A DNA stretch of 47,266 nucleotides from a virus. The notes under the pieces were generated by a model. That model did not search any database, was not told where the DNA came from, and saw nothing but the letters and a program-made list of their open reading frames with translations. Both the position numbers and the translations under genes were made by a program. The stretch spans positions 1-47,266 of IMG/VR virus record IMGVR_UViG_3300047564_000326. One strand, written 5' to 3'. Shown piece after piece: positions 1 to 47,266 of this stretch; the stretch's first letter is position 1; every line of letters begins with the position of its first letter.

Positions 1-7
1 CTACTGG

Positions 8-250
8 ATGTATGGTGCTACTCCTGAGGAGCTTGCTAAAGCATGGGACAAGCCTGTTGCTATTGCTGAGCTTAAGAAGTGTGGCAACTGCGAGTACTTC
101 GACAATCGTGTACAGACCCTGAAGGCTCTTAAGCTGGAATCGGGTATGGGTGCCTGCAAGAAGTTCCAGTTTGCTTGTTCTCAAGAGGCTGCTTGCCAAG
201 GTTGGGACTGCCCTGACTTCGAAAAAGGGTACGAAGGGGATGAGGACTGA
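8..250 (+). CDS. HiPIP-like cysteine-rich small protein, possibly 5' partial
   Basis: An 80-residue protein with six cysteines at 25, 28, 50, 57, 63 and 68. The arrangement CxxC, then a Cys after a glycine-rich turn, then CxxW (residues 63-66) resembles the cluster-binding pattern of high-potential iron-sulfur proteins, so it may bind a 4Fe-4S cluster or zinc. This rests on motif spacing only. The frame stays open to the left edge (codons at 2-7) and no ribosome binding site precedes the ATG at 8, so the real start may lie outside the window. Its stop overlaps the next start as TGATG, suggesting translational coupling. Confidence 0.6.
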   Translation: MYGATPEELAKAWDKPVAIAELKKCGNCEYFDNRVQTLKALKLESGMGACKKFQFACSQEAACQGWDCPDFEKGYEGDED

Positions 251-498
251 TGCCGGGTAGGGACTACAAGAGCGAGTACAAAGAGTATCACTCCAAGCCT
301 GAACAGCGGGAGAAGAATAATGCTCGTAAACGTGCTCGTTATGCCCTCGAAAAGGGTGGTGTAGTCTCTAAGGGTGACGGTAAGGATATCGACCACAAGG
401 ATGGTAATCCTCTAAACAATAAGAGAAGCAATCTCAAGGTTACTTCTAAGGCTGCTAATCGTTCTTTCCCCAGAACCAAAACTGCAAGGAAGAAGTGA
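250..498 (+). CDS. Small HNH-type homing/packaging endonuclease-like protein
   Basis: An 82-residue basic protein. Residues 46-63 carry the pattern DIDHKDGNPLNN followed by SNL, the HNH signature seen in I-HmuI-like nucleases (H..G...N...NL). The zinc-binding cysteine pairs of larger HNH proteins are absent. HNH proteins next to terminase genes often take part in DNA packaging; this one lies a few genes upstream of the terminase, so a packaging role is possible, while a free-standing homing nuclease is the alternative. It starts within the previous stop codon (TGATG). Confidence 0.6.
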   Translation: MPGRDYKSEYKEYHSKPEQREKNNARKRARYALEKGGVVSKGDGKDIDHKDGNPLNNKRSNLKVTSKAANRSFPRTKTARKK

Positions 499-499
499 C

Positions 500-643
500 A
501 TGCCCTTGAACGCTAAAGGCAAGAAGATTAAGGCTGCTATGCAGAAAGAGTACGGCAAGAAGGCTGGTGAGAAAGTCTTTTATGCCTCAGAGAACAAGGG
601 CACCATCAAGGGTGTCACCAAATCCAAGAGGAAAGATAAGTAA
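500..643 (+). CDS. Conserved small basic phage protein, 47 aa
   Basis: This ORF encodes 47 residues rich in lysine, beginning MPLNAKGKKI and containing the segment VFYASENKGTIKGV. Proteins of this size and sequence pattern recur near the packaging genes of marine phages; no function is established that I know of. The ribosome binding site AAGGAAG lies about 8 nt before the ATG, and the start comes directly after the stop of the HNH gene. High positive charge suggests nucleic-acid or virion association, which is inference. Confidence 0.7.
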   Translation: MPLNAKGKKIKAAMQKEYGKKAGEKVFYASENKGTIKGVTKSKRKDK

Positions 644-645
644 CA

Positions 646-1248
646 ATGGCCCGTGATGACGACGACAATTACAAAGCTGGTATAGACTTTGAGTGGGTGA
701 CTGCTAAGAATAGCAACTACAAAACTCGCAGATTCTTCACCAAAGCAGAAAAAGAGGCAATGAAGGCTCCTAAGAAGGAATCTAAACCTGCGTCTAAACC
801 TGCTTCTAAGAGCGCCGCACCCACTACTAGTATTCGTCCCAAGAGTAAACCTGCAGACTCTGGTAGCCGTGTGGGTGCTAAGGACCGTAAGGTACAGACC
901 ACTGCAGAACTTCGTAAAGCTGCTGAAGCTAAAAAAACCACTACGACTACCCCCGTAGATACAAAAGCTCAGCGTACTGCACTAAAAAGCGTTGGCCCAG
1001 TTGGGGGTATGCTTTCGGGGCTTCAGGTAAGACCTAACGCATCGCAGGGTAGAACGGATAACAGGATAACCAAGGACACTGCAAGAGCGTCTTTTGATGT
1101 CGATTACGATCAGTGGCTGAAGATGACGCCAGCAAAGCGAAAAGAACTTGGTCTCCCTGCAACCTACGGGGCTATCCAGCGAATGCTTGGTACTAAGATG
1201 AAGACCCAAACAAAGAACAGATTTAAGTTCTACAATAAAGAGGACTAA
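646..1248 (+). CDS. Hypothetical Lys/Ala-rich protein, 200 aa
   Basis: The N-terminus is acidic (MARDDDDNYKAG). Residues 35-110 are low-complexity, rich in Lys, Ala, Pro, Ser and Thr, and probably disordered. The C-terminal third (about 145-195) looks folded and contains a YDQWLKMTPAKRKELGL segment. I do not recognise a family. Its place in the run of small genes before the terminase suggests an early-virion or packaging accessory role. It starts 2 nt after the preceding stop. Confidence 0.6.
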   Translation: MARDDDDNYKAGIDFEWVTAKNSNYKTRRFFTKAEKEAMKAPKKESKPASKPASKSAAPTTSIRPKSKPADSGSRVGAKDRKVQTTAELRKAAEAKKTTTTTPVDTKAQRTALKSVGPVGGMLSGLQVRPNASQGRTDNRITKDTARASFDVDYDQWLKMTPAKRKELGLPATYGAIQRMLGTKMKTQTKNRFKFYNKED

Positions 1249-1251
1249 GAA

Positions 1252-1602
1252 GTGGTTGAAAGGGTAATATCACACGTTGTTGCTTGCACTACTGCGGCTA
1301 CACACGTACTGTATACTTGCCCTCTTAACTGCAGGGCTAAGATTCCCCTTGTGTTCTTTACCAATGCCAACGGCAACAACACTGTTTCGTTGAAGTGGTA
1401 CCGTAAGCAAGACAATGTGAGTTACTTTATTATTGGTGGAAAGAATATGTCTCAGGGGGAGTTTGTTCAACTCTCTGGTGCGTATCTTGTTCTTGAGCCT
1501 GAAGACAGACTAGAGGTTGTCCTTGGTACCAGTGGTAATATTGATGCCCTCTGCACTGCAGAAGAGATGTTTATCTCGAACACGACAAGGGTGGCGGTGT
1601 AA
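1252..1602 (+). CDS. Hypothetical beta-rich protein, GTG start
   Basis: A 116-residue protein with alternating hydrophobic strands and few charged residues, typical of a small beta-sandwich such as phage decoration or adaptor domains. No family is identified. The start is GTG at 1252, well supported by an AGAGGA ribosome binding site 7 nt upstream; the first internal ATG would remove two thirds of the protein. The stop overlaps the next start (TAATG). A virion role is a guess from fold type and neighbourhood. Confidence 0.65.
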   Translation: MVERVISHVVACTTAATHVLYTCPLNCRAKIPLVFFTNANGNNTVSLKWYRKQDNVSYFIIGGKNMSQGEFVQLSGAYLVLEPEDRLEVVLGTSGNIDALCTAEEMFISNTTRVAV

Positions 1603-1988
1603 TGGGTAGAACCAACGAAAAGCTCTGGGAGAGTGCTAAGGCTGAGGCCAAGTCCAAGATGGGCGGTAAGCATTCTGCCAGAGCCATGCAACTTGCAGGT
1701 AAAATCTACAAGGAAAAGGGTGGGGGCTACACCGGAGAGAAGACTGAGGCTCAGAAGTCTATGTCCAAGTGGACTAAAGAGGACTGGGGTACTAAGTCAG
1801 GTAAGCCCTCCACACAAGGCCCTAAAGCTACTGGTGAGAGATATCTGCCAAAGAAGGCACGAGAAGCTCTCTCCAGTGAAGAATACAAGCGTACAAGTGC
1901 CAAGAAAAGAGAAGACGCCAAGAAAGGGAAGCAGTTTTCTAAGCAGCCCGAAGGTATTGCAAAGAAGACAGCGAGGTTTCGTAAATGA
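1602..1988 (+). CDS. DUF5872-like protein
   Basis: A basic protein of 128 residues. The order of motifs, GGKHSARAMQLAGKIYKEKGGGY, then QKSMSKWTKEDWGTK, then ERYLPKKAREALS, then a final GKQFSKQP, matches what I know of the DUF5872 family, found in phages and giant viruses with unknown function. The gene is coupled to its neighbours at both ends: TAATG at the start and ATGA at the end. DNA or virion binding is suggested by charge only. Confidence 0.7.
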   Translation: MGRTNEKLWESAKAEAKSKMGGKHSARAMQLAGKIYKEKGGGYTGEKTEAQKSMSKWTKEDWGTKSGKPSTQGPKATGERYLPKKAREALSSEEYKRTSAKKREDAKKGKQFSKQPEGIAKKTARFRK

Positions 1989-2350
1989 CTAATAGACAAC
2001 TTACAGAGATGCAGCAGAAGTTCCTTGATGTCCTCTTCGAAGAGGCTCGGGGTGATTTTGTCAAAGCAAAGAAACTTGCAGGCTACAGCGACACGTATTC
2101 GACCAAGCATATTGTAGAGTCTATTGAGTCTGAGATTGCTGAACTCACCAAGAAGTACATTGCCCACATTGGTGTCAAGGCTGCTTACAGCATGTATGAG
2201 GTCATGACTGATCCTACTGCTCTCGGCAATAAAGAGAAGATGGCTGCTGCTAAAGACTTGCTTGATCGTGGTGGCTTCAAGCCCAAGGATGAAGTCAAGG
2301 TTGAGACTGATACTCCCCTCTTTATTCTTCCTTCTAAAAAGAACGATTGA
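1985..2350 (+). CDS. Putative terminase small subunit
   Basis: This 121-residue protein opens with a helix-turn-helix-like segment (about residues 5-50: KFLDVLFEEARGDFVKAKKLAGY and the following helix), the layout of phage small terminase subunits that bind the packaging start site. The middle is helical and would suit ring oligomerisation; the tail is acidic then basic and probably disordered. It precedes the large-terminase genes and overlaps the gene before it by 4 nt (ATGA). Its TGA stop lies inside the -35 hexamer of a strong promoter. Another small DNA-binding protein follows, so which of the two is the functional small subunit is uncertain. Confidence 0.6.
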   Translation: MTNRQLTEMQQKFLDVLFEEARGDFVKAKKLAGYSDTYSTKHIVESIESEIAELTKKYIAHIGVKAAYSMYEVMTDPTALGNKEKMAAAKDLLDRGGFKPKDEVKVETDTPLFILPSKKND

Positions 2351-2375
2351 CAGTTTTTGTCGTCTGTAGTATAAG
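2347..2375 (+). promoter_or_regulatory. Strong sigma70-type promoter before the terminase genes
   Basis: TTGACA at 2347-2352 matches the -35 consensus fully. After a 17-nt spacer, TATAAG (2370-2375) matches the -10 consensus at five of six bases. Expected transcription start is about 2381-2383, at or beside the ATG at 2382, so the message would be leaderless. The -35 contains the stop codon of the upstream gene. Confidence 0.65.
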
Positions 2376-2381
2376 TAATTT

Positions 2382-2828
2382 ATGCCAAAGATCAAAAAAG
2401 AATGGAGACTCCCCAAGCCAATCGACCACGGTGACCACTTTGAGTGGAAGCCTGTTGTCAGAAGCGGGAGAATTATGCCCTTCGGGTACAAAGAAGACCC
2501 AACTGACCCAGACGTACTGCTACCTATTCCAGAGGAACTAGAACTCCTTGAGCAAGCAAAGAAGCACCTCAAGAAGTACTCCTACAGGGCAGTGGCAGCA
2601 TGGCTGAGTGAGCAGAGTGGTAGAGCCATCTCTCACGTAGGTCTGTATAAGAGGATTAAGCTTGAGTATAAACGTAAGACAGAGGCTGCAAACCAACGCT
2701 ACTTTGCCGAAAAGTACAAAGCGGCCCTCGAAAAAGCCGAAAGACTCGAAGCCAAAATTGGAGGCACCTCAACCAGAACCAACACCCGTGTTGACGGTAC
2801 CAGCCCAAGCAATCCCACAGAAGATTGA
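2382..2828 (+). CDS. HTH DNA-binding protein, probable terminase-associated (second TerS-like)
   Basis: A 148-residue protein. Residues 60-95 (YSYRAVAAWLSEQSG, then ISHVGLYKRI) form a clear helix-turn-helix resembling those of resolvases and small terminases. A charged helix follows (about 96-128), probably a coiled coil. No ribosome binding site precedes the ATG; instead a promoter places the transcript start at or within 1-2 nt of the ATG, suggesting leaderless translation. The 3' end overlaps the large terminase frame. It may bind packaging-site DNA or be the N-terminal part of a frameshifted terminase polyprotein; both are inference. Confidence 0.65.
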   Translation: MPKIKKEWRLPKPIDHGDHFEWKPVVRSGRIMPFGYKEDPTDPDVLLPIPEELELLEQAKKHLKKYSYRAVAAWLSEQSGRAISHVGLYKRIKLEYKRKTEAANQRYFAEKYKAALEKAERLEAKIGGTSTRTNTRVDGTSPSNPTED

Positions 2829-4233
2829 GGTAGAAAAGGCTAGGGAAATTATCTTCTCCCCTAACCCCGGCCCTCAGTCAGAGTTTCTTTCTGCAGACGA
2901 ACAAGAAGTATTGTATGGTGGTGCAGCGGGTGGTGGTAAGTCCTACGCTATGTTGGCTGACCCAGTTCGTTACCTGAACAACCCCCATGCCAAGATGCTT
3001 CTGGTCCGTAAGTCTACAGAAGAACTTCGAGAACTGGTTTCTGTTTCAAAGATGTTGTACCCCAGAGCCATTCCGGGGATTAAGTTTTTAGAGAGAGACA
3101 AGACTTGGGTAGCCCCTTCAGGTGCAACACTCTGGATGAGCTACCTTGATGCTGATGATGACGTTACTCGCTATCAGGGTCAGGCATACAACTGGATTGG
3201 TTTTGACGAACTTACTCAGTGGGCTAGTCCTTACGCTTGGAACTACATGCGTTCTCGTCTCCGTACAACGAAGGACAGTGGCCTAAAGCTTTACCAGAGG
3301 GCCACTACTAACCCCGGCGGGGCAGGACATCACTGGGTTAAGAAAGCCTTCATTGATCCATCTCCACCCGGAAAACCCTTCTGGGCTATTGACCCGGAGA
3401 CTGGTGAAACCCTACGCTGGCCTAAGGGTCATTCTCGTGAAGGTGAGCCACTCTTTGAAAGACGCTTTATTCCTGCAACCCTCTTCGACAACCCTTACCT
3501 AGCCGAAGATGGAATGTATGAAGCCAACCTCTTGTCTCTCCCTGAGCACCAGAGGAAGCAGCTTCTAGAAGGTAGCTGGGACACTGCAGAGGGTGCAGCC
3601 TTCCCAGAGTTTAATCGTAGACTACACGTAGTAGAGCCTTTCGACATCCCTAGTAGCTGGCCAAGATTTCGTGCTGCAGACTACGGTTATAGTTCTTACA
3701 CTGGTGTTCTTTGGTTTGCTGTGGCCCCTAGTGAGCAGCTTATTGTGTACAGAGAATTGTACGTCTCTAAAGTTCTGGCAGAAGACCTCGCAACAAGAGT
3801 TCTTGAGGCTGAGTCTGGAGAAAAGATACGCTACGGTGTTCTTGACTCCTCTCTGTGGCACAAGCGCGGGGATACTGGACCTAGTATTGCTGAGCGGATG
3901 ATTCTTAAGGGCTGTCGTTGGCGTCCCTCAGACAGAAGCAGAGGCTCTCGTATCGCAGGCAAGAACGAAATCCACAGACGCCTGCAAGTTGACGAGTATA
4001 CTGACGAACCACGTATGGTTATCTTCAATACCTGCAAGAACCTGATCTCTCAACTGCCCTCACTTCCTCTGGACAAGACTAACCCTGAGGATGTGGACAC
4101 AAAAGCAGAAGACCACCTGTATGACGCTCTTAGATACGGGGTTATGACCCGACCGAGGAGTGGCCTGTTTGACCTTGATCCTAATGCTGGACGTACAGGC
4201 TTCCAGATCGCTGACAACACCTTCGGCTACTAA
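2662..4233 (+). CDS. terL: Terminase large subunit
   Basis: The ATP-driven packaging motor and headful/end-cutting nuclease. Walker A is GGAAGGGKS (residues 86-94), Walker B WIGFDE (D181, E182), and a TNPGGAGH coupling segment lies near 215-222. The C-terminal RNase H-like nuclease shows acidic residues in AADYG (D339), VLDSS (D394) and DHLYDALRYG (D487). Length is normal for the family. The start is unusual: there is no ATG before Walker A. TTG at 2662 is used here because AAGAGG lies 7 nt upstream, but the first 35 residues look like a shadow of the overlapping gene. TTG 2758, GTG 2788 or a +1 frameshift near 2750-2765 are alternatives. Confidence 0.93.
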   Translation: MSINVRQRLQTNATLPKSTKRPSKKPKDSKPKLEAPQPEPTPVLTVPAQAIPQKIEVEKAREIIFSPNPGPQSEFLSADEQEVLYGGAAGGGKSYAMLADPVRYLNNPHAKMLLVRKSTEELRELVSVSKMLYPRAIPGIKFLERDKTWVAPSGATLWMSYLDADDDVTRYQGQAYNWIGFDELTQWASPYAWNYMRSRLRTTKDSGLKLYQRATTNPGGAGHHWVKKAFIDPSPPGKPFWAIDPETGETLRWPKGHSREGEPLFERRFIPATLFDNPYLAEDGMYEANLLSLPEHQRKQLLEGSWDTAEGAAFPEFNRRLHVVEPFDIPSSWPRFRAADYGYSSYTGVLWFAVAPSEQLIVYRELYVSKVLAEDLATRVLEAESGEKIRYGVLDSSLWHKRGDTGPSIAERMILKGCRWRPSDRSRGSRIAGKNEIHRRLQVDEYTDEPRMVIFNTCKNLISQLPSLPLDKTNPEDVDTKAEDHLYDALRYGVMTRPRSGLFDLDPNAGRTGFQIADNTFGY

Positions 4234-4251
4234 CATAAATTGGAAATGAGA

Positions 4252-6327
4252 ATGGAAGAAGACAACATCTCCCCCGACAGCGTCAAGATGCTTGCCGTCA
4301 AGGATACCTCTGGCGACTCGCCTAATGACAAGCCTGCTGGTGGCATTGTTGCTTACGTTGAAGAACGCTTCTCTAAGGCTGAGACTGCACGAGAGACGGA
4401 AGAACAGCGTTGGATCAAGGCATACCGCAATTACCGTGGTCTGTACGGCTCTGATGTTCAATTCACTAAGACTGAGAAATCTAGAGTTTTTGTCAAAGTA
4501 ACTAAGACTAAAGTACTTGCTGCCTTTGGGCAGATGACCGAGGTGCTCTTCGGTGGTAATAAGTTTCCAATTACTATTGATCCTACTACGCTTCCCGAGG
4601 GTGTGGAGGAGTCTGTCCACATTGAGACTAACGACGAAGTAAAGAAAGCAGAGAAGGCTGGTGGTATTGAGCCTCTGCTTCCCGGCGAGACAATGCCTGA
4701 GTATCGTGAGCGTCTTGGTGGGCTTAAGAAGATGCTTGAGCCTATTGAGGATGTGCGTCCCGGTCCCGGTGTAACTCCTTCTCAGGTCACCTTCGAGCCT
4801 GCTATGATTGCAGCAAAGAAGATGGAAAAGAAAATCCACGACCAGCTTGAGGAGTCTCATGCCTCGAAGCACCTTCGTTCTACTGCCTTTGAGTGTGCAC
4901 TCTTTGGTACTGGTGTGATGAAGGGTCCGTTTGCAGTTGATAAAGAGTACCCTAACTGGGACGACGAGGGTAATTACAACCCCAAGATCAAGACTGTCCC
5001 TATGGTCTCTAACGTCTCCATCTGGAACTTCTACCCGGACCCAGATGCCAACAACATGGAAGAGGCTGAGTACGGCATTGAGCGTCACAAGATGTCTCGT
5101 AGCGAACTCCGCAAGCTTTCCAACCGTCCCTACTTCCGTAAGAATGAAATTGATATTGCTGTCAAGGCTGGCCCCAACTACATCAAAGAGTGGTGGGAAC
5201 AGGTCATGGAAGACGATGCTCAGCAGCCTTCTACAGAGCGTTACGAAGTCCTTGAGTTCTGGGGCAACGTGGACATGGAAATCCTTAAGAACCATAACGT
5301 AGAGGTTCCTGCTGAGCTTAAGAACAAACATGAGGTGTCGGTCAACGTGTGGGTCTGTAACGGCAGAGTCCTGCGTCTTGTGATGAACCCCTTCACTCCC
5401 ACCATTATCCCCTTCTACGTTGTTCCTTACGAGATCAACCCCTACTCCATGTGGGGCATTGGTGTTGCAGAGAACATGGATGACACCCAGACCCTGATGA
5501 ACGGCTTCATGCGGATGGCAGTAGACAACGCTGCTCTGAGTGGCAACCTGCTGATCGAAGTTGACGAGACTAACCTGATCCCCGGCCAAGACCTCGAAGT
5601 ATACCCCGGCAAAGTCTTCCGGCGTGAGGGTGGTGCTCCCGGTCAGGCTATCTTCGGCACTAAGTTCCCTAACGTCTCGAATGAAAACATGCAGATGTTC
5701 GACAAGGCTCGTGTCCTTGCTGATGAATCTACTGGTTTCCCCTCTTTTGCACACGGCCAGACTGGTATCAGTGGTGTTGGTCGTACTGCCTCGGGCATCT
5801 CTATGCTCATGTCTGCCGCTAACGGTTCTATCCGTACTGTGGTTAAGAACATTGATGACTACCTGCTTGCCCCTCTGGGTAAGGCCCTGTTCAGCTTCAA
5901 TATGCAGTTTGACTTCGATCCTGAGATCAAGGGTGATTTGGAAGTTAAGGCTGCAGGCACTGAATCTTTGATGGCTAACGAGGTTCGTTCTCAGCGCCTG
6001 ATGCAGTTCCTTGGTGTTGTGCAGAACCCTGTGCTGGCTCCCTTCGCTCGTATGGACTACATTGTACGTGAGATTGCCAAGTCTATGGACCTTGATCCCG
6101 ATAAGGTTGCAAACTCCATGCAGCGGGCTGCTATCCAAGCTGAACTCCTCAAGACGTTCCAAGCATCACAGCCCCCTGCTCCTCAAGCTCCTGCACCCGG
6201 TCAGGCTCCTGCAGGTGTACAGGCTCAGGACACTCAGGGTTCTGGTGGTGGTAACATGGGTACTGGCTCTGTCCCTACTCCGGGTGAGCAAGGCTTTACG
6301 GCAAACACTGGTGAGGGTGCACAGTGA
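4252..6327 (+). CDS. Portal protein
   Basis: A protein of about 690 residues following the terminase, as expected for the dodecameric portal through which DNA enters and leaves the head. Recognisable portal segments include FYPDPDANNMEEAEYG, the helix-rich DDTQTLMNGFMRMAVDN with the following LIEVDE strand, and GRTASGISMLM before a long helix. The C-terminal 70 residues are Pro/Gln/Ala/Gly-rich and probably disordered. ATG 4252 is preferred because GGA lies 7 nt upstream; ATG 4246 and TTG 4240 are in frame. The stop overlaps the next GTG start. Confidence 0.88.
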   Translation: MEEDNISPDSVKMLAVKDTSGDSPNDKPAGGIVAYVEERFSKAETARETEEQRWIKAYRNYRGLYGSDVQFTKTEKSRVFVKVTKTKVLAAFGQMTEVLFGGNKFPITIDPTTLPEGVEESVHIETNDEVKKAEKAGGIEPLLPGETMPEYRERLGGLKKMLEPIEDVRPGPGVTPSQVTFEPAMIAAKKMEKKIHDQLEESHASKHLRSTAFECALFGTGVMKGPFAVDKEYPNWDDEGNYNPKIKTVPMVSNVSIWNFYPDPDANNMEEAEYGIERHKMSRSELRKLSNRPYFRKNEIDIAVKAGPNYIKEWWEQVMEDDAQQPSTERYEVLEFWGNVDMEILKNHNVEVPAELKNKHEVSVNVWVCNGRVLRLVMNPFTPTIIPFYVVPYEINPYSMWGIGVAENMDDTQTLMNGFMRMAVDNAALSGNLLIEVDETNLIPGQDLEVYPGKVFRREGGAPGQAIFGTKFPNVSNENMQMFDKARVLADESTGFPSFAHGQTGISGVGRTASGISMLMSAANGSIRTVVKNIDDYLLAPLGKALFSFNMQFDFDPEIKGDLEVKAAGTESLMANEVRSQRLMQFLGVVQNPVLAPFARMDYIVREIAKSMDLDPDKVANSMQRAAIQAELLKTFQASQPPAPQAPAPGQAPAGVQAQDTQGSGGGNMGTGSVPTPGEQGFTANTGEGAQ

Positions 6328-6515
6328 ACCTAAAGCCTTTCGTAAACAACAGAGAACTCTGGGACGACTTCTTGGAAGAGCTAAAAGAGCGTATTCAAGC
6401 CTGCCACAAGAAGTTGGAACAGCTAACCGACCCGGTGGACTTTCATCGTACTCAGGGTGAAATCCAAGCCCTCCGCAAACTAGAGCAACTCCGTGACAAG
6501 GTTAATGCTAAATGA
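6324..6515 (+). CDS. Hypothetical small helical protein, GTG start
   Basis: The 63 residues are almost all charged helix, with a likely coiled coil from WDDFLEELKERI to the end. Small proteins of this kind follow the portal gene in many podoviruses; function unknown. The GTG start overlaps the portal stop (GTGA) and the stop overlaps the next ATG (ATGA), so translation is probably coupled to both neighbours, which suggests production in fixed ratio to the portal. Confidence 0.7.
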   Translation: MNLKPFVNNRELWDDFLEELKERIQACHKKLEQLTDPVDFHRTQGEIQALRKLEQLRDKVNAK

Positions 6516-9500
6516 GACTTGAAGACCAGACTGAAGAAGCTTTTCAAGAAGACTTTGGTGTAACTCCTCAGACTTCAGAGCCTAAGGGTAAGGGGTACAT
6601 TGAACTCCTTGTGGATAATATTGTTGGTCTGGACAACGAGTATGAATCCTTTGGTGAGGCTTTCGGTAAGTCCTTCAATGAGGATGAACTTGGTACCCTA
6701 AAGAACATGGCAGTCAGTGCCTATGAGGGCGCCAAAGAGTTTGCTACAAGTCCTATTGAGACGACAAAAGACGTTGCTACAGAGATTTCTGACAGCGTTT
6801 CCAGACTTGGTGCAGAGAGCCTTGACGGCAGAATCAAGCGGATGTACGGTGTAGGTTATCAGGACGCTACTGAGGAACAGGTCACTAAAGCACGAGAGGC
6901 TGTCATTGGGGATGCAATTACCGCTTCCTCTCTGGTCCCTGCTGCCAAGGGTGTGACTACTGTGGCCAAGGCTGCTATCCCCGGTAAGCCCCTTAACACT
7001 TCTGTTGAAGATATTATTAACGCTGAAGACTTTGAACCTCTTGATGAAAATTTTATACCAGTAAACAAACCAAGTGCAGAGTCCCTTAAGTCTGAGATAG
7101 ACTACATGCTAGGAGAAGAGCTTACTCCCCAAGAGGGACTCTCCAAAATTAAAAAGACTAATTTAGAAGACCTTGGGCTTTACAAAAAGGGTACGGTGCT
7201 CGGGGATGCAGCCCTTGATAAGGATAAAATCTTCTCTTCCTTAAAAGACGAAGAACTCTTAAAGCTTGCAGAAGACTTGCCGCACTGGGAAGACGCGAAG
7301 TATAGCAATTACTTGAAGAACACTTTAGTACCTGTTTCAAAGAAAACAGGCGCTGACTGGAGCAACCTCCTAGAAACTTTAAATGACATATCCTCTTATT
7401 TACCAACAAAAGAAAATCCTCAGCTGGCGTTCTTAACTGAAAAACCCCTTCCAAAAAAAGCTCCTGTAGGGGAAAGAGCAGCTACAGGTAGTGCACCTCG
7501 TGCAGCAGACCCTAAGGCAGAACAGCTTGGCTTCCTTGATACTGTGTATCATACTTCGGTATCTCCGCAAGAGTTCACAGAGTTTGACCTCCAGAAAGGT
7601 TTTAGTGGTGAAGTTAGAGCTGCTCAAGACCTATTAGGTGTACACGTAGGTACAGCTAGGGCTGCCGCAGAAAGAAATTTTCAAGCTTACCGCAAAGATG
7701 ATACCCCCAAAGGGTTTACAATGGAACTCCGTGCCAGAGCGACTGACCCTCTTACAAAGGGTGATCTTGCAAGGATGTTTGGAAAAGCCCCAGAGGATAT
7801 CTTTTCTTCCGGCAACACACCTTTAACAGAGTCAGATATTGGGGAAGCCATCTCTTTTTATGAGGATATGCTCTTCCAAGACAAGCAACCACCCAAAGAA
7901 GCTAGGAAGATTGCGGCTGTAGCCTTTAGAAGGGAGTTGGCAAGAGAAGGGTTTACTCACATCCCATACATCAATAGTGTAGAAGACCCCGGAAGCATAA
8001 GCTACATCATGCTTGTAGATAGACCTAAAGACTCCCCTGCAGTCCTAAGAGATGTCAGAGCACAATTTGACCCTAAAAAGGTTACAAGCCCAGACTTAAG
8101 ATTTGCCGAAGGTGGCATGGTAGAGGAAGACCAAATGAATAGACTAATGCAAGAGGGTGGCATTGCTGACGACGGAATGACTCGTGAGCCTGTCACTGGT
8201 AATGAAATCCCTCCGGGTTCTATGGCTTCGGAAGTGCGTGACGATATCCCTGCACAACTGTCAGAGGGTGAGTACATTGTCCCTGCTGATGTCGTCCGCT
8301 TCTTTGGCGTAAGATTCTTTGAAGACCTCCGTAGTCAGGCTAAGCAGGGTCTCCAAGAGATGGATGCTGATGGTCGTATTGGTGGTACCCCCGTAGACGC
8401 TCAGGGAGTGCCTGTGGGAGGTCAAGATGAGGAGCTTACCCCGGAAGAGCAACAGATGCTCATGGAAGCCCTTGGTGCCTCTGGTGGTGGCGCTGGCATG
8501 GCGTATGGCGGTATGATTACCCAGACCCCAGCAAATCCCTACCCTCTCCCGGATATGTCTGTACCTGTGGGGATGGCTGAAGGTGGTATGCCTGATCGTA
8601 CTCAGTTCTCGCTAGGTACTGGGCAAACTGGCATTCAACAGCGTAAGTACATCAACCCTACGACCAAAGAAGAGAGAACGATTAACTTCTTGAATGACAC
8701 CCCTCTTGGTATTGTGCCGGAAGGTTTTGTGCCGTGGACTCAAGAACTTGCAGATGCAGTAAAAGCACCTGAAACAGAGACTCCTACCACCGCTACAGAA
8801 AAAGTAGAGAGAGAAGGTCGTGACAGGGATCAGCAGGGCACTGGTACTTCCGAAAAGAGCTACGAAGGTTGGGCCAAAGAAAACTACGACGCTATCACCT
8901 CTGATCCTTACGGTTTTGGTGTAAATGCTATTAATGATGCTTCCAAGCAAGCTACGGGATTTGGACGTGTCTTCTCTGGTGGTATCATTGGCGATTTCCA
9001 AAAAATGGAGGCTATCTCTGATGCTCAGGCTGCTTTGTCTCGCGTTACGGATGAAGCTCAAAAGCAAGACTTGCAGTCCCGCATTGATGCACTTACAGGC
9101 TCCATAAGCTCACCGATTGTAGGTCTTCTGACAGATATTGGCTTCACCGCTACAGGTAAGCAAAAGAACGCTGCGATTAACGCTATTACAAACCCCACAA
9201 CAGCAACACGTAATTACCAATCTGATTTCTCCATTGAAAAAACTAGGGAGGCTGTCGCAAAAGGCACTTTCGACAAGACTGGCTATGAGAAAGCTTGGTC
9301 AAGACCTTCTACTAATGTTGAGGGCAGAACTCAGGAGGAAAGAGATCGAACTGCAAGAGAACGTGAGAAAGACCTCGCAGCAACTGCAAAAGAGTATGAA
9401 AAAGCTTCTCGAGGGGATGCAGGCGCTATTGGACCTGATTACGATCCCTACTCCGATAAGAGCATTTGGAACACAGGTGGGCTGGTACCTAAGAAACAGG

Positions 9501-9550
9501 CTACTCAAAAAACTGCCGCGAGAAAATCTAGAAAAGGTCTTGCTTCCTAA
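6512..9550 (+). CDS. Large virion-associated protein with ADP-ribosyltransferase-like domain
   Basis: A multi-domain protein of 1012 residues. Residues 1-320 are mixed helical and unrecognised. Residues about 343-525 resemble ADP-ribosyltransferase-like (ART-PolyVal-type) domains: VYHTS (H347), LLGVHVG (374-380), a late REGFTHIPYINSVED with E491, and SYIMLVD (497-503). Residues 530-630 match a segment common in marine phage structural proteins, with GGIADDGM, PPGSMASEVRDDI and SEGEYIVPADVVRF. The remainder is low-complexity and helical, with a basic C-terminus (AARKSRK). Placement between portal and scaffold genes supports a virion or ejected protein. The ART activity is inferred from motif order only; alternatively the domain is degenerate and structural. 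ATGA overlap with the previous gene. Confidence 0.65.
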   Translation: MRLEDQTEEAFQEDFGVTPQTSEPKGKGYIELLVDNIVGLDNEYESFGEAFGKSFNEDELGTLKNMAVSAYEGAKEFATSPIETTKDVATEISDSVSRLGAESLDGRIKRMYGVGYQDATEEQVTKAREAVIGDAITASSLVPAAKGVTTVAKAAIPGKPLNTSVEDIINAEDFEPLDENFIPVNKPSAESLKSEIDYMLGEELTPQEGLSKIKKTNLEDLGLYKKGTVLGDAALDKDKIFSSLKDEELLKLAEDLPHWEDAKYSNYLKNTLVPVSKKTGADWSNLLETLNDISSYLPTKENPQLAFLTEKPLPKKAPVGERAATGSAPRAADPKAEQLGFLDTVYHTSVSPQEFTEFDLQKGFSGEVRAAQDLLGVHVGTARAAAERNFQAYRKDDTPKGFTMELRARATDPLTKGDLARMFGKAPEDIFSSGNTPLTESDIGEAISFYEDMLFQDKQPPKEARKIAAVAFRRELAREGFTHIPYINSVEDPGSISYIMLVDRPKDSPAVLRDVRAQFDPKKVTSPDLRFAEGGMVEEDQMNRLMQEGGIADDGMTREPVTGNEIPPGSMASEVRDDIPAQLSEGEYIVPADVVRFFGVRFFEDLRSQAKQGLQEMDADGRIGGTPVDAQGVPVGGQDEELTPEEQQMLMEALGASGGGAGMAYGGMITQTPANPYPLPDMSVPVGMAEGGMPDRTQFSLGTGQTGIQQRKYINPTTKEERTINFLNDTPLGIVPEGFVPWTQELADAVKAPETETPTTATEKVEREGRDRDQQGTGTSEKSYEGWAKENYDAITSDPYGFGVNAINDASKQATGFGRVFSGGIIGDFQKMEAISDAQAALSRVTDEAQKQDLQSRIDALTGSISSPIVGLLTDIGFTATGKQKNAAINAITNPTTATRNYQSDFSIEKTREAVAKGTFDKTGYEKAWSRPSTNVEGRTQEERDRTAREREKDLAATAKEYEKASRGDAGAIGPDYDPYSDKSIWNTGGLVPKKQATQKTAARKSRKGLAS

Positions 9551-9617
9551 GTAAGATTGTGATATATAAAATATAAGGCTACCCGGCTTAGGCTGGCCCC
9601 AACATAAAGGATAAAGA

Positions 9618-10490
9618 ATGTCTGTTACTAAAGTCTACGTTGATTCCAATTTCTCACACAGTCGTAATCGTAAACGTATTGAGGCTGATGAAAAAGAACT
9701 TGAAGAGCTAATCGGTAAGTCTAGAACCTCAGGGCAAGAAGAAGAAGAAAAAGAACAAGAAGAAGAGGTAGTGGTTAAGGCGCAAGAGTCTGAACCTGAG
9801 CCTACTGACCCGGAAGAAAAGTCTTTTAAGAAACGCTACGGCGATCTTCGTAGACACCTCTCTGACAAAGAGAAAGAGTGGGAAGCTAAGTTTGAGGAGT
9901 TGAAGAACTCTGTTAGCGGTACCAAGGTACTCCCTCCCAAGTCAGACGAGGATATTGCTGCATGGGCACGTAAGTACCCTGATGTGGCTTCTATCGTAGA
10001 AACTATTGCTACTAAGAAGGCAGACGAGAAGCTGTCACAGTACAAGAGTAAGTTTGATGAGTATGAGAAGCTGAGTCATGATGCCTCTCGTAACAAAGCA
10101 ATGGATGCTATCCGTCAGGCTCACTCGGACTTTGATGCTCTCCGTAAGTCAGACGAGTTCCACAACTGGGCAGAAGAACAACCTAAGTGGGTTCAGGATG
10201 CTCTGTATGAAAATGAAGAGGATGCTCGTGCAGTTATCCGTGTTCTTGACCTCTACAAAGTCGATAAGGGTATGACCCCCTCGGCACGTAAGGAAAAGAC
10301 CAAGGAAGCCGCATCCCTCGTCACCTCAAAGAACAAAGCCAACATGGACTTTGAGAACGACGGCGAAAGGATTCTTGAGTCTCGTGTCAACAAGATGAGC
10401 ATGGACGAGTACGCCAAGAATGAAAAGAAGATCATGGAGGCCATCCGCAAGGGGAACTTTGTGTATGATCTCTCTGGTGGCGCAAGATAA
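9618..10490 (+). CDS. Capsid scaffolding protein
   Basis: Placed directly before the major capsid gene. The N-terminal third is strongly acidic and disordered (runs of Glu at about residues 40-70); the centre is coiled coil (about 75-155). The segment AHSDFDALRKSDEF with WAEEQPKWVQDALYEN is typical of phage scaffold proteins, and the basic C-terminus would contact the capsid shell. Scaffolds of this type direct procapsid assembly and then leave. The ribosome binding site is AAAGGA, 8-10 nt before the ATG. The preceding 67-nt gap is AT-rich at 9555-9575 and may hold a weak promoter. Confidence 0.85.
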   Translation: MSVTKVYVDSNFSHSRNRKRIEADEKELEELIGKSRTSGQEEEEKEQEEEVVVKAQESEPEPTDPEEKSFKKRYGDLRRHLSDKEKEWEAKFEELKNSVSGTKVLPPKSDEDIAAWARKYPDVASIVETIATKKADEKLSQYKSKFDEYEKLSHDASRNKAMDAIRQAHSDFDALRKSDEFHNWAEEQPKWVQDALYENEEDARAVIRVLDLYKVDKGMTPSARKEKTKEAASLVTSKNKANMDFENDGERILESRVNKMSMDEYAKNEKKIMEAIRKGNFVYDLSGGAR

Positions 10491-10503
10491 AATAAGATAG
10501 TCC

Positions 10504-10531
10504 TTGACAAGTAAGGGCTTCTTCATATAAC
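10504..10531 (+). promoter_or_regulatory. Sigma70-type promoter for the capsid gene
   Basis: TTGACA (10504-10509) is a full -35 match; TATAAC (10526-10531) matches the -10 at five of six bases, with a 16-nt spacer. Transcription should begin near 10537-10539, inside the left arm of a long inverted repeat. It would add capsid-specific transcription on top of read-through from upstream. Confidence 0.65.
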
Positions 10532-10535
10532 TACC

Positions 10536-10594
10536 AACAAATAGCTGTGGCCTCTTGGTGAGAGTACGTCCTAAGACACCCTCGGCTATTTGTT
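10536..10594 (+). other. Structured RNA element in the capsid mRNA leader
   Basis: A perfect 10-bp inverted repeat, AACAAATAGC (10536-10545) and GCTATTTGTT (10585-10594), encloses 39 nt that can form two small hairpins: CTCT/AGAG at 10552-10564 and GTC/GAC at 10568-10577. A short U run follows (10593-10596). It sits at the predicted 5' end of the capsid transcript. Possible roles are 5'-end protection, a short terminated RNA, or a processing site. No known ribozyme core was recognised. The 277-nt gap 10491-10767 contains no gene I can support. Confidence 0.5.
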
Positions 10595-10624
10595 TTACCC
10601 TAAAGTCTAAACGATCAATAAGAC

Positions 10625-10640
10625 ATACCTGATTAGGTAT
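10625..10640 (+). other. Small hairpin in capsid leader
   Basis: ATACCT, a GATT loop and AGGTAT form a perfect 6-bp stem within the same untranslated leader. It may be a second structural element of the leader; with 6 bp it could also be chance. Confidence 0.3.
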
Positions 10641-10767
10641 AGGCCCACAATTTCTAAGCAATAACTGATCCTTATAGTTTATAGACTGTGCACCCTAAAA
10701 ACCCCTCAGCCTCTTAGACGTGTGTTTAGCTTCTAATCAAAGCCAAATATCATAGGAGGATTTTCTC

Positions 10768-11841
10768 ATGGCTTTCCAATCCGCTGCAGGCTATTCGAAC
10801 CTGCCCAACGGTAACTTCTCTTCGGTTATCTACTCGAAGAAAGTCCAACTCGCTTTCCGTAAGGCCACTGTTGCTGGTGACATTACGAACTCGGACTACT
10901 TTGGTGAAATCTCGGCTCAGGGTGATACCGTCCGCATCATCAAAGAACCGGAAATCTCGGTGCAGGCATACAGCCGTGGTACCCAAATCCAAGCCCAAGA
11001 CCTCGACGACGAAGACTTCTCGCTGGTTATCGACAAGGCAAACTCTTTCGCCTTCAAAGTTGATGACATCGAATCGGCTCACTCGCACGTCAACTTCATG
11101 GACCTTGCTACCAACCGTGCGGCTTACCGTCTGGCTGACCAGCATGACCAAGAAGTTCTGGGCTACCTGTCGGGTTACAAGCAGGCTGCTTTGCACACGA
11201 ATGCTGGCACTGTGAATGACGTTGTGAATGGCACCAAAGCTATCACCACGGCTGGCTCGGACGAACTGCTGGCTTCCATGAAGCTGTCGCGTCCCTCGTT
11301 CGGTAACCTGACCACCGCAGGTTCGGTTGGTGACTCGATCCCGGTTGCTGCTCGTCTTCCGGGTGCTTCGGCTCTCCCGACCTCGTATGTCTCGCCTGTG
11401 ATGATTATCAACCGCATGGGCCGTCTGCTCGACCAGCAGAATGTTGACAAGTCGGGCCGCTGGCTGGTCATTGACCCGGTCATGATGGAAATCCTGTCGG
11501 ACGAAGATTCGCGCTTCCTGAGTGCTGACTTCGGTGACGCTGGTGCTCTGCGTAACGGTCTGGTTCTGCCAAACTGGAATGGCTTCCGCGTCTACGTCTC
11601 GAACAACCTGCCGCAAGTCGGCACTGGTTCGGACACCGTGACCGCTTCTGCTCAGTCTTCGAACTACGGTGTGATCGTTGCTGGTCATGACTCGGCTGTG
11701 GCTACCGCTGAGCAGATCAACAAGACCGAGACCTACCGTGACCAAGACTCGTTCGCTGACGTTGTGCGTGGCTTGCACCTGTATGGTCGTAAGATTCTGC
11801 GCCCGGAAGCTCTGACTGTCGCTCGTTACAACCTCGCCTAA
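10768..11841 (+). CDS. Major capsid protein
   Basis: A 357-residue protein in the standard place after the scaffold, with the composition of an HK97-fold capsid protein: an N-terminal arm, LAFRKATVAGDITNSDYFG, and DIESAHSHVNFMDLATNRAAYRL resembling the spine helix and E-loop region of T7-like capsids, and a C-terminal segment on adaptation to multimer contacts. The ribosome binding site AGGAGG (10754-10759) lies 8 nt from the ATG, among the strongest in the window. Codon use differs sharply from most other genes, with Ser mainly TCG and Leu mainly CTG, as expected for the most highly expressed virion gene. A dedicated promoter and structured leader precede it and a hairpin follows. Confidence 0.9.
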   Translation: MAFQSAAGYSNLPNGNFSSVIYSKKVQLAFRKATVAGDITNSDYFGEISAQGDTVRIIKEPEISVQAYSRGTQIQAQDLDDEDFSLVIDKANSFAFKVDDIESAHSHVNFMDLATNRAAYRLADQHDQEVLGYLSGYKQAALHTNAGTVNDVVNGTKAITTAGSDELLASMKLSRPSFGNLTTAGSVGDSIPVAARLPGASALPTSYVSPVMIINRMGRLLDQQNVDKSGRWLVIDPVMMEILSDEDSRFLSADFGDAGALRNGLVLPNWNGFRVYVSNNLPQVGTGSDTVTASAQSSNYGVIVAGHDSAVATAEQINKTETYRDQDSFADVVRGLHLYGRKILRPEALTVARYNLA

Positions 11842-11856
11842 TTGGTAGGTGAACTT

Positions 11857-11880
11857 AGGGTGTCCCTCTTGGGGCACCTT
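11857..11880 (+). terminator. Hairpin after the capsid gene, no U tract
   Basis: A 10-bp stem with two G-U pairs (11857-11866 with 11871-11880) and a TCTT loop. The sequence after it is CCTCTGCC, not a T run, so it more likely blocks 3' exonucleases or weakly attenuates transcription than terminates it fully. Confidence 0.45.
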
Positions 11881-11913
11881 CCTCTGCCATAACTCTTAGG
11901 AAAGGATACTAAT

Positions 11914-12321
11914 ATGGCTATCTCGCAATCCCTGCGTAATCGCGCAGTTGTTATTGAAAAGTACATCACTCTGGCAGGTACTGCTGGCACCAACGTGGGT
12001 GTCTCGGTTCCGGCTGGTACGCTGATTCTGGCTGCTGGCGTTGAAGTGCTGTCGGCTGTTCCTGATGTGTCGGTCTACACAGCTGACGTGACGGACGGTA
12101 CCACTGTGTTCGCTAATGACGTGTCGCTTGACGCTGCTGCTGCTGGCACGATCCGTGTTGGTACGACTGCTGGCTTCATTGCTGCTGCTGACACTGTTGA
12201 CGTTGTGACCACCATCACTGGTTCGCCGGGTGCTATCCCTGCACGTGTGTTCGTGGTTGCTATCGACGTGAATGAGTCGGTCTTCCAAGGCACTGAAGTT
12301 GCTCGTGACGTTCTCGCGTAA
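11914..12321 (+). CDS. Probable capsid decoration or head protein
   Basis: A 135-residue protein of alternating Val/Thr/Ala/Gly strands, suggesting a beta-barrel. It follows the capsid gene and shares its unusual TCG/CTG codon preference, which implies very high expression and therefore a structural role in many copies, such as decoration. No family is recognised. The ribosome binding site AGGAAAGGA precedes the ATG by about 8 nt. The gene is flanked on both sides by hairpins, giving it its own transcript segment. Confidence 0.65.
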   Translation: MAISQSLRNRAVVIEKYITLAGTAGTNVGVSVPAGTLILAAGVEVLSAVPDVSVYTADVTDGTTVFANDVSLDAAAAGTIRVGTTAGFIAAADTVDVVTTITGSPGAIPARVFVVAIDVNESVFQGTEVARDVLA

Positions 12322-12330
12322 TGACTAACT

Positions 12331-12359
12331 TAAGGGGGCTGCTGTCTGTGGCCCCCTTA
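12331..12359 (+). terminator. GC-rich terminator-like hairpin after the decoration gene
   Basis: TAAGGGGGC (12331-12339) and GCCCCCTTA (12351-12359) form a perfect 9-bp stem with an 11-nt loop. Only one further T follows, so termination would be partial. It probably separates the very abundant capsid transcript from the tail genes. Confidence 0.55.
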
Positions 12360-12384
12360 TGCTCTCCACAAGGGTTCTTTAGCA

Positions 12385-13074
12385 ATGTCCAACTACGTAA
12401 CTCTCGTCAACCTTCTTTTGACAAGGCTCAACGAGGTTACTCTTGACCCGCTTGGTGATGGTTTTGATTCTGTTCGTGGTGTTCAGGCTTTGGCCAAAAA
12501 CGCTATCAATAACAGCCTTCGCCATATTTATCAAGAAGCCCAAGAATGGCCATTCCTTAAGAATACCTACACTCAGACCCTTACCATAGGGACTAGAGAA
12601 TACAGCTACCCAGCCAACTACTCTTCGTCTGATACGTCCACTTTTTACTTGAAGAAAACTTCTGCGCTGGACAACCAGCCTAAGAAACTTCCTGTGATTA
12701 CCTATGAAGAGTACACTGAACTCTACCGTGCTCAGGATGATGAAGGCAGTCAGGCTATCCCAGAGAGAGTCTACCAGACCTTTGAGAGCAAGTTTGGTGT
12801 ATCCCCTAGCCCAGACAAGGCGTATGAGGTTGAGTACATCTACTGGAGTGTCCCTACGGACCTGACCCTCTACACAGATACTTGTGTTGTCCCCAGCAGA
12901 TTTGACCATATTATCGTGGATGGGGCTATGACCTACATGATGCGGTTCCGCTCGAATGACCAGAGTGCTGAAATCCATCAACGCAATTTCGAAAACGGTA
13001 TCAAGACTATGAGGCGTCTCCTCCTTGATGATCCTGTCCATATTAGGAGCACCGTTATTCTTGGGAGAGGCTAA
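12385..13074 (+). CDS. Tail tubular protein A-like head-tail adaptor
   Basis: A 229-residue protein placed between the head and tail-tube genes, like T7 gp11. Segments such as NLLLTRLNEV, the helix ALAKNAINNSLRHIYQEAQEWPF and a C-terminal helix HQRNFENGIKTMRRLL are typical of podovirus neck proteins that join portal to tail nozzle. A P22 gp4-like role is the alternative name for the same position. Its stop overlaps the next start (TAATG), consistent with the TTPA-TTPB pair. Confidence 0.72.
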   Translation: MSNYVTLVNLLLTRLNEVTLDPLGDGFDSVRGVQALAKNAINNSLRHIYQEAQEWPFLKNTYTQTLTIGTREYSYPANYSSSDTSTFYLKKTSALDNQPKKLPVITYEEYTELYRAQDDEGSQAIPERVYQTFESKFGVSPSPDKAYEVEYIYWSVPTDLTLYTDTCVVPSRFDHIIVDGAMTYMMRFRSNDQSAEIHQRNFENGIKTMRRLLLDDPVHIRSTVILGRG

Positions 13075-14627
13075 TGCCAGATAACATTCAGTCTTTCCCT
13101 GCCCCTTGCCAAGGCGGTCTGATTAATAATCTCGACTACCTTACTCAAGGTTCTGCTCTCCCCGGTTCTGCTATTCGTATGATTAATTATGAGCCTGCCC
13201 TTGAGGGTGGGTATCGTCGTATCTCGGGCTACCGTAATGACTACGGAACTGTTCCGGGTGAGCTTAGTGCCCCTGTCCTTGGTGTGGCAGTCTTCAACGG
13301 CATTAACAATGGTATCTTTGCTTGCAGAAAGCCAGCATCTGGCAATAATTACTTTCATTACTGGAACTCTACCACTGAGGCATGGGTAACCCCTTCTACT
13401 GCTGGTACTCCTACAATGGTGGGGGTGACAAAGGTTCGCTTCTCCAAGATCAACTGGGGTGTTCCTAAGCTTGTAATGACAGACGGGGTCAACCGTGCAG
13501 CTACTTGGAACGGCACTACCTACGTACAGATTACAAACGCTCTCGCACCTGCTGCACCCAAGTTCTCTGAAAACTTCTCTGGTCACTTGTTCCTTGCTGG
13601 TGATGCGACACAACCCTACAACCTTTTCTTTTCTGCGCCGTTGAATGAAGCCAGTTTTGATCCCGCTAATGGTGCTGGTGTTATCAACGTAGGATTTGAG
13701 ATCAAGGCAATCAAGGCTTTCCGTGACCAACTCTATGTCTTTGGCGTAAACAATATCAAGCGTCTCTCAGGCTCTAACGTAGCTAACTTTGCTCTTGCAG
13801 AAGTAACTAAGAACCTTGGCTGTGTGTCGTCTGATGCTGTGATTGAGTTCAACGGAGACTTGCTGTTCCTTGGACCTGATGGTATCCGTCCTGTGAGTGC
13901 TACAGAGCGTATCGGGGACATCGAACTTGGTACCCTGTCTAAGCCTGTGCAGCAACTCTTTGAGTCCTTCTCTCAGTTTGAAGACCTTGAGAGTATCACT
14001 CTGATGGTTGTGAATAAGAAGTCTCAGTTCCGTTTGTTCTTTTCTCAGGCTGACTCTCTTGGACTTATTGGCTCTCTTCGTCGTGCAGCCCAAGATGGAT
14101 TGGGGTTTGAGTACTCTCAGCTTATCGGCATGGAAGTCTCTTGTGGTGACTCGGGGTACCTCGGAACAGAAGAGTATGTGATCCACGGTGATTCTCTGGG
14201 TAAGGTGTTCAGACAAGAGGTTGGTCAGACCTTCGATGGCAACCCAATCTTCTCCCTGTATCAGACCCCCTACATCTACATGGATGACCCTATCCTTCGT
14301 AAGATTTTCTATGAACTGCACACCTACATGCGGGCTGAAGGTCAGGTTACAGTAAACGTAGGTATTGACTTCAACTACGGTGACAGTACTGTTATTAAGC
14401 CTAGTGACTATCTCTTCACTACCACGGGTGCTGCAGCCTACTACGACTTGTTCTCTGCCACATATGATGCCTCTGACATTTATGATGGTAACCCTAGCCC
14501 AGTTCGTAGAACTTCTATCCAAGGCTCAGGGGACTCAATGTCTATTACTTACGTGACCACAAACGACCAACCAAGCCACACAATTCAGTCCTTTGTGGTT
14601 TCTTATACACTTGCCGACCGGAGGTAA
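13074..14627 (+). CDS. Tail tubular protein B-like nozzle protein
   Basis: A 517-residue, beta-rich protein that follows the adaptor gene as T7 gp12 follows gp11. Repeated strand segments with Trp and Gly (WNGTTYVQ, LFLAGDATQPYNLFFS, LYVFGVNNIKRLSG, LLFLGPDGIRPVS) suggest a beta-propeller, as in T7 gp12 and P22 gp10. N-terminal QGGLINNLDYLTQGSALPG resembles the start of many podovirus nozzle proteins. It forms the end of the short tail and a docking point for fibres. Confidence 0.75.
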   Translation: MPDNIQSFPAPCQGGLINNLDYLTQGSALPGSAIRMINYEPALEGGYRRISGYRNDYGTVPGELSAPVLGVAVFNGINNGIFACRKPASGNNYFHYWNSTTEAWVTPSTAGTPTMVGVTKVRFSKINWGVPKLVMTDGVNRAATWNGTTYVQITNALAPAAPKFSENFSGHLFLAGDATQPYNLFFSAPLNEASFDPANGAGVINVGFEIKAIKAFRDQLYVFGVNNIKRLSGSNVANFALAEVTKNLGCVSSDAVIEFNGDLLFLGPDGIRPVSATERIGDIELGTLSKPVQQLFESFSQFEDLESITLMVVNKKSQFRLFFSQADSLGLIGSLRRAAQDGLGFEYSQLIGMEVSCGDSGYLGTEEYVIHGDSLGKVFRQEVGQTFDGNPIFSLYQTPYIYMDDPILRKIFYELHTYMRAEGQVTVNVGIDFNYGDSTVIKPSDYLFTTTGAAAYYDLFSATYDASDIYDGNPSPVRRTSIQGSGDSMSITYVTTNDQPSHTIQSFVVSYTLADRR

Positions 14628-14633
14628 ATTTAC

Positions 14634-16706
14634 ATGACAGGATACGTTCGCCAGTCTGCTGCGGATATCGTTCCTACCGCTGTCGTTCGGGCTTCTCCGA
14701 TTAACGCTGAATTTAATGCTATCAGAGATGCCTTCCTCCTCGTCACTGGCCACCGTCATGATGGTTCCACTGGTGAGGGTGCTTATGTACCTCTGATTGC
14801 AGACAGTGATGCCAGAAACAAGGTTGTCATTGATACAGTAAACAATAGAGTAAGTTTCTTTGTTGAAGTGAGTGGCAGTGCAGTTGAGCAAGTCAGAGTT
14901 CAGGATGGGGCTATCGTTCCTATTACTGATAATGATATTGACCTTGGCACTTCCTCACTTGAGTTCAAGAACGTCTACATTGATGGTATTGGCTACATCG
15001 ACACTCTGGAAGTGCACGAGAACGCTACTGTCGCTGGTACCCTCAATGTCACTGGCCTCTCCACCCTAGCCACTGCAGACATTAATGGTGGTACGATTGA
15101 TGGTGCGGTTATTGGTGGTTCTACTGCTCAGGCAATCACTGGTACAAACATCACCGCTACTACGGGCCTCTTTGGTACTCTGACAGGCAACGTGACGGGC
15201 AACCTCACTGGCAACTCTGCAGGCACCCACACTGGGGCTGTGATTGGGGATGTCACTGGTAACGTCACTGCTTCTAGCGGTTCTAGCTCTTTTAATGATG
15301 TCACGATCAATGGCTCACTGAACATGAACAGTGGTAGTGCAGGTACCGTCACGGGCCTCTCTGCTCCTGTAAATGGTACTGACGCAGCTACTAAGACTTA
15401 CGTTGACACATCTATCAGCAACCTGATCGACACTGCTCCGGGTACTCTGGACACTCTGAATGAGCTTGCTGCTGCTCTTGGTGATGACCCTAACTTTGCT
15501 GCAACCACTGCCGCTTCTATTGCCACCAAGGTCTCTAAGGCTGGAGATACGATGTCGGGTGCTCTGGCAATGGGTACCAACAAGATTACTGGTATGGGCG
15601 ACCCCACAGCCAATCAGGATGCAGCCACTAAGGCTTACGTTGATACTCAAGATGCTACCAAGCTGAGCCTGTCTGGCGGGACTATGACTGGCAATATCGT
15701 CTTGGGTGCCAATAAAATAACCTCTACGACAGACCCTGTTAACGCAGATGACTTGACAAGAAAAGGTTATCTTGATACACTGCTTGGAAGTACAGTAAGT
15801 GCTGCTACCAGTGCTGCTGCTGCTGCAACCTCTGCTACTGCTGCTGCTGGTAGTGCCTCTGCTGCCTCGACATCTGCTACCAATGCTGCAAATAGTGCTA
15901 CCGCTGCTGCTGCCTCTTACGATAGTTTTGATGACCGTTACCTTGGTGCTAAAGCATCTCCTCCCTCTCTAGACAATGATGGCAATGCCCTAATCACTGG
16001 TGCCTTGTACTTTGACTCTACCGCAGGTGTGATGAGGGTTTACGATGGCACTGGTTGGATTGATGCTGGTTCCTCTGTCAATGGTACTGCAGAGCGTAGT
16101 GTTTATACGGCTACCAGTGGGCAGACTACTTTTGCTGCCACCTACGATATCGGTTTTGTTGATGTCTACTTGAATGGTGTCAAGCTTATTGCTGGTACTG
16201 ACTTTACTGCCACCAATGGAACTTCTGTTGTACTGTCTACTGGCGCAGCCCTAAACGACACTCTTGACATTGTTGCCTATGGATCGTTTGACGTTGCTAA
16301 CACCTACACTCAAATTCAGTCTGATGCTAGGTTCCTTCGTATTTCCAACAATCTTTCTGATCTAAGTAATACGGCCACGGCAAGAACTAACCTCGGTGTT
16401 GCTATTGGTGTCAATGTTCAGGCATACGATGCTACAATCCTTAACTCTGCAGATATTGGTGTTAGTGTCCAAGCTTATGATGCTACAATCCTTAACTCTG
16501 CGGACATCGGAACCAGTGTTCAGGCTTACGACTCAAATCTTAGCAGTTTTGTTGGGGTGTTTACCCTTCCTACCTCTGATGGAACTGCAAATCAATACCT
16601 CAAAACAGATGGCTCTGGAAACCTAAGCTTTGGTGCAGTAGCTACCGAACCTTTCTCAAACAATGCTGCCTTGGCCCAAGTTCAAGCTACAGCCCTCTGC
16701 TTCTAA
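14634..16706 (+). CDS. Tail fibre protein
   Basis: A 690-residue fibre. The N-terminal segment with NAEFNAIRDAF and GHRHDGSTGEGAYVPLI is a virion-attachment type common in marine podoviruses. Then come a Gly/Thr/Asn-rich beta-helix-like shaft (about 130-240), repeated DAATKAYVD units (about 250-350), an Ala/Ser coiled coil (about 385-430), a YLGAKASPPSLDNDGNAL module with YDGTGWIDA, and two 17-residue repeats plus a partial third near the C-terminus. The end, FTLPTSDGTANQYLKTDGSG, is shared with a second fibre at 18983. GGAGG lies 10 nt before the ATG. Host recognition or linking of the other receptor-binding proteins is its likely job. Confidence 0.85.
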   Translation: MTGYVRQSAADIVPTAVVRASPINAEFNAIRDAFLLVTGHRHDGSTGEGAYVPLIADSDARNKVVIDTVNNRVSFFVEVSGSAVEQVRVQDGAIVPITDNDIDLGTSSLEFKNVYIDGIGYIDTLEVHENATVAGTLNVTGLSTLATADINGGTIDGAVIGGSTAQAITGTNITATTGLFGTLTGNVTGNLTGNSAGTHTGAVIGDVTGNVTASSGSSSFNDVTINGSLNMNSGSAGTVTGLSAPVNGTDAATKTYVDTSISNLIDTAPGTLDTLNELAAALGDDPNFAATTAASIATKVSKAGDTMSGALAMGTNKITGMGDPTANQDAATKAYVDTQDATKLSLSGGTMTGNIVLGANKITSTTDPVNADDLTRKGYLDTLLGSTVSAATSAAAAATSATAAAGSASAASTSATNAANSATAAAASYDSFDDRYLGAKASPPSLDNDGNALITGALYFDSTAGVMRVYDGTGWIDAGSSVNGTAERSVYTATSGQTTFAATYDIGFVDVYLNGVKLIAGTDFTATNGTSVVLSTGAALNDTLDIVAYGSFDVANTYTQIQSDARFLRISNNLSDLSNTATARTNLGVAIGVNVQAYDATILNSADIGVSVQAYDATILNSADIGTSVQAYDSNLSSFVGVFTLPTSDGTANQYLKTDGSGNLSFGAVATEPFSNNAALAQVQATALCF
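16407..16529 (+). repeat. 51-nt coding tandem repeat in tail fibre
   Basis: Two complete 51-nt units (16407-16457, 16458-16508) and a partial third encode VQAYDATILNSADIG-type repeats. The first two differ at only a few positions, pointing to recent duplication and scope for length change. Confidence 0.8.
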
Positions 16707-16718
16707 AGGATACACAAA

Positions 16719-17132
16719 ATGGCTAAAACATTTACCGCCCCCTTCGCTCAAACACCCAAGACCGCCACGGCTGTTGCTACTGGTGCAGTTGGTTCGATTG
16801 CAGGTGACACCCCAACTAACGTAGTGCTGCTTATGACCGCTGGTGCTGATGGTGCCATCCTGACTAAGCTGACTGCCACTCCTCGTGCTACGGTCACTGC
16901 TTCAAGTCTTGTTGTGTTCATCAGCAAGGACAGTGGCACTACGGATCGTCTGATTGACTCGGCCTTGATGGGCGCACACACGGTTGCTACTACGACTGCA
17001 ATCCCTGTGACTGCTTTCTCCTACTCTGAGTCTGCCCCTCTCCGTCTTGAGGCTGGGGATCAAATCTATGTCGGTTCTCAGGTAGCCCTCGCAAGCGGCA
17101 TTGTCTTCAAAGCTGAATATACGGATTTCTGA
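16719..17132 (+). CDS. Small beta-rich fibre-associated protein
   Basis: The 137-residue product is Ala/Thr/Val-rich with regular beta strands, and contains PTNVVLLMTAGADGAILTKL and a C-terminal AGDQIYVGSQVALASGIVFKA strand pair. It resembles small phage proteins found after tail-fibre genes, of unknown function. Possible roles are a fibre tip or a head fibre. A GGA box lies 8-9 nt before the ATG. The following gene begins 2 nt after its stop. Confidence 0.6.
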   Translation: MAKTFTAPFAQTPKTATAVATGAVGSIAGDTPTNVVLLMTAGADGAILTKLTATPRATVTASSLVVFISKDSGTTDRLIDSALMGAHTVATTTAIPVTAFSYSESAPLRLEAGDQIYVGSQVALASGIVFKAEYTDF

Positions 17133-17133
17133 T

Positions 17134-18519
17134 ATGACAGGTGTTCGTGAACTCGGGCTACCTCAAGGGAATGCTCTTGCACTCCCTCGTGCGACAACTG
17201 GGGCAGATGCTGTTGTTGCAAACCCCCGGTATGACATTCAGTTTGTCCAAACCGTATCTATCCCTTCTTTTGCAAATTCAAACACTATTTCAGTCCCTAT
17301 TCTTCTGGGCGGAAAGGCTATTCAGTACTTTAAAAGAGGTGACAACGGGTACATTTATCGCCATACGTTTGACTACGCAGCGTCTGGGGTAACCAATAGC
17401 ACAGCTACCCTTATCAGCACTGGTGCAGGTACTGCGATCTCCCAACTTCCTCAAGTGCCAAACCAAAGTTTTAATTCGAACTCTAACTACCTCTGGAGCC
17501 ACAGCGTCAGTAGCACTCAAACACTCTTTAAGTACAGCGCACTTAAACCTTTTTTGGTCACGTGGGACGGCGTTAACGATTCTTCTTATGTGTTCCCCAC
17601 AGACCCCTCTGGGATAACTCTAAGCCCCAATACCGATGCCTTTTTGCTAGAGAACGGAAACCTCATTGTTTTTGGGATGTCTTCTTCTTCAAACCAACAG
17701 GTTTTTCTCGCGGAGTATACCTCGGGATTGACCTTTGTCCGAAGCATGTATTTGGGTAACATCGCTGATCTTAGTGCTGGGGCTACTACGTTTAACGCAT
17801 CTGTCAAGAAAACAAGCTACGGTTATGTCGTGGGTGTTACACACGTTAATGGCACTATTGGTGCAAGGTGTATGGTTTTTACCTTAAACAAGACCTGCAC
17901 GTCAGTTATTGCCAGTCGGGCTGTACGCCTCAGAACCGCTACGCTGACTACGTCACTCCTTGTTGCCACTGTTTGTGGTGAAGAGGGTGTAATCTTTGTT
18001 AGTCTAGGGCAAGGAGGCGGTGTCCTTGGCTCCGTTAACGTCCCTGTGTTGTCTGGTGGTACAATCCCTATAGTGCTTGCGGAGCAGTATTACGGAGGCG
18101 CCCAATCCCTTACTGCGGGTACTCTGTGGCCCCACACCGCACTATCTGGGTCCATAAAGGGTCAGGGTTGCACTAAGTACGCAGACACCAACGCTATGGC
18201 GTTCTTCCAAGGAACCTCCTCCTCCTCAGACAACCCAGCTGGTGTTCTTTTGGCAAATTCCGCAAGTTCTTCCAACTATGCCTCGATTGTTGATGCTGAC
18301 CTCAGCCCTGCTCTAAACGTCTACGGAACAACAGAGTCTGCAACCATATTTCCTGCGGACGTGAATAGGACTATTAGGGGGATATACGCATACTTCCAGT
18401 CCTCTGCGAACTTTAGTACTGTAAACATGGCGGCAAGTGAGGATGGGTTTATGTACACAACGTATGCCTCTAATTCCGCAGGATACGTCGCAAACCTCTT
18501 TAGAAAGGTCTCACGATGA
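17134..18519 (+). CDS. Putative receptor-binding tail protein, unrecognised
   Basis: 461 residues, beta-rich, Ser/Thr/Asn/Gly-rich, with no long helix. Strand pairs such as FLLENGNLIVFGM, YGYVVGVTHV and GVIFVSLGQGGG suggest a propeller or other repeated beta fold, but no regular repeat is visible. The start is ATG 17134, right after the previous stop; a longer TTG version would run inside the previous gene. It ends with an ATGA overlap into a tail-assembly chaperone gene, the usual neighbour of a host-binding protein, so adhesin function is a reasonable inference. Confidence 0.6.
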   Translation: MTGVRELGLPQGNALALPRATTGADAVVANPRYDIQFVQTVSIPSFANSNTISVPILLGGKAIQYFKRGDNGYIYRHTFDYAASGVTNSTATLISTGAGTAISQLPQVPNQSFNSNSNYLWSHSVSSTQTLFKYSALKPFLVTWDGVNDSSYVFPTDPSGITLSPNTDAFLLENGNLIVFGMSSSSNQQVFLAEYTSGLTFVRSMYLGNIADLSAGATTFNASVKKTSYGYVVGVTHVNGTIGARCMVFTLNKTCTSVIASRAVRLRTATLTTSLLVATVCGEEGVIFVSLGQGGGVLGSVNVPVLSGGTIPIVLAEQYYGGAQSLTAGTLWPHTALSGSIKGQGCTKYADTNAMAFFQGTSSSSDNPAGVLLANSASSSNYASIVDADLSPALNVYGTTESATIFPADVNRTIRGIYAYFQSSANFSTVNMAASEDGFMYTTYASNSAGYVANLFRKVSR

Positions 18520-18971
18520 TTAAAATCCATAACAATACCGCCACTCGTGAGCCTATCCCCACGTTCCTTATGGGCCTTAAGCCAGAATCTCTTCTTGACC
18601 TCTCGTGGACTGATCCTGCACTTGGTATAACTGACTGCATGTGGTGGCCCGAAGAAGACCAGTCGGCTCCTCTTGGAGAGTTTGAAGTCTACGGCAGTGA
18701 GACCCTTACTCCTGATATGGAACGTAAGGTGGTTGTCGTTGTGCGTAGCGTAGAGCCTATGCCCCAAGATCAGATCACTGCACTGGAAGAATCCAAAGCC
18801 TCTGCTATCCGCGCTGAGCGCAATGCACTCCTCTCTGCTTCTGACTGGACCCAAGTGGATGATGCTCCTGTGGATAAGGCTGCGTGGGCTACCTATCGTC
18901 AAGCACTGAGAGACATCACAACGCAGGCTGGTTTCCCTAGCAGCATCACTTGGCCCGTTAAGCCCGAATAA
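18516..18971 (+). CDS. Phage tail assembly chaperone-like protein, copy 1
   Basis: A 151-residue protein whose C-terminal half (about 95-151: ERNALLSASDWTQ, then YRQALRDITTQAGFP and ITWPVKP) matches the pattern of the Phage_tail_APC family, proteins encoded beside tail fibres and thought to help their assembly. The N-terminal half (1-90) differs from that of copy 2 at 25622, while the C-terminal halves are alike, including a 28-nt identical stretch. It overlaps the upstream putative receptor-binding gene by 4 nt, suggesting it serves that protein. Confidence 0.75.
   Translation: MIKIHNNTATREPIPTFLMGLKPESLLDLSWTDPALGITDCMWWPEEDQSAPLGEFEVYGSETLTPDMERKVVVVVRSVEPMPQDQITALEESKASAIRAERNALLSASDWTQVDDAPVDKAAWATYRQALRDITTQAGFPSSITWPVKPE
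18892..18919 (+). repeat. 28-nt sequence shared with second chaperone gene (copy 1)
   Basis: This segment, coding for YRQALRDIT, is identical to 26061-26088. Both are in the same reading frame of related genes, so this is paralogy or gene conversion and could serve as a recombination site. Confidence 0.85.
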
Positions 18972-18982
18972 GGATAAGATCA

Positions 18983-19672
18983 ATGACTAAAGCCCGCGAC
19001 CTTGCCAACTTTGTTTCTACAGGAAACCCTCTTGCTGATGGCATTCTTGCTGTGGCAGATATTAGTGACTTGACTGCAAGTGCTGCTGAGTTGAACACTC
19101 TTGATGGGATTACTGCATCTACTGCTGAGTTGAATATTCTTGACGGTGTTACTTCTTCTGCCGCTGAACTCAACATTCTTGATGGTGTTACTTCTTCTAC
19201 TGCTGAACTTAATATTCTTGATGGTGTTACTGCAAGCACCGCTCAACTTAATGAACTTGGAACCTTTGCAGGTACTTTTACCTTACCTGTTTCTGATGGG
19301 ACAGGCGGGCAGTTCCTCCAAACAAACGGTTCTGGGACTCTTACCTTTCAATCTGTTGAAGCCTTTAATACCCAGACTGCTTCTACTTCCAGTACGGCAG
19401 AAACAACAATAGCGACATATGCTATCTCAAGCTTTGATGGAGTTAAGGCAACTATTGTTGTGGATGATAGCACTGCAGGTGAACGCACTGTTACTGAGAT
19501 TATCATTACACATGATGGCACGACTGCCGTAGCTACAGAGTACGCTATTGTAAGCACAGCTACCTCACGCGCCACATTTGACGTAGATATCTCTGGTGGC
19601 AACATCCGTATTCTCGCCACGCCTGTATCCTCCAATAGCATGAGCTTCACTGTCAAAGCTATTACTCTTTAA
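18983..19672 (+). CDS. Short tail fibre with LNILDGV repeats
   Basis: A 229-residue protein. Residues 31-82 hold four 13-residue repeats of the form TASTAELNILDGV, followed by a partial fifth, a triple-stranded shaft type known from many phage fibres. FTLPVSDGTGGQFLQTNGSG (about 98-117) repeats the terminal module of the fibre at 14634. The C-terminal 110 residues form a beta domain, perhaps the tip. It sits between the chaperone gene and the propeller proteins. Trimeric fibre assembly is expected from the repeat type. Confidence 0.75.
   Translation: MTKARDLANFVSTGNPLADGILAVADISDLTASAAELNTLDGITASTAELNILDGVTSSAAELNILDGVTSSTAELNILDGVTASTAQLNELGTFAGTFTLPVSDGTGGQFLQTNGSGTLTFQSVEAFNTQTASTSSTAETTIATYAISSFDGVKATIVVDDSTAGERTVTEIIITHDGTTAVATEYAIVSTATSRATFDVDISGGNIRILATPVSSNSMSFTVKAITL
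19073..19249 (+). repeat. 39-nt coding tandem repeats in short fibre
   Basis: Four 39-nt units start at 19073, 19112, 19151 and 19190, with a partial fifth from 19229. The middle units are nearly identical at DNA level, so copy number may change by slippage or recombination. Confidence 0.85.
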
Positions 19673-19700
19673 GTACTATGACTAATGGGGAGAGTGAACC

Positions 19701-21644
19701 ATGTCCAACGATAAAGACTTCAAGGTCAAAAGGGGTGTAAAGCCTACCGTATATCACGAGAAGTTGGGGACTGTTGTTGTTCCTGAAGGTTTGGGATATG
19801 ACCTTTCTAGTGCGAGCTATGATAACAAGAGTTTTAGTGTTTCTGCTCAAGCCTCTGCACCGATTTCCAGTTTTGTGAAAAACGATGGTACTAAGATGTA
19901 CATCCTACAGTCTGGCGGCGCTCTGTATCAGTACAGCCTATCTACCCCACACGATGTAAGTACGGCAAGTTATGATTCTGTCAGTTTTAGCTTTAGCTCT
20001 CAAGACGCTAATCCTATCAGTATCACATTTAAACCTGACGGTACTAAGATGTACATGGGTGGAAACACTACTGACTCTATCTATCAGTATTCTTTATCTA
20101 CCCCTTGGAGTATCAATACCGCCAGCTATGATAGCAAAAGCAAAAACATAAGCGCACAAGGACCATACCCTATTGGTTTAGATTTCAAACCTGATGGCAC
20201 TATAATGATTATGTGTGATGGTGACGAGATTAACCAATATACGCTTTCAACAGCTTGGGACGTAAGCACAGCCACATATGTTGCAAATATTAATGCTAAA
20301 GATCAAGATACACAACCACACTCCGTGAAGTTTAATGCTGATGGCACCTCTTATTTTTTGACTGTCGCGACTACGCCAAGGGTTTTGCAATATAATATGT
20401 CCTCTGCGTACACTGTTTCCACTTCAACATACTCAGGGATATCTCTTTCTGTAGCTTCTGAAATATACCCAAGGTCATCTGTGTTCTCTAACGATGGTAA
20501 AAAGCTGTATGTTGTTGGAACAAACACCGATACTGTATACCAATACTCTACCGTACTAACCATTAACACACTAGACCTCTCCACTGGTTCTGTCTTCCAG
20601 CTTACCCCAGCTTCCAACATCCAACTAAACTTGAGTAATCCCGCTGCTAGTGGTACTGTGAGTGGCGCTACTTTGTTGTTGGGTAATGCTGCTGCCACAA
20701 CTTTTTATGATGTAGCCAACGCTACCTTTGTTGCAGGTTACGATGTTCAAGGACAGATAAACAATCCCCAAAGTGTGTTTTTTAAACCCGATGGCACAAG
20801 AATGTTTGTACATGAGGATGTTTCTGGTGGAAATAGAACGGCGCAGTATAATTTGTCTACCCCGTGGAATGTAGCAACCGCATCTTCCTTAAGCACCCAC
20901 ACCCTCGCCGCCGCGCTTTACGGGATTGCATTGAGTTCTGACGGAACCAAAATGTATCATTGCGATGACGTAAGTAACATTATTCAACAGTATAACTTAT
21001 CTACTGCTTGGGATGTAACATCAGCAAACTCCAGCCCGAGTTTCCAACTTAATGTAGGCTCAAACTCCTCGAACCCAAGGAACTTGGATTTCAAACCAGA
21101 TGGCACCATTATGTACATCTACGACAGCAATGGCGCGAGTAGTTCTGTTGTAGAATACGCCTTATCTACACCGTGGGCAGTCAATACAGGTTCTTTTATA
21201 CGCAAAAAATTCATAACGCATACGACATATGTCACTTACGGCGACGTTAAATTTAGTTCTGATGGGTTAAAAATGTTTATTCTAGGTAGTGATAGTAGTC
21301 AGACTTACGTCTATGAATATGCTCTTTCTACGGCTTGGAACATCTCTACTGCTGCACAAACAGCAAAAAGTTATCGAACACTACAAGAGGGATATGGTTT
21401 GGGCCTTTTCTTCGGCGATTCTGGTAAAAAAATGTATGTATGTGGTGCCACATCAGACGATGTAAATCAATACAATGTGCAGACAATAACACCCTACACC
21501 ATTACCTATGACTCTTCCATTGACTTCCCCGGTGGTACTGCCCCTACAAGCCCTGCTGTTGGTGATACGGACGTACTGGTCTTTACTACCCGCGATGGTG
21601 GGACTTCCTACAAAGCAGCCTTAGCAATTGATGGAGCCGTGTGA
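19701..21644 (+). CDS. Fibre protein with two five-repeat propeller-like arrays
   Basis: A 647-residue protein starting MSNDKDFKVKRG, a start shared with the next two genes. Two arrays each contain five repeats of about 50 residues built round (P/S/N)DGTKMY and QYSLSTPWDVSTASY: the first near 61-67, 112-118, 165-171, 214 and 265; the second near 363, 413, 467, 520 and 573. Between them lies LDLSTGSVFQ with a strand domain (about 291-330), and the C-terminus has ITYDSSIDFP plus RDGGTSYKAA. This suggests two five-bladed beta-propellers on a small fibre fold, possibly sugar-binding. Codons are more AT-rich than in neighbours, hinting at acquisition. Ribosome binding site GGGGAGA. Confidence 0.7.
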   Translation: MSNDKDFKVKRGVKPTVYHEKLGTVVVPEGLGYDLSSASYDNKSFSVSAQASAPISSFVKNDGTKMYILQSGGALYQYSLSTPHDVSTASYDSVSFSFSSQDANPISITFKPDGTKMYMGGNTTDSIYQYSLSTPWSINTASYDSKSKNISAQGPYPIGLDFKPDGTIMIMCDGDEINQYTLSTAWDVSTATYVANINAKDQDTQPHSVKFNADGTSYFLTVATTPRVLQYNMSSAYTVSTSTYSGISLSVASEIYPRSSVFSNDGKKLYVVGTNTDTVYQYSTVLTINTLDLSTGSVFQLTPASNIQLNLSNPAASGTVSGATLLLGNAAATTFYDVANATFVAGYDVQGQINNPQSVFFKPDGTRMFVHEDVSGGNRTAQYNLSTPWNVATASSLSTHTLAAALYGIALSSDGTKMYHCDDVSNIIQQYNLSTAWDVTSANSSPSFQLNVGSNSSNPRNLDFKPDGTIMYIYDSNGASSSVVEYALSTPWAVNTGSFIRKKFITHTTYVTYGDVKFSSDGLKMFILGSDSSQTYVYEYALSTAWNISTAAQTAKSYRTLQEGYGLGLFFGDSGKKMYVCGATSDDVNQYNVQTITPYTITYDSSIDFPGGTAPTSPAVGDTDVLVFTTRDGGTSYKAALAIDGAV

Positions 21645-22795
21645 TGGCAAACGATCAGGACTTCATCCTTAAGAATGCTCTAGAGGTTGGCAAGGATACT
21701 AAGGTCACTCTGGGTACGATCACCTCTGGGACTGTAGACCTTAGTACAGGAAACTACTTTGCTGAGACTCTAGCTGGCGACACAACGTATGCTTTCAGTA
21801 GTGCTGGTGCTGTACAATCCTTCCAGATGGAGATCACTGGTAATTCAACCGCAGCCCCCTACCAAATTGCTAGTAGTAGCTACACAGGTAAGTCTTACGC
21901 TCAAGCACAAACAACAAACTTGCAAGATGTGTTCTTCAGCACCGATGGCACTAAGATGTATGGTTTGGGTGGAAACCTCAGCGGTACTAGTGTATATCAG
22001 TACACCTTAAGTACTCCTTGGGATGTTTCTACAGCTACTTACGCAAGTAAATCATTTAGCTTTGGGGGTCAAAATGGGGATACGAGGGGTATTTACATTA
22101 GGTCGGATGGCCTTCGGCTCTTTATGGTTGCTGGTGGCACGGATACTGTCTACCAATATAACCTGAGTACTGCTTGGGATGTAGCTACTATGAGTTACGC
22201 CTCTAAGAGTTTTAATGTGGACACTCAGGCTAACAACACAGGGAGTCTATCTTTTAAGTCTGATGGCACTAAGATGTACGTGGCTGATGGTGATAATGAT
22301 AGGGTTTTCCAGTATTCTTTAAGCACTGCTTGGGATATAGCTACCGCAAGTTACGATAGTGTCTTCCTAGATATTATTACTGCGGACCCATCTCTAAGGG
22401 GTTTCTACTTCTCTGACAATGGCCTCTATCTTTTCGTTGTTGGCGAATCAAATGACCAGATCGGCATGTATACTCTTGGCACAGCTTGGACCCTCAGTAC
22501 TGCAACTTTGACTGGGACTTTTAGTGTGGCTACGCAAGACACTGCCCCAAGCGGGATATATGTTAAATCTGATGGTATGGTTATGTACGTGTCGGGAGAT
22601 TCTACCGATGACATCTTCCAGTACAACCTTTCCGCTGTGCCACAATACACAATCACTTGGCCTGCTTCTGTAGAATGGCCTTTCGATGGTATGGCACCTG
22701 ATGCTCCTGCTGCTGGTGAGACAGACATTTATACGTTTGTAACTGACGATGGTGGCACAAGCTATATTGGATTGTTGACTGCGGATGCTCTATAA
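21644..22795 (+). CDS. Fibre protein with one five-repeat propeller-like array
   Basis: A paralogue of the gene before it, with 383 residues. The N-terminus MANDQDFILKN leads into VDLSTGNYFAETL and a strand ending in MEITGNS (about 62-68). Five repeats follow, centred on TDGTKMY, SDGLRLF, SDGTKMY, DNGLYLF and SDGMVMY, then the fold resumes with ITWPASVEW and TDDGGTSYIG. The propeller therefore interrupts a small domain present uninterrupted in the next gene. ATG 21644 overlaps the previous stop as TGATG; GTG 21641 is an in-frame alternative. Receptor or glycan binding is inferred from fold and context. Confidence 0.7.
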   Translation: MANDQDFILKNALEVGKDTKVTLGTITSGTVDLSTGNYFAETLAGDTTYAFSSAGAVQSFQMEITGNSTAAPYQIASSSYTGKSYAQAQTTNLQDVFFSTDGTKMYGLGGNLSGTSVYQYTLSTPWDVSTATYASKSFSFGGQNGDTRGIYIRSDGLRLFMVAGGTDTVYQYNLSTAWDVATMSYASKSFNVDTQANNTGSLSFKSDGTKMYVADGDNDRVFQYSLSTAWDIATASYDSVFLDIITADPSLRGFYFSDNGLYLFVVGESNDQIGMYTLGTAWTLSTATLTGTFSVATQDTAPSGIYVKSDGMVMYVSGDSTDDIFQYNLSAVPQYTITWPASVEWPFDGMAPDAPAAGETDIYTFVTDDGGTSYIGLLTADAL

Positions 22796-22825
22796 CTACA
22801 AAAAGCATAGAGGAAAGGTGAATCT

Positions 22826-23179
22826 ATGGCTAACGATCAAAGCTTCAAAGTAAAGAATGGTATCCTTGCCCAGAGGTATCTACAGACTGCTGTAGCTATG
22901 GCTGCAAACAATGTTGATCTGTCCAAGGGTACTTACTTTACTAAGACCATCTCTAGCCCGACTACTCTTACATTTAGCAATCCTCCTGCTTCTGGTGTAG
23001 CTATTGCATTCGCTCTAGAGATTGTTGGGAATGGTAGTGCGATTACTTGGCCTGCTAGTGTGAAGTGGCATGAGGCTACAACACCCACAGTCACAGCCTC
23101 TAAGGAACTCTACACCTTTATAACTGTAGATGGTGGCACTACATACTACGGCAAACAAGCAGCTACGGAGTTGGCATGA
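22826..23179 (+). CDS. Minimal fibre-base protein without propeller insert
   Basis: 117 residues, starting MANDQSFKVKNG. It contains VDLSKGTYFTKTI, then ALEIVGNGSAITWPASVKW in one unbroken stretch, then TVDGGTTYYG. The same elements in the two upstream proteins are split by propeller repeats between the EI(T/V)GN and ITWPASV segments. It is therefore the plain form of the module, either ancestral or derived by loss. Similar small proteins are seen in marine phage fibre regions. Ribosome binding site AGAGGAAAGG. Confidence 0.75.
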   Translation: MANDQSFKVKNGILAQRYLQTAVAMAANNVDLSKGTYFTKTISSPTTLTFSNPPASGVAIAFALEIVGNGSAITWPASVKWHEATTPTVTASKELYTFITVDGGTTYYGKQAATELA

Positions 23180-23212
23180 TGCGTATGATTAATACGATGG
23201 GAGATACGAACC

Positions 23213-25291
23213 ATGTCTAATAGTAAGATGGTAATGAGCCAAGCTGCTAACTCCCAAGTTGACCTGACACCAAAGGCTTTGGCTGTAGCTCACGGGGCTA
23301 CACCGTTTATCACGGTATACTCTTGGGGACCTTCTGGTGGTTTTGGTGGGGTGTATTCTAATCCTGCTACTCTCCCCGCTGGCGCAGGCAATGGTGTGGT
23401 TTTCAGCAATTCTGGTAATGCTATAGCTGTGGCACATGATACTACGCCCTTTGTCACAACCTACCCGTGGTCTACAAGTGGCTTTGGCACTAAATATGCT
23501 AATCCAAGCACTCTTCCTACTGGCAATGGTAATGGCATAGTTTTCAGCTCTTCTGGCAATGCTATAGCTGTGACTCACAATACTACGCCCTTTATCACAA
23601 CCTACCCTTGGTCTGGTTCTGGGTTTGGGACTAAGTATGCTAACCCAGCGACCCTACCTACTGGGAATGGTGATGAGGTGGCCTTCAGTCCTGATGGCTC
23701 TGCTATAGCTGTGGCGCATGATACTACTCCCTTTATTTCTGCTTATCCTTGGAGTGCTTCTGGATTTGGTACTAAATATACTAACCCAGCGACTCTACCT
23801 ACTGGCAATGGTAATGATGTAGCATTCAGTCCTGATGGTTCTGCTATAGCTGTGGCACATGATACCAGCCCCTTTATTTCTGCTTACCCTTGGAGCGGCT
23901 CTGGTTTTGGAACTAAGTATGCTAACCCTGCTACGCTTCCTGCTGGTAATTCGTACGGCATAGCCTTTAGCCCCGATGGTTTTGCTATAGCTGTGGCTCA
24001 TGCTACCAGCCCTTTTGTAACAGCGTATCCTTGGTCAGGTTCTGGGTTTGGTACTAAGTATACTAACCCCAGTACTCTTCCTGCTGGCCTTGGTCTTGAT
24101 GTAGCATTCAGTCCTGATGGTTCTGCTATAGCTGTGTCACACTCTACTTCACCTTTTGTAACAGCGTACCCTTGGTCAGGTTCTGGGTTTGGTACTAAAT
24201 ATGCTAACCCCAATACTCTTCCCCCTAGCCAAGGCATTGGCGTAGCATGGTCCACTGTCGGTGATCCGAAGCCGATTGAGTTCTTGGCTGTGGCTCATCA
24301 GAATACCCCATTTGTCACAGTGTATCCTTGGACTGCATCTGGATTTGGTGCAAAAATTGCTAACCCCAGCACTCTTGCTTCAGATGCTTATGGTGTAGCT
24401 TTTAGCCCAAGCGGGAATGCAATTGCTGTAGGCACCTTGCCAAGTAGCCCATATGTACATGCGTACCCTTGGTCTGCGTCTGGTTTTGGAACTAAGTACG
24501 CTAACCCTACTACATTACCTGCGAATTACGCCTATGATGTAGTCTTTAGCCCTGCTGGTAATGCTGTCGCTGTGGCGCATGAGGGTAGTCCTTTCGTAAC
24601 TGTTTACTCTTGGTCTGCGGGTGGCTTTGGTACTAAGTATGCTAACCCAGCGACTCTACCCGGGTCTGGGCGAGATGTAGCTTTTAGCTCAGATGGTGGT
24701 GCAATCGCCATAGGGGGTAATGTATCGCCTTTCATATCTGCTTACCCTTGGAGTTCTTCTACGGGATTTGGTACTAAATATGCTGATCCAGCGACTCTGC
24801 CATCACCTAGCGTCTCAGGTATATCCTTTAGCCCTGACGGGAGTTCTATTGCTGTAGGTGTTGGTTCTAGCCCTTCTGTAATGGCTTATCCTTGGTCAAA
24901 CTCTACTGGCTTTGGGACTAAGTATGCTAACCCAGCGACTCTACCAAACGGTAACTCAACTGGTGGTGTAGTTTTTAACCCAAGTAGTAACGTAATTGTT
25001 GCCACCAACGACAATTCACCTTACGTCACTGCTTATCCTTGGAGTGCATCTACGGGATTTGGCACTAAGTATACTGACCCTAGTGTCGGAAATAGGCCCA
25101 CAGGAGCGCCACAGGACATAGCCTTTAACTTTGATGGTACCGCCATAGCTGTTGGACACAATACTACACCATTTGTGACTGCGATTAGTTGGTCAAACTC
25201 TACAGGCTTCGGTACTAAATTCACTAACCCCACTACATTACCGCCACAGCCGGGACAAAGTGTAGCTTTTGGTACAATCTATCCAGCATAA
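23213..25291 (+). CDS. Putative adhesin with 14 propeller-type repeats
   Basis: A 692-residue protein made almost wholly of 14 repeats of about 46 residues, each with AVAHDTTPFVTAYPW, SGFGTKYANPATLP and VAFSPDGSAI elements. The SPDGSAIAVAH pattern is WD40/beta-propeller-like, and 14 fits two seven-bladed propellers. The N-terminal 22 residues (MSNSKMVMSQ...) are short, so it may attach through another fibre. Repeats 2-7 are close to identical at DNA level. Leader sequence resembles that of the gene at 19701 (GGGAGA then CGAACC before the ATG). It is probably a receptor-binding protein. Confidence 0.7.
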   Translation: MSNSKMVMSQAANSQVDLTPKALAVAHGATPFITVYSWGPSGGFGGVYSNPATLPAGAGNGVVFSNSGNAIAVAHDTTPFVTTYPWSTSGFGTKYANPSTLPTGNGNGIVFSSSGNAIAVTHNTTPFITTYPWSGSGFGTKYANPATLPTGNGDEVAFSPDGSAIAVAHDTTPFISAYPWSASGFGTKYTNPATLPTGNGNDVAFSPDGSAIAVAHDTSPFISAYPWSGSGFGTKYANPATLPAGNSYGIAFSPDGFAIAVAHATSPFVTAYPWSGSGFGTKYTNPSTLPAGLGLDVAFSPDGSAIAVSHSTSPFVTAYPWSGSGFGTKYANPNTLPPSQGIGVAWSTVGDPKPIEFLAVAHQNTPFVTVYPWTASGFGAKIANPSTLASDAYGVAFSPSGNAIAVGTLPSSPYVHAYPWSASGFGTKYANPTTLPANYAYDVVFSPAGNAVAVAHEGSPFVTVYSWSAGGFGTKYANPATLPGSGRDVAFSSDGGAIAIGGNVSPFISAYPWSSSTGFGTKYADPATLPSPSVSGISFSPDGSSIAVGVGSSPSVMAYPWSNSTGFGTKYANPATLPNGNSTGGVVFNPSSNVIVATNDNSPYVTAYPWSASTGFGTKYTDPSVGNRPTGAPQDIAFNFDGTAIAVGHNTTPFVTAISWSNSTGFGTKFTNPTTLPPQPGQSVAFGTIYPA
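23279..25288 (+). repeat. Array of 14 coding repeats, about 135-145 nt each
   Basis: Successive units share long DNA stretches such as GGTTTTGGAACTAAGTATGC and its variants. Similarity is highest in the first half and falls toward the 3' end, a pattern of recent expansion or homogenisation. Confidence 0.85.
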
Positions 25292-25300
25292 TCCCCGACT

Positions 25301-25316
25301 GTAGATGCAAATCTAC
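25301..25316 (+). other. GNRA-loop hairpin between adhesin and next gene
   Basis: GTAGAT, a GCAA tetraloop and ATCTAC form a perfect 6-bp hairpin in the 46-nt gap. It is not followed by a T run; an mRNA-stabilising or processing role is possible. Confidence 0.35.
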
Positions 25317-25337
25317 CCCACAAGAATGGAAATACAA

Positions 25338-25607
25338 ATGACTAACCCGACTCAAAACGATAACAAAGAACTGACCCGCGAAGAAATCCTTGAGACTTCC
25401 CTTAAGGCCCGTGAGCAAGAGGTCATGCACTACCAGATCAACATCGACAACTACACCATTGCCTTGGAGGAAATCGACAGTCTTCCCCCACAGGAACGTG
25501 CAGAAATGTCAGCCTTTGCTAACCAACTCGCAGAACTTCTTGCATCTGAGAAGCTAGAGCAAAAGAAAGCAAAGATCATGTTGGCTGTAGTCAAGAAGCA
25601 ACTTTAA
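25338..25607 (+). CDS. Hypothetical small coiled-coil protein
   Basis: 89 residues, mostly charged helix with a likely coiled coil from REEILETSLKARE to the C-terminus. The start at 25338 is chosen because GGA lies 7 nt upstream; an in-frame ATG at 25305 falls inside a hairpin and has no binding site. It resembles small helical proteins found between fibre genes and chaperones; function unknown. Confidence 0.6.
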   Translation: MTNPTQNDNKELTREEILETSLKAREQEVMHYQINIDNYTIALEEIDSLPPQERAEMSAFANQLAELLASEKLEQKKAKIMLAVVKKQL

Positions 25608-25621
25608 GAAGGACTACAAGA

Positions 25622-26140
25622 ATGTTCGCTAAGATTACAAATGGTGCTGTAGACAAGTTCCCCTATACGGTGGGCCAACTACGCCATGACAACCCGAACA
25701 CCAGCTTCCCGAAGCAAATCTCAGAAACTATCATGCTGAACTATGGCATGGTTCCTGTGAGTGAGGTTCCTGCACCTGAGTTCGATCCTCTGACACACTT
25801 CGCTGAGTGGGGGCCTGTGCCTGAACGTGAGGTGATTGGCTACTACACAGAAGAAGATGCCCCAATGCCTGATATGGTGGGGGAACCTATCCGCTCTGGT
25901 CGTTGGGTCTTGCTTCCTACAGTGCGAGAGTACTCAGAGGATCAACTTGCTGAACGTGCTGCTGCTAAGGCTTCTGAGGTTCGTAGCCAACGGGATAAAC
26001 TGTTGGTTGAAACCGACTGGATGGCTCTCTCGGATGTAGTTATGTCCCCTGAGATGACTGCCTATCGTCAAGCACTGAGAGACATCACTGCACAAGATGG
26101 GTTCCCTTATAATGTCATTTGGCCAGTTAAACCCACTTGA
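25622..26140 (+). CDS. Phage tail assembly chaperone-like protein, copy 2
   Basis: 172 residues. The C-terminal part (about 118-172: SQRDKLLVETDWMA, then YRQALRDITAQDGFP and VIWPVKP) is closely related to copy 1 at 18516 and fits the Phage_tail_APC pattern. The N-terminal part (MFAKITNGAVDKFPYTVGQL...) is of a different type, common in phage tail-fibre assembly genes. It closes the fibre cassette and may assist the propeller proteins just upstream. Ribosome binding site AGGA about 8 nt upstream. Confidence 0.75.
   Translation: MFAKITNGAVDKFPYTVGQLRHDNPNTSFPKQISETIMLNYGMVPVSEVPAPEFDPLTHFAEWGPVPEREVIGYYTEEDAPMPDMVGEPIRSGRWVLLPTVREYSEDQLAERAAAKASEVRSQRDKLLVETDWMALSDVVMSPEMTAYRQALRDITAQDGFPYNVIWPVKPT
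26061..26088 (+). repeat. 28-nt sequence shared with first chaperone gene (copy 2)
   Basis: Identical to 18892-18919 and in the same frame of the homologous gene. The two copies flank about 7.2 kb of fibre genes. Confidence 0.85.
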
Positions 26141-26166
26141 TTTCTTCCTTAAACTGTGTTAAAACC

Positions 26167-26175
26167 TGATATACT
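26167..26175 (+). promoter_or_regulatory. Possible extended -10 promoter before internal virion genes
   Basis: TGATATACT has the TGn extension and a -10 matching at five of six bases. The region 15-18 nt upstream has no good -35. It would drive the ejection-protein genes from 26192. Confidence 0.3.
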
Positions 26176-26191
26176 TTTGGAGTAGTACGAT

Positions 26192-28738
26192 ATGGACTTT
26201 AACCCTCAACAGCAACACATTCTGTTGTCCAAGATGGGATACACTGGGCCTGCTAACCCTAAGATGATGGATGCTTTCTTGTCATCCAACCCCGGTGCTG
26301 CTGCTCGTATGGGTAAGTTCAGTCGTGCCGCCCAGAAGATGAATGCAGGCACTGTGGGTATGGCTCAGGGTGGTACTGCTAACAAAGCTCCGTTACCCAC
26401 TGCATTTACCGTTAAAACGTCCGGTGGAAAAATGGACGAAAGAACCTACACAGTCGTAGATTCTGCTGGTAAAGTAGTCTTTGGTCCTACCCCGAATAAA
26501 GGGGCTGCTGATGCAGATGCTAAGAGCCGTAACGCTGCTGCTTCTACCCCTGCTCCTACAACTACTACCCCTGCTACGGGTACACCGGGTACTTCTACTA
26601 ACCCTGCCCCCGGTGGTCATCCTTCTTGGATTACTCCCCCGCCTCCCGGTGTTGGTGTCACACAAGCTTTAGTTGAACATACCAACCCAATTACGGGCGA
26701 GAAGTGGACGGCACCTACTGGCGGATACACTGTAAATGTTTCTGCACCTGCCCCTACGACTCCTCCTAATACAGGTACCCCTACTAATCCTGCACCCAAT
26801 ACCAGTAGTGACTTTGACGAAAAAGGTTTGCTTAAGTCCGGTGCAACTGTAATTCTTGTAGAGGAAAACGGTAAGTTTTATCTTAAGGATTCGCAAGGTC
26901 GTTTTCTCAGCAACCAAACAATCACTGGAGGTAGCGGCAACAGGTATGTCTTTGCTGACGCTGCTGCAGCACAGAAGTATATGGATACAAAGGGTTTCAA
27001 AAACTCTGCAACCCCCACTACCCCCCCTGTTAGTCCTACTAATCCTGCCCCTACTACTCCTCCTGCTACAGGTGATGGCATTACCACTGTCCCTGCCCTA
27101 AGTCCCGGTCGAGGTTTGATTCAGGATACTATCAGAGACCCATTTACGTATGTCAGTACTCCTACAGTCTCTACGACTTCCCCTACTACGGATAGCACCA
27201 CTATCGCTGAGGGTACAGGTCAAGTCACTGGTGATGTATCTGCCACTACGACTGGCGTAGACACTACTGCACAGGTTGTTGCACCTACTGCCATTACCCC
27301 AGAGGCGGTTACTGCTGTCACTTCTGCTGATGCGGTGGCTGCGTCTACTGCTGGGATTAAGCCTGCTCAGGGTGCTATCAAAGAAGGCTCTACCATAGCT
27401 GCGCAACAGCAGACACAGACTTCTATTGCTGATGTAGAGGCTGCTCAGGGTACTGGTATCCTCATGTCTAACCCGGTACAGCGCCAGATTGAGGCTGGGG
27501 AGATGGTCTCCGGTACTGCTGTTGATGCAGCTAAAGTAGACAAGATGATGTCTCAGGTGCAGGCTGCTGAGGCTACCCCTACAGATAAGGCCACTGTACA
27601 AGGTCAACTCTCAGAACTTATGACTCAGTTTGAGGGTGGTAAGACGCCTGCTTGGGCTGCTGGTGCTATGCGTAGTGCTCAGGCAATGCTTGCAGAGAGA
27701 GGTCTTGGTGCTTCCTCAATGGCTGGTCAGGCTGTTATTCAGGCCGCTATGGAGGCTGCACTTCCTATTGCTCAGATTGATGCTCAGACCCGTGCACAGT
27801 TTGAATCTCAGAACCTCTCTAATCGTCAGCAGACTGCAATGTTCGCGGCACAACAGAGGGCATCCTTCCTCCAGCAAGATTTCGACCAGAACTTCCAGAC
27901 CCGTGTTCTGAATGCTGCCAAGGTCTCTGACATTGCTAATCTAAACTTTACTGCCGCCCAGACGATTGCTCTGGAGAACAGCCGTATCATTAACACGGTG
28001 AACCTTGCAAACCTAAACAACAGACAGGCAATGGTTCTGGCTAAGGCATCTGCTCTGGCTAACCTTGATATTGCTAACCTGAATAACCGTCAACAGGCTG
28101 CTGTTCAGAATGCTCAGAACTTCCTGCAGGTGGACCTGACTAACCTCGACAATGCTCAGCAGGCAGAGATGTTCCGTGCTCAATCTAACGTGCAGGCTAT
28201 TCTTACTGACACTGCTGCCGAGAATGCTACTATCCAGTTCAATGCTGCCAGTAAGAACCAAGCAGATCAATTCTTTGCTGACCTAACTGCTCGTGCTCTT
28301 CAGTTCAATGCTGACCAACAGAATGCGATGAACCAGTTCAATACAGGGGAGGCTAACGCTACCGCACGTTTCAATGCTCAGCAGAAGGCAGCAAGAGATC
28401 AGTTCAATGCCACCAACTCTCTTGTTATTGCTCAGGCCAATGCCAAGTGGAGACAGGATGTTGCTACTGAGGCTACCCGTGCACAGAATGAGGCTAACCT
28501 GCAGGCTGCAGCAGCAGCTAATGCTATGACTGCTAGGGCTATGGAAGAGACTTGGCAACAAGAAAAAGATGTTATCGCATATGCCTTCACTGCCATTGAG
28601 AATGACAAGGACCGTGCACTGCAGGTTACTCTTGCGGATAAAGAAATAGACCTAGCCAAGTGGACAGCGGCTGAAGCGGAGTCTGCGGCGAGGACAGAGG
28701 CTCTCGTCAATCTGGTATTTGGGGGCTTTGGGAGTTAA
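26192..28738 (+). CDS. Large internal/ejection-type virion protein with helical repeats
   Basis: A product of 848 residues. After a short helical start (1-60), residues 65-470 are Pro/Thr/Ala-rich linker with two small beta segments (about 65-95 and 215-260). Residues 480-848 are an almost unbroken helix with repeated NLNNRQQA, AQNFLQ and QFNA motifs and very few prolines. PAWAAGAMRSAQAMLAERGLG-type sequence is frequent in marine phage structural proteins. Place and composition suggest a core or ejected protein that lines the DNA path, comparable in role to T7 gp14-gp16; this is inference. GGAG lies 9 nt before the ATG. Confidence 0.65.
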   Translation: MDFNPQQQHILLSKMGYTGPANPKMMDAFLSSNPGAAARMGKFSRAAQKMNAGTVGMAQGGTANKAPLPTAFTVKTSGGKMDERTYTVVDSAGKVVFGPTPNKGAADADAKSRNAAASTPAPTTTTPATGTPGTSTNPAPGGHPSWITPPPPGVGVTQALVEHTNPITGEKWTAPTGGYTVNVSAPAPTTPPNTGTPTNPAPNTSSDFDEKGLLKSGATVILVEENGKFYLKDSQGRFLSNQTITGGSGNRYVFADAAAAQKYMDTKGFKNSATPTTPPVSPTNPAPTTPPATGDGITTVPALSPGRGLIQDTIRDPFTYVSTPTVSTTSPTTDSTTIAEGTGQVTGDVSATTTGVDTTAQVVAPTAITPEAVTAVTSADAVAASTAGIKPAQGAIKEGSTIAAQQQTQTSIADVEAAQGTGILMSNPVQRQIEAGEMVSGTAVDAAKVDKMMSQVQAAEATPTDKATVQGQLSELMTQFEGGKTPAWAAGAMRSAQAMLAERGLGASSMAGQAVIQAAMEAALPIAQIDAQTRAQFESQNLSNRQQTAMFAAQQRASFLQQDFDQNFQTRVLNAAKVSDIANLNFTAAQTIALENSRIINTVNLANLNNRQAMVLAKASALANLDIANLNNRQQAAVQNAQNFLQVDLTNLDNAQQAEMFRAQSNVQAILTDTAAENATIQFNAASKNQADQFFADLTARALQFNADQQNAMNQFNTGEANATARFNAQQKAARDQFNATNSLVIAQANAKWRQDVATEATRAQNEANLQAAAAANAMTARAMEETWQQEKDVIAYAFTAIENDKDRALQVTLADKEIDLAKWTAAEAESAARTEALVNLVFGGFGS

Positions 28739-28740
28739 AA

Positions 28741-29463
28741 ATGGATTACTACAATAGCTACAAAAACACTGTAAGTCTGGCTGACACGCTTTTGCAGTCT
28801 GTTCGTGAGACCAAAGACAAAGGTAAGTCAGGTCTTGGCTCTCGTCAAATTGGAAAACAAAGAGAGAGTATGTCAGAAAACATTGCGGACATCCAAGCAC
28901 AGTATGTTAGTGACATCAGAAATATGTTTGCTGACTCACTTCCTTCAAGAGAACAAAGTACATCTGAGATTGAGAACTACCTTGCTTTCAAAGATGGCTC
29001 CCCTATGGCCAAGAGAAACCCTAGCTACTGGGAAGGTACGCCGCTACTCGCCCCCATCACTGCTGCAGAGACAGACGAGAACGTGAGGGCTATCCTTGAG
29101 ACCATTAAGATGCGAGAGTCTGGTGGCGACTACAGGATCAAGAACCCTAACGCATCCGCCTCTGGTGCCTACCAGATGATTGACAGCACTTGGAAGAGCC
29201 TCACCACTAAGTACGGGATTGGTACTGAGTACAAGTCTGCAAAGGAGGCTCCCCCGGAAGTTCAGGACATGGTTGCCTCGAACTACGTCAGAGAAATTCT
29301 GATTGAGAACGATAATGACGTGACAAAGGTTCCCGTTGTGTGGTATACTGGTAATGCTCAGGGCAAGATCAGCCAGAAGAATCTGGAACTGAACAATGGC
29401 CTTACTCCTGCAGAGTACCAGAGTAACTGGATGAGAACTTACAATAAGATGCTTGGAAACTAA
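28741..29463 (+). CDS. Virion-associated lytic transglycosylase
   Basis: 240 residues. The C-terminal half holds a lysozyme-like SLT domain: RESGGDY with likely catalytic Glu126, GAYQMIDSTW (142-151) and a late WYTGNAQ strand. The N-terminal 110 residues are helical and probably bind other internal proteins. Such enzymes cut glycan strands locally during DNA entry; T7 gp16 carries a comparable activity in its N-terminus, whereas here it is a separate gene. No signal peptide. It starts 2 nt after the previous stop. Confidence 0.82.
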   Translation: MDYYNSYKNTVSLADTLLQSVRETKDKGKSGLGSRQIGKQRESMSENIADIQAQYVSDIRNMFADSLPSREQSTSEIENYLAFKDGSPMAKRNPSYWEGTPLLAPITAAETDENVRAILETIKMRESGGDYRIKNPNASASGAYQMIDSTWKSLTTKYGIGTEYKSAKEAPPEVQDMVASNYVREILIENDNDVTKVPVVWYTGNAQGKISQKNLELNNGLTPAEYQSNWMRTYNKMLGN

Positions 29464-29464
29464 G

Positions 29465-29971
29465 ATGCAGTTTAATGGCCCCATCCCCGGTCAATCCCTG
29501 ACCACCGCACCCAGAAATTTTCCTTGGGAGAGACCCCCAGAGATTGTTGACCCTGAAGAAGCAATCCAGATGCACATTACCCGGCTGTCTCAGCCTGAGA
29601 TGCTTGAGGATGCCCTTAACCTTCTTGAGTTTGAAGACCTAGACATCCAGACCCTCGTGAGAGGTATTATGCGTGGTGCCGTCTCTAAGGGTATCCACTC
29701 TATTGATGTTGCAATCCTCGCCGCACCTGTCGTTCATGAGTTTCTTAAGCAGGCTGCTAAGGCAGTGGGCATTGATGCTGAGGATGGCTTTGAGGACAAG
29801 AAGGCTAAGAAGCAAAAGTATGACTACGTGGTCACTAGCCGTGCTAAGAAGATGTTGAAAGAAATGGGAGCTAAGCCTAAGGAAGTTGCTAAAGAGGTTC
29901 AGATGGAGGAAGCCCCTAAAGAAGAAGCTCCTATGGCACCTAAAGGTCTCATGGCACGGGGGGATATGTAA
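29465..29971 (+). CDS. Conserved virion-region protein, 168 aa
   Basis: Residues 15-125 contain EAIQMHITRLSQPEMLEDAL and a hydrophobic helix with IDVAILAAPVVHEFLKQAA; the tail is Lys/Glu/Pro-rich and disordered. Proteins of this pattern occur beside the ejection genes of marine phages, with unknown function. ATG 29465 is used because GGA lies 7 nt upstream; the TTG at 29453 is in frame but would overlap the transglycosylase gene. The stop overlaps the next ATG (TAATG). Confidence 0.65.
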   Translation: MQFNGPIPGQSLTTAPRNFPWERPPEIVDPEEAIQMHITRLSQPEMLEDALNLLEFEDLDIQTLVRGIMRGAVSKGIHSIDVAILAAPVVHEFLKQAAKAVGIDAEDGFEDKKAKKQKYDYVVTSRAKKMLKEMGAKPKEVAKEVQMEEAPKEEAPMAPKGLMARGDM

Positions 29972-30909
29972 TGGGTTTCTGGCAAGGGTTAAACGCTGGT
30001 CTTAAAAACATTAGAGCAGAAAAGATTCGTAAAGAGGAACGGCAGCAAGAGATTGACCTTCGTAAGGCTGAGCGTGACGAAGAGCGTAAATACAGGCGTG
30101 AAGAAATTATGTTGCAGGCTGCTGAGAGTCGCAAGGATGCCTTGTTGGCTATGGGTATTAAAAAAGAGCAAGAGAAGGCAGAAGCAGCGGCTCTTGCAGG
30201 CAAAGCCCAGAGTCTTATCGGTCGTTTTGGTGATTCGAAAGACCCTCGTGTTGCAGCCCTTGCAAGTGATGTTAGGACTGCCGCTGAACTGGAAGATAAG
30301 ATTTACACTCTTGAGGTTGAGGCCCAAAAAGCTGGTGTGGAACTCCCTCCGCTGCAGGGTGAGGCACTCCTTGAACTCCTTACTGTGTACGATCCGGGAA
30401 CTAAGACTGTAGCACCTGTTGATATCACACTTGATGATATCCTTGCGGGTGATTATTCTGATGTTAATGCTTACTATAAGACTGCAGCAGCATTGTCTCA
30501 ACCTGCACCCAGAGTTGATGTCAGAATTAATCCTGAGGCTTACCGCAGGTATGACCCCGAAGTCCTTGAAGAAGGTCGTAAGGTATTCGATCAAGAGGTT
30601 CTTCGTCTGGCGAACAATGCTCGGGACAACATGGCAAAAGACGCAAGTGATTATGGGGAGCTTAGTTCTCTAATTGAAGGTTATGCTAAGGAGGGTAGCG
30701 GAGAACGCTTTGCACTGATGGATATGTTTGGTTCACAAGCATTCGCTGTTTTGGCAGAGTCTGGAAATCCCTACATTCAAGACCTAGAAAATGATGCGAC
30801 CCTCTCCCGCTATTCCACTGTGTATCAACTTAATCGTGTGATTACTGATCCTGAGGCGACAGAAGAGGAAAAGGCAAAGGCACAAGAGCTGTTGACGAGG
30901 TTGCAGTAA
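29971..30909 (+). CDS. Putative internal virion protein, coiled coil
   Basis: 312 residues. The first 75 are a highly charged Lys/Arg/Glu helix (coiled coil), followed by a helical body with few aromatic residues. No family recognised. It is coupled at both ends (TAATG) to the 168-aa protein and the 1169-aa internal protein, so it is likely a component of the same ejection assembly. Confidence 0.6.
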   Translation: MGFWQGLNAGLKNIRAEKIRKEERQQEIDLRKAERDEERKYRREEIMLQAAESRKDALLAMGIKKEQEKAEAAALAGKAQSLIGRFGDSKDPRVAALASDVRTAAELEDKIYTLEVEAQKAGVELPPLQGEALLELLTVYDPGTKTVAPVDITLDDILAGDYSDVNAYYKTAAALSQPAPRVDVRINPEAYRRYDPEVLEEGRKVFDQEVLRLANNARDNMAKDASDYGELSSLIEGYAKEGSGERFALMDMFGSQAFAVLAESGNPYIQDLENDATLSRYSTVYQLNRVITDPEATEEEKAKAQELLTRLQ

Positions 30910-33900
30910 TGGATGGTAAATACTCAGAGTACCTCCAGAGCCTAGATGCAAACATCCCTGTAACAAAGACACCCGCTATTGCTGGTAAGTACGGGACTCT
31001 GCTACAAGAGCTTGATAAAAAAGTTGGCATGACGCCTGTGCCGGAAGCCCTCAAGCAGCCTGAGGAAGAACCTGTAGTCGAGTACTCTCAGATGAATTAC
31101 TCTGAGAACGATCTCTTGCAGGATGACTTCTTTGTACCCATCCAAGAGTACATGGTGGACCGCTTTGGTACCCACATGCAGGACTTGGACAAAGAGGATA
31201 TTGTAGAGAAGTTTACCAACAACATGCGTGGTTTTGCTGGTGGTAACTCTGTTCGTGCAATTAATGAAATCACTTACCTGAATGAAGTGGGTGAGGATGA
31301 GGAACGTCTTGCTAAGGCTGGCAGGGCGTATGAAATCTTTGAGGGTCTTCAAAGTCTGTCTGGTGACACTGGGTGGGGCGAGAAGGCTGAAATCCTCTTT
31401 GACTACACTCGTTCTGCTGTCCTTGACCCTGTCAACGTCCTAGGACTTGGTATTGGTAAGACTGCAACTGGTGTGGGCTTCAAGGCTGGTTCTCAGGTAA
31501 CTCTGATTGCTGCTAAGCAGGCTTACAAGAAACAACTTGCTAAGGGTGCGACGACAGAGGCTGCTCAGAAAGTGGCTGAACGTGTTCTCCGTAAGCAGAC
31601 TGCACGTGTTGTTACTGAGACGAACAAGCAGATTGCCACACGTCAGGCTGCAGAGAAAGCAGCAACAACCTACCTACAGCGCATGACCACCCCTACTGCA
31701 CTCAAGGAGGCTGCTATTGTTGGTGGCTTCGAGGCTGCTGTGTCTGCTGGTACTGACTACTTGTATCAGGATGCAATGCTTCGTACCAAGGTACAAGAAG
31801 AGTACAACGTGTATCAGACTGGCCTCTCTGCCGTTGTTGGTCTGGTTGCAGGTGGGCTGTCTGGTTCTCTCAGCAACGTAGGTACTGGTGCATCTGGGCT
31901 ACTTCCTCCTGCGCCCCTGAATACATCCACTAAGGGTTCTAAGTCAGTCAGCAAAGTAGTCAACCAGACTGCTACCACTGCCGCCTCACCCGCTGGTGGT
32001 CCTGCTGTCCCTACTGGGAACTGGCTCAAGGATATTGCCAAAGGCAAGGAGCTTAAGGATCAGGACACAGAGTTCTTCATTACGATGCTCTTGGGCAACG
32101 ACGAGAAGGGCCTCAAGGGTCTTGCTCAAATCCTCGTCGAGGATGGTTATGTCTGGAGAAGAAGAACTCCTGAGGATAAAGTGTCCAACTGGATTGGCGA
32201 TATCATCAAGAACTCTGATCCTCAGGATGCCAAGCAGTTCATTGATGACTTCACCAAGGCCACTGGCATCAAGATGAATGACGGCAAGAAGCTCACCATT
32301 GAGGGCTTTGCTGACACGTTCAAAAAGAAGATGAGCGACAGTGGTAAAGTCCTGAACTCGGTCGGTCAAGTGGCCAAGGTTCTTGGTCGTGACCCTAAGG
32401 CTATCACCATTGAGGATTATGCACAGTTTGTCTTGGGTGGTGGTGTCCCTACTCAACAGACTGTCACCAGTGCTGGTGCAAACAGAGTGGGTAAGGCTGT
32501 TGGTGACTTTGTTAGTCGTGATCTCCCTGACTTCCAGAACAACATCATCCGCCTGATGGTGTCTAACCTCTCTACTACTGCCCTGAACGTAACTGGGTAT
32601 GCTGCTGCCACTGGTTTGAACACTGCTACAGACATCACTCGTGCTGTTCTTATGGGCGGTAACGCTGGCATCTACTTGGCTATCAAACCTAAAGAAGCCA
32701 AGGCTATGGGTATCGAAGCACTCAGCCTACTGCAAAACCAAGTCACCAAGGCTCGTAACACACTTGATCCCAACACCACCTACGAGACTTTCCTGCAGTA
32801 TGCCCAACAGCGTCCTGAGGCTATGCGTCAGCTTACTGCTGTCCTTCCCGGTGGCATTGAGTCTCTAGACAAACTGGCCAAGGGTTTTGATCCTAGCACC
32901 CCACTACTGACACTCCAAGCTAATCAGGCTGTAGACGTTATCCAGCGTATGTCTCTGGTGAGTGCTCAGGACGGCTACACTAAGGCCATTGAGTTCACTT
33001 CCCAGATGGACAAGCTACTTCGTCGTTCTGAGGACAAGGGTGGCTTTGGTATGTCGTGGAATGAGTTCTTTGCCCTTCCTGACCACCAGTCGAAGATGGT
33101 TAGTGAGCGTTACGCAAAGATTGAGGCGCAGGCTGTGGATGAAACTCTGAGGGCTGTGTTCTCTAAATCCTTCAAGGGTAGAGGGTTTGTGGGTGAAGTG
33201 GCAGGTATGATTGAGGACGCTCGTAACCTTCCGGGTATCGGTCTCCTTGTTCCTTTCGGTCGCTTCTTCAACAACACTGTTGCCTTTGCTTATCAGACTA
33301 CTGCCGCTGGCCCCCTGCTTTCTAAAGCAATGGGTCTTGGGGATACCTCTAAGCCTACCTCTGAGTTGGTGTCTAGGGGTCTTGTCACTTGGTCGTTGAT
33401 TGGTATGCTTACCCAGCGTGAGATGGACTACATTGACCAAGGTCTGGGTTGGAGTGAGGAGATCGACGAAGATACTGGTGAGGTCATTGACGAGCGTTAC
33501 GAGTTCCCTTACGGTGTTTACAAGGCTGTTGCCCGTGGCTTTGCACATCACATGCGTGGTGACGAGATTCCGAAAGACTTGATTGCCCAGTTTGGGGACC
33601 AGTTCGTTGGTCAGCTTACCCGTCAGCTTGGCGAGGCAGGTCAGGGTCTTAACAACATCGTCAGTGCTGTCTTGTCTGATGAAGGGCCGGGATTGGCTAA
33701 GATTCTGGGCGACAGTCTGGGAACCATCTTCTCTCAGGCTGCGTCAGGTATCACTCGTCCTCTTGAACCTTTCAACGTACTTGCGGGCCTGTCCCGTGAT
33801 GAAGAGTTCTATGTGCCGGATCGTAAGCAGGGTACTGCATGGGTGAACAATTCACTTCGTTACATGGATCAATTCCTTGGTCTTGTTACTGGTGAGAACC

Positions 33901-34418
33901 TTGCTCCTCCTAAGCAGTCTGCCGCAGAGGGTCAACCCACTGTTCAAGCCTCTAAACTTGTCTCTACGACCAGAGGCTCTAGACTTACTAACACTGAACG
34001 TGTGATGAATGCGATTGGTAAGCCTACCTTCTTGGCAAACATGGCCTCGCAGTCTGAGGCTGCTGACAACAGATACAACGAAATCTTCAACGAGATCGTA
34101 GAGGATCAGGCTGGACTGTTGTTTAAGTCGAAGAGCTTTAGCGAGGGTGATCTTGAGTACAAGCAGATGATGGTCACTAAGATGATTACAGAGGCACGTA
34201 AGGCAACTCTAGGATACATGGGTAGGGTTGCTTCCAACAATGGTGATCGTGCCATGATGAAGATGATTAACATCTCTCGTGCCTACCCGAAGCTCACAGT
34301 GCAGCGTACTCTCGAAGACCTTGGGTTTGATCGTGGTATTGATAGGTTGTCTGAGGAAGAGTTGGACACACTAGACAATGCTCTTAAGTTCCGAGAAGAG
34401 TTCTTACTTAGGAAGTAA
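30909..34418 (+). CDS. Largest internal virion (ejection) protein, 1169 aa
   Basis: The largest protein of the window and the last virion gene before the terminator, as T7 gp16 is near the end of its internal core genes. It is mainly helical. Hydrophobic or Gly-rich helices that could insert into membrane lie near 300-325 (VVGLVAGGLSG) and 770-800 (GIGLLVPFGRFFNNTVAFAYQT). No lysozyme motif is seen; that function is in the separate gene at 28741. A role in forming the DNA channel across the envelope is inferred from size, place and composition. Confidence 0.7.
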   Translation: MDGKYSEYLQSLDANIPVTKTPAIAGKYGTLLQELDKKVGMTPVPEALKQPEEEPVVEYSQMNYSENDLLQDDFFVPIQEYMVDRFGTHMQDLDKEDIVEKFTNNMRGFAGGNSVRAINEITYLNEVGEDEERLAKAGRAYEIFEGLQSLSGDTGWGEKAEILFDYTRSAVLDPVNVLGLGIGKTATGVGFKAGSQVTLIAAKQAYKKQLAKGATTEAAQKVAERVLRKQTARVVTETNKQIATRQAAEKAATTYLQRMTTPTALKEAAIVGGFEAAVSAGTDYLYQDAMLRTKVQEEYNVYQTGLSAVVGLVAGGLSGSLSNVGTGASGLLPPAPLNTSTKGSKSVSKVVNQTATTAASPAGGPAVPTGNWLKDIAKGKELKDQDTEFFITMLLGNDEKGLKGLAQILVEDGYVWRRRTPEDKVSNWIGDIIKNSDPQDAKQFIDDFTKATGIKMNDGKKLTIEGFADTFKKKMSDSGKVLNSVGQVAKVLGRDPKAITIEDYAQFVLGGGVPTQQTVTSAGANRVGKAVGDFVSRDLPDFQNNIIRLMVSNLSTTALNVTGYAAATGLNTATDITRAVLMGGNAGIYLAIKPKEAKAMGIEALSLLQNQVTKARNTLDPNTTYETFLQYAQQRPEAMRQLTAVLPGGIESLDKLAKGFDPSTPLLTLQANQAVDVIQRMSLVSAQDGYTKAIEFTSQMDKLLRRSEDKGGFGMSWNEFFALPDHQSKMVSERYAKIEAQAVDETLRAVFSKSFKGRGFVGEVAGMIEDARNLPGIGLLVPFGRFFNNTVAFAYQTTAAGPLLSKAMGLGDTSKPTSELVSRGLVTWSLIGMLTQREMDYIDQGLGWSEEIDEDTGEVIDERYEFPYGVYKAVARGFAHHMRGDEIPKDLIAQFGDQFVGQLTRQLGEAGQGLNNIVSAVLSDEGPGLAKILGDSLGTIFSQAASGITRPLEPFNVLAGLSRDEEFYVPDRKQGTAWVNNSLRYMDQFLGLVTGENLAPPKQSAAEGQPTVQASKLVSTTRGSRLTNTERVMNAIGKPTFLANMASQSEAADNRYNEIFNEIVEDQAGLLFKSKSFSEGDLEYKQMMVTKMITEARKATLGYMGRVASNNGDRAMMKMINISRAYPKLTVQRTLEDLGFDRGIDRLSEEELDTLDNALKFREEFLLRK

Positions 34419-34429
34419 CACAAAGAGAG

Positions 34430-34452
34430 AGGGGGCCGCAAGGCCCCCTTTT
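34430..34452. terminator. Intrinsic terminator between converging operons
   Basis: AGGGGGCC (34430-34437), a GCAA tetraloop and GGCCCCCT (34442-34449) form a perfect 8-bp stem followed by TTTT on the plus strand. On the minus strand the stem is followed by a pyrimidine-rich TCTCTCTTTG, so weak bidirectional action is possible. It ends the virion operon 12 nt after its last stop. Confidence 0.85.
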
Positions 34453-34455
34453 AGT

Positions 34456-34650
34456 TTAGTCTTCAAGCATAAAGTCTGCCCACTCTTCTGCTTCCCTCTT
34501 AATCTCTTCTCGTCGTACAGGACCAGAAGTACGAGACAGTAGGGCGTTCATAGCCATTCCCATCAAGTAGATTTTGGAAGTCATTGGCTTGGGAGGGACA
34601 CTATGCCTCTTCTTTGCTCGAAACTCTTTGGCTTCTTCTTCGATCTTCAT
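34456..34650 (-). CDS. Hypothetical small protein, 64 aa
   Basis: The last gene of the minus-strand operon. It begins MKIEEEAKEFRAKKRHS and is helical and charged, ending EEWADFMLED. The start at 34650 is chosen because the frame upstream of it is Pro/Thr-rich and overlaps other genes; even so it overlaps the preceding gene by 50 nt in another frame. The ribosome binding site is weak (AGAG). Function unknown. Confidence 0.5.
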   Translation of the reverse strand: MKIEEEAKEFRAKKRHSVPPKPMTSKIYLMGMAMNALLSRTSGPVRREEIKREAEEWADFMLED

Positions 34651-34795
34651 TGTCTCTAACCCGGCTAAGGTTGGCTGCATAGGCTTTATTAAATCCAAAC
34701 TCCCAGTCTCGGAACTTGGGGGTGTCTTTATTGTACGGGTTCGTGGTGTTCCCTTGGGCAAAATCTTTGTATCCTTGTTCAAATGCGTTTATCAT
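34601..34795 (-). CDS. Ribosome modulation factor-like small protein
   Basis: 64 residues. AFEQGYKDFAQGNTTNPY then WEFGFNKAY follow the layout of ribosome modulation factor (GY.A...G...NPY....W..GF..A), a small basic protein that holds bacterial ribosomes in an inactive dimer. Phage relatives exist, but their role is unproven. The start ATG at 34795 shares one base with the stop of a tiny upstream gene (TGATG) and has GAGAGGG 5-6 nt before it. A DNA-binding or unrelated small fold remains possible. Confidence 0.55.
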   Translation of the reverse strand: MINAFEQGYKDFAQGNTTNPYNKDTPKFRDWEFGFNKAYAANLSRVRDNEDRRRSQRVSSKEEA

Positions 34796-34860
34796 CAATC
34801 CCTCTCCATGCACCAGATCATAGCGACTACGGCAGTGATAACAATTAGGCTCTCTATCAC
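34795..34860 (-). CDS. Candidate 21-aa membrane micropeptide
   Basis: A GTG start (34860-34858) overlapping the preceding stop as GTGA encodes 21 residues, MIESLIVITAVVAMIWCMERD, then a stop sharing one base with the next ATG. The 14 central residues are hydrophobic, enough for a short membrane helix, with charged ends. It fills exactly the space between two genes and is coupled to both. It could be a lysis-related or regulatory peptide, or only a chance coupling frame. Confidence 0.4.
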   Translation of the reverse strand: MIESLIVITAVVAMIWCMERD

Positions 34861-35054
34861 GTTTTTTCTCCCCACTGGTAACACTTGTAAAGTACCCCAT
34901 GCTCTGGCAGTCCCCCAGTCTTAACCTTAGCCTGATTCTCTTCAATCATTCGTGCCGCATTATCCTCACACTGAGCAATATCAGTGAAGACATCAGGTGG
35001 AGAGATTGTCCTGCATTCGTCTAAGGTACAGATCAGGAAGATGAGGGAGATCAT
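34857..35054 (-). CDS. Small protein with hydrophobic N-terminus and cysteines
   Basis: A product of 65 residues. The start, MISLIFLICTLDEC, looks like a short signal peptide or membrane anchor, followed by a soluble part with Cys at 9, 14, 29 and 58. A Cys near the end of the hydrophobic stretch raises the possibility of a lipoprotein, but no proper lipobox is seen. Its ATG overlaps the previous stop (ATGA). Position next to a tiny membrane peptide suggests an envelope role, possibly lysis; this is inference. Confidence 0.55.
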   Translation of the reverse strand: MISLIFLICTLDECRTISPPDVFTDIAQCEDNAARMIEENQAKVKTGGLPEHGVLYKCYQWGEKT

Positions 35055-35272
35055 GGTTCCTGTAACTCCTGTCTGAGCCTACTCAAGTACCAGTCGGCCT
35101 TATTCAAGTCTTCCATCTGCTTGCCCTTGTAGCGCCAACGGTGAGAGTACTTCTTGAAGTTGCCCTCAAGGTATCCAAGGAAAGCGTCTCTGGGCATGTT
35201 GTCTTTCAGGTAGTCGATGCACTCAATCTGCCCGAAAGCGTAGTGTGCAGGACTGTTCACCATGTCTGTCAT
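35051..35272 (-). CDS. DUF3310 family protein
   Basis: 73 residues. SPAHYAFGQIECIDYL, then GNFKKYSHRWRYKG, then MEDLNKADWYLSRL, is the full DUF3310 signature, a family common in phages; some members are annotated as nucleotide kinases without proof. The start at 35272 overlaps the PhoH stop (ATGA), so the longer in-frame version beginning at 35302 is unlikely. Confidence 0.82.
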   Translation of the reverse strand: MTDMVNSPAHYAFGQIECIDYLKDNMPRDAFLGYLEGNFKKYSHRWRYKGKQMEDLNKADWYLSRLRQELQEP

Positions 35273-35976
35273 AGGCTCTCTTCCTCGAATGCCACGATCC
35301 ACTGCTTACAGATGTCACTGCGAACAATGTCATCCACTCCAAACTCAATGACAGGTACAGGCAGGTTGTGCTTCTTAGCAAGGTAGATGATCGCTGCTAG
35401 GCCCGACTTACCACCAATATCTGACTGCTTTATGTCACCATTGATTACAACTGTACAGTCTTTCCCGATTCGTGTCAAGAACATTTTGATCTCAGCAAGA
35501 GTGGTGTTCTGAGCCTCGTCCAAGATGATGAATGCGTTCTTGAAGGAGCGTCCCCGCATAGTACTCAGGGGTGCCATTTCGATGTTGCCGTTCTTGATTG
35601 CAGTCTCTACTACACCCTTGCCCAGTTGTTCATTCAGAACGTCAAGAACAGGTGCAGCCCACGGAGCAAACTTCTCTTCCAGAGTACCGGGGAAGTAGCC
35701 AAGGTCTTTACCGACAGAGACGTTAGGACGAGTGAGGATGATCTTACTTACTTCATTGACAGCGTACATGTTGGCCGCATAGGTGGCAGCAATGAAGGTC
35801 TTGCCAGTGCCAGAGTAACCACACACGATAACTTGATTAGAGCTATTGAGTGCCTTGAGGTAGCTGGCCTGATTGTCGTTCAGGGGTGTGAGCTTTACCT
35901 GCTTGGCATTACCCTCTTCCACTGACTTCTTGTAACGAGAGACACGCTTGCCCTTGGGCTTCTCAAGAATCGTCAC
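35269..35976 (-). CDS. phoH: PhoH-like ATPase
   Basis: A cytoplasmic P-loop ATPase of the PhoH family, frequent in marine phages. In host bacteria phoH belongs to the phosphate-starvation response; the phage role is unsettled and may concern RNA or nucleotide metabolism. Walker A is GYSGTGKT (residues 53-60) and Walker B FIILDEAQ (D153, E154), followed by NGDIKQSD typical of the family. The start is GTG at 35976, because GGAGG (35983-35987) lies 6 nt upstream; a TTG two codons earlier is too close to that site. Overlaps the preceding gene by 14 nt. Confidence 0.9.
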   Translation of the reverse strand: MTILEKPKGKRVSRYKKSVEEGNAKQVKLTPLNDNQASYLKALNSSNQVIVCGYSGTGKTFIAATYAANMYAVNEVSKIILTRPNVSVGKDLGYFPGTLEEKFAPWAAPVLDVLNEQLGKGVVETAIKNGNIEMAPLSTMRGRSFKNAFIILDEAQNTTLAEIKMFLTRIGKDCTVVINGDIKQSDIGGKSGLAAIIYLAKKHNLPVPVIEFGVDDIVRSDICKQWIVAFEEESL

Positions 35977-36145
35977 GATCAACCTCCACTTTCAAGATAC
36001 CTTGGTCACCGAGGTCAAGCAGCATCTGCACCACTACCTCTTCGATTTCATTCACGTCCTGTTTGATTCTCCACGCAAGATATACGTTGACTGCTAGACC
36101 AACTAGGATGGCCGCTTCAACTAGGGCAGATGTTTCAATTACCAT
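35963..36145 (-). CDS. Small single-span membrane protein
   Basis: 60 residues, with one clear transmembrane helix (about 5-27: ALVEAAILVGLAVNVYLAW) followed by a charged, partly helical tail. The start at 36145 has AGGA 9 nt upstream; an in-frame ATG at 36187 is not supported. It resembles small phage membrane proteins of unknown function; a pinholin or antiholin is conceivable, but its position between RNR and phoH does not point to lysis. Confidence 0.6.
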   Translation of the reverse strand: MVIETSALVEAAILVGLAVNVYLAWRIKQDVNEIEEVVVQMLLDLGDQGILKVEVDRDDS

Positions 36146-36208
36146 TTTATTGTTCCTGAGGAGTTGTTGAGAGCAGTTTAACACCATGCTCAGGGTGTGG
36201 CAAGAGCC

Positions 36209-38122
36209 TTACGTCAGGTCAACGATTTCACACACGCCAGAGCTACAGGCAAACGTCTGAGCACTCTTCGTCATGTCTTCCTTCTCGTAGTCACTGAGCT
36301 TAGTCCAGTCAATACGTTCAGGCATCATGGCAAGAGCGTCAAGGTACTCACGTTCACTACAGTCCTGATAGGGTGCCTGTTGGTAGGTGTGGTCAGAGTG
36401 CGGCAAGAAAGACACACCAGAGACTTCATCGAAGTGTTTGAAGACCCACGCACCGACTTCCATCCACTCTTGCTCCCGTACCGTTACAGTCACAGAAGGC
36501 TTATGCTCACACCAGTGGCGCTGATAGACCAACCACAACTCCAACTGTTCGATAGCAGTCATGTCGTTACGAGTGATGGCACCCTCAGGGGACTTCTGTG
36601 GGAAGCTAAAGACAGTGGTGCTATCCGGCTTCATCACATCAGGCTCATTCGGGATACCTTGATCCTTCATAAACTGCGTCAGAGGGTCTTTATTATCTCC
36701 ACGTACAGTGCGAATGTAATAAGCAGAGTGACGAGCATGGATACCAGAAGCGGAGTCAACCAATTGCGATACTGTACCGGAAGGCTTGACGCAAGTAATA
36801 GCAGCAGAAGCAGGAATGCCAAGGCGTTCAGCCCATTCAGCATTAGTAGCAACAGCAACATCTTTGAGCCTCTTGAGGGTTTTGTCGAGACCTGCGTTAG
36901 AAGGCCCGAGGAGTTTGCTATCCATGATGCCAGTTAACGACACACCCAAGAGACGCTCTTCCTCAGTGTTCTTCTGCCAAATCTTACGAAGGTAGGGGAA
37001 GTGCGTGTAGGTGCTCTGGATGGTACCAAGGATCGTAGCCAGAGTTACTTTCCGCTCCAAGTCCTCAAGTGTATCCGTAGCTCTGACCACGACTTCCGTG
37101 AGATTACAGAACTGGTACGGGCGAAGAATGATTTCACTGCACGGATTAGTGCCGAAGTCATAGTCTGCATTGCGGCGTCCATTCTTTGCAGCCTGTTTCT
37201 TACTGGCAGTACGAGAGAAGATACCCCGCTCACCAGACTTGGATTCGACCAGAGAGAGCCACTCACGCATGAAGGTTTCCATGTCGGGCTTCTCAGTGTA
37301 CGCCACCGAGTTGTTAGCCAGAGCACGTTGACCTTGGCCTTCCCACCAGTTGCCAGACTTAGCATGACGCATACGGTCGTCCGACAGGTTCGACAAAGAG
37401 ATCATTGCAGAGCGGCGTACACCACCCACAACGACAACTTCACCGATCTTACACATCAGGTCATGGCATTCAATGGACGAGAGCTTACGCCCCTGAGCAC
37501 CCTTGAACATAGCCACGGTGAAGCGGAAGAGGTCTTCCAGAGGTGCAGGACCAGAAGCACGACCACCAAAGGTCTTGAGCTTAGCACCAGCCTTACGGAC
37601 CTTTGAGGTGTCCCACGTAGGGATTTCACCTGCGTAGAGCATAGCCACCAGCTTACGGAATGCCTTAGCCCAGCCCTCTTTGCTGTCGTGGACCACGATA
37701 ACGTCCTCAGATACGAAGAGTTGGTCAGGAACCTCAGGAAGCTTAGAGATGTATTGACGCTCAACAGAGAAGCCAACACCAGTGCCACAGAGCAGGATGA
37801 ACATAGCTTCGTCGAAGGACTTGGGATCATCGACAGGAAGATACGAACAGTTGTAGCCAGCAGTGTTGTCACGCTCCAAGGCAGGACCAGCAGTCATCAA
37901 GGCGCGCATCGAAGGCATGATCTCAAGGCCAAGGATAGCTTGTTCAATATCTCCGACTTCACCAGTCTTAGCTACACCATCAGCTTTAGGTGCAACCACA
38001 TTGTCAATGTAGCGGGCAACAGTTTCACCCCAAGTCTCACGGCGGTTCTCTTCTTCAAGCCAACGGGCATACCTCGAAGTATGAATGAAGGCTTGGTAGT
38101 CAGTGGGCAGGTAGTTGTTCAT
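36209..38122 (-). CDS. Class II (adenosylcobalamin-dependent) ribonucleoside-triphosphate reductase
   Basis: Reduces ribonucleotides to deoxyribonucleotides for phage DNA synthesis, using vitamin B12 to make the radical. It matches the monomeric Lactobacillus-type enzyme: substrate-site cysteine in NCSYLP (C92), radical site NPCSE (N326, C328, E330), partner cysteine C339 in CNLTEV exactly 11 residues later, and the C-terminal shuttle pair CSSGVC (C626, C631). Length 637 is compact for the family. The ribosome binding site is weak (GAAAG). A poor hairpin (36181-36198) follows the gene. Function depends on host cobalamin, so the host should make or import B12. Confidence 0.93.
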   Translation of the reverse strand: MNNYLPTDYQAFIHTSRYARWLEEENRRETWGETVARYIDNVVAPKADGVAKTGEVGDIEQAILGLEIMPSMRALMTAGPALERDNTAGYNCSYLPVDDPKSFDEAMFILLCGTGVGFSVERQYISKLPEVPDQLFVSEDVIVVHDSKEGWAKAFRKLVAMLYAGEIPTWDTSKVRKAGAKLKTFGGRASGPAPLEDLFRFTVAMFKGAQGRKLSSIECHDLMCKIGEVVVVGGVRRSAMISLSNLSDDRMRHAKSGNWWEGQGQRALANNSVAYTEKPDMETFMREWLSLVESKSGERGIFSRTASKKQAAKNGRRNADYDFGTNPCSEIILRPYQFCNLTEVVVRATDTLEDLERKVTLATILGTIQSTYTHFPYLRKIWQKNTEEERLLGVSLTGIMDSKLLGPSNAGLDKTLKRLKDVAVATNAEWAERLGIPASAAITCVKPSGTVSQLVDSASGIHARHSAYYIRTVRGDNKDPLTQFMKDQGIPNEPDVMKPDSTTVFSFPQKSPEGAITRNDMTAIEQLELWLVYQRHWCEHKPSVTVTVREQEWMEVGAWVFKHFDEVSGVSFLPHSDHTYQQAPYQDCSEREYLDALAMMPERIDWTKLSDYEKEDMTKSAQTFACSSGVCEIVDLT

Positions 38123-38134
38123 GTTATTCTTTCT

Positions 38135-38299
38135 TTAGTCGATGAGGATTGCGACACGATGGGGTTGAATGACGATCCTGTTTGTAGTTACGTCAGCCTT
38201 AGCAATCATAGGGTTCTGGATAGACCACTGTACTAAAACGACAGGGACATCCTTGTCTTTGACTCTCTCTAGCCTTTCGATCAGTTCTTGGACTGTCAT
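38135..38299 (-). CDS. Hypothetical small protein, 54 aa
   Basis: Begins MTVQELIERLERVKD and continues VPVVLVQWS, a helix-then-strand arrangement typical of many small phage proteins of unknown function. It ends 12 nt before the RNR start, so it would be co-transcribed with it. A promoter candidate lies 17 nt upstream. Only a distant AGGCGG could serve as ribosome binding site. Confidence 0.65.
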   Translation of the reverse strand: MTVQELIERLERVKDKDVPVVLVQWSIQNPMIAKADVTTNRIVIQPHRVAILID

Positions 38300-38315
38300 G
38301 GTTTGGAACCGCCTA

Positions 38316-38343
38316 GTTGTACAGATTTGAGGGGATGAGTCAA
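38316..38343 (-). promoter_or_regulatory. Promoter candidate for the RNR-phoH segment
   Basis: On the minus strand TTGACT (38343-38338, five of six matches) and TACAAC (38321-38316, four of six) are separated by 16 nt. The start would fall near 38309, about 10 nt before the 54-aa gene. The -35 includes the stop codon of the MazG-like gene. Confidence 0.45.
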
Positions 38344-38744
38344 GGAATTAAATCCTTTAGATCGACTTTGGGATAGTCCTTGTTCTTCATGATCTTCCCA
38401 TCCTCCCTACGTCTGATCGTACCATCAGGTTGATACATACGCCCTAGATTGTTCTCGTGGACCCTGCGGAAGGCTTCTCCGATATCCCACCCACGAGCAT
38501 TGGCATAGCCGTAGATCACATACAAGAGGTCTGCCATTTCTTTGAGTTCCTCTTGAGTCCCTTCATATGCCTCCAGCCACTCGTAGAACTCCTCAGAGAT
38601 AAGTTTACTATAAAGATCAGGGTTAGGCTTTTGCCCGCTGATTGTAACAAACTCTCGGACCATCTCAGTGGGTGTCTGAGGTTTTGTATCGTGTGACCAG
38701 TACCCAAAAGTCTGATCTTCAAGGTCTGTTCCCCATTTAGCCAT
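38340..38744 (-). CDS. MazG-like nucleotide pyrophosphohydrolase
   Basis: A 134-residue all-helical protein. SEEFYEWLEAYE (E51, E52) and ELKEMADLLYVIYGYA (E69, D72) form the metal-binding motif pair of the MazG/HisE superfamily, which splits NTPs or dNTPs to the monophosphate and pyrophosphate. In phages it may clean the nucleotide pool or alter host (p)ppGpp signalling. C-terminal IRRREDGKIMKNKDYP is common in phage members. It overlaps the preceding small gene by 8 nt. Confidence 0.82.
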   Translation of the reverse strand: MAKWGTDLEDQTFGYWSHDTKPQTPTEMVREFVTISGQKPNPDLYSKLISEEFYEWLEAYEGTQEELKEMADLLYVIYGYANARGWDIGEAFRRVHENNLGRMYQPDGTIRRREDGKIMKNKDYPKVDLKDLIP

Positions 38745-38895
38745 GCTCTCTTACCTCCAGTTCGTCTACCACCAGATCATCTACATCAAACATTGCAGAC
38801 TCTACTAGGCCGTAGACTTGTTCCATTTCGTCGTCTGTTCCTACAAACGCTGCTTCGGGGTGGACTGCCACAGTAATCGTTACTTCGTACTTCAT
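38737..38895 (-). CDS. Hypothetical small acidic protein, 52 aa
   Basis: Begins MKYEVTITVAVHPEAAF and contains many Asp and Glu in the second half, including VDDLVVDELEV. The ATG overlaps the phosphoesterase stop (ATGA) and the stop lies inside the start region of the MazG-like gene, so it is a true operon member by layout. An N-terminal strand followed by acidic helix is seen; no function is recognised. Confidence 0.65.
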   Translation of the reverse strand: MKYEVTITVAVHPEAAFVGTDDEMEQVYGLVESAMFDVDDLVVDELEVREHG

Positions 38896-39671
38896 TCTTG
38901 GTACATCTTCATAATCTGGTTGAGGGAAACAAACTCAGGCTCGTACATGCCATCCGCCAGTTCTCTCTTAACGACCACACCATGCCACCACTGCTTGTTT
39001 GCCTGACCAGCCCAGTGTTCTTCTGCACCCTTGAAGCAACCAACGACAAGACCAATGTTCCCATTCGGGATAGCACCATCCTTGAAGGAGAGGTCACGCT
39101 TGTGGGAGTGTCCACAGGTGGCAGAGCAACTCATGTTCTGAACCAGAGTGTAAGCATGATGAATGCCACCAGTAGCAGTAGAAGAATTGCCCGAAGTAAA
39201 GTAGTGGGCATACGCAACCTTGTCGTAGACTGCAATGGCTGGGCCGGAGTTTTCGTATCCGTGGTAGTCGTCGAACCAGTAGTCTGTTTGAAGATGGCTA
39301 AAGGAAACCCCGTACTTTTCTCCCTCATTTCTTGGATTAAGGGCGATGTACTTTTTAATTCGGTTCTCGTGGTTTCCTTCAAATCCCACCCAATATGGTC
39401 GCTTCTTCCGATGGTGTTTGAAGGGGTGACGGAGGAGTTCTTGAGCCATGTTATAGGACTCAATGTCACGCTGGTAGCTTTGCGAAGCCAGTGCCTTAGG
39501 GTATCTTTCATCATAGCTGTTAAGAGACCTCATGTCTGCGCCATCCCCAAGGTCAAACACCATGTCTGGCTTGAGGTCATAGAGGAATTGTCCCAGTGCT
39601 TTGAACCGAACATTGCTTGTTTCTGGATCGGCATGAGCGCACGAGAATACAACGACTGTTTTAGTAGCCAT
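38892..39671 (-). CDS. Calcineurin-like metallophosphoesterase
   Basis: A 259-residue protein of the metallophosphoesterase fold, with DLGD (about 41-44), GNHENR (about 99-104) and GHSHK (about 193-197). The first motif, normally DxH, reads SCAHAD: Cys11 stands where the metal-binding Asp is expected, with His13 kept. Phage members are often annotated as nucleases or phosphatases; substrate unknown. AAGGAG lies 8-9 nt before the ATG. It lies between nucleotide-metabolism and recombination genes. Confidence 0.75.
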   Translation of the reverse strand: MATKTVVVFSCAHADPETSNVRFKALGQFLYDLKPDMVFDLGDGADMRSLNSYDERYPKALASQSYQRDIESYNMAQELLRHPFKHHRKKRPYWVGFEGNHENRIKKYIALNPRNEGEKYGVSFSHLQTDYWFDDYHGYENSGPAIAVYDKVAYAHYFTSGNSSTATGGIHHAYTLVQNMSCSATCGHSHKRDLSFKDGAIPNGNIGLVVGCFKGAEEHWAGQANKQWWHGVVVKRELADGMYEPEFVSLNQIMKMYQE

Positions 39672-39672
39672 C

Positions 39673-39945
39673 TTAAGGCTCCTTGTTGTTGAGAACGATT
39701 GGATGCAGGTTGGTCTGGAAGTGCTTCACTAGGACATATGCCTCGTCGAAGTTATCAAACCAGAACTCTGCATCGAAGACTTCTTCACCACGAGACACTT
39801 TTAGTACCAGCATGGTAGAGTCGGGAGGAAAGCCACAGTCCGGGATTTCTCTTGCGGCAAATGGTCCCTCCACGATACCCCAGAGTAGTGTCTGTTCAGG
39901 CTCTGCCTCTTTTCTTGAGAACTTCTTTCGTAGCCAGCTTAGCAT
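39673..39945 (-). CDS. Hypothetical protein, 90 aa
   Basis: Begins MLSWLRKKFSRKE, then forms a likely mixed alpha/beta domain with AEFWFDNFDEAYVLVKHF near the C-terminus. The start at 39945 has AAGGG about 9 nt upstream and makes a 50-nt overlap with endonuclease I; longer in-frame starts would lie deep inside that gene. No function is recognised; the pattern is familiar from other marine phages. Confidence 0.6.
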   Translation of the reverse strand: MLSWLRKKFSRKEAEPEQTLLWGIVEGPFAAREIPDCGFPPDSTMLVLKVSRGEEVFDAEFWFDNFDEAYVLVKHFQTNLHPIVLNNKEP

Positions 39946-40345
39946 TCTTGTCGCCCTTCTCTGAGACCCAAGACTCTGGGATAAGTTTGTCTGCGAAGAT
40001 GAAGCCATGCTTGATACACCAGTCAGCATAGGAAGTGGATGATCCCTTATTGATCTTGGCAGAACTGTTAGAGAACACAAACCGAATATCTAGCTCTGGC
40101 CTCTGGGACTGCAAGAGTAGATGCTTCTTTCTGTCTGCAAGTACGAACCTCCCCTTGGTTTCAATGATGATGCCGTTGGGAAGAACGAAGTCTGGGGTAT
40201 ACTTGTGTGAGCTTTCAGGGATGACGTAGGGGATTTTGTAGGCTTCATACTCAACCTTGATCCCCAACGTCTCTAGCTGCTGTGCAACCTTCCCTTCTAG
40301 CCCTGAACGATACCCCCTAGCCTCTGGGGATACCTTCTTTCTCAC
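39896..40345 (-). CDS. Endonuclease I (T7 gp3-like Holliday junction resolvase)
   Basis: 149 residues, close to the 149 of T7 endonuclease I. The catalytic set SGLE (E17), TPDF (D52), IETKG (E62, K64) has the same spacing as T7 residues E20, D55, E65, K67, shifted by three. The enzyme resolves branched DNA before packaging and helps degrade host DNA. It starts with GTG overlapping the preceding stop (GTGA), so translation depends on the upstream gene. Confidence 0.92.
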   Translation of the reverse strand: MRKKVSPEARGYRSGLEGKVAQQLETLGIKVEYEAYKIPYVIPESSHKYTPDFVLPNGIIIETKGRFVLADRKKHLLLQSQRPELDIRFVFSNSSAKINKGSSTSYADWCIKHGFIFADKLIPESWVSEKGDKNAKLATKEVLKKRGRA

Positions 40346-41199
40346 TCAATCCACTCCGTTACGCGAGGTTCATTGACGACATCCACCATGTAGACAGGCC
40401 CGGTAGAGTATAGAAAAGTTCTGGCTTCTGGCCAACAGACCTTCCTAAAGTCGCAGTATCCACAAGTTGTAGATAGTACCGTGTTCTCAGATGTCTTAGA
40501 CTGTGGGACAGGTGGAATACGATCCTCTGGAATTGGTCCAGCAACCAGTTTTTTAACTCTTGCAACCTCTTCCTCCTTCTGAGCAATCTCTTCTGTGAAG
40601 TCATACAGGTCTAGGCAGAGTTTGAACCTATCCTTCTGTACTACTAGGAAGGCACCCTCAGTCTTGTTTTTGACCAGAGGGTCAGTTTTTCCTGCGTAGA
40701 CATAGGAGCTAAGCTGACTGATGTAGCCGAAGGGATCGTCCTCACGGAGATTGTGATTGCGAAACTTCTCGAAGCCATACTTAGAGGCAGACTTCACATC
40801 AACAGTAACCCCATCAATCACGGCGTCACGAGAACCTGAGATACCGAACACATTTACTCTGTCCTGCATACCCTCAACAGTGTGTCCTGCCGCCTTTGCG
40901 AGAGACAGAACGAGGGCTTCAAGCAGGTCACCGTAGAAGAAGGTACCAAGGGCTTCTGCTTTTAGTGGCTCCGACTTCTCAGAGAGATTGATTTTGTACC
41001 ACAACTTGCGATCACAGGGAGAGCCAAGGCCGGAAAGGCTGAGGTAATTCCGAGGTACTTGCTCCTGAGAAAACCTAGCCTCTGCGACATTAGCGATGGA
41101 GGTTGAGAGAAACTCTGTGACAGTCGCATCCCAACCCCCTTTCCCTTCGATCACCCTGTAGATGTCCTCTACGATGGTGTCTAAGGATTTACTCTTCAA
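40342..41199 (-). CDS. Cas4/RecB-like PD-(D/E)XK nuclease with iron-sulfur cysteines
   Basis: 285 residues. A first cysteine in SPCDRKLWY (C62) and three more in CGYCDFRKVC (C246, C249, C255) give the 4Fe-4S arrangement of Cas4 and AddB-type nucleases. Nuclease residues are GSRDAVIDG (D125), VDVKSAS (D134, K136) and the QLSSYVY helix (Q162). It takes the place of T7 gp6 exonuclease, between SSB and endonuclease I, so 5'-3' exonuclease work in recombination or host DNA breakdown is expected. The start is TTG overlapping the SSB stop (TTGA); no other start lies before the first motif. Confidence 0.85.
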   Translation of the reverse strand: MKSKSLDTIVEDIYRVIEGKGGWDATVTEFLSTSIANVAEARFSQEQVPRNYLSLSGLGSPCDRKLWYKINLSEKSEPLKAEALGTFFYGDLLEALVLSLAKAAGHTVEGMQDRVNVFGISGSRDAVIDGVTVDVKSASKYGFEKFRNHNLREDDPFGYISQLSSYVYAGKTDPLVKNKTEGAFLVVQKDRFKLCLDLYDFTEEIAQKEEEVARVKKLVAGPIPEDRIPPVPQSKTSENTVLSTTCGYCDFRKVCWPEARTFLYSTGPVYMVDVVNEPRVTEWIE

Positions 41200-41753
41200 A
41201 ACGGAATCTCGTCGTCTAGCTCAGCCTTGGCCTTAGCCTTAGTGTCCTTCGGAGTGCTGTCCTTCGACGTGCTGTCATCTTCCCTTACACTTGAGGGATT
41301 ACCGAAGGTCATACGACTGGTGACATACGCCTTGTGCTCATCGACCTTAACTTCTTCAAGGCGACAACCGATAATGCCTTTGTAGTTAGTGTCGTAGACT
41401 TGTGCGATGACTGACACAACCGAACCATTGCCAACTTCGCCATCCTCATGGAAGTCCCAAGTGGTTCCATCTGCCTTGAAGACTTTGGGTGCGCCACCAC
41501 CATACTGCTCTTCCCACTTGCGCTTCAGACGAACACGGAAGTGTCCTTCGTTGTCCGGGCTAGGGTTTCCACCATGCTTGTAGCCAGCCTGACGGAGCTT
41601 TGCGAGGTTCTCTTTGTCGAGGTCGATATCAAGGGTACACTGCCCACCCTTGTCAGCCAGTTGATTATCGAAACCAGTGAGGTCACGATTCTCTTCAAAG
41701 ATTTTAGCCCAGTTAGCATAACCTTTGAGTACAACCATTCTAGTCTTTGCCAT
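41196..41753 (-). CDS. Single-stranded DNA-binding protein, T7 gp2.5-like
   Basis: 185 residues. An OB-fold-like body (about 1-150) is followed by a Lys/Ser/Asp-rich linker and the acidic tip LDDEIPF, the usual SSB tail that contacts polymerase and helicase. Replication and annealing are the expected roles. AAGGAG lies 7 nt before the ATG, and a promoter candidate precedes it, fitting the need for many copies. Confidence 0.8.
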   Translation of the reverse strand: MAKTRMVVLKGYANWAKIFEENRDLTGFDNQLADKGGQCTLDIDLDKENLAKLRQAGYKHGGNPSPDNEGHFRVRLKRKWEEQYGGGAPKVFKADGTTWDFHEDGEVGNGSVVSVIAQVYDTNYKGIIGCRLEEVKVDEHKAYVTSRMTFGNPSSVREDDSTSKDSTPKDTKAKAKAELDDEIPF

Positions 41754-41781
41754 GTGCGGCTCCTTGTTTTCTGTAAGCAGA

Positions 41782-41811
41782 ATTGTATCAGGTTTTTAGG
41801 TAGGGTAGCAA
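41782..41811 (-). promoter_or_regulatory. Promoter candidate for SSB
   Basis: On the minus strand TTGCTA (41811-41806) and TACAAT (41787-41782, five of six) are 18 nt apart. It lies in the 61-nt gap before SSB, the widest gap between replication genes. Confidence 0.4.
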
Positions 41812-41814
41812 GAA

Positions 41815-41949
41815 CTATTTCTCGCCAGCCACCTTGTATTTGCGTTGTTTGGTGTTGTCTCTCTCGTACTCCTTGCCACCCTTAGCCAGACGAACTGGGG
41901 TACTGTAGGGTTTGGTGAGTTGCTTGAGACCTTTGGACTTCTTTTCCAT
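41815..41949 (-). CDS. Hypothetical very small basic protein, 44 aa
   Basis: MEKKSKGLKQ through VAGEK, with 13 lysines and arginines in 44 residues. AAGGA lies 7 nt before the ATG, in the 10-nt gap after the polymerase stop. Such short basic proteins are common between replication genes and may bind DNA or polymerase. No function is recognised. Confidence 0.6.
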   Translation of the reverse strand: MEKKSKGLKQLTKPYSTPVRLAKGGKEYERDNTKQRKYKVAGEK

Positions 41950-41959
41950 CTGTAATTCC

Positions 41960-43834
41960 TTAGTGAATCTGTGCGTAGTTTACCCCAAACTGAACGTCAA
42001 TGTCCAGCTTGATGTTGAGCTTGAGCTTCTCGTTGACCTTGTTGATTGCCCAACGCAGTACCGACTCATGCTCCTTCTCTTCGCCACGCTTGACCCTGTT
42101 GATGCTCTCATCGTGGAACTGTCCGACAATGTTAGGTCGCTTGGTCAGGTAGTGTGCAACCCACTGGTCAAAGCAGTATGCACCTGTGCCTTGGTTGAGG
42201 GTTGAGAAGATGTCCTTCTCGTAGCGAAGAGTGTACCAGAAACCATTGACGGGGTTCTTCACCCACATCTGACCATTGACTGTCTTGACTGTCTGATCCT
42301 TAGCGAACTGTCGGACTGCCCAGTTGCGATCCCAGTATGCTTCCAAGAGAACCTTGGCTTCTGCCTGAGACATACCAGTAGTACGGGACAGCTTCGGAGC
42401 GCCAACGCCATACACGGCAGAATAGTTGACAGGTTTGAACTTCTTGCGGGTCTTCTTGATTGCCTTGAACCTGTCCTTGTCGTTCACAGTGTCCTCGTCA
42501 GCCTGCGTGTAGAAGTCGTAGTCCTCACTGGTGATGTAGCCTGCGCGTACTGCAAGGTCGAGGTGTTCGTCAAAACCCGGCACAGACATCTCAGCAACGT
42601 AGTCAGGGTCGTATGGGTAGATGAAGTGGCGCTTGGTGGTAGCCTCAAGGGAGACCATGTCAGAACCGCATAGTAGTCCCCCCTCGTCAGCAATCAGAGC
42701 ACCACGTATCTCCTTACCCCAAGGCTTGTCCACCCCCGGAAGATTGACCAGAGGCTTCTTGTGCTTGAAGCGCAGGGTATTTGTCAGGCCAGCAATCTCA
42801 GCCTTTACGTAGCCATTGACCTCAGACTCAAGCATACCCTCGAAGATAGACTTGCGGTGCTGGATCACGGTCAGACCATCAAGCAGGCCAACACCGGGGT
42901 TCTCTTCAATCAGGAGTTTGACTGAGGGTGCAAGCTCACCATCCTTACGGACCTGAGGGACAAGCCGTTCAGTGCCATCCTCGTTCTTCTTGTAGTCATG
43001 GGTGCAGGGTTGCCAGCCAAGAGAGAAGAGCCATTCCTTGACCTGATCTGATGAGTTAGGGTTTGGTGGTTCGTAGCTCTTGACGACACGCACATCATCC
43101 TCATGGAAGAGGGGCAGGCCGTTCTCCTCAAGCATGTTGAACCATTCGATAGCAGCCTTGGTGTGGGTGCCATCCTTCTTGGTCATCTGCTTAGGCTTGG
43201 ACTTGACAGCATACTTGGCCACAGCAGGCATCACCTGACGCAGTTCCTCGACCTTCTCCTCTTGGGCCTTCTCCAAGATAGCTACAGACTTCTCGACAAG
43301 CTCCTTATTGATGCGCCAGCCAGCCTGTTCAGCCATAGCAGCAGACTTCATCTTGAAGGTGAGGTACTGGAAGAAGCGATCCATGCCCTTCTTGTCGTTG
43401 CCGTAGACCATCTTGAAACGCTTGATGAGGTCTTTCCAGAGGAGCCAGTTGATCTTCACATCCTCCTCACAACGATGCTTGTACTCCTCGTAGGTCAGCC
43501 CTTCCCAGTCAGTGACCACAGGCTTAGGCACACCGAAGTCTTCCCCAAAGGACTCAAGCCCGTGGATTTGACGCTGGGGATACATAACCCAAGACATGGG
43601 TAGGGTGTCGTAGAGCTTGGCTGTGATCTTGATGCCAAGGATTTTCTCCAAGACAGGGATATCAAAGCGGCAGATGTTGTGACCAATCAGGATCGTCTCC
43701 TCCTCAAGAAGGTCACGCATGTCCTTGTAGGAACAAGTGGAGTTGAAGACCTTGCCGTCACGTGTCCAAGACAGAACGTGGACCTTCGTGGCCTTGTCAA
43801 GGAACCCATCAGTCTCCACGTCAAACACAATCAT
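41960..43834 (-). CDS. DNA polymerase I family (T7-like) with 3'-5' exonuclease
   Basis: 624 residues. Exonuclease motifs: FDVETDG (D5, E7), GHNICRFDIP (D58) and HRCEEDV (D125). Polymerase motif A is SDMVSLEA (D392), motif B RKKFKPVNYSAVYG (R463, K467, Y471, Y475) and motif C FHDES (H574, D575, E576). Tyr471 occupies the site of E. coli Phe762; published surveys link Tyr or Phe there to virulent phages and Leu to temperate ones. T7 polymerase uses host thioredoxin; whether this one does cannot be judged here. Start overlaps the helicase stop (TAATG). Confidence 0.93.
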   Translation of the reverse strand: MIVFDVETDGFLDKATKVHVLSWTRDGKVFNSTCSYKDMRDLLEEETILIGHNICRFDIPVLEKILGIKITAKLYDTLPMSWVMYPQRQIHGLESFGEDFGVPKPVVTDWEGLTYEEYKHRCEEDVKINWLLWKDLIKRFKMVYGNDKKGMDRFFQYLTFKMKSAAMAEQAGWRINKELVEKSVAILEKAQEEKVEELRQVMPAVAKYAVKSKPKQMTKKDGTHTKAAIEWFNMLEENGLPLFHEDDVRVVKSYEPPNPNSSDQVKEWLFSLGWQPCTHDYKKNEDGTERLVPQVRKDGELAPSVKLLIEENPGVGLLDGLTVIQHRKSIFEGMLESEVNGYVKAEIAGLTNTLRFKHKKPLVNLPGVDKPWGKEIRGALIADEGGLLCGSDMVSLEATTKRHFIYPYDPDYVAEMSVPGFDEHLDLAVRAGYITSEDYDFYTQADEDTVNDKDRFKAIKKTRKKFKPVNYSAVYGVGAPKLSRTTGMSQAEAKVLLEAYWDRNWAVRQFAKDQTVKTVNGQMWVKNPVNGFWYTLRYEKDIFSTLNQGTGAYCFDQWVAHYLTKRPNIVGQFHDESINRVKRGEEKEHESVLRWAINKVNEKLKLNIKLDIDVQFGVNYAQIH

Positions 43835-45399
43835 TAGAAGCCCTCTCGAAGCAGTGTTGTTTCAGAATCCCAGAAGAGGGAACCCGCTGAGCCAAGTTTA
43901 GCAAACGGTCTGTTCTTGTCAATGTGGAAGTAGGTAGTGTTCTGTTCCACCTCATCCTCGTTCTCAACGTCACGTTCAATCTTGATGCAGATGATTGCCT
44001 CTTCTTCCAAGGCAGCAGCATACTTGGTCCGACCATCCTCGTTCACCTGTGAGATGAAGATCACACCAATGTTCAACTCCTTGGCAAGCTGTGCCATCTG
44101 GGAGCCGAGTGCAGTGAGCAAGGAAGTAGCACCATCGACACCAGCAGAGGACAGGTAAGCAAGACGCTGAACGTGGTCGATGAAGATGAAGCCAGCACCA
44201 TATACTGAGGCAGCAAGACGTACATAGTCCAGCAGCTTCATAGGGTCGTCGTGCAGGCGCATCTCGAAGATGATAGTACGCTCACCCTTGGTCGCCTTGA
44301 TAGCAGCCTCAATCACTTCCTGCTCAGAGATAGTGTTATATGCAGCATCGTCCTTGGTACGAACATTAACACCCAACTCGTAGGTAGCCATTGCACGGTA
44401 AGTAGTGGACTTCATTTCTTCCATGTGCAGCAGGGCGATACGCTCGTCAGGGTCACGCAGCATGGCAGTCTCGAAGTAACGGATCACCTCAGTCTTGCCT
44501 GTGCCTCGTGGTGCCTTGATGAAGGTGATGCCACCCTTGACCAGACCCCTGCACTTCTCGTCGATACCTGAGTGACCCGTGGGGACATACTCGTATGGGT
44601 TCTCGGTGAGGATTGCCTTCTCCACATCCAAGGACGAACAGAAGAAGTTGTCGGGGGTGTAGCGTTGTGGTTTGACCGCAGCCCACTTGAGTGCCTCTCC
44701 TGCACCAGCCGTAAGGAACTCATTGGCATCCTTGTGCTGGGACATGGGGACATACCAGAACTTCTGAGGGAAAGCCCCATACAGAACCTCTGCCGCCTTC
44801 TTGCCAGCATCATCAAGCTCACCAGCATACACGATCTCTTGAAAGCTGTTGAGGTACTTGTACTCTTTCTTGACGAACTTCTCCCCAATGCTGGCAGAGG
44901 GAAGAGACTTTACAGGGTACGTCTGACCAAGGATTTGGTAGAGGGATGCGGCATCAAACTCCCCCTCCGTAATATAGATACGCTTGGAAGTACCTGCATT
45001 GAACTCAGGTCCAAAGAGACTATCAAAGGGCTGACCCTTCTCCTTGGTCCAGAAGACCTTCTCCTCGTAGCCACGGTACTTCACATTGTTTTCGTGCTTG
45101 AAGGCGTAGCGCACAGGCTTACCCTCAGTGTCAGTCTGGAGTTGGATGCCATACTTCTTACACACATCAGGGTCGATCCCACGGATGCCATCATATGTGA
45201 TACCTGATACGGACAGGTTCCTTACATCAATTTTCTCTTTCAACGGGTATCTCTCCTTTGCCCAAGGCTTGAGCCTCATTCCCTTGCTGGGGTAAGTACC
45301 CATACAGATTTTACAGTTGCCGTATCCCTCTTCATTCCATGAGAAAGCGTTCTCACTGTCACAGCCCTCAAGGGGACAAGGCCCGTGGTTTTGGTTCAT
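43834..45399 (-). CDS. Primase-helicase (T7 gp4-like)
   Basis: 521 residues combining primase and replicative helicase. An N-terminal zinc ribbon has Cys 8, 13, 29 and 32. The Toprim domain shows ITEGEFDAASL (E145) and ELDDAG (E194, D196), where Glu replaces the usual first Asp. The RecA-like helicase has Walker A APRGTGKT (296-303), Walker B FIFIDH, and VIFISQVNEDG near the C-terminus, and ends with an aromatic residue (GF) as T7-type helicases do for polymerase contact. GAGGA lies about 6 nt before the ATG. Confidence 0.92.
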   Translation of the reverse strand: MNQNHGPCPLEGCDSENAFSWNEEGYGNCKICMGTYPSKGMRLKPWAKERYPLKEKIDVRNLSVSGITYDGIRGIDPDVCKKYGIQLQTDTEGKPVRYAFKHENNVKYRGYEEKVFWTKEKGQPFDSLFGPEFNAGTSKRIYITEGEFDAASLYQILGQTYPVKSLPSASIGEKFVKKEYKYLNSFQEIVYAGELDDAGKKAAEVLYGAFPQKFWYVPMSQHKDANEFLTAGAGEALKWAAVKPQRYTPDNFFCSSLDVEKAILTENPYEYVPTGHSGIDEKCRGLVKGGITFIKAPRGTGKTEVIRYFETAMLRDPDERIALLHMEEMKSTTYRAMATYELGVNVRTKDDAAYNTISEQEVIEAAIKATKGERTIIFEMRLHDDPMKLLDYVRLAASVYGAGFIFIDHVQRLAYLSSAGVDGATSLLTALGSQMAQLAKELNIGVIFISQVNEDGRTKYAAALEEEAIICIKIERDVENEDEVEQNTTYFHIDKNRPFAKLGSAGSLFWDSETTLLREGF

Positions 45400-45401
45400 G
45401 T

Positions 45402-45854
45402 TTAGTCCTCTGTTTTAGCCAGAGCGAGAATATGCTTCAGCGCATCCTGAATGTCAAGCTTTGCGGCAGCACAGTACAGGATAAACTCTACACCGATAGC
45501 AGCCATCGCCCTAGTGGAATCATCGTCAAGGGTGTAGGTGATCTTCAAGCCACCACCCTCTTGCTCTTCTGTATCCACAAGCACGATGTTGCTGAGTTTC
45601 TCTGGTGCCATAGCTTCGATGTCAGTCTCGTTAATCATTTGCTTCAACTCCTCTAGTGTCCTTTTTAGAAGCCAGTAGTTTGGTACGTGATCTGGATACA
45701 AACCCTTTGGCTCGTGCCTTACAGATACTTCCATGGCATCCATTGCTTTGACCAAGGCAGCGTGTGCTTGCTTGTAAAGACTTCCCTCTGGTTTGTACTC
45801 ATCCTCAGGGTAGACGTTTTCCCAGTTCTTCAAGCGTGTCAGTAGGTCAGCCAT
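45402..45854 (-). CDS. Hypothetical protein, 150 aa
   Basis: Begins MADLLTRLKNWENVYP and has three parts: a helical N-terminus (1-75), a central VDTEEQEGGGLKITYTLD strand segment and a C-terminal helix ending ILALAKTED. No family recognised. The start at 45854 overlaps the ThyX stop by 8 nt. It lies between thyX and the primase-helicase, so a link to replication or nucleotide supply is plausible. Confidence 0.6.
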   Translation of the reverse strand: MADLLTRLKNWENVYPEDEYKPEGSLYKQAHAALVKAMDAMEVSVRHEPKGLYPDHVPNYWLLKRTLEELKQMINETDIEAMAPEKLSNIVLVDTEEQEGGGLKITYTLDDDSTRAMAAIGVEFILYCAAAKLDIQDALKHILALAKTED

Positions 45855-46512
45855 TATGCACCAGAGCCTTCCATGAAACAGGGTACAGAGGTTCGATGAT
45901 GTCACCCACCATGCGGGCAAGGTCTTGGATTTCCTTCTGTGCATGTGGGTCAGTGCGCTTGTTGTAGAAGTTAGCGAAGGCGTAGAGATTGCCTGTCCAA
46001 ATCCACTGCACTTCACAGCCTTGGGGTAGAACGAAGCGGGCTTGTTCAGGACATACACCATCTGCAATCATATGTTCGTAGAGAGTGATTGCTTCCTCAC
46101 ACACCCACTCGTATTGGTTCAGCCAGTGGTTACTCTTTGGATGAACCCCACTACTACCTTGCTTCACTGATCCTTCAGGCTTTGACCGGAGTTCAGGGGG
46201 AACAAACAAACTTGGGGTGCTGCTGATGTACCGCCGACTTTCTTCATTCTCTACAAACCCCTGCTTGTGTTTGAAGCATTGCGTCCTGATGGGTAGTGGT
46301 GCTTTCATCCGCAGCTTGATTGCAGTGTGGGCGAAAGGTGTCCAGTGATCGTGCTTGGAGAGGTAGGCGATAAGCTTGGCATCGTCGTACTTGAGTGAGT
46401 GATACTGACCTGTGCTGTCAAACTCCCACTCACTCATCTTGGCAAAGCTAACACGAGCAGCATCGACAACTTCAAGGTCATCTCCCATGTGATTGAGGTA
46501 TTCCGCCTTCAT
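45847..46512 (-). CDS. thyX: Flavin-dependent thymidylate synthase ThyX
   Basis: Makes dTMP from dUMP using methylene-tetrahydrofolate, FAD and NADPH. 221 residues, normal length. The signature region reads FKHKQGFVENEESRRY (about 80-95): the NE.S.RY half is canonical, while the RHR half is altered to HKQ or KHK, a form I recall from other phage ThyX proteins. HDHWTPFAH (54-62) and a late CEVQWIWTGNLYAFANF with R at 187 also match. Start overlaps the previous stop (ATGA). Confidence 0.9.
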   Translation of the reverse strand: MKAEYLNHMGDDLEVVDAARVSFAKMSEWEFDSTGQYHSLKYDDAKLIAYLSKHDHWTPFAHTAIKLRMKAPLPIRTQCFKHKQGFVENEESRRYISSTPSLFVPPELRSKPEGSVKQGSSGVHPKSNHWLNQYEWVCEEAITLYEHMIADGVCPEQARFVLPQGCEVQWIWTGNLYAFANFYNKRTDPHAQKEIQDLARMVGDIIEPLYPVSWKALVHNG

Positions 46513-46721
46513 TGTTTCACCTCAAACGACATACAGGATTTAGAGAAGTCAGACCAAGCGACCCAAGGTGCAGGATTACCTTCTTCATCAACCATACCCA
46601 ACTGCACTGCCCAAACGTCTGCCTTGGCTCTGTTCAGTTTGTCGAAGTGTCTGTAGCAACCTACTGAGTTCTTACACTGGGGTGCGACAGAGCAGAAGGT
46701 CATGTCCCTGTAGCAGATCAT
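46509..46721 (-). CDS. Small cysteine-containing protein, 70 aa
   Basis: Cysteines at 3, 10, 16, 22 and 63 in a mostly polar protein; CKNSVGCYRH suggests a small metal site. Familiar as a hypothetical protein of other marine phages. ATG 46721 shares a base with the previous stop (TGATG) and the end overlaps thyX (ATGA). Confidence 0.6.
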   Translation of the reverse strand: MICYRDMTFCSVAPQCKNSVGCYRHFDKLNRAKADVWAVQLGMVDEEGNPAPWVAWSDFSKSCMSFEVKQ

Positions 46722-47014
46722 CAGTAAAGCTCCTCAATCTTGAGTGAATATTGGTTGGCCTTCACTTGCTCTTGGTCATAGTGATTAATGGAGAACCAGC
46801 GAAGAACCTTGATGCAGGAGTGTGCGAACTGGAGGTTCTCTGCGTAGTCCTGCCAGTGGAATGCCTCAAGGTACTTCTTCTTGGACAGACGCTCAAGGTC
46901 TTCAAAGGCTGAGTCTAGTGCATTCTCAAGGGATGCAACCACAAGCTCGTCGATCACCCCATTGTTGATGATGCTCGTCACGAGAGTTTCTACTGCTTCA
47001 CGTTCTCTGGTCAT
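46721..47014 (-). CDS. Hypothetical helical protein, 97 aa
   Basis: A charged helical protein starting MTREREAVETLVTSII, with an aromatic middle (YLEAFHWQDYAENLQFAH). No function is recognised. AAGGAG lies about 8 nt before the ATG in the short gap after the next upstream gene, and the stop is coupled to the 70-aa gene. Confidence 0.6.
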   Translation of the reverse strand: MTREREAVETLVTSIINNGVIDELVVASLENALDSAFEDLERLSKKKYLEAFHWQDYAENLQFAHSCIKVLRWFSINHYDQEQVKANQYSLKIEELY

Positions 47015-47024
47015 GTCTTGCTCC

Positions 47025-47210
47025 TTAGAAGTTGGGGTAGTAGTGACTACCAGTTTGCATGTGGTACTTCATCACGTGGTCATACTCAAACTTCAAATCT
47101 TCACAGGGTTTACCAGTCCACTCTGCCTCTTCGATGCCTTGCTTGAGTTGTTGCAGGAGAGGTTTAATCTCAATGAGGTACTTCTCTCTTGGGGTAGGCT
47201 TAGGATACAT
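47025..47210 (-). CDS. Hypothetical small protein, 61 aa
   Basis: MYPKPTPREKYLIEIKPLL then a charged helix and a polar end rich in Tyr and His (GSHYYPNF). AAGGA lies 8 nt before the ATG. The start overlaps the end of a partial upstream gene by 11 nt. Function unknown. Confidence 0.6.
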   Translation of the reverse strand: MYPKPTPREKYLIEIKPLLQQLKQGIEEAEWTGKPCEDLKFEYDHVMKYHMQTGSHYYPNF

Positions 47211-47265
47211 CCTTGTATTCCTTTCGAGAGTTGAGGGCTGTCTTTGCTCCCTCGTATGTGTGCTT
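47200..47265 (-). CDS. C-terminal end of a gene cut by the window edge
   Basis: An open frame enters from the right edge and ends with TAA at 47202-47200, giving 21 visible residues (KHTYEGAKTALN... ending YKDVS). It overlaps the next start by 11 nt, the normal junction type in this operon. Too short to identify; another frame is open here too, so the choice rests on the overlap and codon pattern. Confidence 0.45.
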   Translation of the reverse strand, partial: KHTYEGAKTALNSRKEYKDVS

Positions 47266-47266
47266 C

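Follow-up and report, generated by a model that had tools for sequence, protein, structure and literature searches.

The window (the whole stretch of DNA analysed here, 47,266 nt, IMGVR_UViG_3300047564_000326) is placed by its proteins among the HMO-2011-type podophages. Its major capsid gene (nt 10768–11841, + strand) is assigned to PHROG 267 (major head protein; E 4e-64), and the gene product shares 82% identity with the CRP-13 (Roseobacter phage) coat protein. Terminase and portal genes were recognised upstream by PHROG comparison, and the gene in the scaffold position (nt 9618–10490) is separated from the capsid gene by 277 nt, the largest gap between consecutive + strand genes in the range nt 8–34418. 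Two very long late ORFs (nt 6512–9550 and 30909–34418; 1012 and 1169 aa) have no PHROG match. The last late gene is followed by a strong intrinsic terminator (nt 34427–34452, + strand; 11 bp stem, TTTT), which the terminator scan called on both strands, at the point where the + strand late genes meet the – strand replication genes. No intrinsic terminator of the late operon stands out before this one in the same scan, so a transcript from the start predicted at nt 10537 may run for about 24 kb.

Near the beginning of the gap is a sigma-70-type promoter, TTGACA-N16-TATAAC (nt 10504–10531, + strand; hexamers at nt 10504–10509 and 10526–10531), exactly as given in the preliminary description of this DNA. 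It is the only site in the window that matches TTGACA-N16..18-TATAA(C/T) without mismatch. Allowing at most one mismatch to TTGACA/TATAAT, there are 2 sites in the window versus 0.5 in shuffles, and about 0.0015 would be expected on this strand of the 277-nt gap. The hexamers predict a transcription start at nt 10537–10539. Among metagenomic relatives whose sequence extends far enough upstream, nearly all have a matching promoter ahead of the element described below. At the other end of the gap, the optimal Shine-Dalgarno sequence (SD) AGGAGG that had been reported is present at nt 10754–10759, 8 nt before the ATG. Elsewhere in the window, a second promoter-like site, TTGACA-N17-TATAAG (nt 2347–2375), has a predicted start that coincides with the ATG of an ORF at nt 2382, and its transcript is therefore possibly leaderless.

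Architecture of the leader RNA

Between the promoter and the capsid gene lies a folded leader RNA of about 200 nt, which is kept in well over 100 related aquatic phages and comprises a 5'-terminal hairpin (D1) and a longer second domain (D2), both on the + strand. D1 (nt 10537–10593), delimited by folding and covariation, begins at the predicted transcription start. It is built on a 10-bp inverted repeat (nt 10536–10545/10585–10594) and ends in UUUU (TTTT, nt 10593–10596); both had been noted before, and the repeat is indeed perfect, although such repeats are not rare (5 in the window, 0–6 in shuffles). The predicted fold has an energy of –22.7 kcal/mol (z –4.4). Folding does not reproduce the two small hairpins that had been placed inside the repeat, and instead gives a single irregular arm interrupted by a CC/CAC internal loop.

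The rest of the leader had been described as about 170 nt with another 6-bp hairpin. This stretch is present, but within it a second domain of 125 positions, more strongly conserved than D1, had been overlooked. D2 (nt 10601–10734), defined by covariance model R1 and by covariation, is a rod-like domain in the order P1, P2, loop-E-like element, P3 and apical hairpin; the model scores it at 96.9 bits and finds no other match in the window. The 5' strand of P1, AAAGUCUAAAC (nt 10602–10612), pairs with GUUUAGCUU (nt 10724–10732) in one of two alternative forms, state A, while in the other, state B, the latter strand pairs with nt 10740–10748 to form a helix designated P4. The consensus of P1 is AAGUCUAAAC/GUUUAGCUU. 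In P2 the 5' strand AAGA-CAUAC-CUG (nt 10620–10631), of which ACC is invariant in relatives, lies opposite the near-invariant CAG-CC-UCUU (nt 10707–10715, including CCUCUU at nt 10710–10715), with the consensus AAGA-NYNAC-CUG/CAG-CC-UCUU. These helices enclose the loop-E-like strand AGGUA (consensus AAGUA) together with UAGG of P3a (nt 10635–10643, assigned by comparison with relatives), and then P3b, which shows covariation, and the apical hairpin (nt 10644–10693); the consensus of P3 is YAGG-CC-CR/YG-CAC-CCUR. Most of 37 divergent relatives have AGUA opposite GAA between Watson-Crick helices at the loop-E-like position. The window itself breaks this consensus (nt 10635–10639 and 10698–10700), having GGUA/AAA where its nearest relatives keep AGUA/GAA. 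Downstream of D2, the segment nt 10740–10759, which is conserved in relatives, contains the 3' strand of P4, AAGCCAAAU (nt 10740–10748), followed by the SD.

An internal loop of 5'-CC-3' opposite 5'-(N)nAC-3' occurs three times, in D1, P2 and P3. Module 1 (nt 10551–10579) has CC at nt 10551–10552 opposite CAC at nt 10577–10579, and follows a GCC..(N)ACC pattern in relatives. Module 2 has its long strand in the 5' strand of P2 (AC at nt 10627–10628), and module 3, recognised by sequence comparison, has CC at nt 10644–10645 opposite CAC at nt 10691–10693. The CC is on the 5' side in D1 and P3 and on the 3' side in P2, and the strand opposite it (CUAC, NYNAC or CAC) ends in AC. Among the relatives, of which the isolates were read by eye, the flanking pairs of P2a switch together from CUG/CAG to CUA/UAG, to CUC/GAG (CRP-2, CRP-603 and CRP-207) or to CAG/CUG (CRP-3 and CRP-235), the loop-closing G-C of D1 becomes A-U in CRP-1, and the P3 loop of CRP-2 and CRP-603 is ACUAC, not CAC. 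As the flanking pairs change in a compensatory manner while the loop is kept, it is the loop and not the sequence of the helices that appears to be conserved, and this suggests specific recognition. An identification of the CC/AC module as a C-loop was considered; the literature consulted offered no sequence test for it, and the module was left unnamed. Self-dimerisation via palindromic apical loops (GGCC, GCGC, GATC) was dropped because other apical loops (GGCA, GGCG) are not palindromes.

Distribution and covariation among relatives

The sample of relatives consisted of 80 contigs with related capsid genes and at least 120 pattern matches. Metagenome matches listed include at least 600 capsid relatives and at least 120 element-bearing stretches, so that abundance is given as a lower bound, from a sample biased to close relatives. 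Across the sampled relatives it is the entire gap that is conserved, beyond the hairpin alone. The capsid gene lies directly downstream in 170 of 172 pattern matches (among the matches listed), the two exceptions being one cut by a contig end and one that is probably a chance match. One clear copy each was found in 15 of 21 whole phage records (E ≤ 1e-4). D2 was detected in CRP-1, 2, 3, 9, 13, 207, 235 and 603, in HMO-2011 and in metagenomic phage MW202701; the match is weak in CRP-212 (E 0.007), and the covariance model finds no D2 in CRP-738 or in CRP-345, the latter keeping the modules by eye and by fold. HMO-2011, which was left out of model building, folds alone into the same rod as D2. 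The capsid leaders of Rhizobium phage RHph_N3_13 and Sinorhizobium phage phiM6 are shorter and lack the TTGACA/TATAAC promoter, and retain two CC/AC modules in nested arrangement. The short gaps of Pelagibacter, Aeromonas, Pseudoalteromonas and Vibrio relatives have no element. Outside the capsid leader, hairpin model R2 gave weak matches only. In bacterial genomes the exact pattern occurred in 118 stretches; 93 of these were scored with the covariance model, none matched it, and the stretches were therefore set aside as chance-like.

Several relatives carry additional sequence in the leader. In MW202701.1 (locus 1815–2384) an HNH-type endonuclease gene lies inside it, parting the promoter and 5' hairpin from D2. 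In CRP-13, L009, L042 and others there is an extra inserted stretch between D2 and the SD, which in several lineages includes a CACACA...TGTGTGGG hairpin, the downstream AAGCCAAA motif being mostly kept. The related isolates examined have almost no annotation of the gap, the exceptions being the HNH-type gene of MW202701 and a 138-nt minus-strand hypothetical ORF that reaches into the leader of RHph_N3_19.

The proposal that the capsid transcript begins with a structured RNA is supported by the comparison of relatives, in which the paired positions are conserved with compensatory changes; a lack of such conservation had been named in the preliminary description as a ground for refutation. When strands were swapped among the 37 divergent relatives, pairing in D1 was 7.64 for own strands versus 5.32 for swapped ones (sd 0.23), a difference that is inflated because the register was chosen by complementarity. 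When D1 was retested with anchors picked without reference to pairing, three pairs of its stem covaried (E ≤ 0.017); apart from these, a single pair, of adjacent columns (0,1), fell below 0.1. The D1 sequence is lost in CRP-2, CRP-603, CRP-207 and HMO-2011, which have another hairpin near the 5' end.

For D2, the swap test among the same 37 relatives gave 6.03 versus 4.06 (sd 0.20) for P3b and 5.11 versus 4.46 (sd 0.13) for P2a. In a further swap test the inner arm gave z –12.2 against –1.1 for the control. On a MAFFT alignment the covariation score was 0.269, compared with 0.124 when shuffled (0 of 500) and at most 0.083 when slid. A tree-aware null was also applied, with a script modelled on R-scape in which substitutions were randomly re-placed on a FastTree tree (40 nulls) and the alignment was fitted to the covariance model. 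Three of 25 structural pairs were significant (E=0; two in P3b and one apical) and no other pair fell below 0.1; the remaining pairs are mostly near-invariant and thus uninformative either way. G-U pairs occur among the covarying positions. RNAalifold, run on the unmodified MAFFT alignment, recovered 4 pairs only, because the sequence alignment broke the variable helices, and was replaced by the anchored swap tests, covariance model and tree-aware nulls. The pairs it recovered (CCUG/YAGG) point to an alternative local hairpin, which is dominant in only a few single sequences.

Possible refolding onto the Shine-Dalgarno sequence and alternative functions

The 3' half of D2 holds an anti-SD, CCUCUU of the P2 3' strand, which is complementary to AGGAGG. 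In addition, GUUUAGCUU can pair with either AAGUCUAAAC of P1 or AAGCCAAAU just before the SD, two partners that look alike. Folded to the start codon, the window leader adopts an SD-sequestering form in which GCCUCUU is paired with AGGAGG; with other end points the P1/P2 form wins, so the two forms are nearly isoenergetic in the folding model. Across relatives, state A is less stable than state B by a median of 2.7 kcal/mol, in a comparison that leaves non-canonical loop contacts uncounted and replaces an earlier one that forced helices common to both states. Mean SD pairing in relatives is 0.76, of which 0.51 is with the strand of P2, other strands serving in many relatives, and the modelled state A leaves the SD entirely free in 2 of 20 only. 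Both observations, like the extra hairpin that several lineages have between D2 and the SD, count against the refolding.

Swap tests support the SD hairpin as a whole (own versus swapped, z –4.6; reversed-strand controls –1.5 and –1.2), as well as P4 alone (z –3.5), while P1 with P2b reaches only z –1.9 (p=0.034). The SD/anti-SD part by itself shows no covariation (z –0.4), both strands being constrained for other reasons. Neither P4 nor P1 is significant in the tree-aware test; the pairs of both are mostly invariant, and in P4 the result is attributable to a core that hardly varies.

The leader RNA probably helps to control the timing or amount of capsid protein made. The presence in the 3' half of D2 of an anti-SD able to refold onto the SD makes a two-state leader the best mechanism, and the modelled folds are tentatively read here, with somewhat less than even confidence, as a cis-acting 5' leader of the capsid/late mRNA, with a D2-based switch on capsid translation and D1 as a cap. 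D2 would be the recognition domain for a putative trans factor; the repetition of the loop module in opposite orientations makes a protein the most likely candidate. With D2 folded (state A), CCUCUU would be kept inside P2, AGGAGG would be unblocked and capsid translated; with the outer helices of D2 open (state B), CCUCUU and GUUUAGCUU would refold onto AGGAGG and AAGCCAAAU, shutting translation down, and the proportion of the two states would be set by factor binding. D1 would seal the 5' end against decay. Such protection, raised in the preliminary description, is consistent with the mean of 2.6 unpaired nt from predicted start to first stem in relatives versus 7.5 in shuffles, a figure that rests mainly on the metagenomic set, some isolates' promoters having been mis-assigned. 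That the leader is moreover an RNA family not known before, in which the repeated, oppositely oriented CC/(N)nAC loops serve to sense a virion or host protein and refolding onto the SD turns capsid translation on or off, is a more doubtful proposition.

Given the predicted transcript of about 24 kb, the leading rival is processive antitermination or anti-pausing, in which nascent D1/D2 would bind host RNA polymerase, as HK022 put RNA does, so that it crosses the 24-kb late operon. The leader is at the very 5' end of this predicted transcript, which one strong promoter would drive as far as the terminator at nt 34427–34452, and put RNA is likewise found just downstream of its promoter, as hairpins with bulges (PMC9378689). 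Put RNA binds the beta' zinc-binding domain and consists of two adjacent stem-loops, about 70 nt in all (PMC9378689), whereas D2 is a long rod. With no internal intrinsic terminator standing out there is nothing obvious to read through, the conserved SD-complementary strand is left unexplained, and a clear copy occurs in the capsid leader only, all of which makes this role unlikely. About as unlikely is a leader that is static, on a capsid mRNA expressed at high level as in T7 gene 10, in which D1 would block 5'-end-dependent decay and D2 would space or shield without switching. This agrees with the optimal SD, the strong promoter and the 5' hairpin that CRP-2 and CRP-207 retain at the predicted start despite replacement of its sequence and module, but it does not account for the near-invariant internal-loop bases of D2 and the repeated module, which suggest specific recognition.

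A metabolite-sensing riboswitch, with D2 as the aptamer and the SD hairpin as the expression platform, is improbable. D2 is a conserved domain with aptamer-like loops and covariation, and the SD hairpin may be mutually exclusive with it (swap z –4.6, but not significant in the tree-aware test, its core being near-invariant); however, there is no Rfam riboswitch match, capsid is not a metabolic gene, and a loop that occurs three times is more in keeping with a protein or structural motif. Early termination after D1, releasing a separate small RNA, had been offered on the strength of the hairpin and the UUUU seen in the window, and finds no support. At least five T in the next 8 nt occur in 1 of 35 metagenomic sequences; this lack of conservation makes termination unlikely. 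Furthermore, the terminator scan of the window called nothing there, the base of the stem is A-U rich, so that D1 lacks the combination of GC-rich stem and conserved U-run that marks a terminator, and D2 and the capsid gene come next in relatives; this reading is accordingly very improbable. Least credible is a site of self-cleavage or RNase processing, or an element that acts as DNA (origin, packaging site), which would suit a single-copy feature, but there is no Rfam ribozyme match, the position is fixed beside SD and promoter, and covarying G-U pairs favour RNA over DNA.

Comparison with known systems

None of the 4227 families of Rfam 15 matches the window at gathering score, the best weak match being mir-970 (E 0.33, 19 bits against a cut-off of 53). 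The open-access literature (subscription papers and preprints being outside its scope) contained no description of the element, nor of HMO-2011 promoters or RNAs bearing on it. HMO-2011-type phages are widespread in aquatic metagenomes. With a conserved leader in front of the gene for the virion protein they make in largest amount, the timing and dose of capsid synthesis become open to experiment, and cultured phage-host pairs for this exist (CRP phages on Rhodobacteraceae, HMO-2011 on Puniceispirillum). The internal loop that occurs three times may itself be a new module for recognition between RNA and protein. If the leader is indeed a protein-sensing switch, these common aquatic phages would regulate capsid synthesis by feedback at the RNA level.

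Translational riboswitches and ribosomal-protein leaders have a conserved recognition domain whose 3' strands can sequester the SD instead. D2 resembles these in being a conserved domain with 3' strands that could do the same, and differs in preceding a phage structural gene and in having a fold absent from Rfam 15. The capsid gene of T7, gene 10, has its own promoter (phi10), a 5' stem-loop and a strong SD, and so shares with the present locus a dedicated promoter directly before the capsid gene, a 5'-terminal stem-loop and the strong SD. T7, however, has its own RNA polymerase and a short gene 10 leader, which is not known to have a conserved second domain or an SD-sequestering alternative. 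The AGUA opposite GAA inside D2 of most relatives is similar to the sarcin-ricin/loop E motif, although this is one element of D2 only and is GGUA/AAA in the window. Lastly, HK022 put is also a phage RNA immediately downstream of a promoter, as D1 is at the predicted start, and also has hairpins with internal loops, while the leader described here combines D1 with a D2 rod of about 125 nt, a CC/AC loop that recurs and a strand complementary to the SD.
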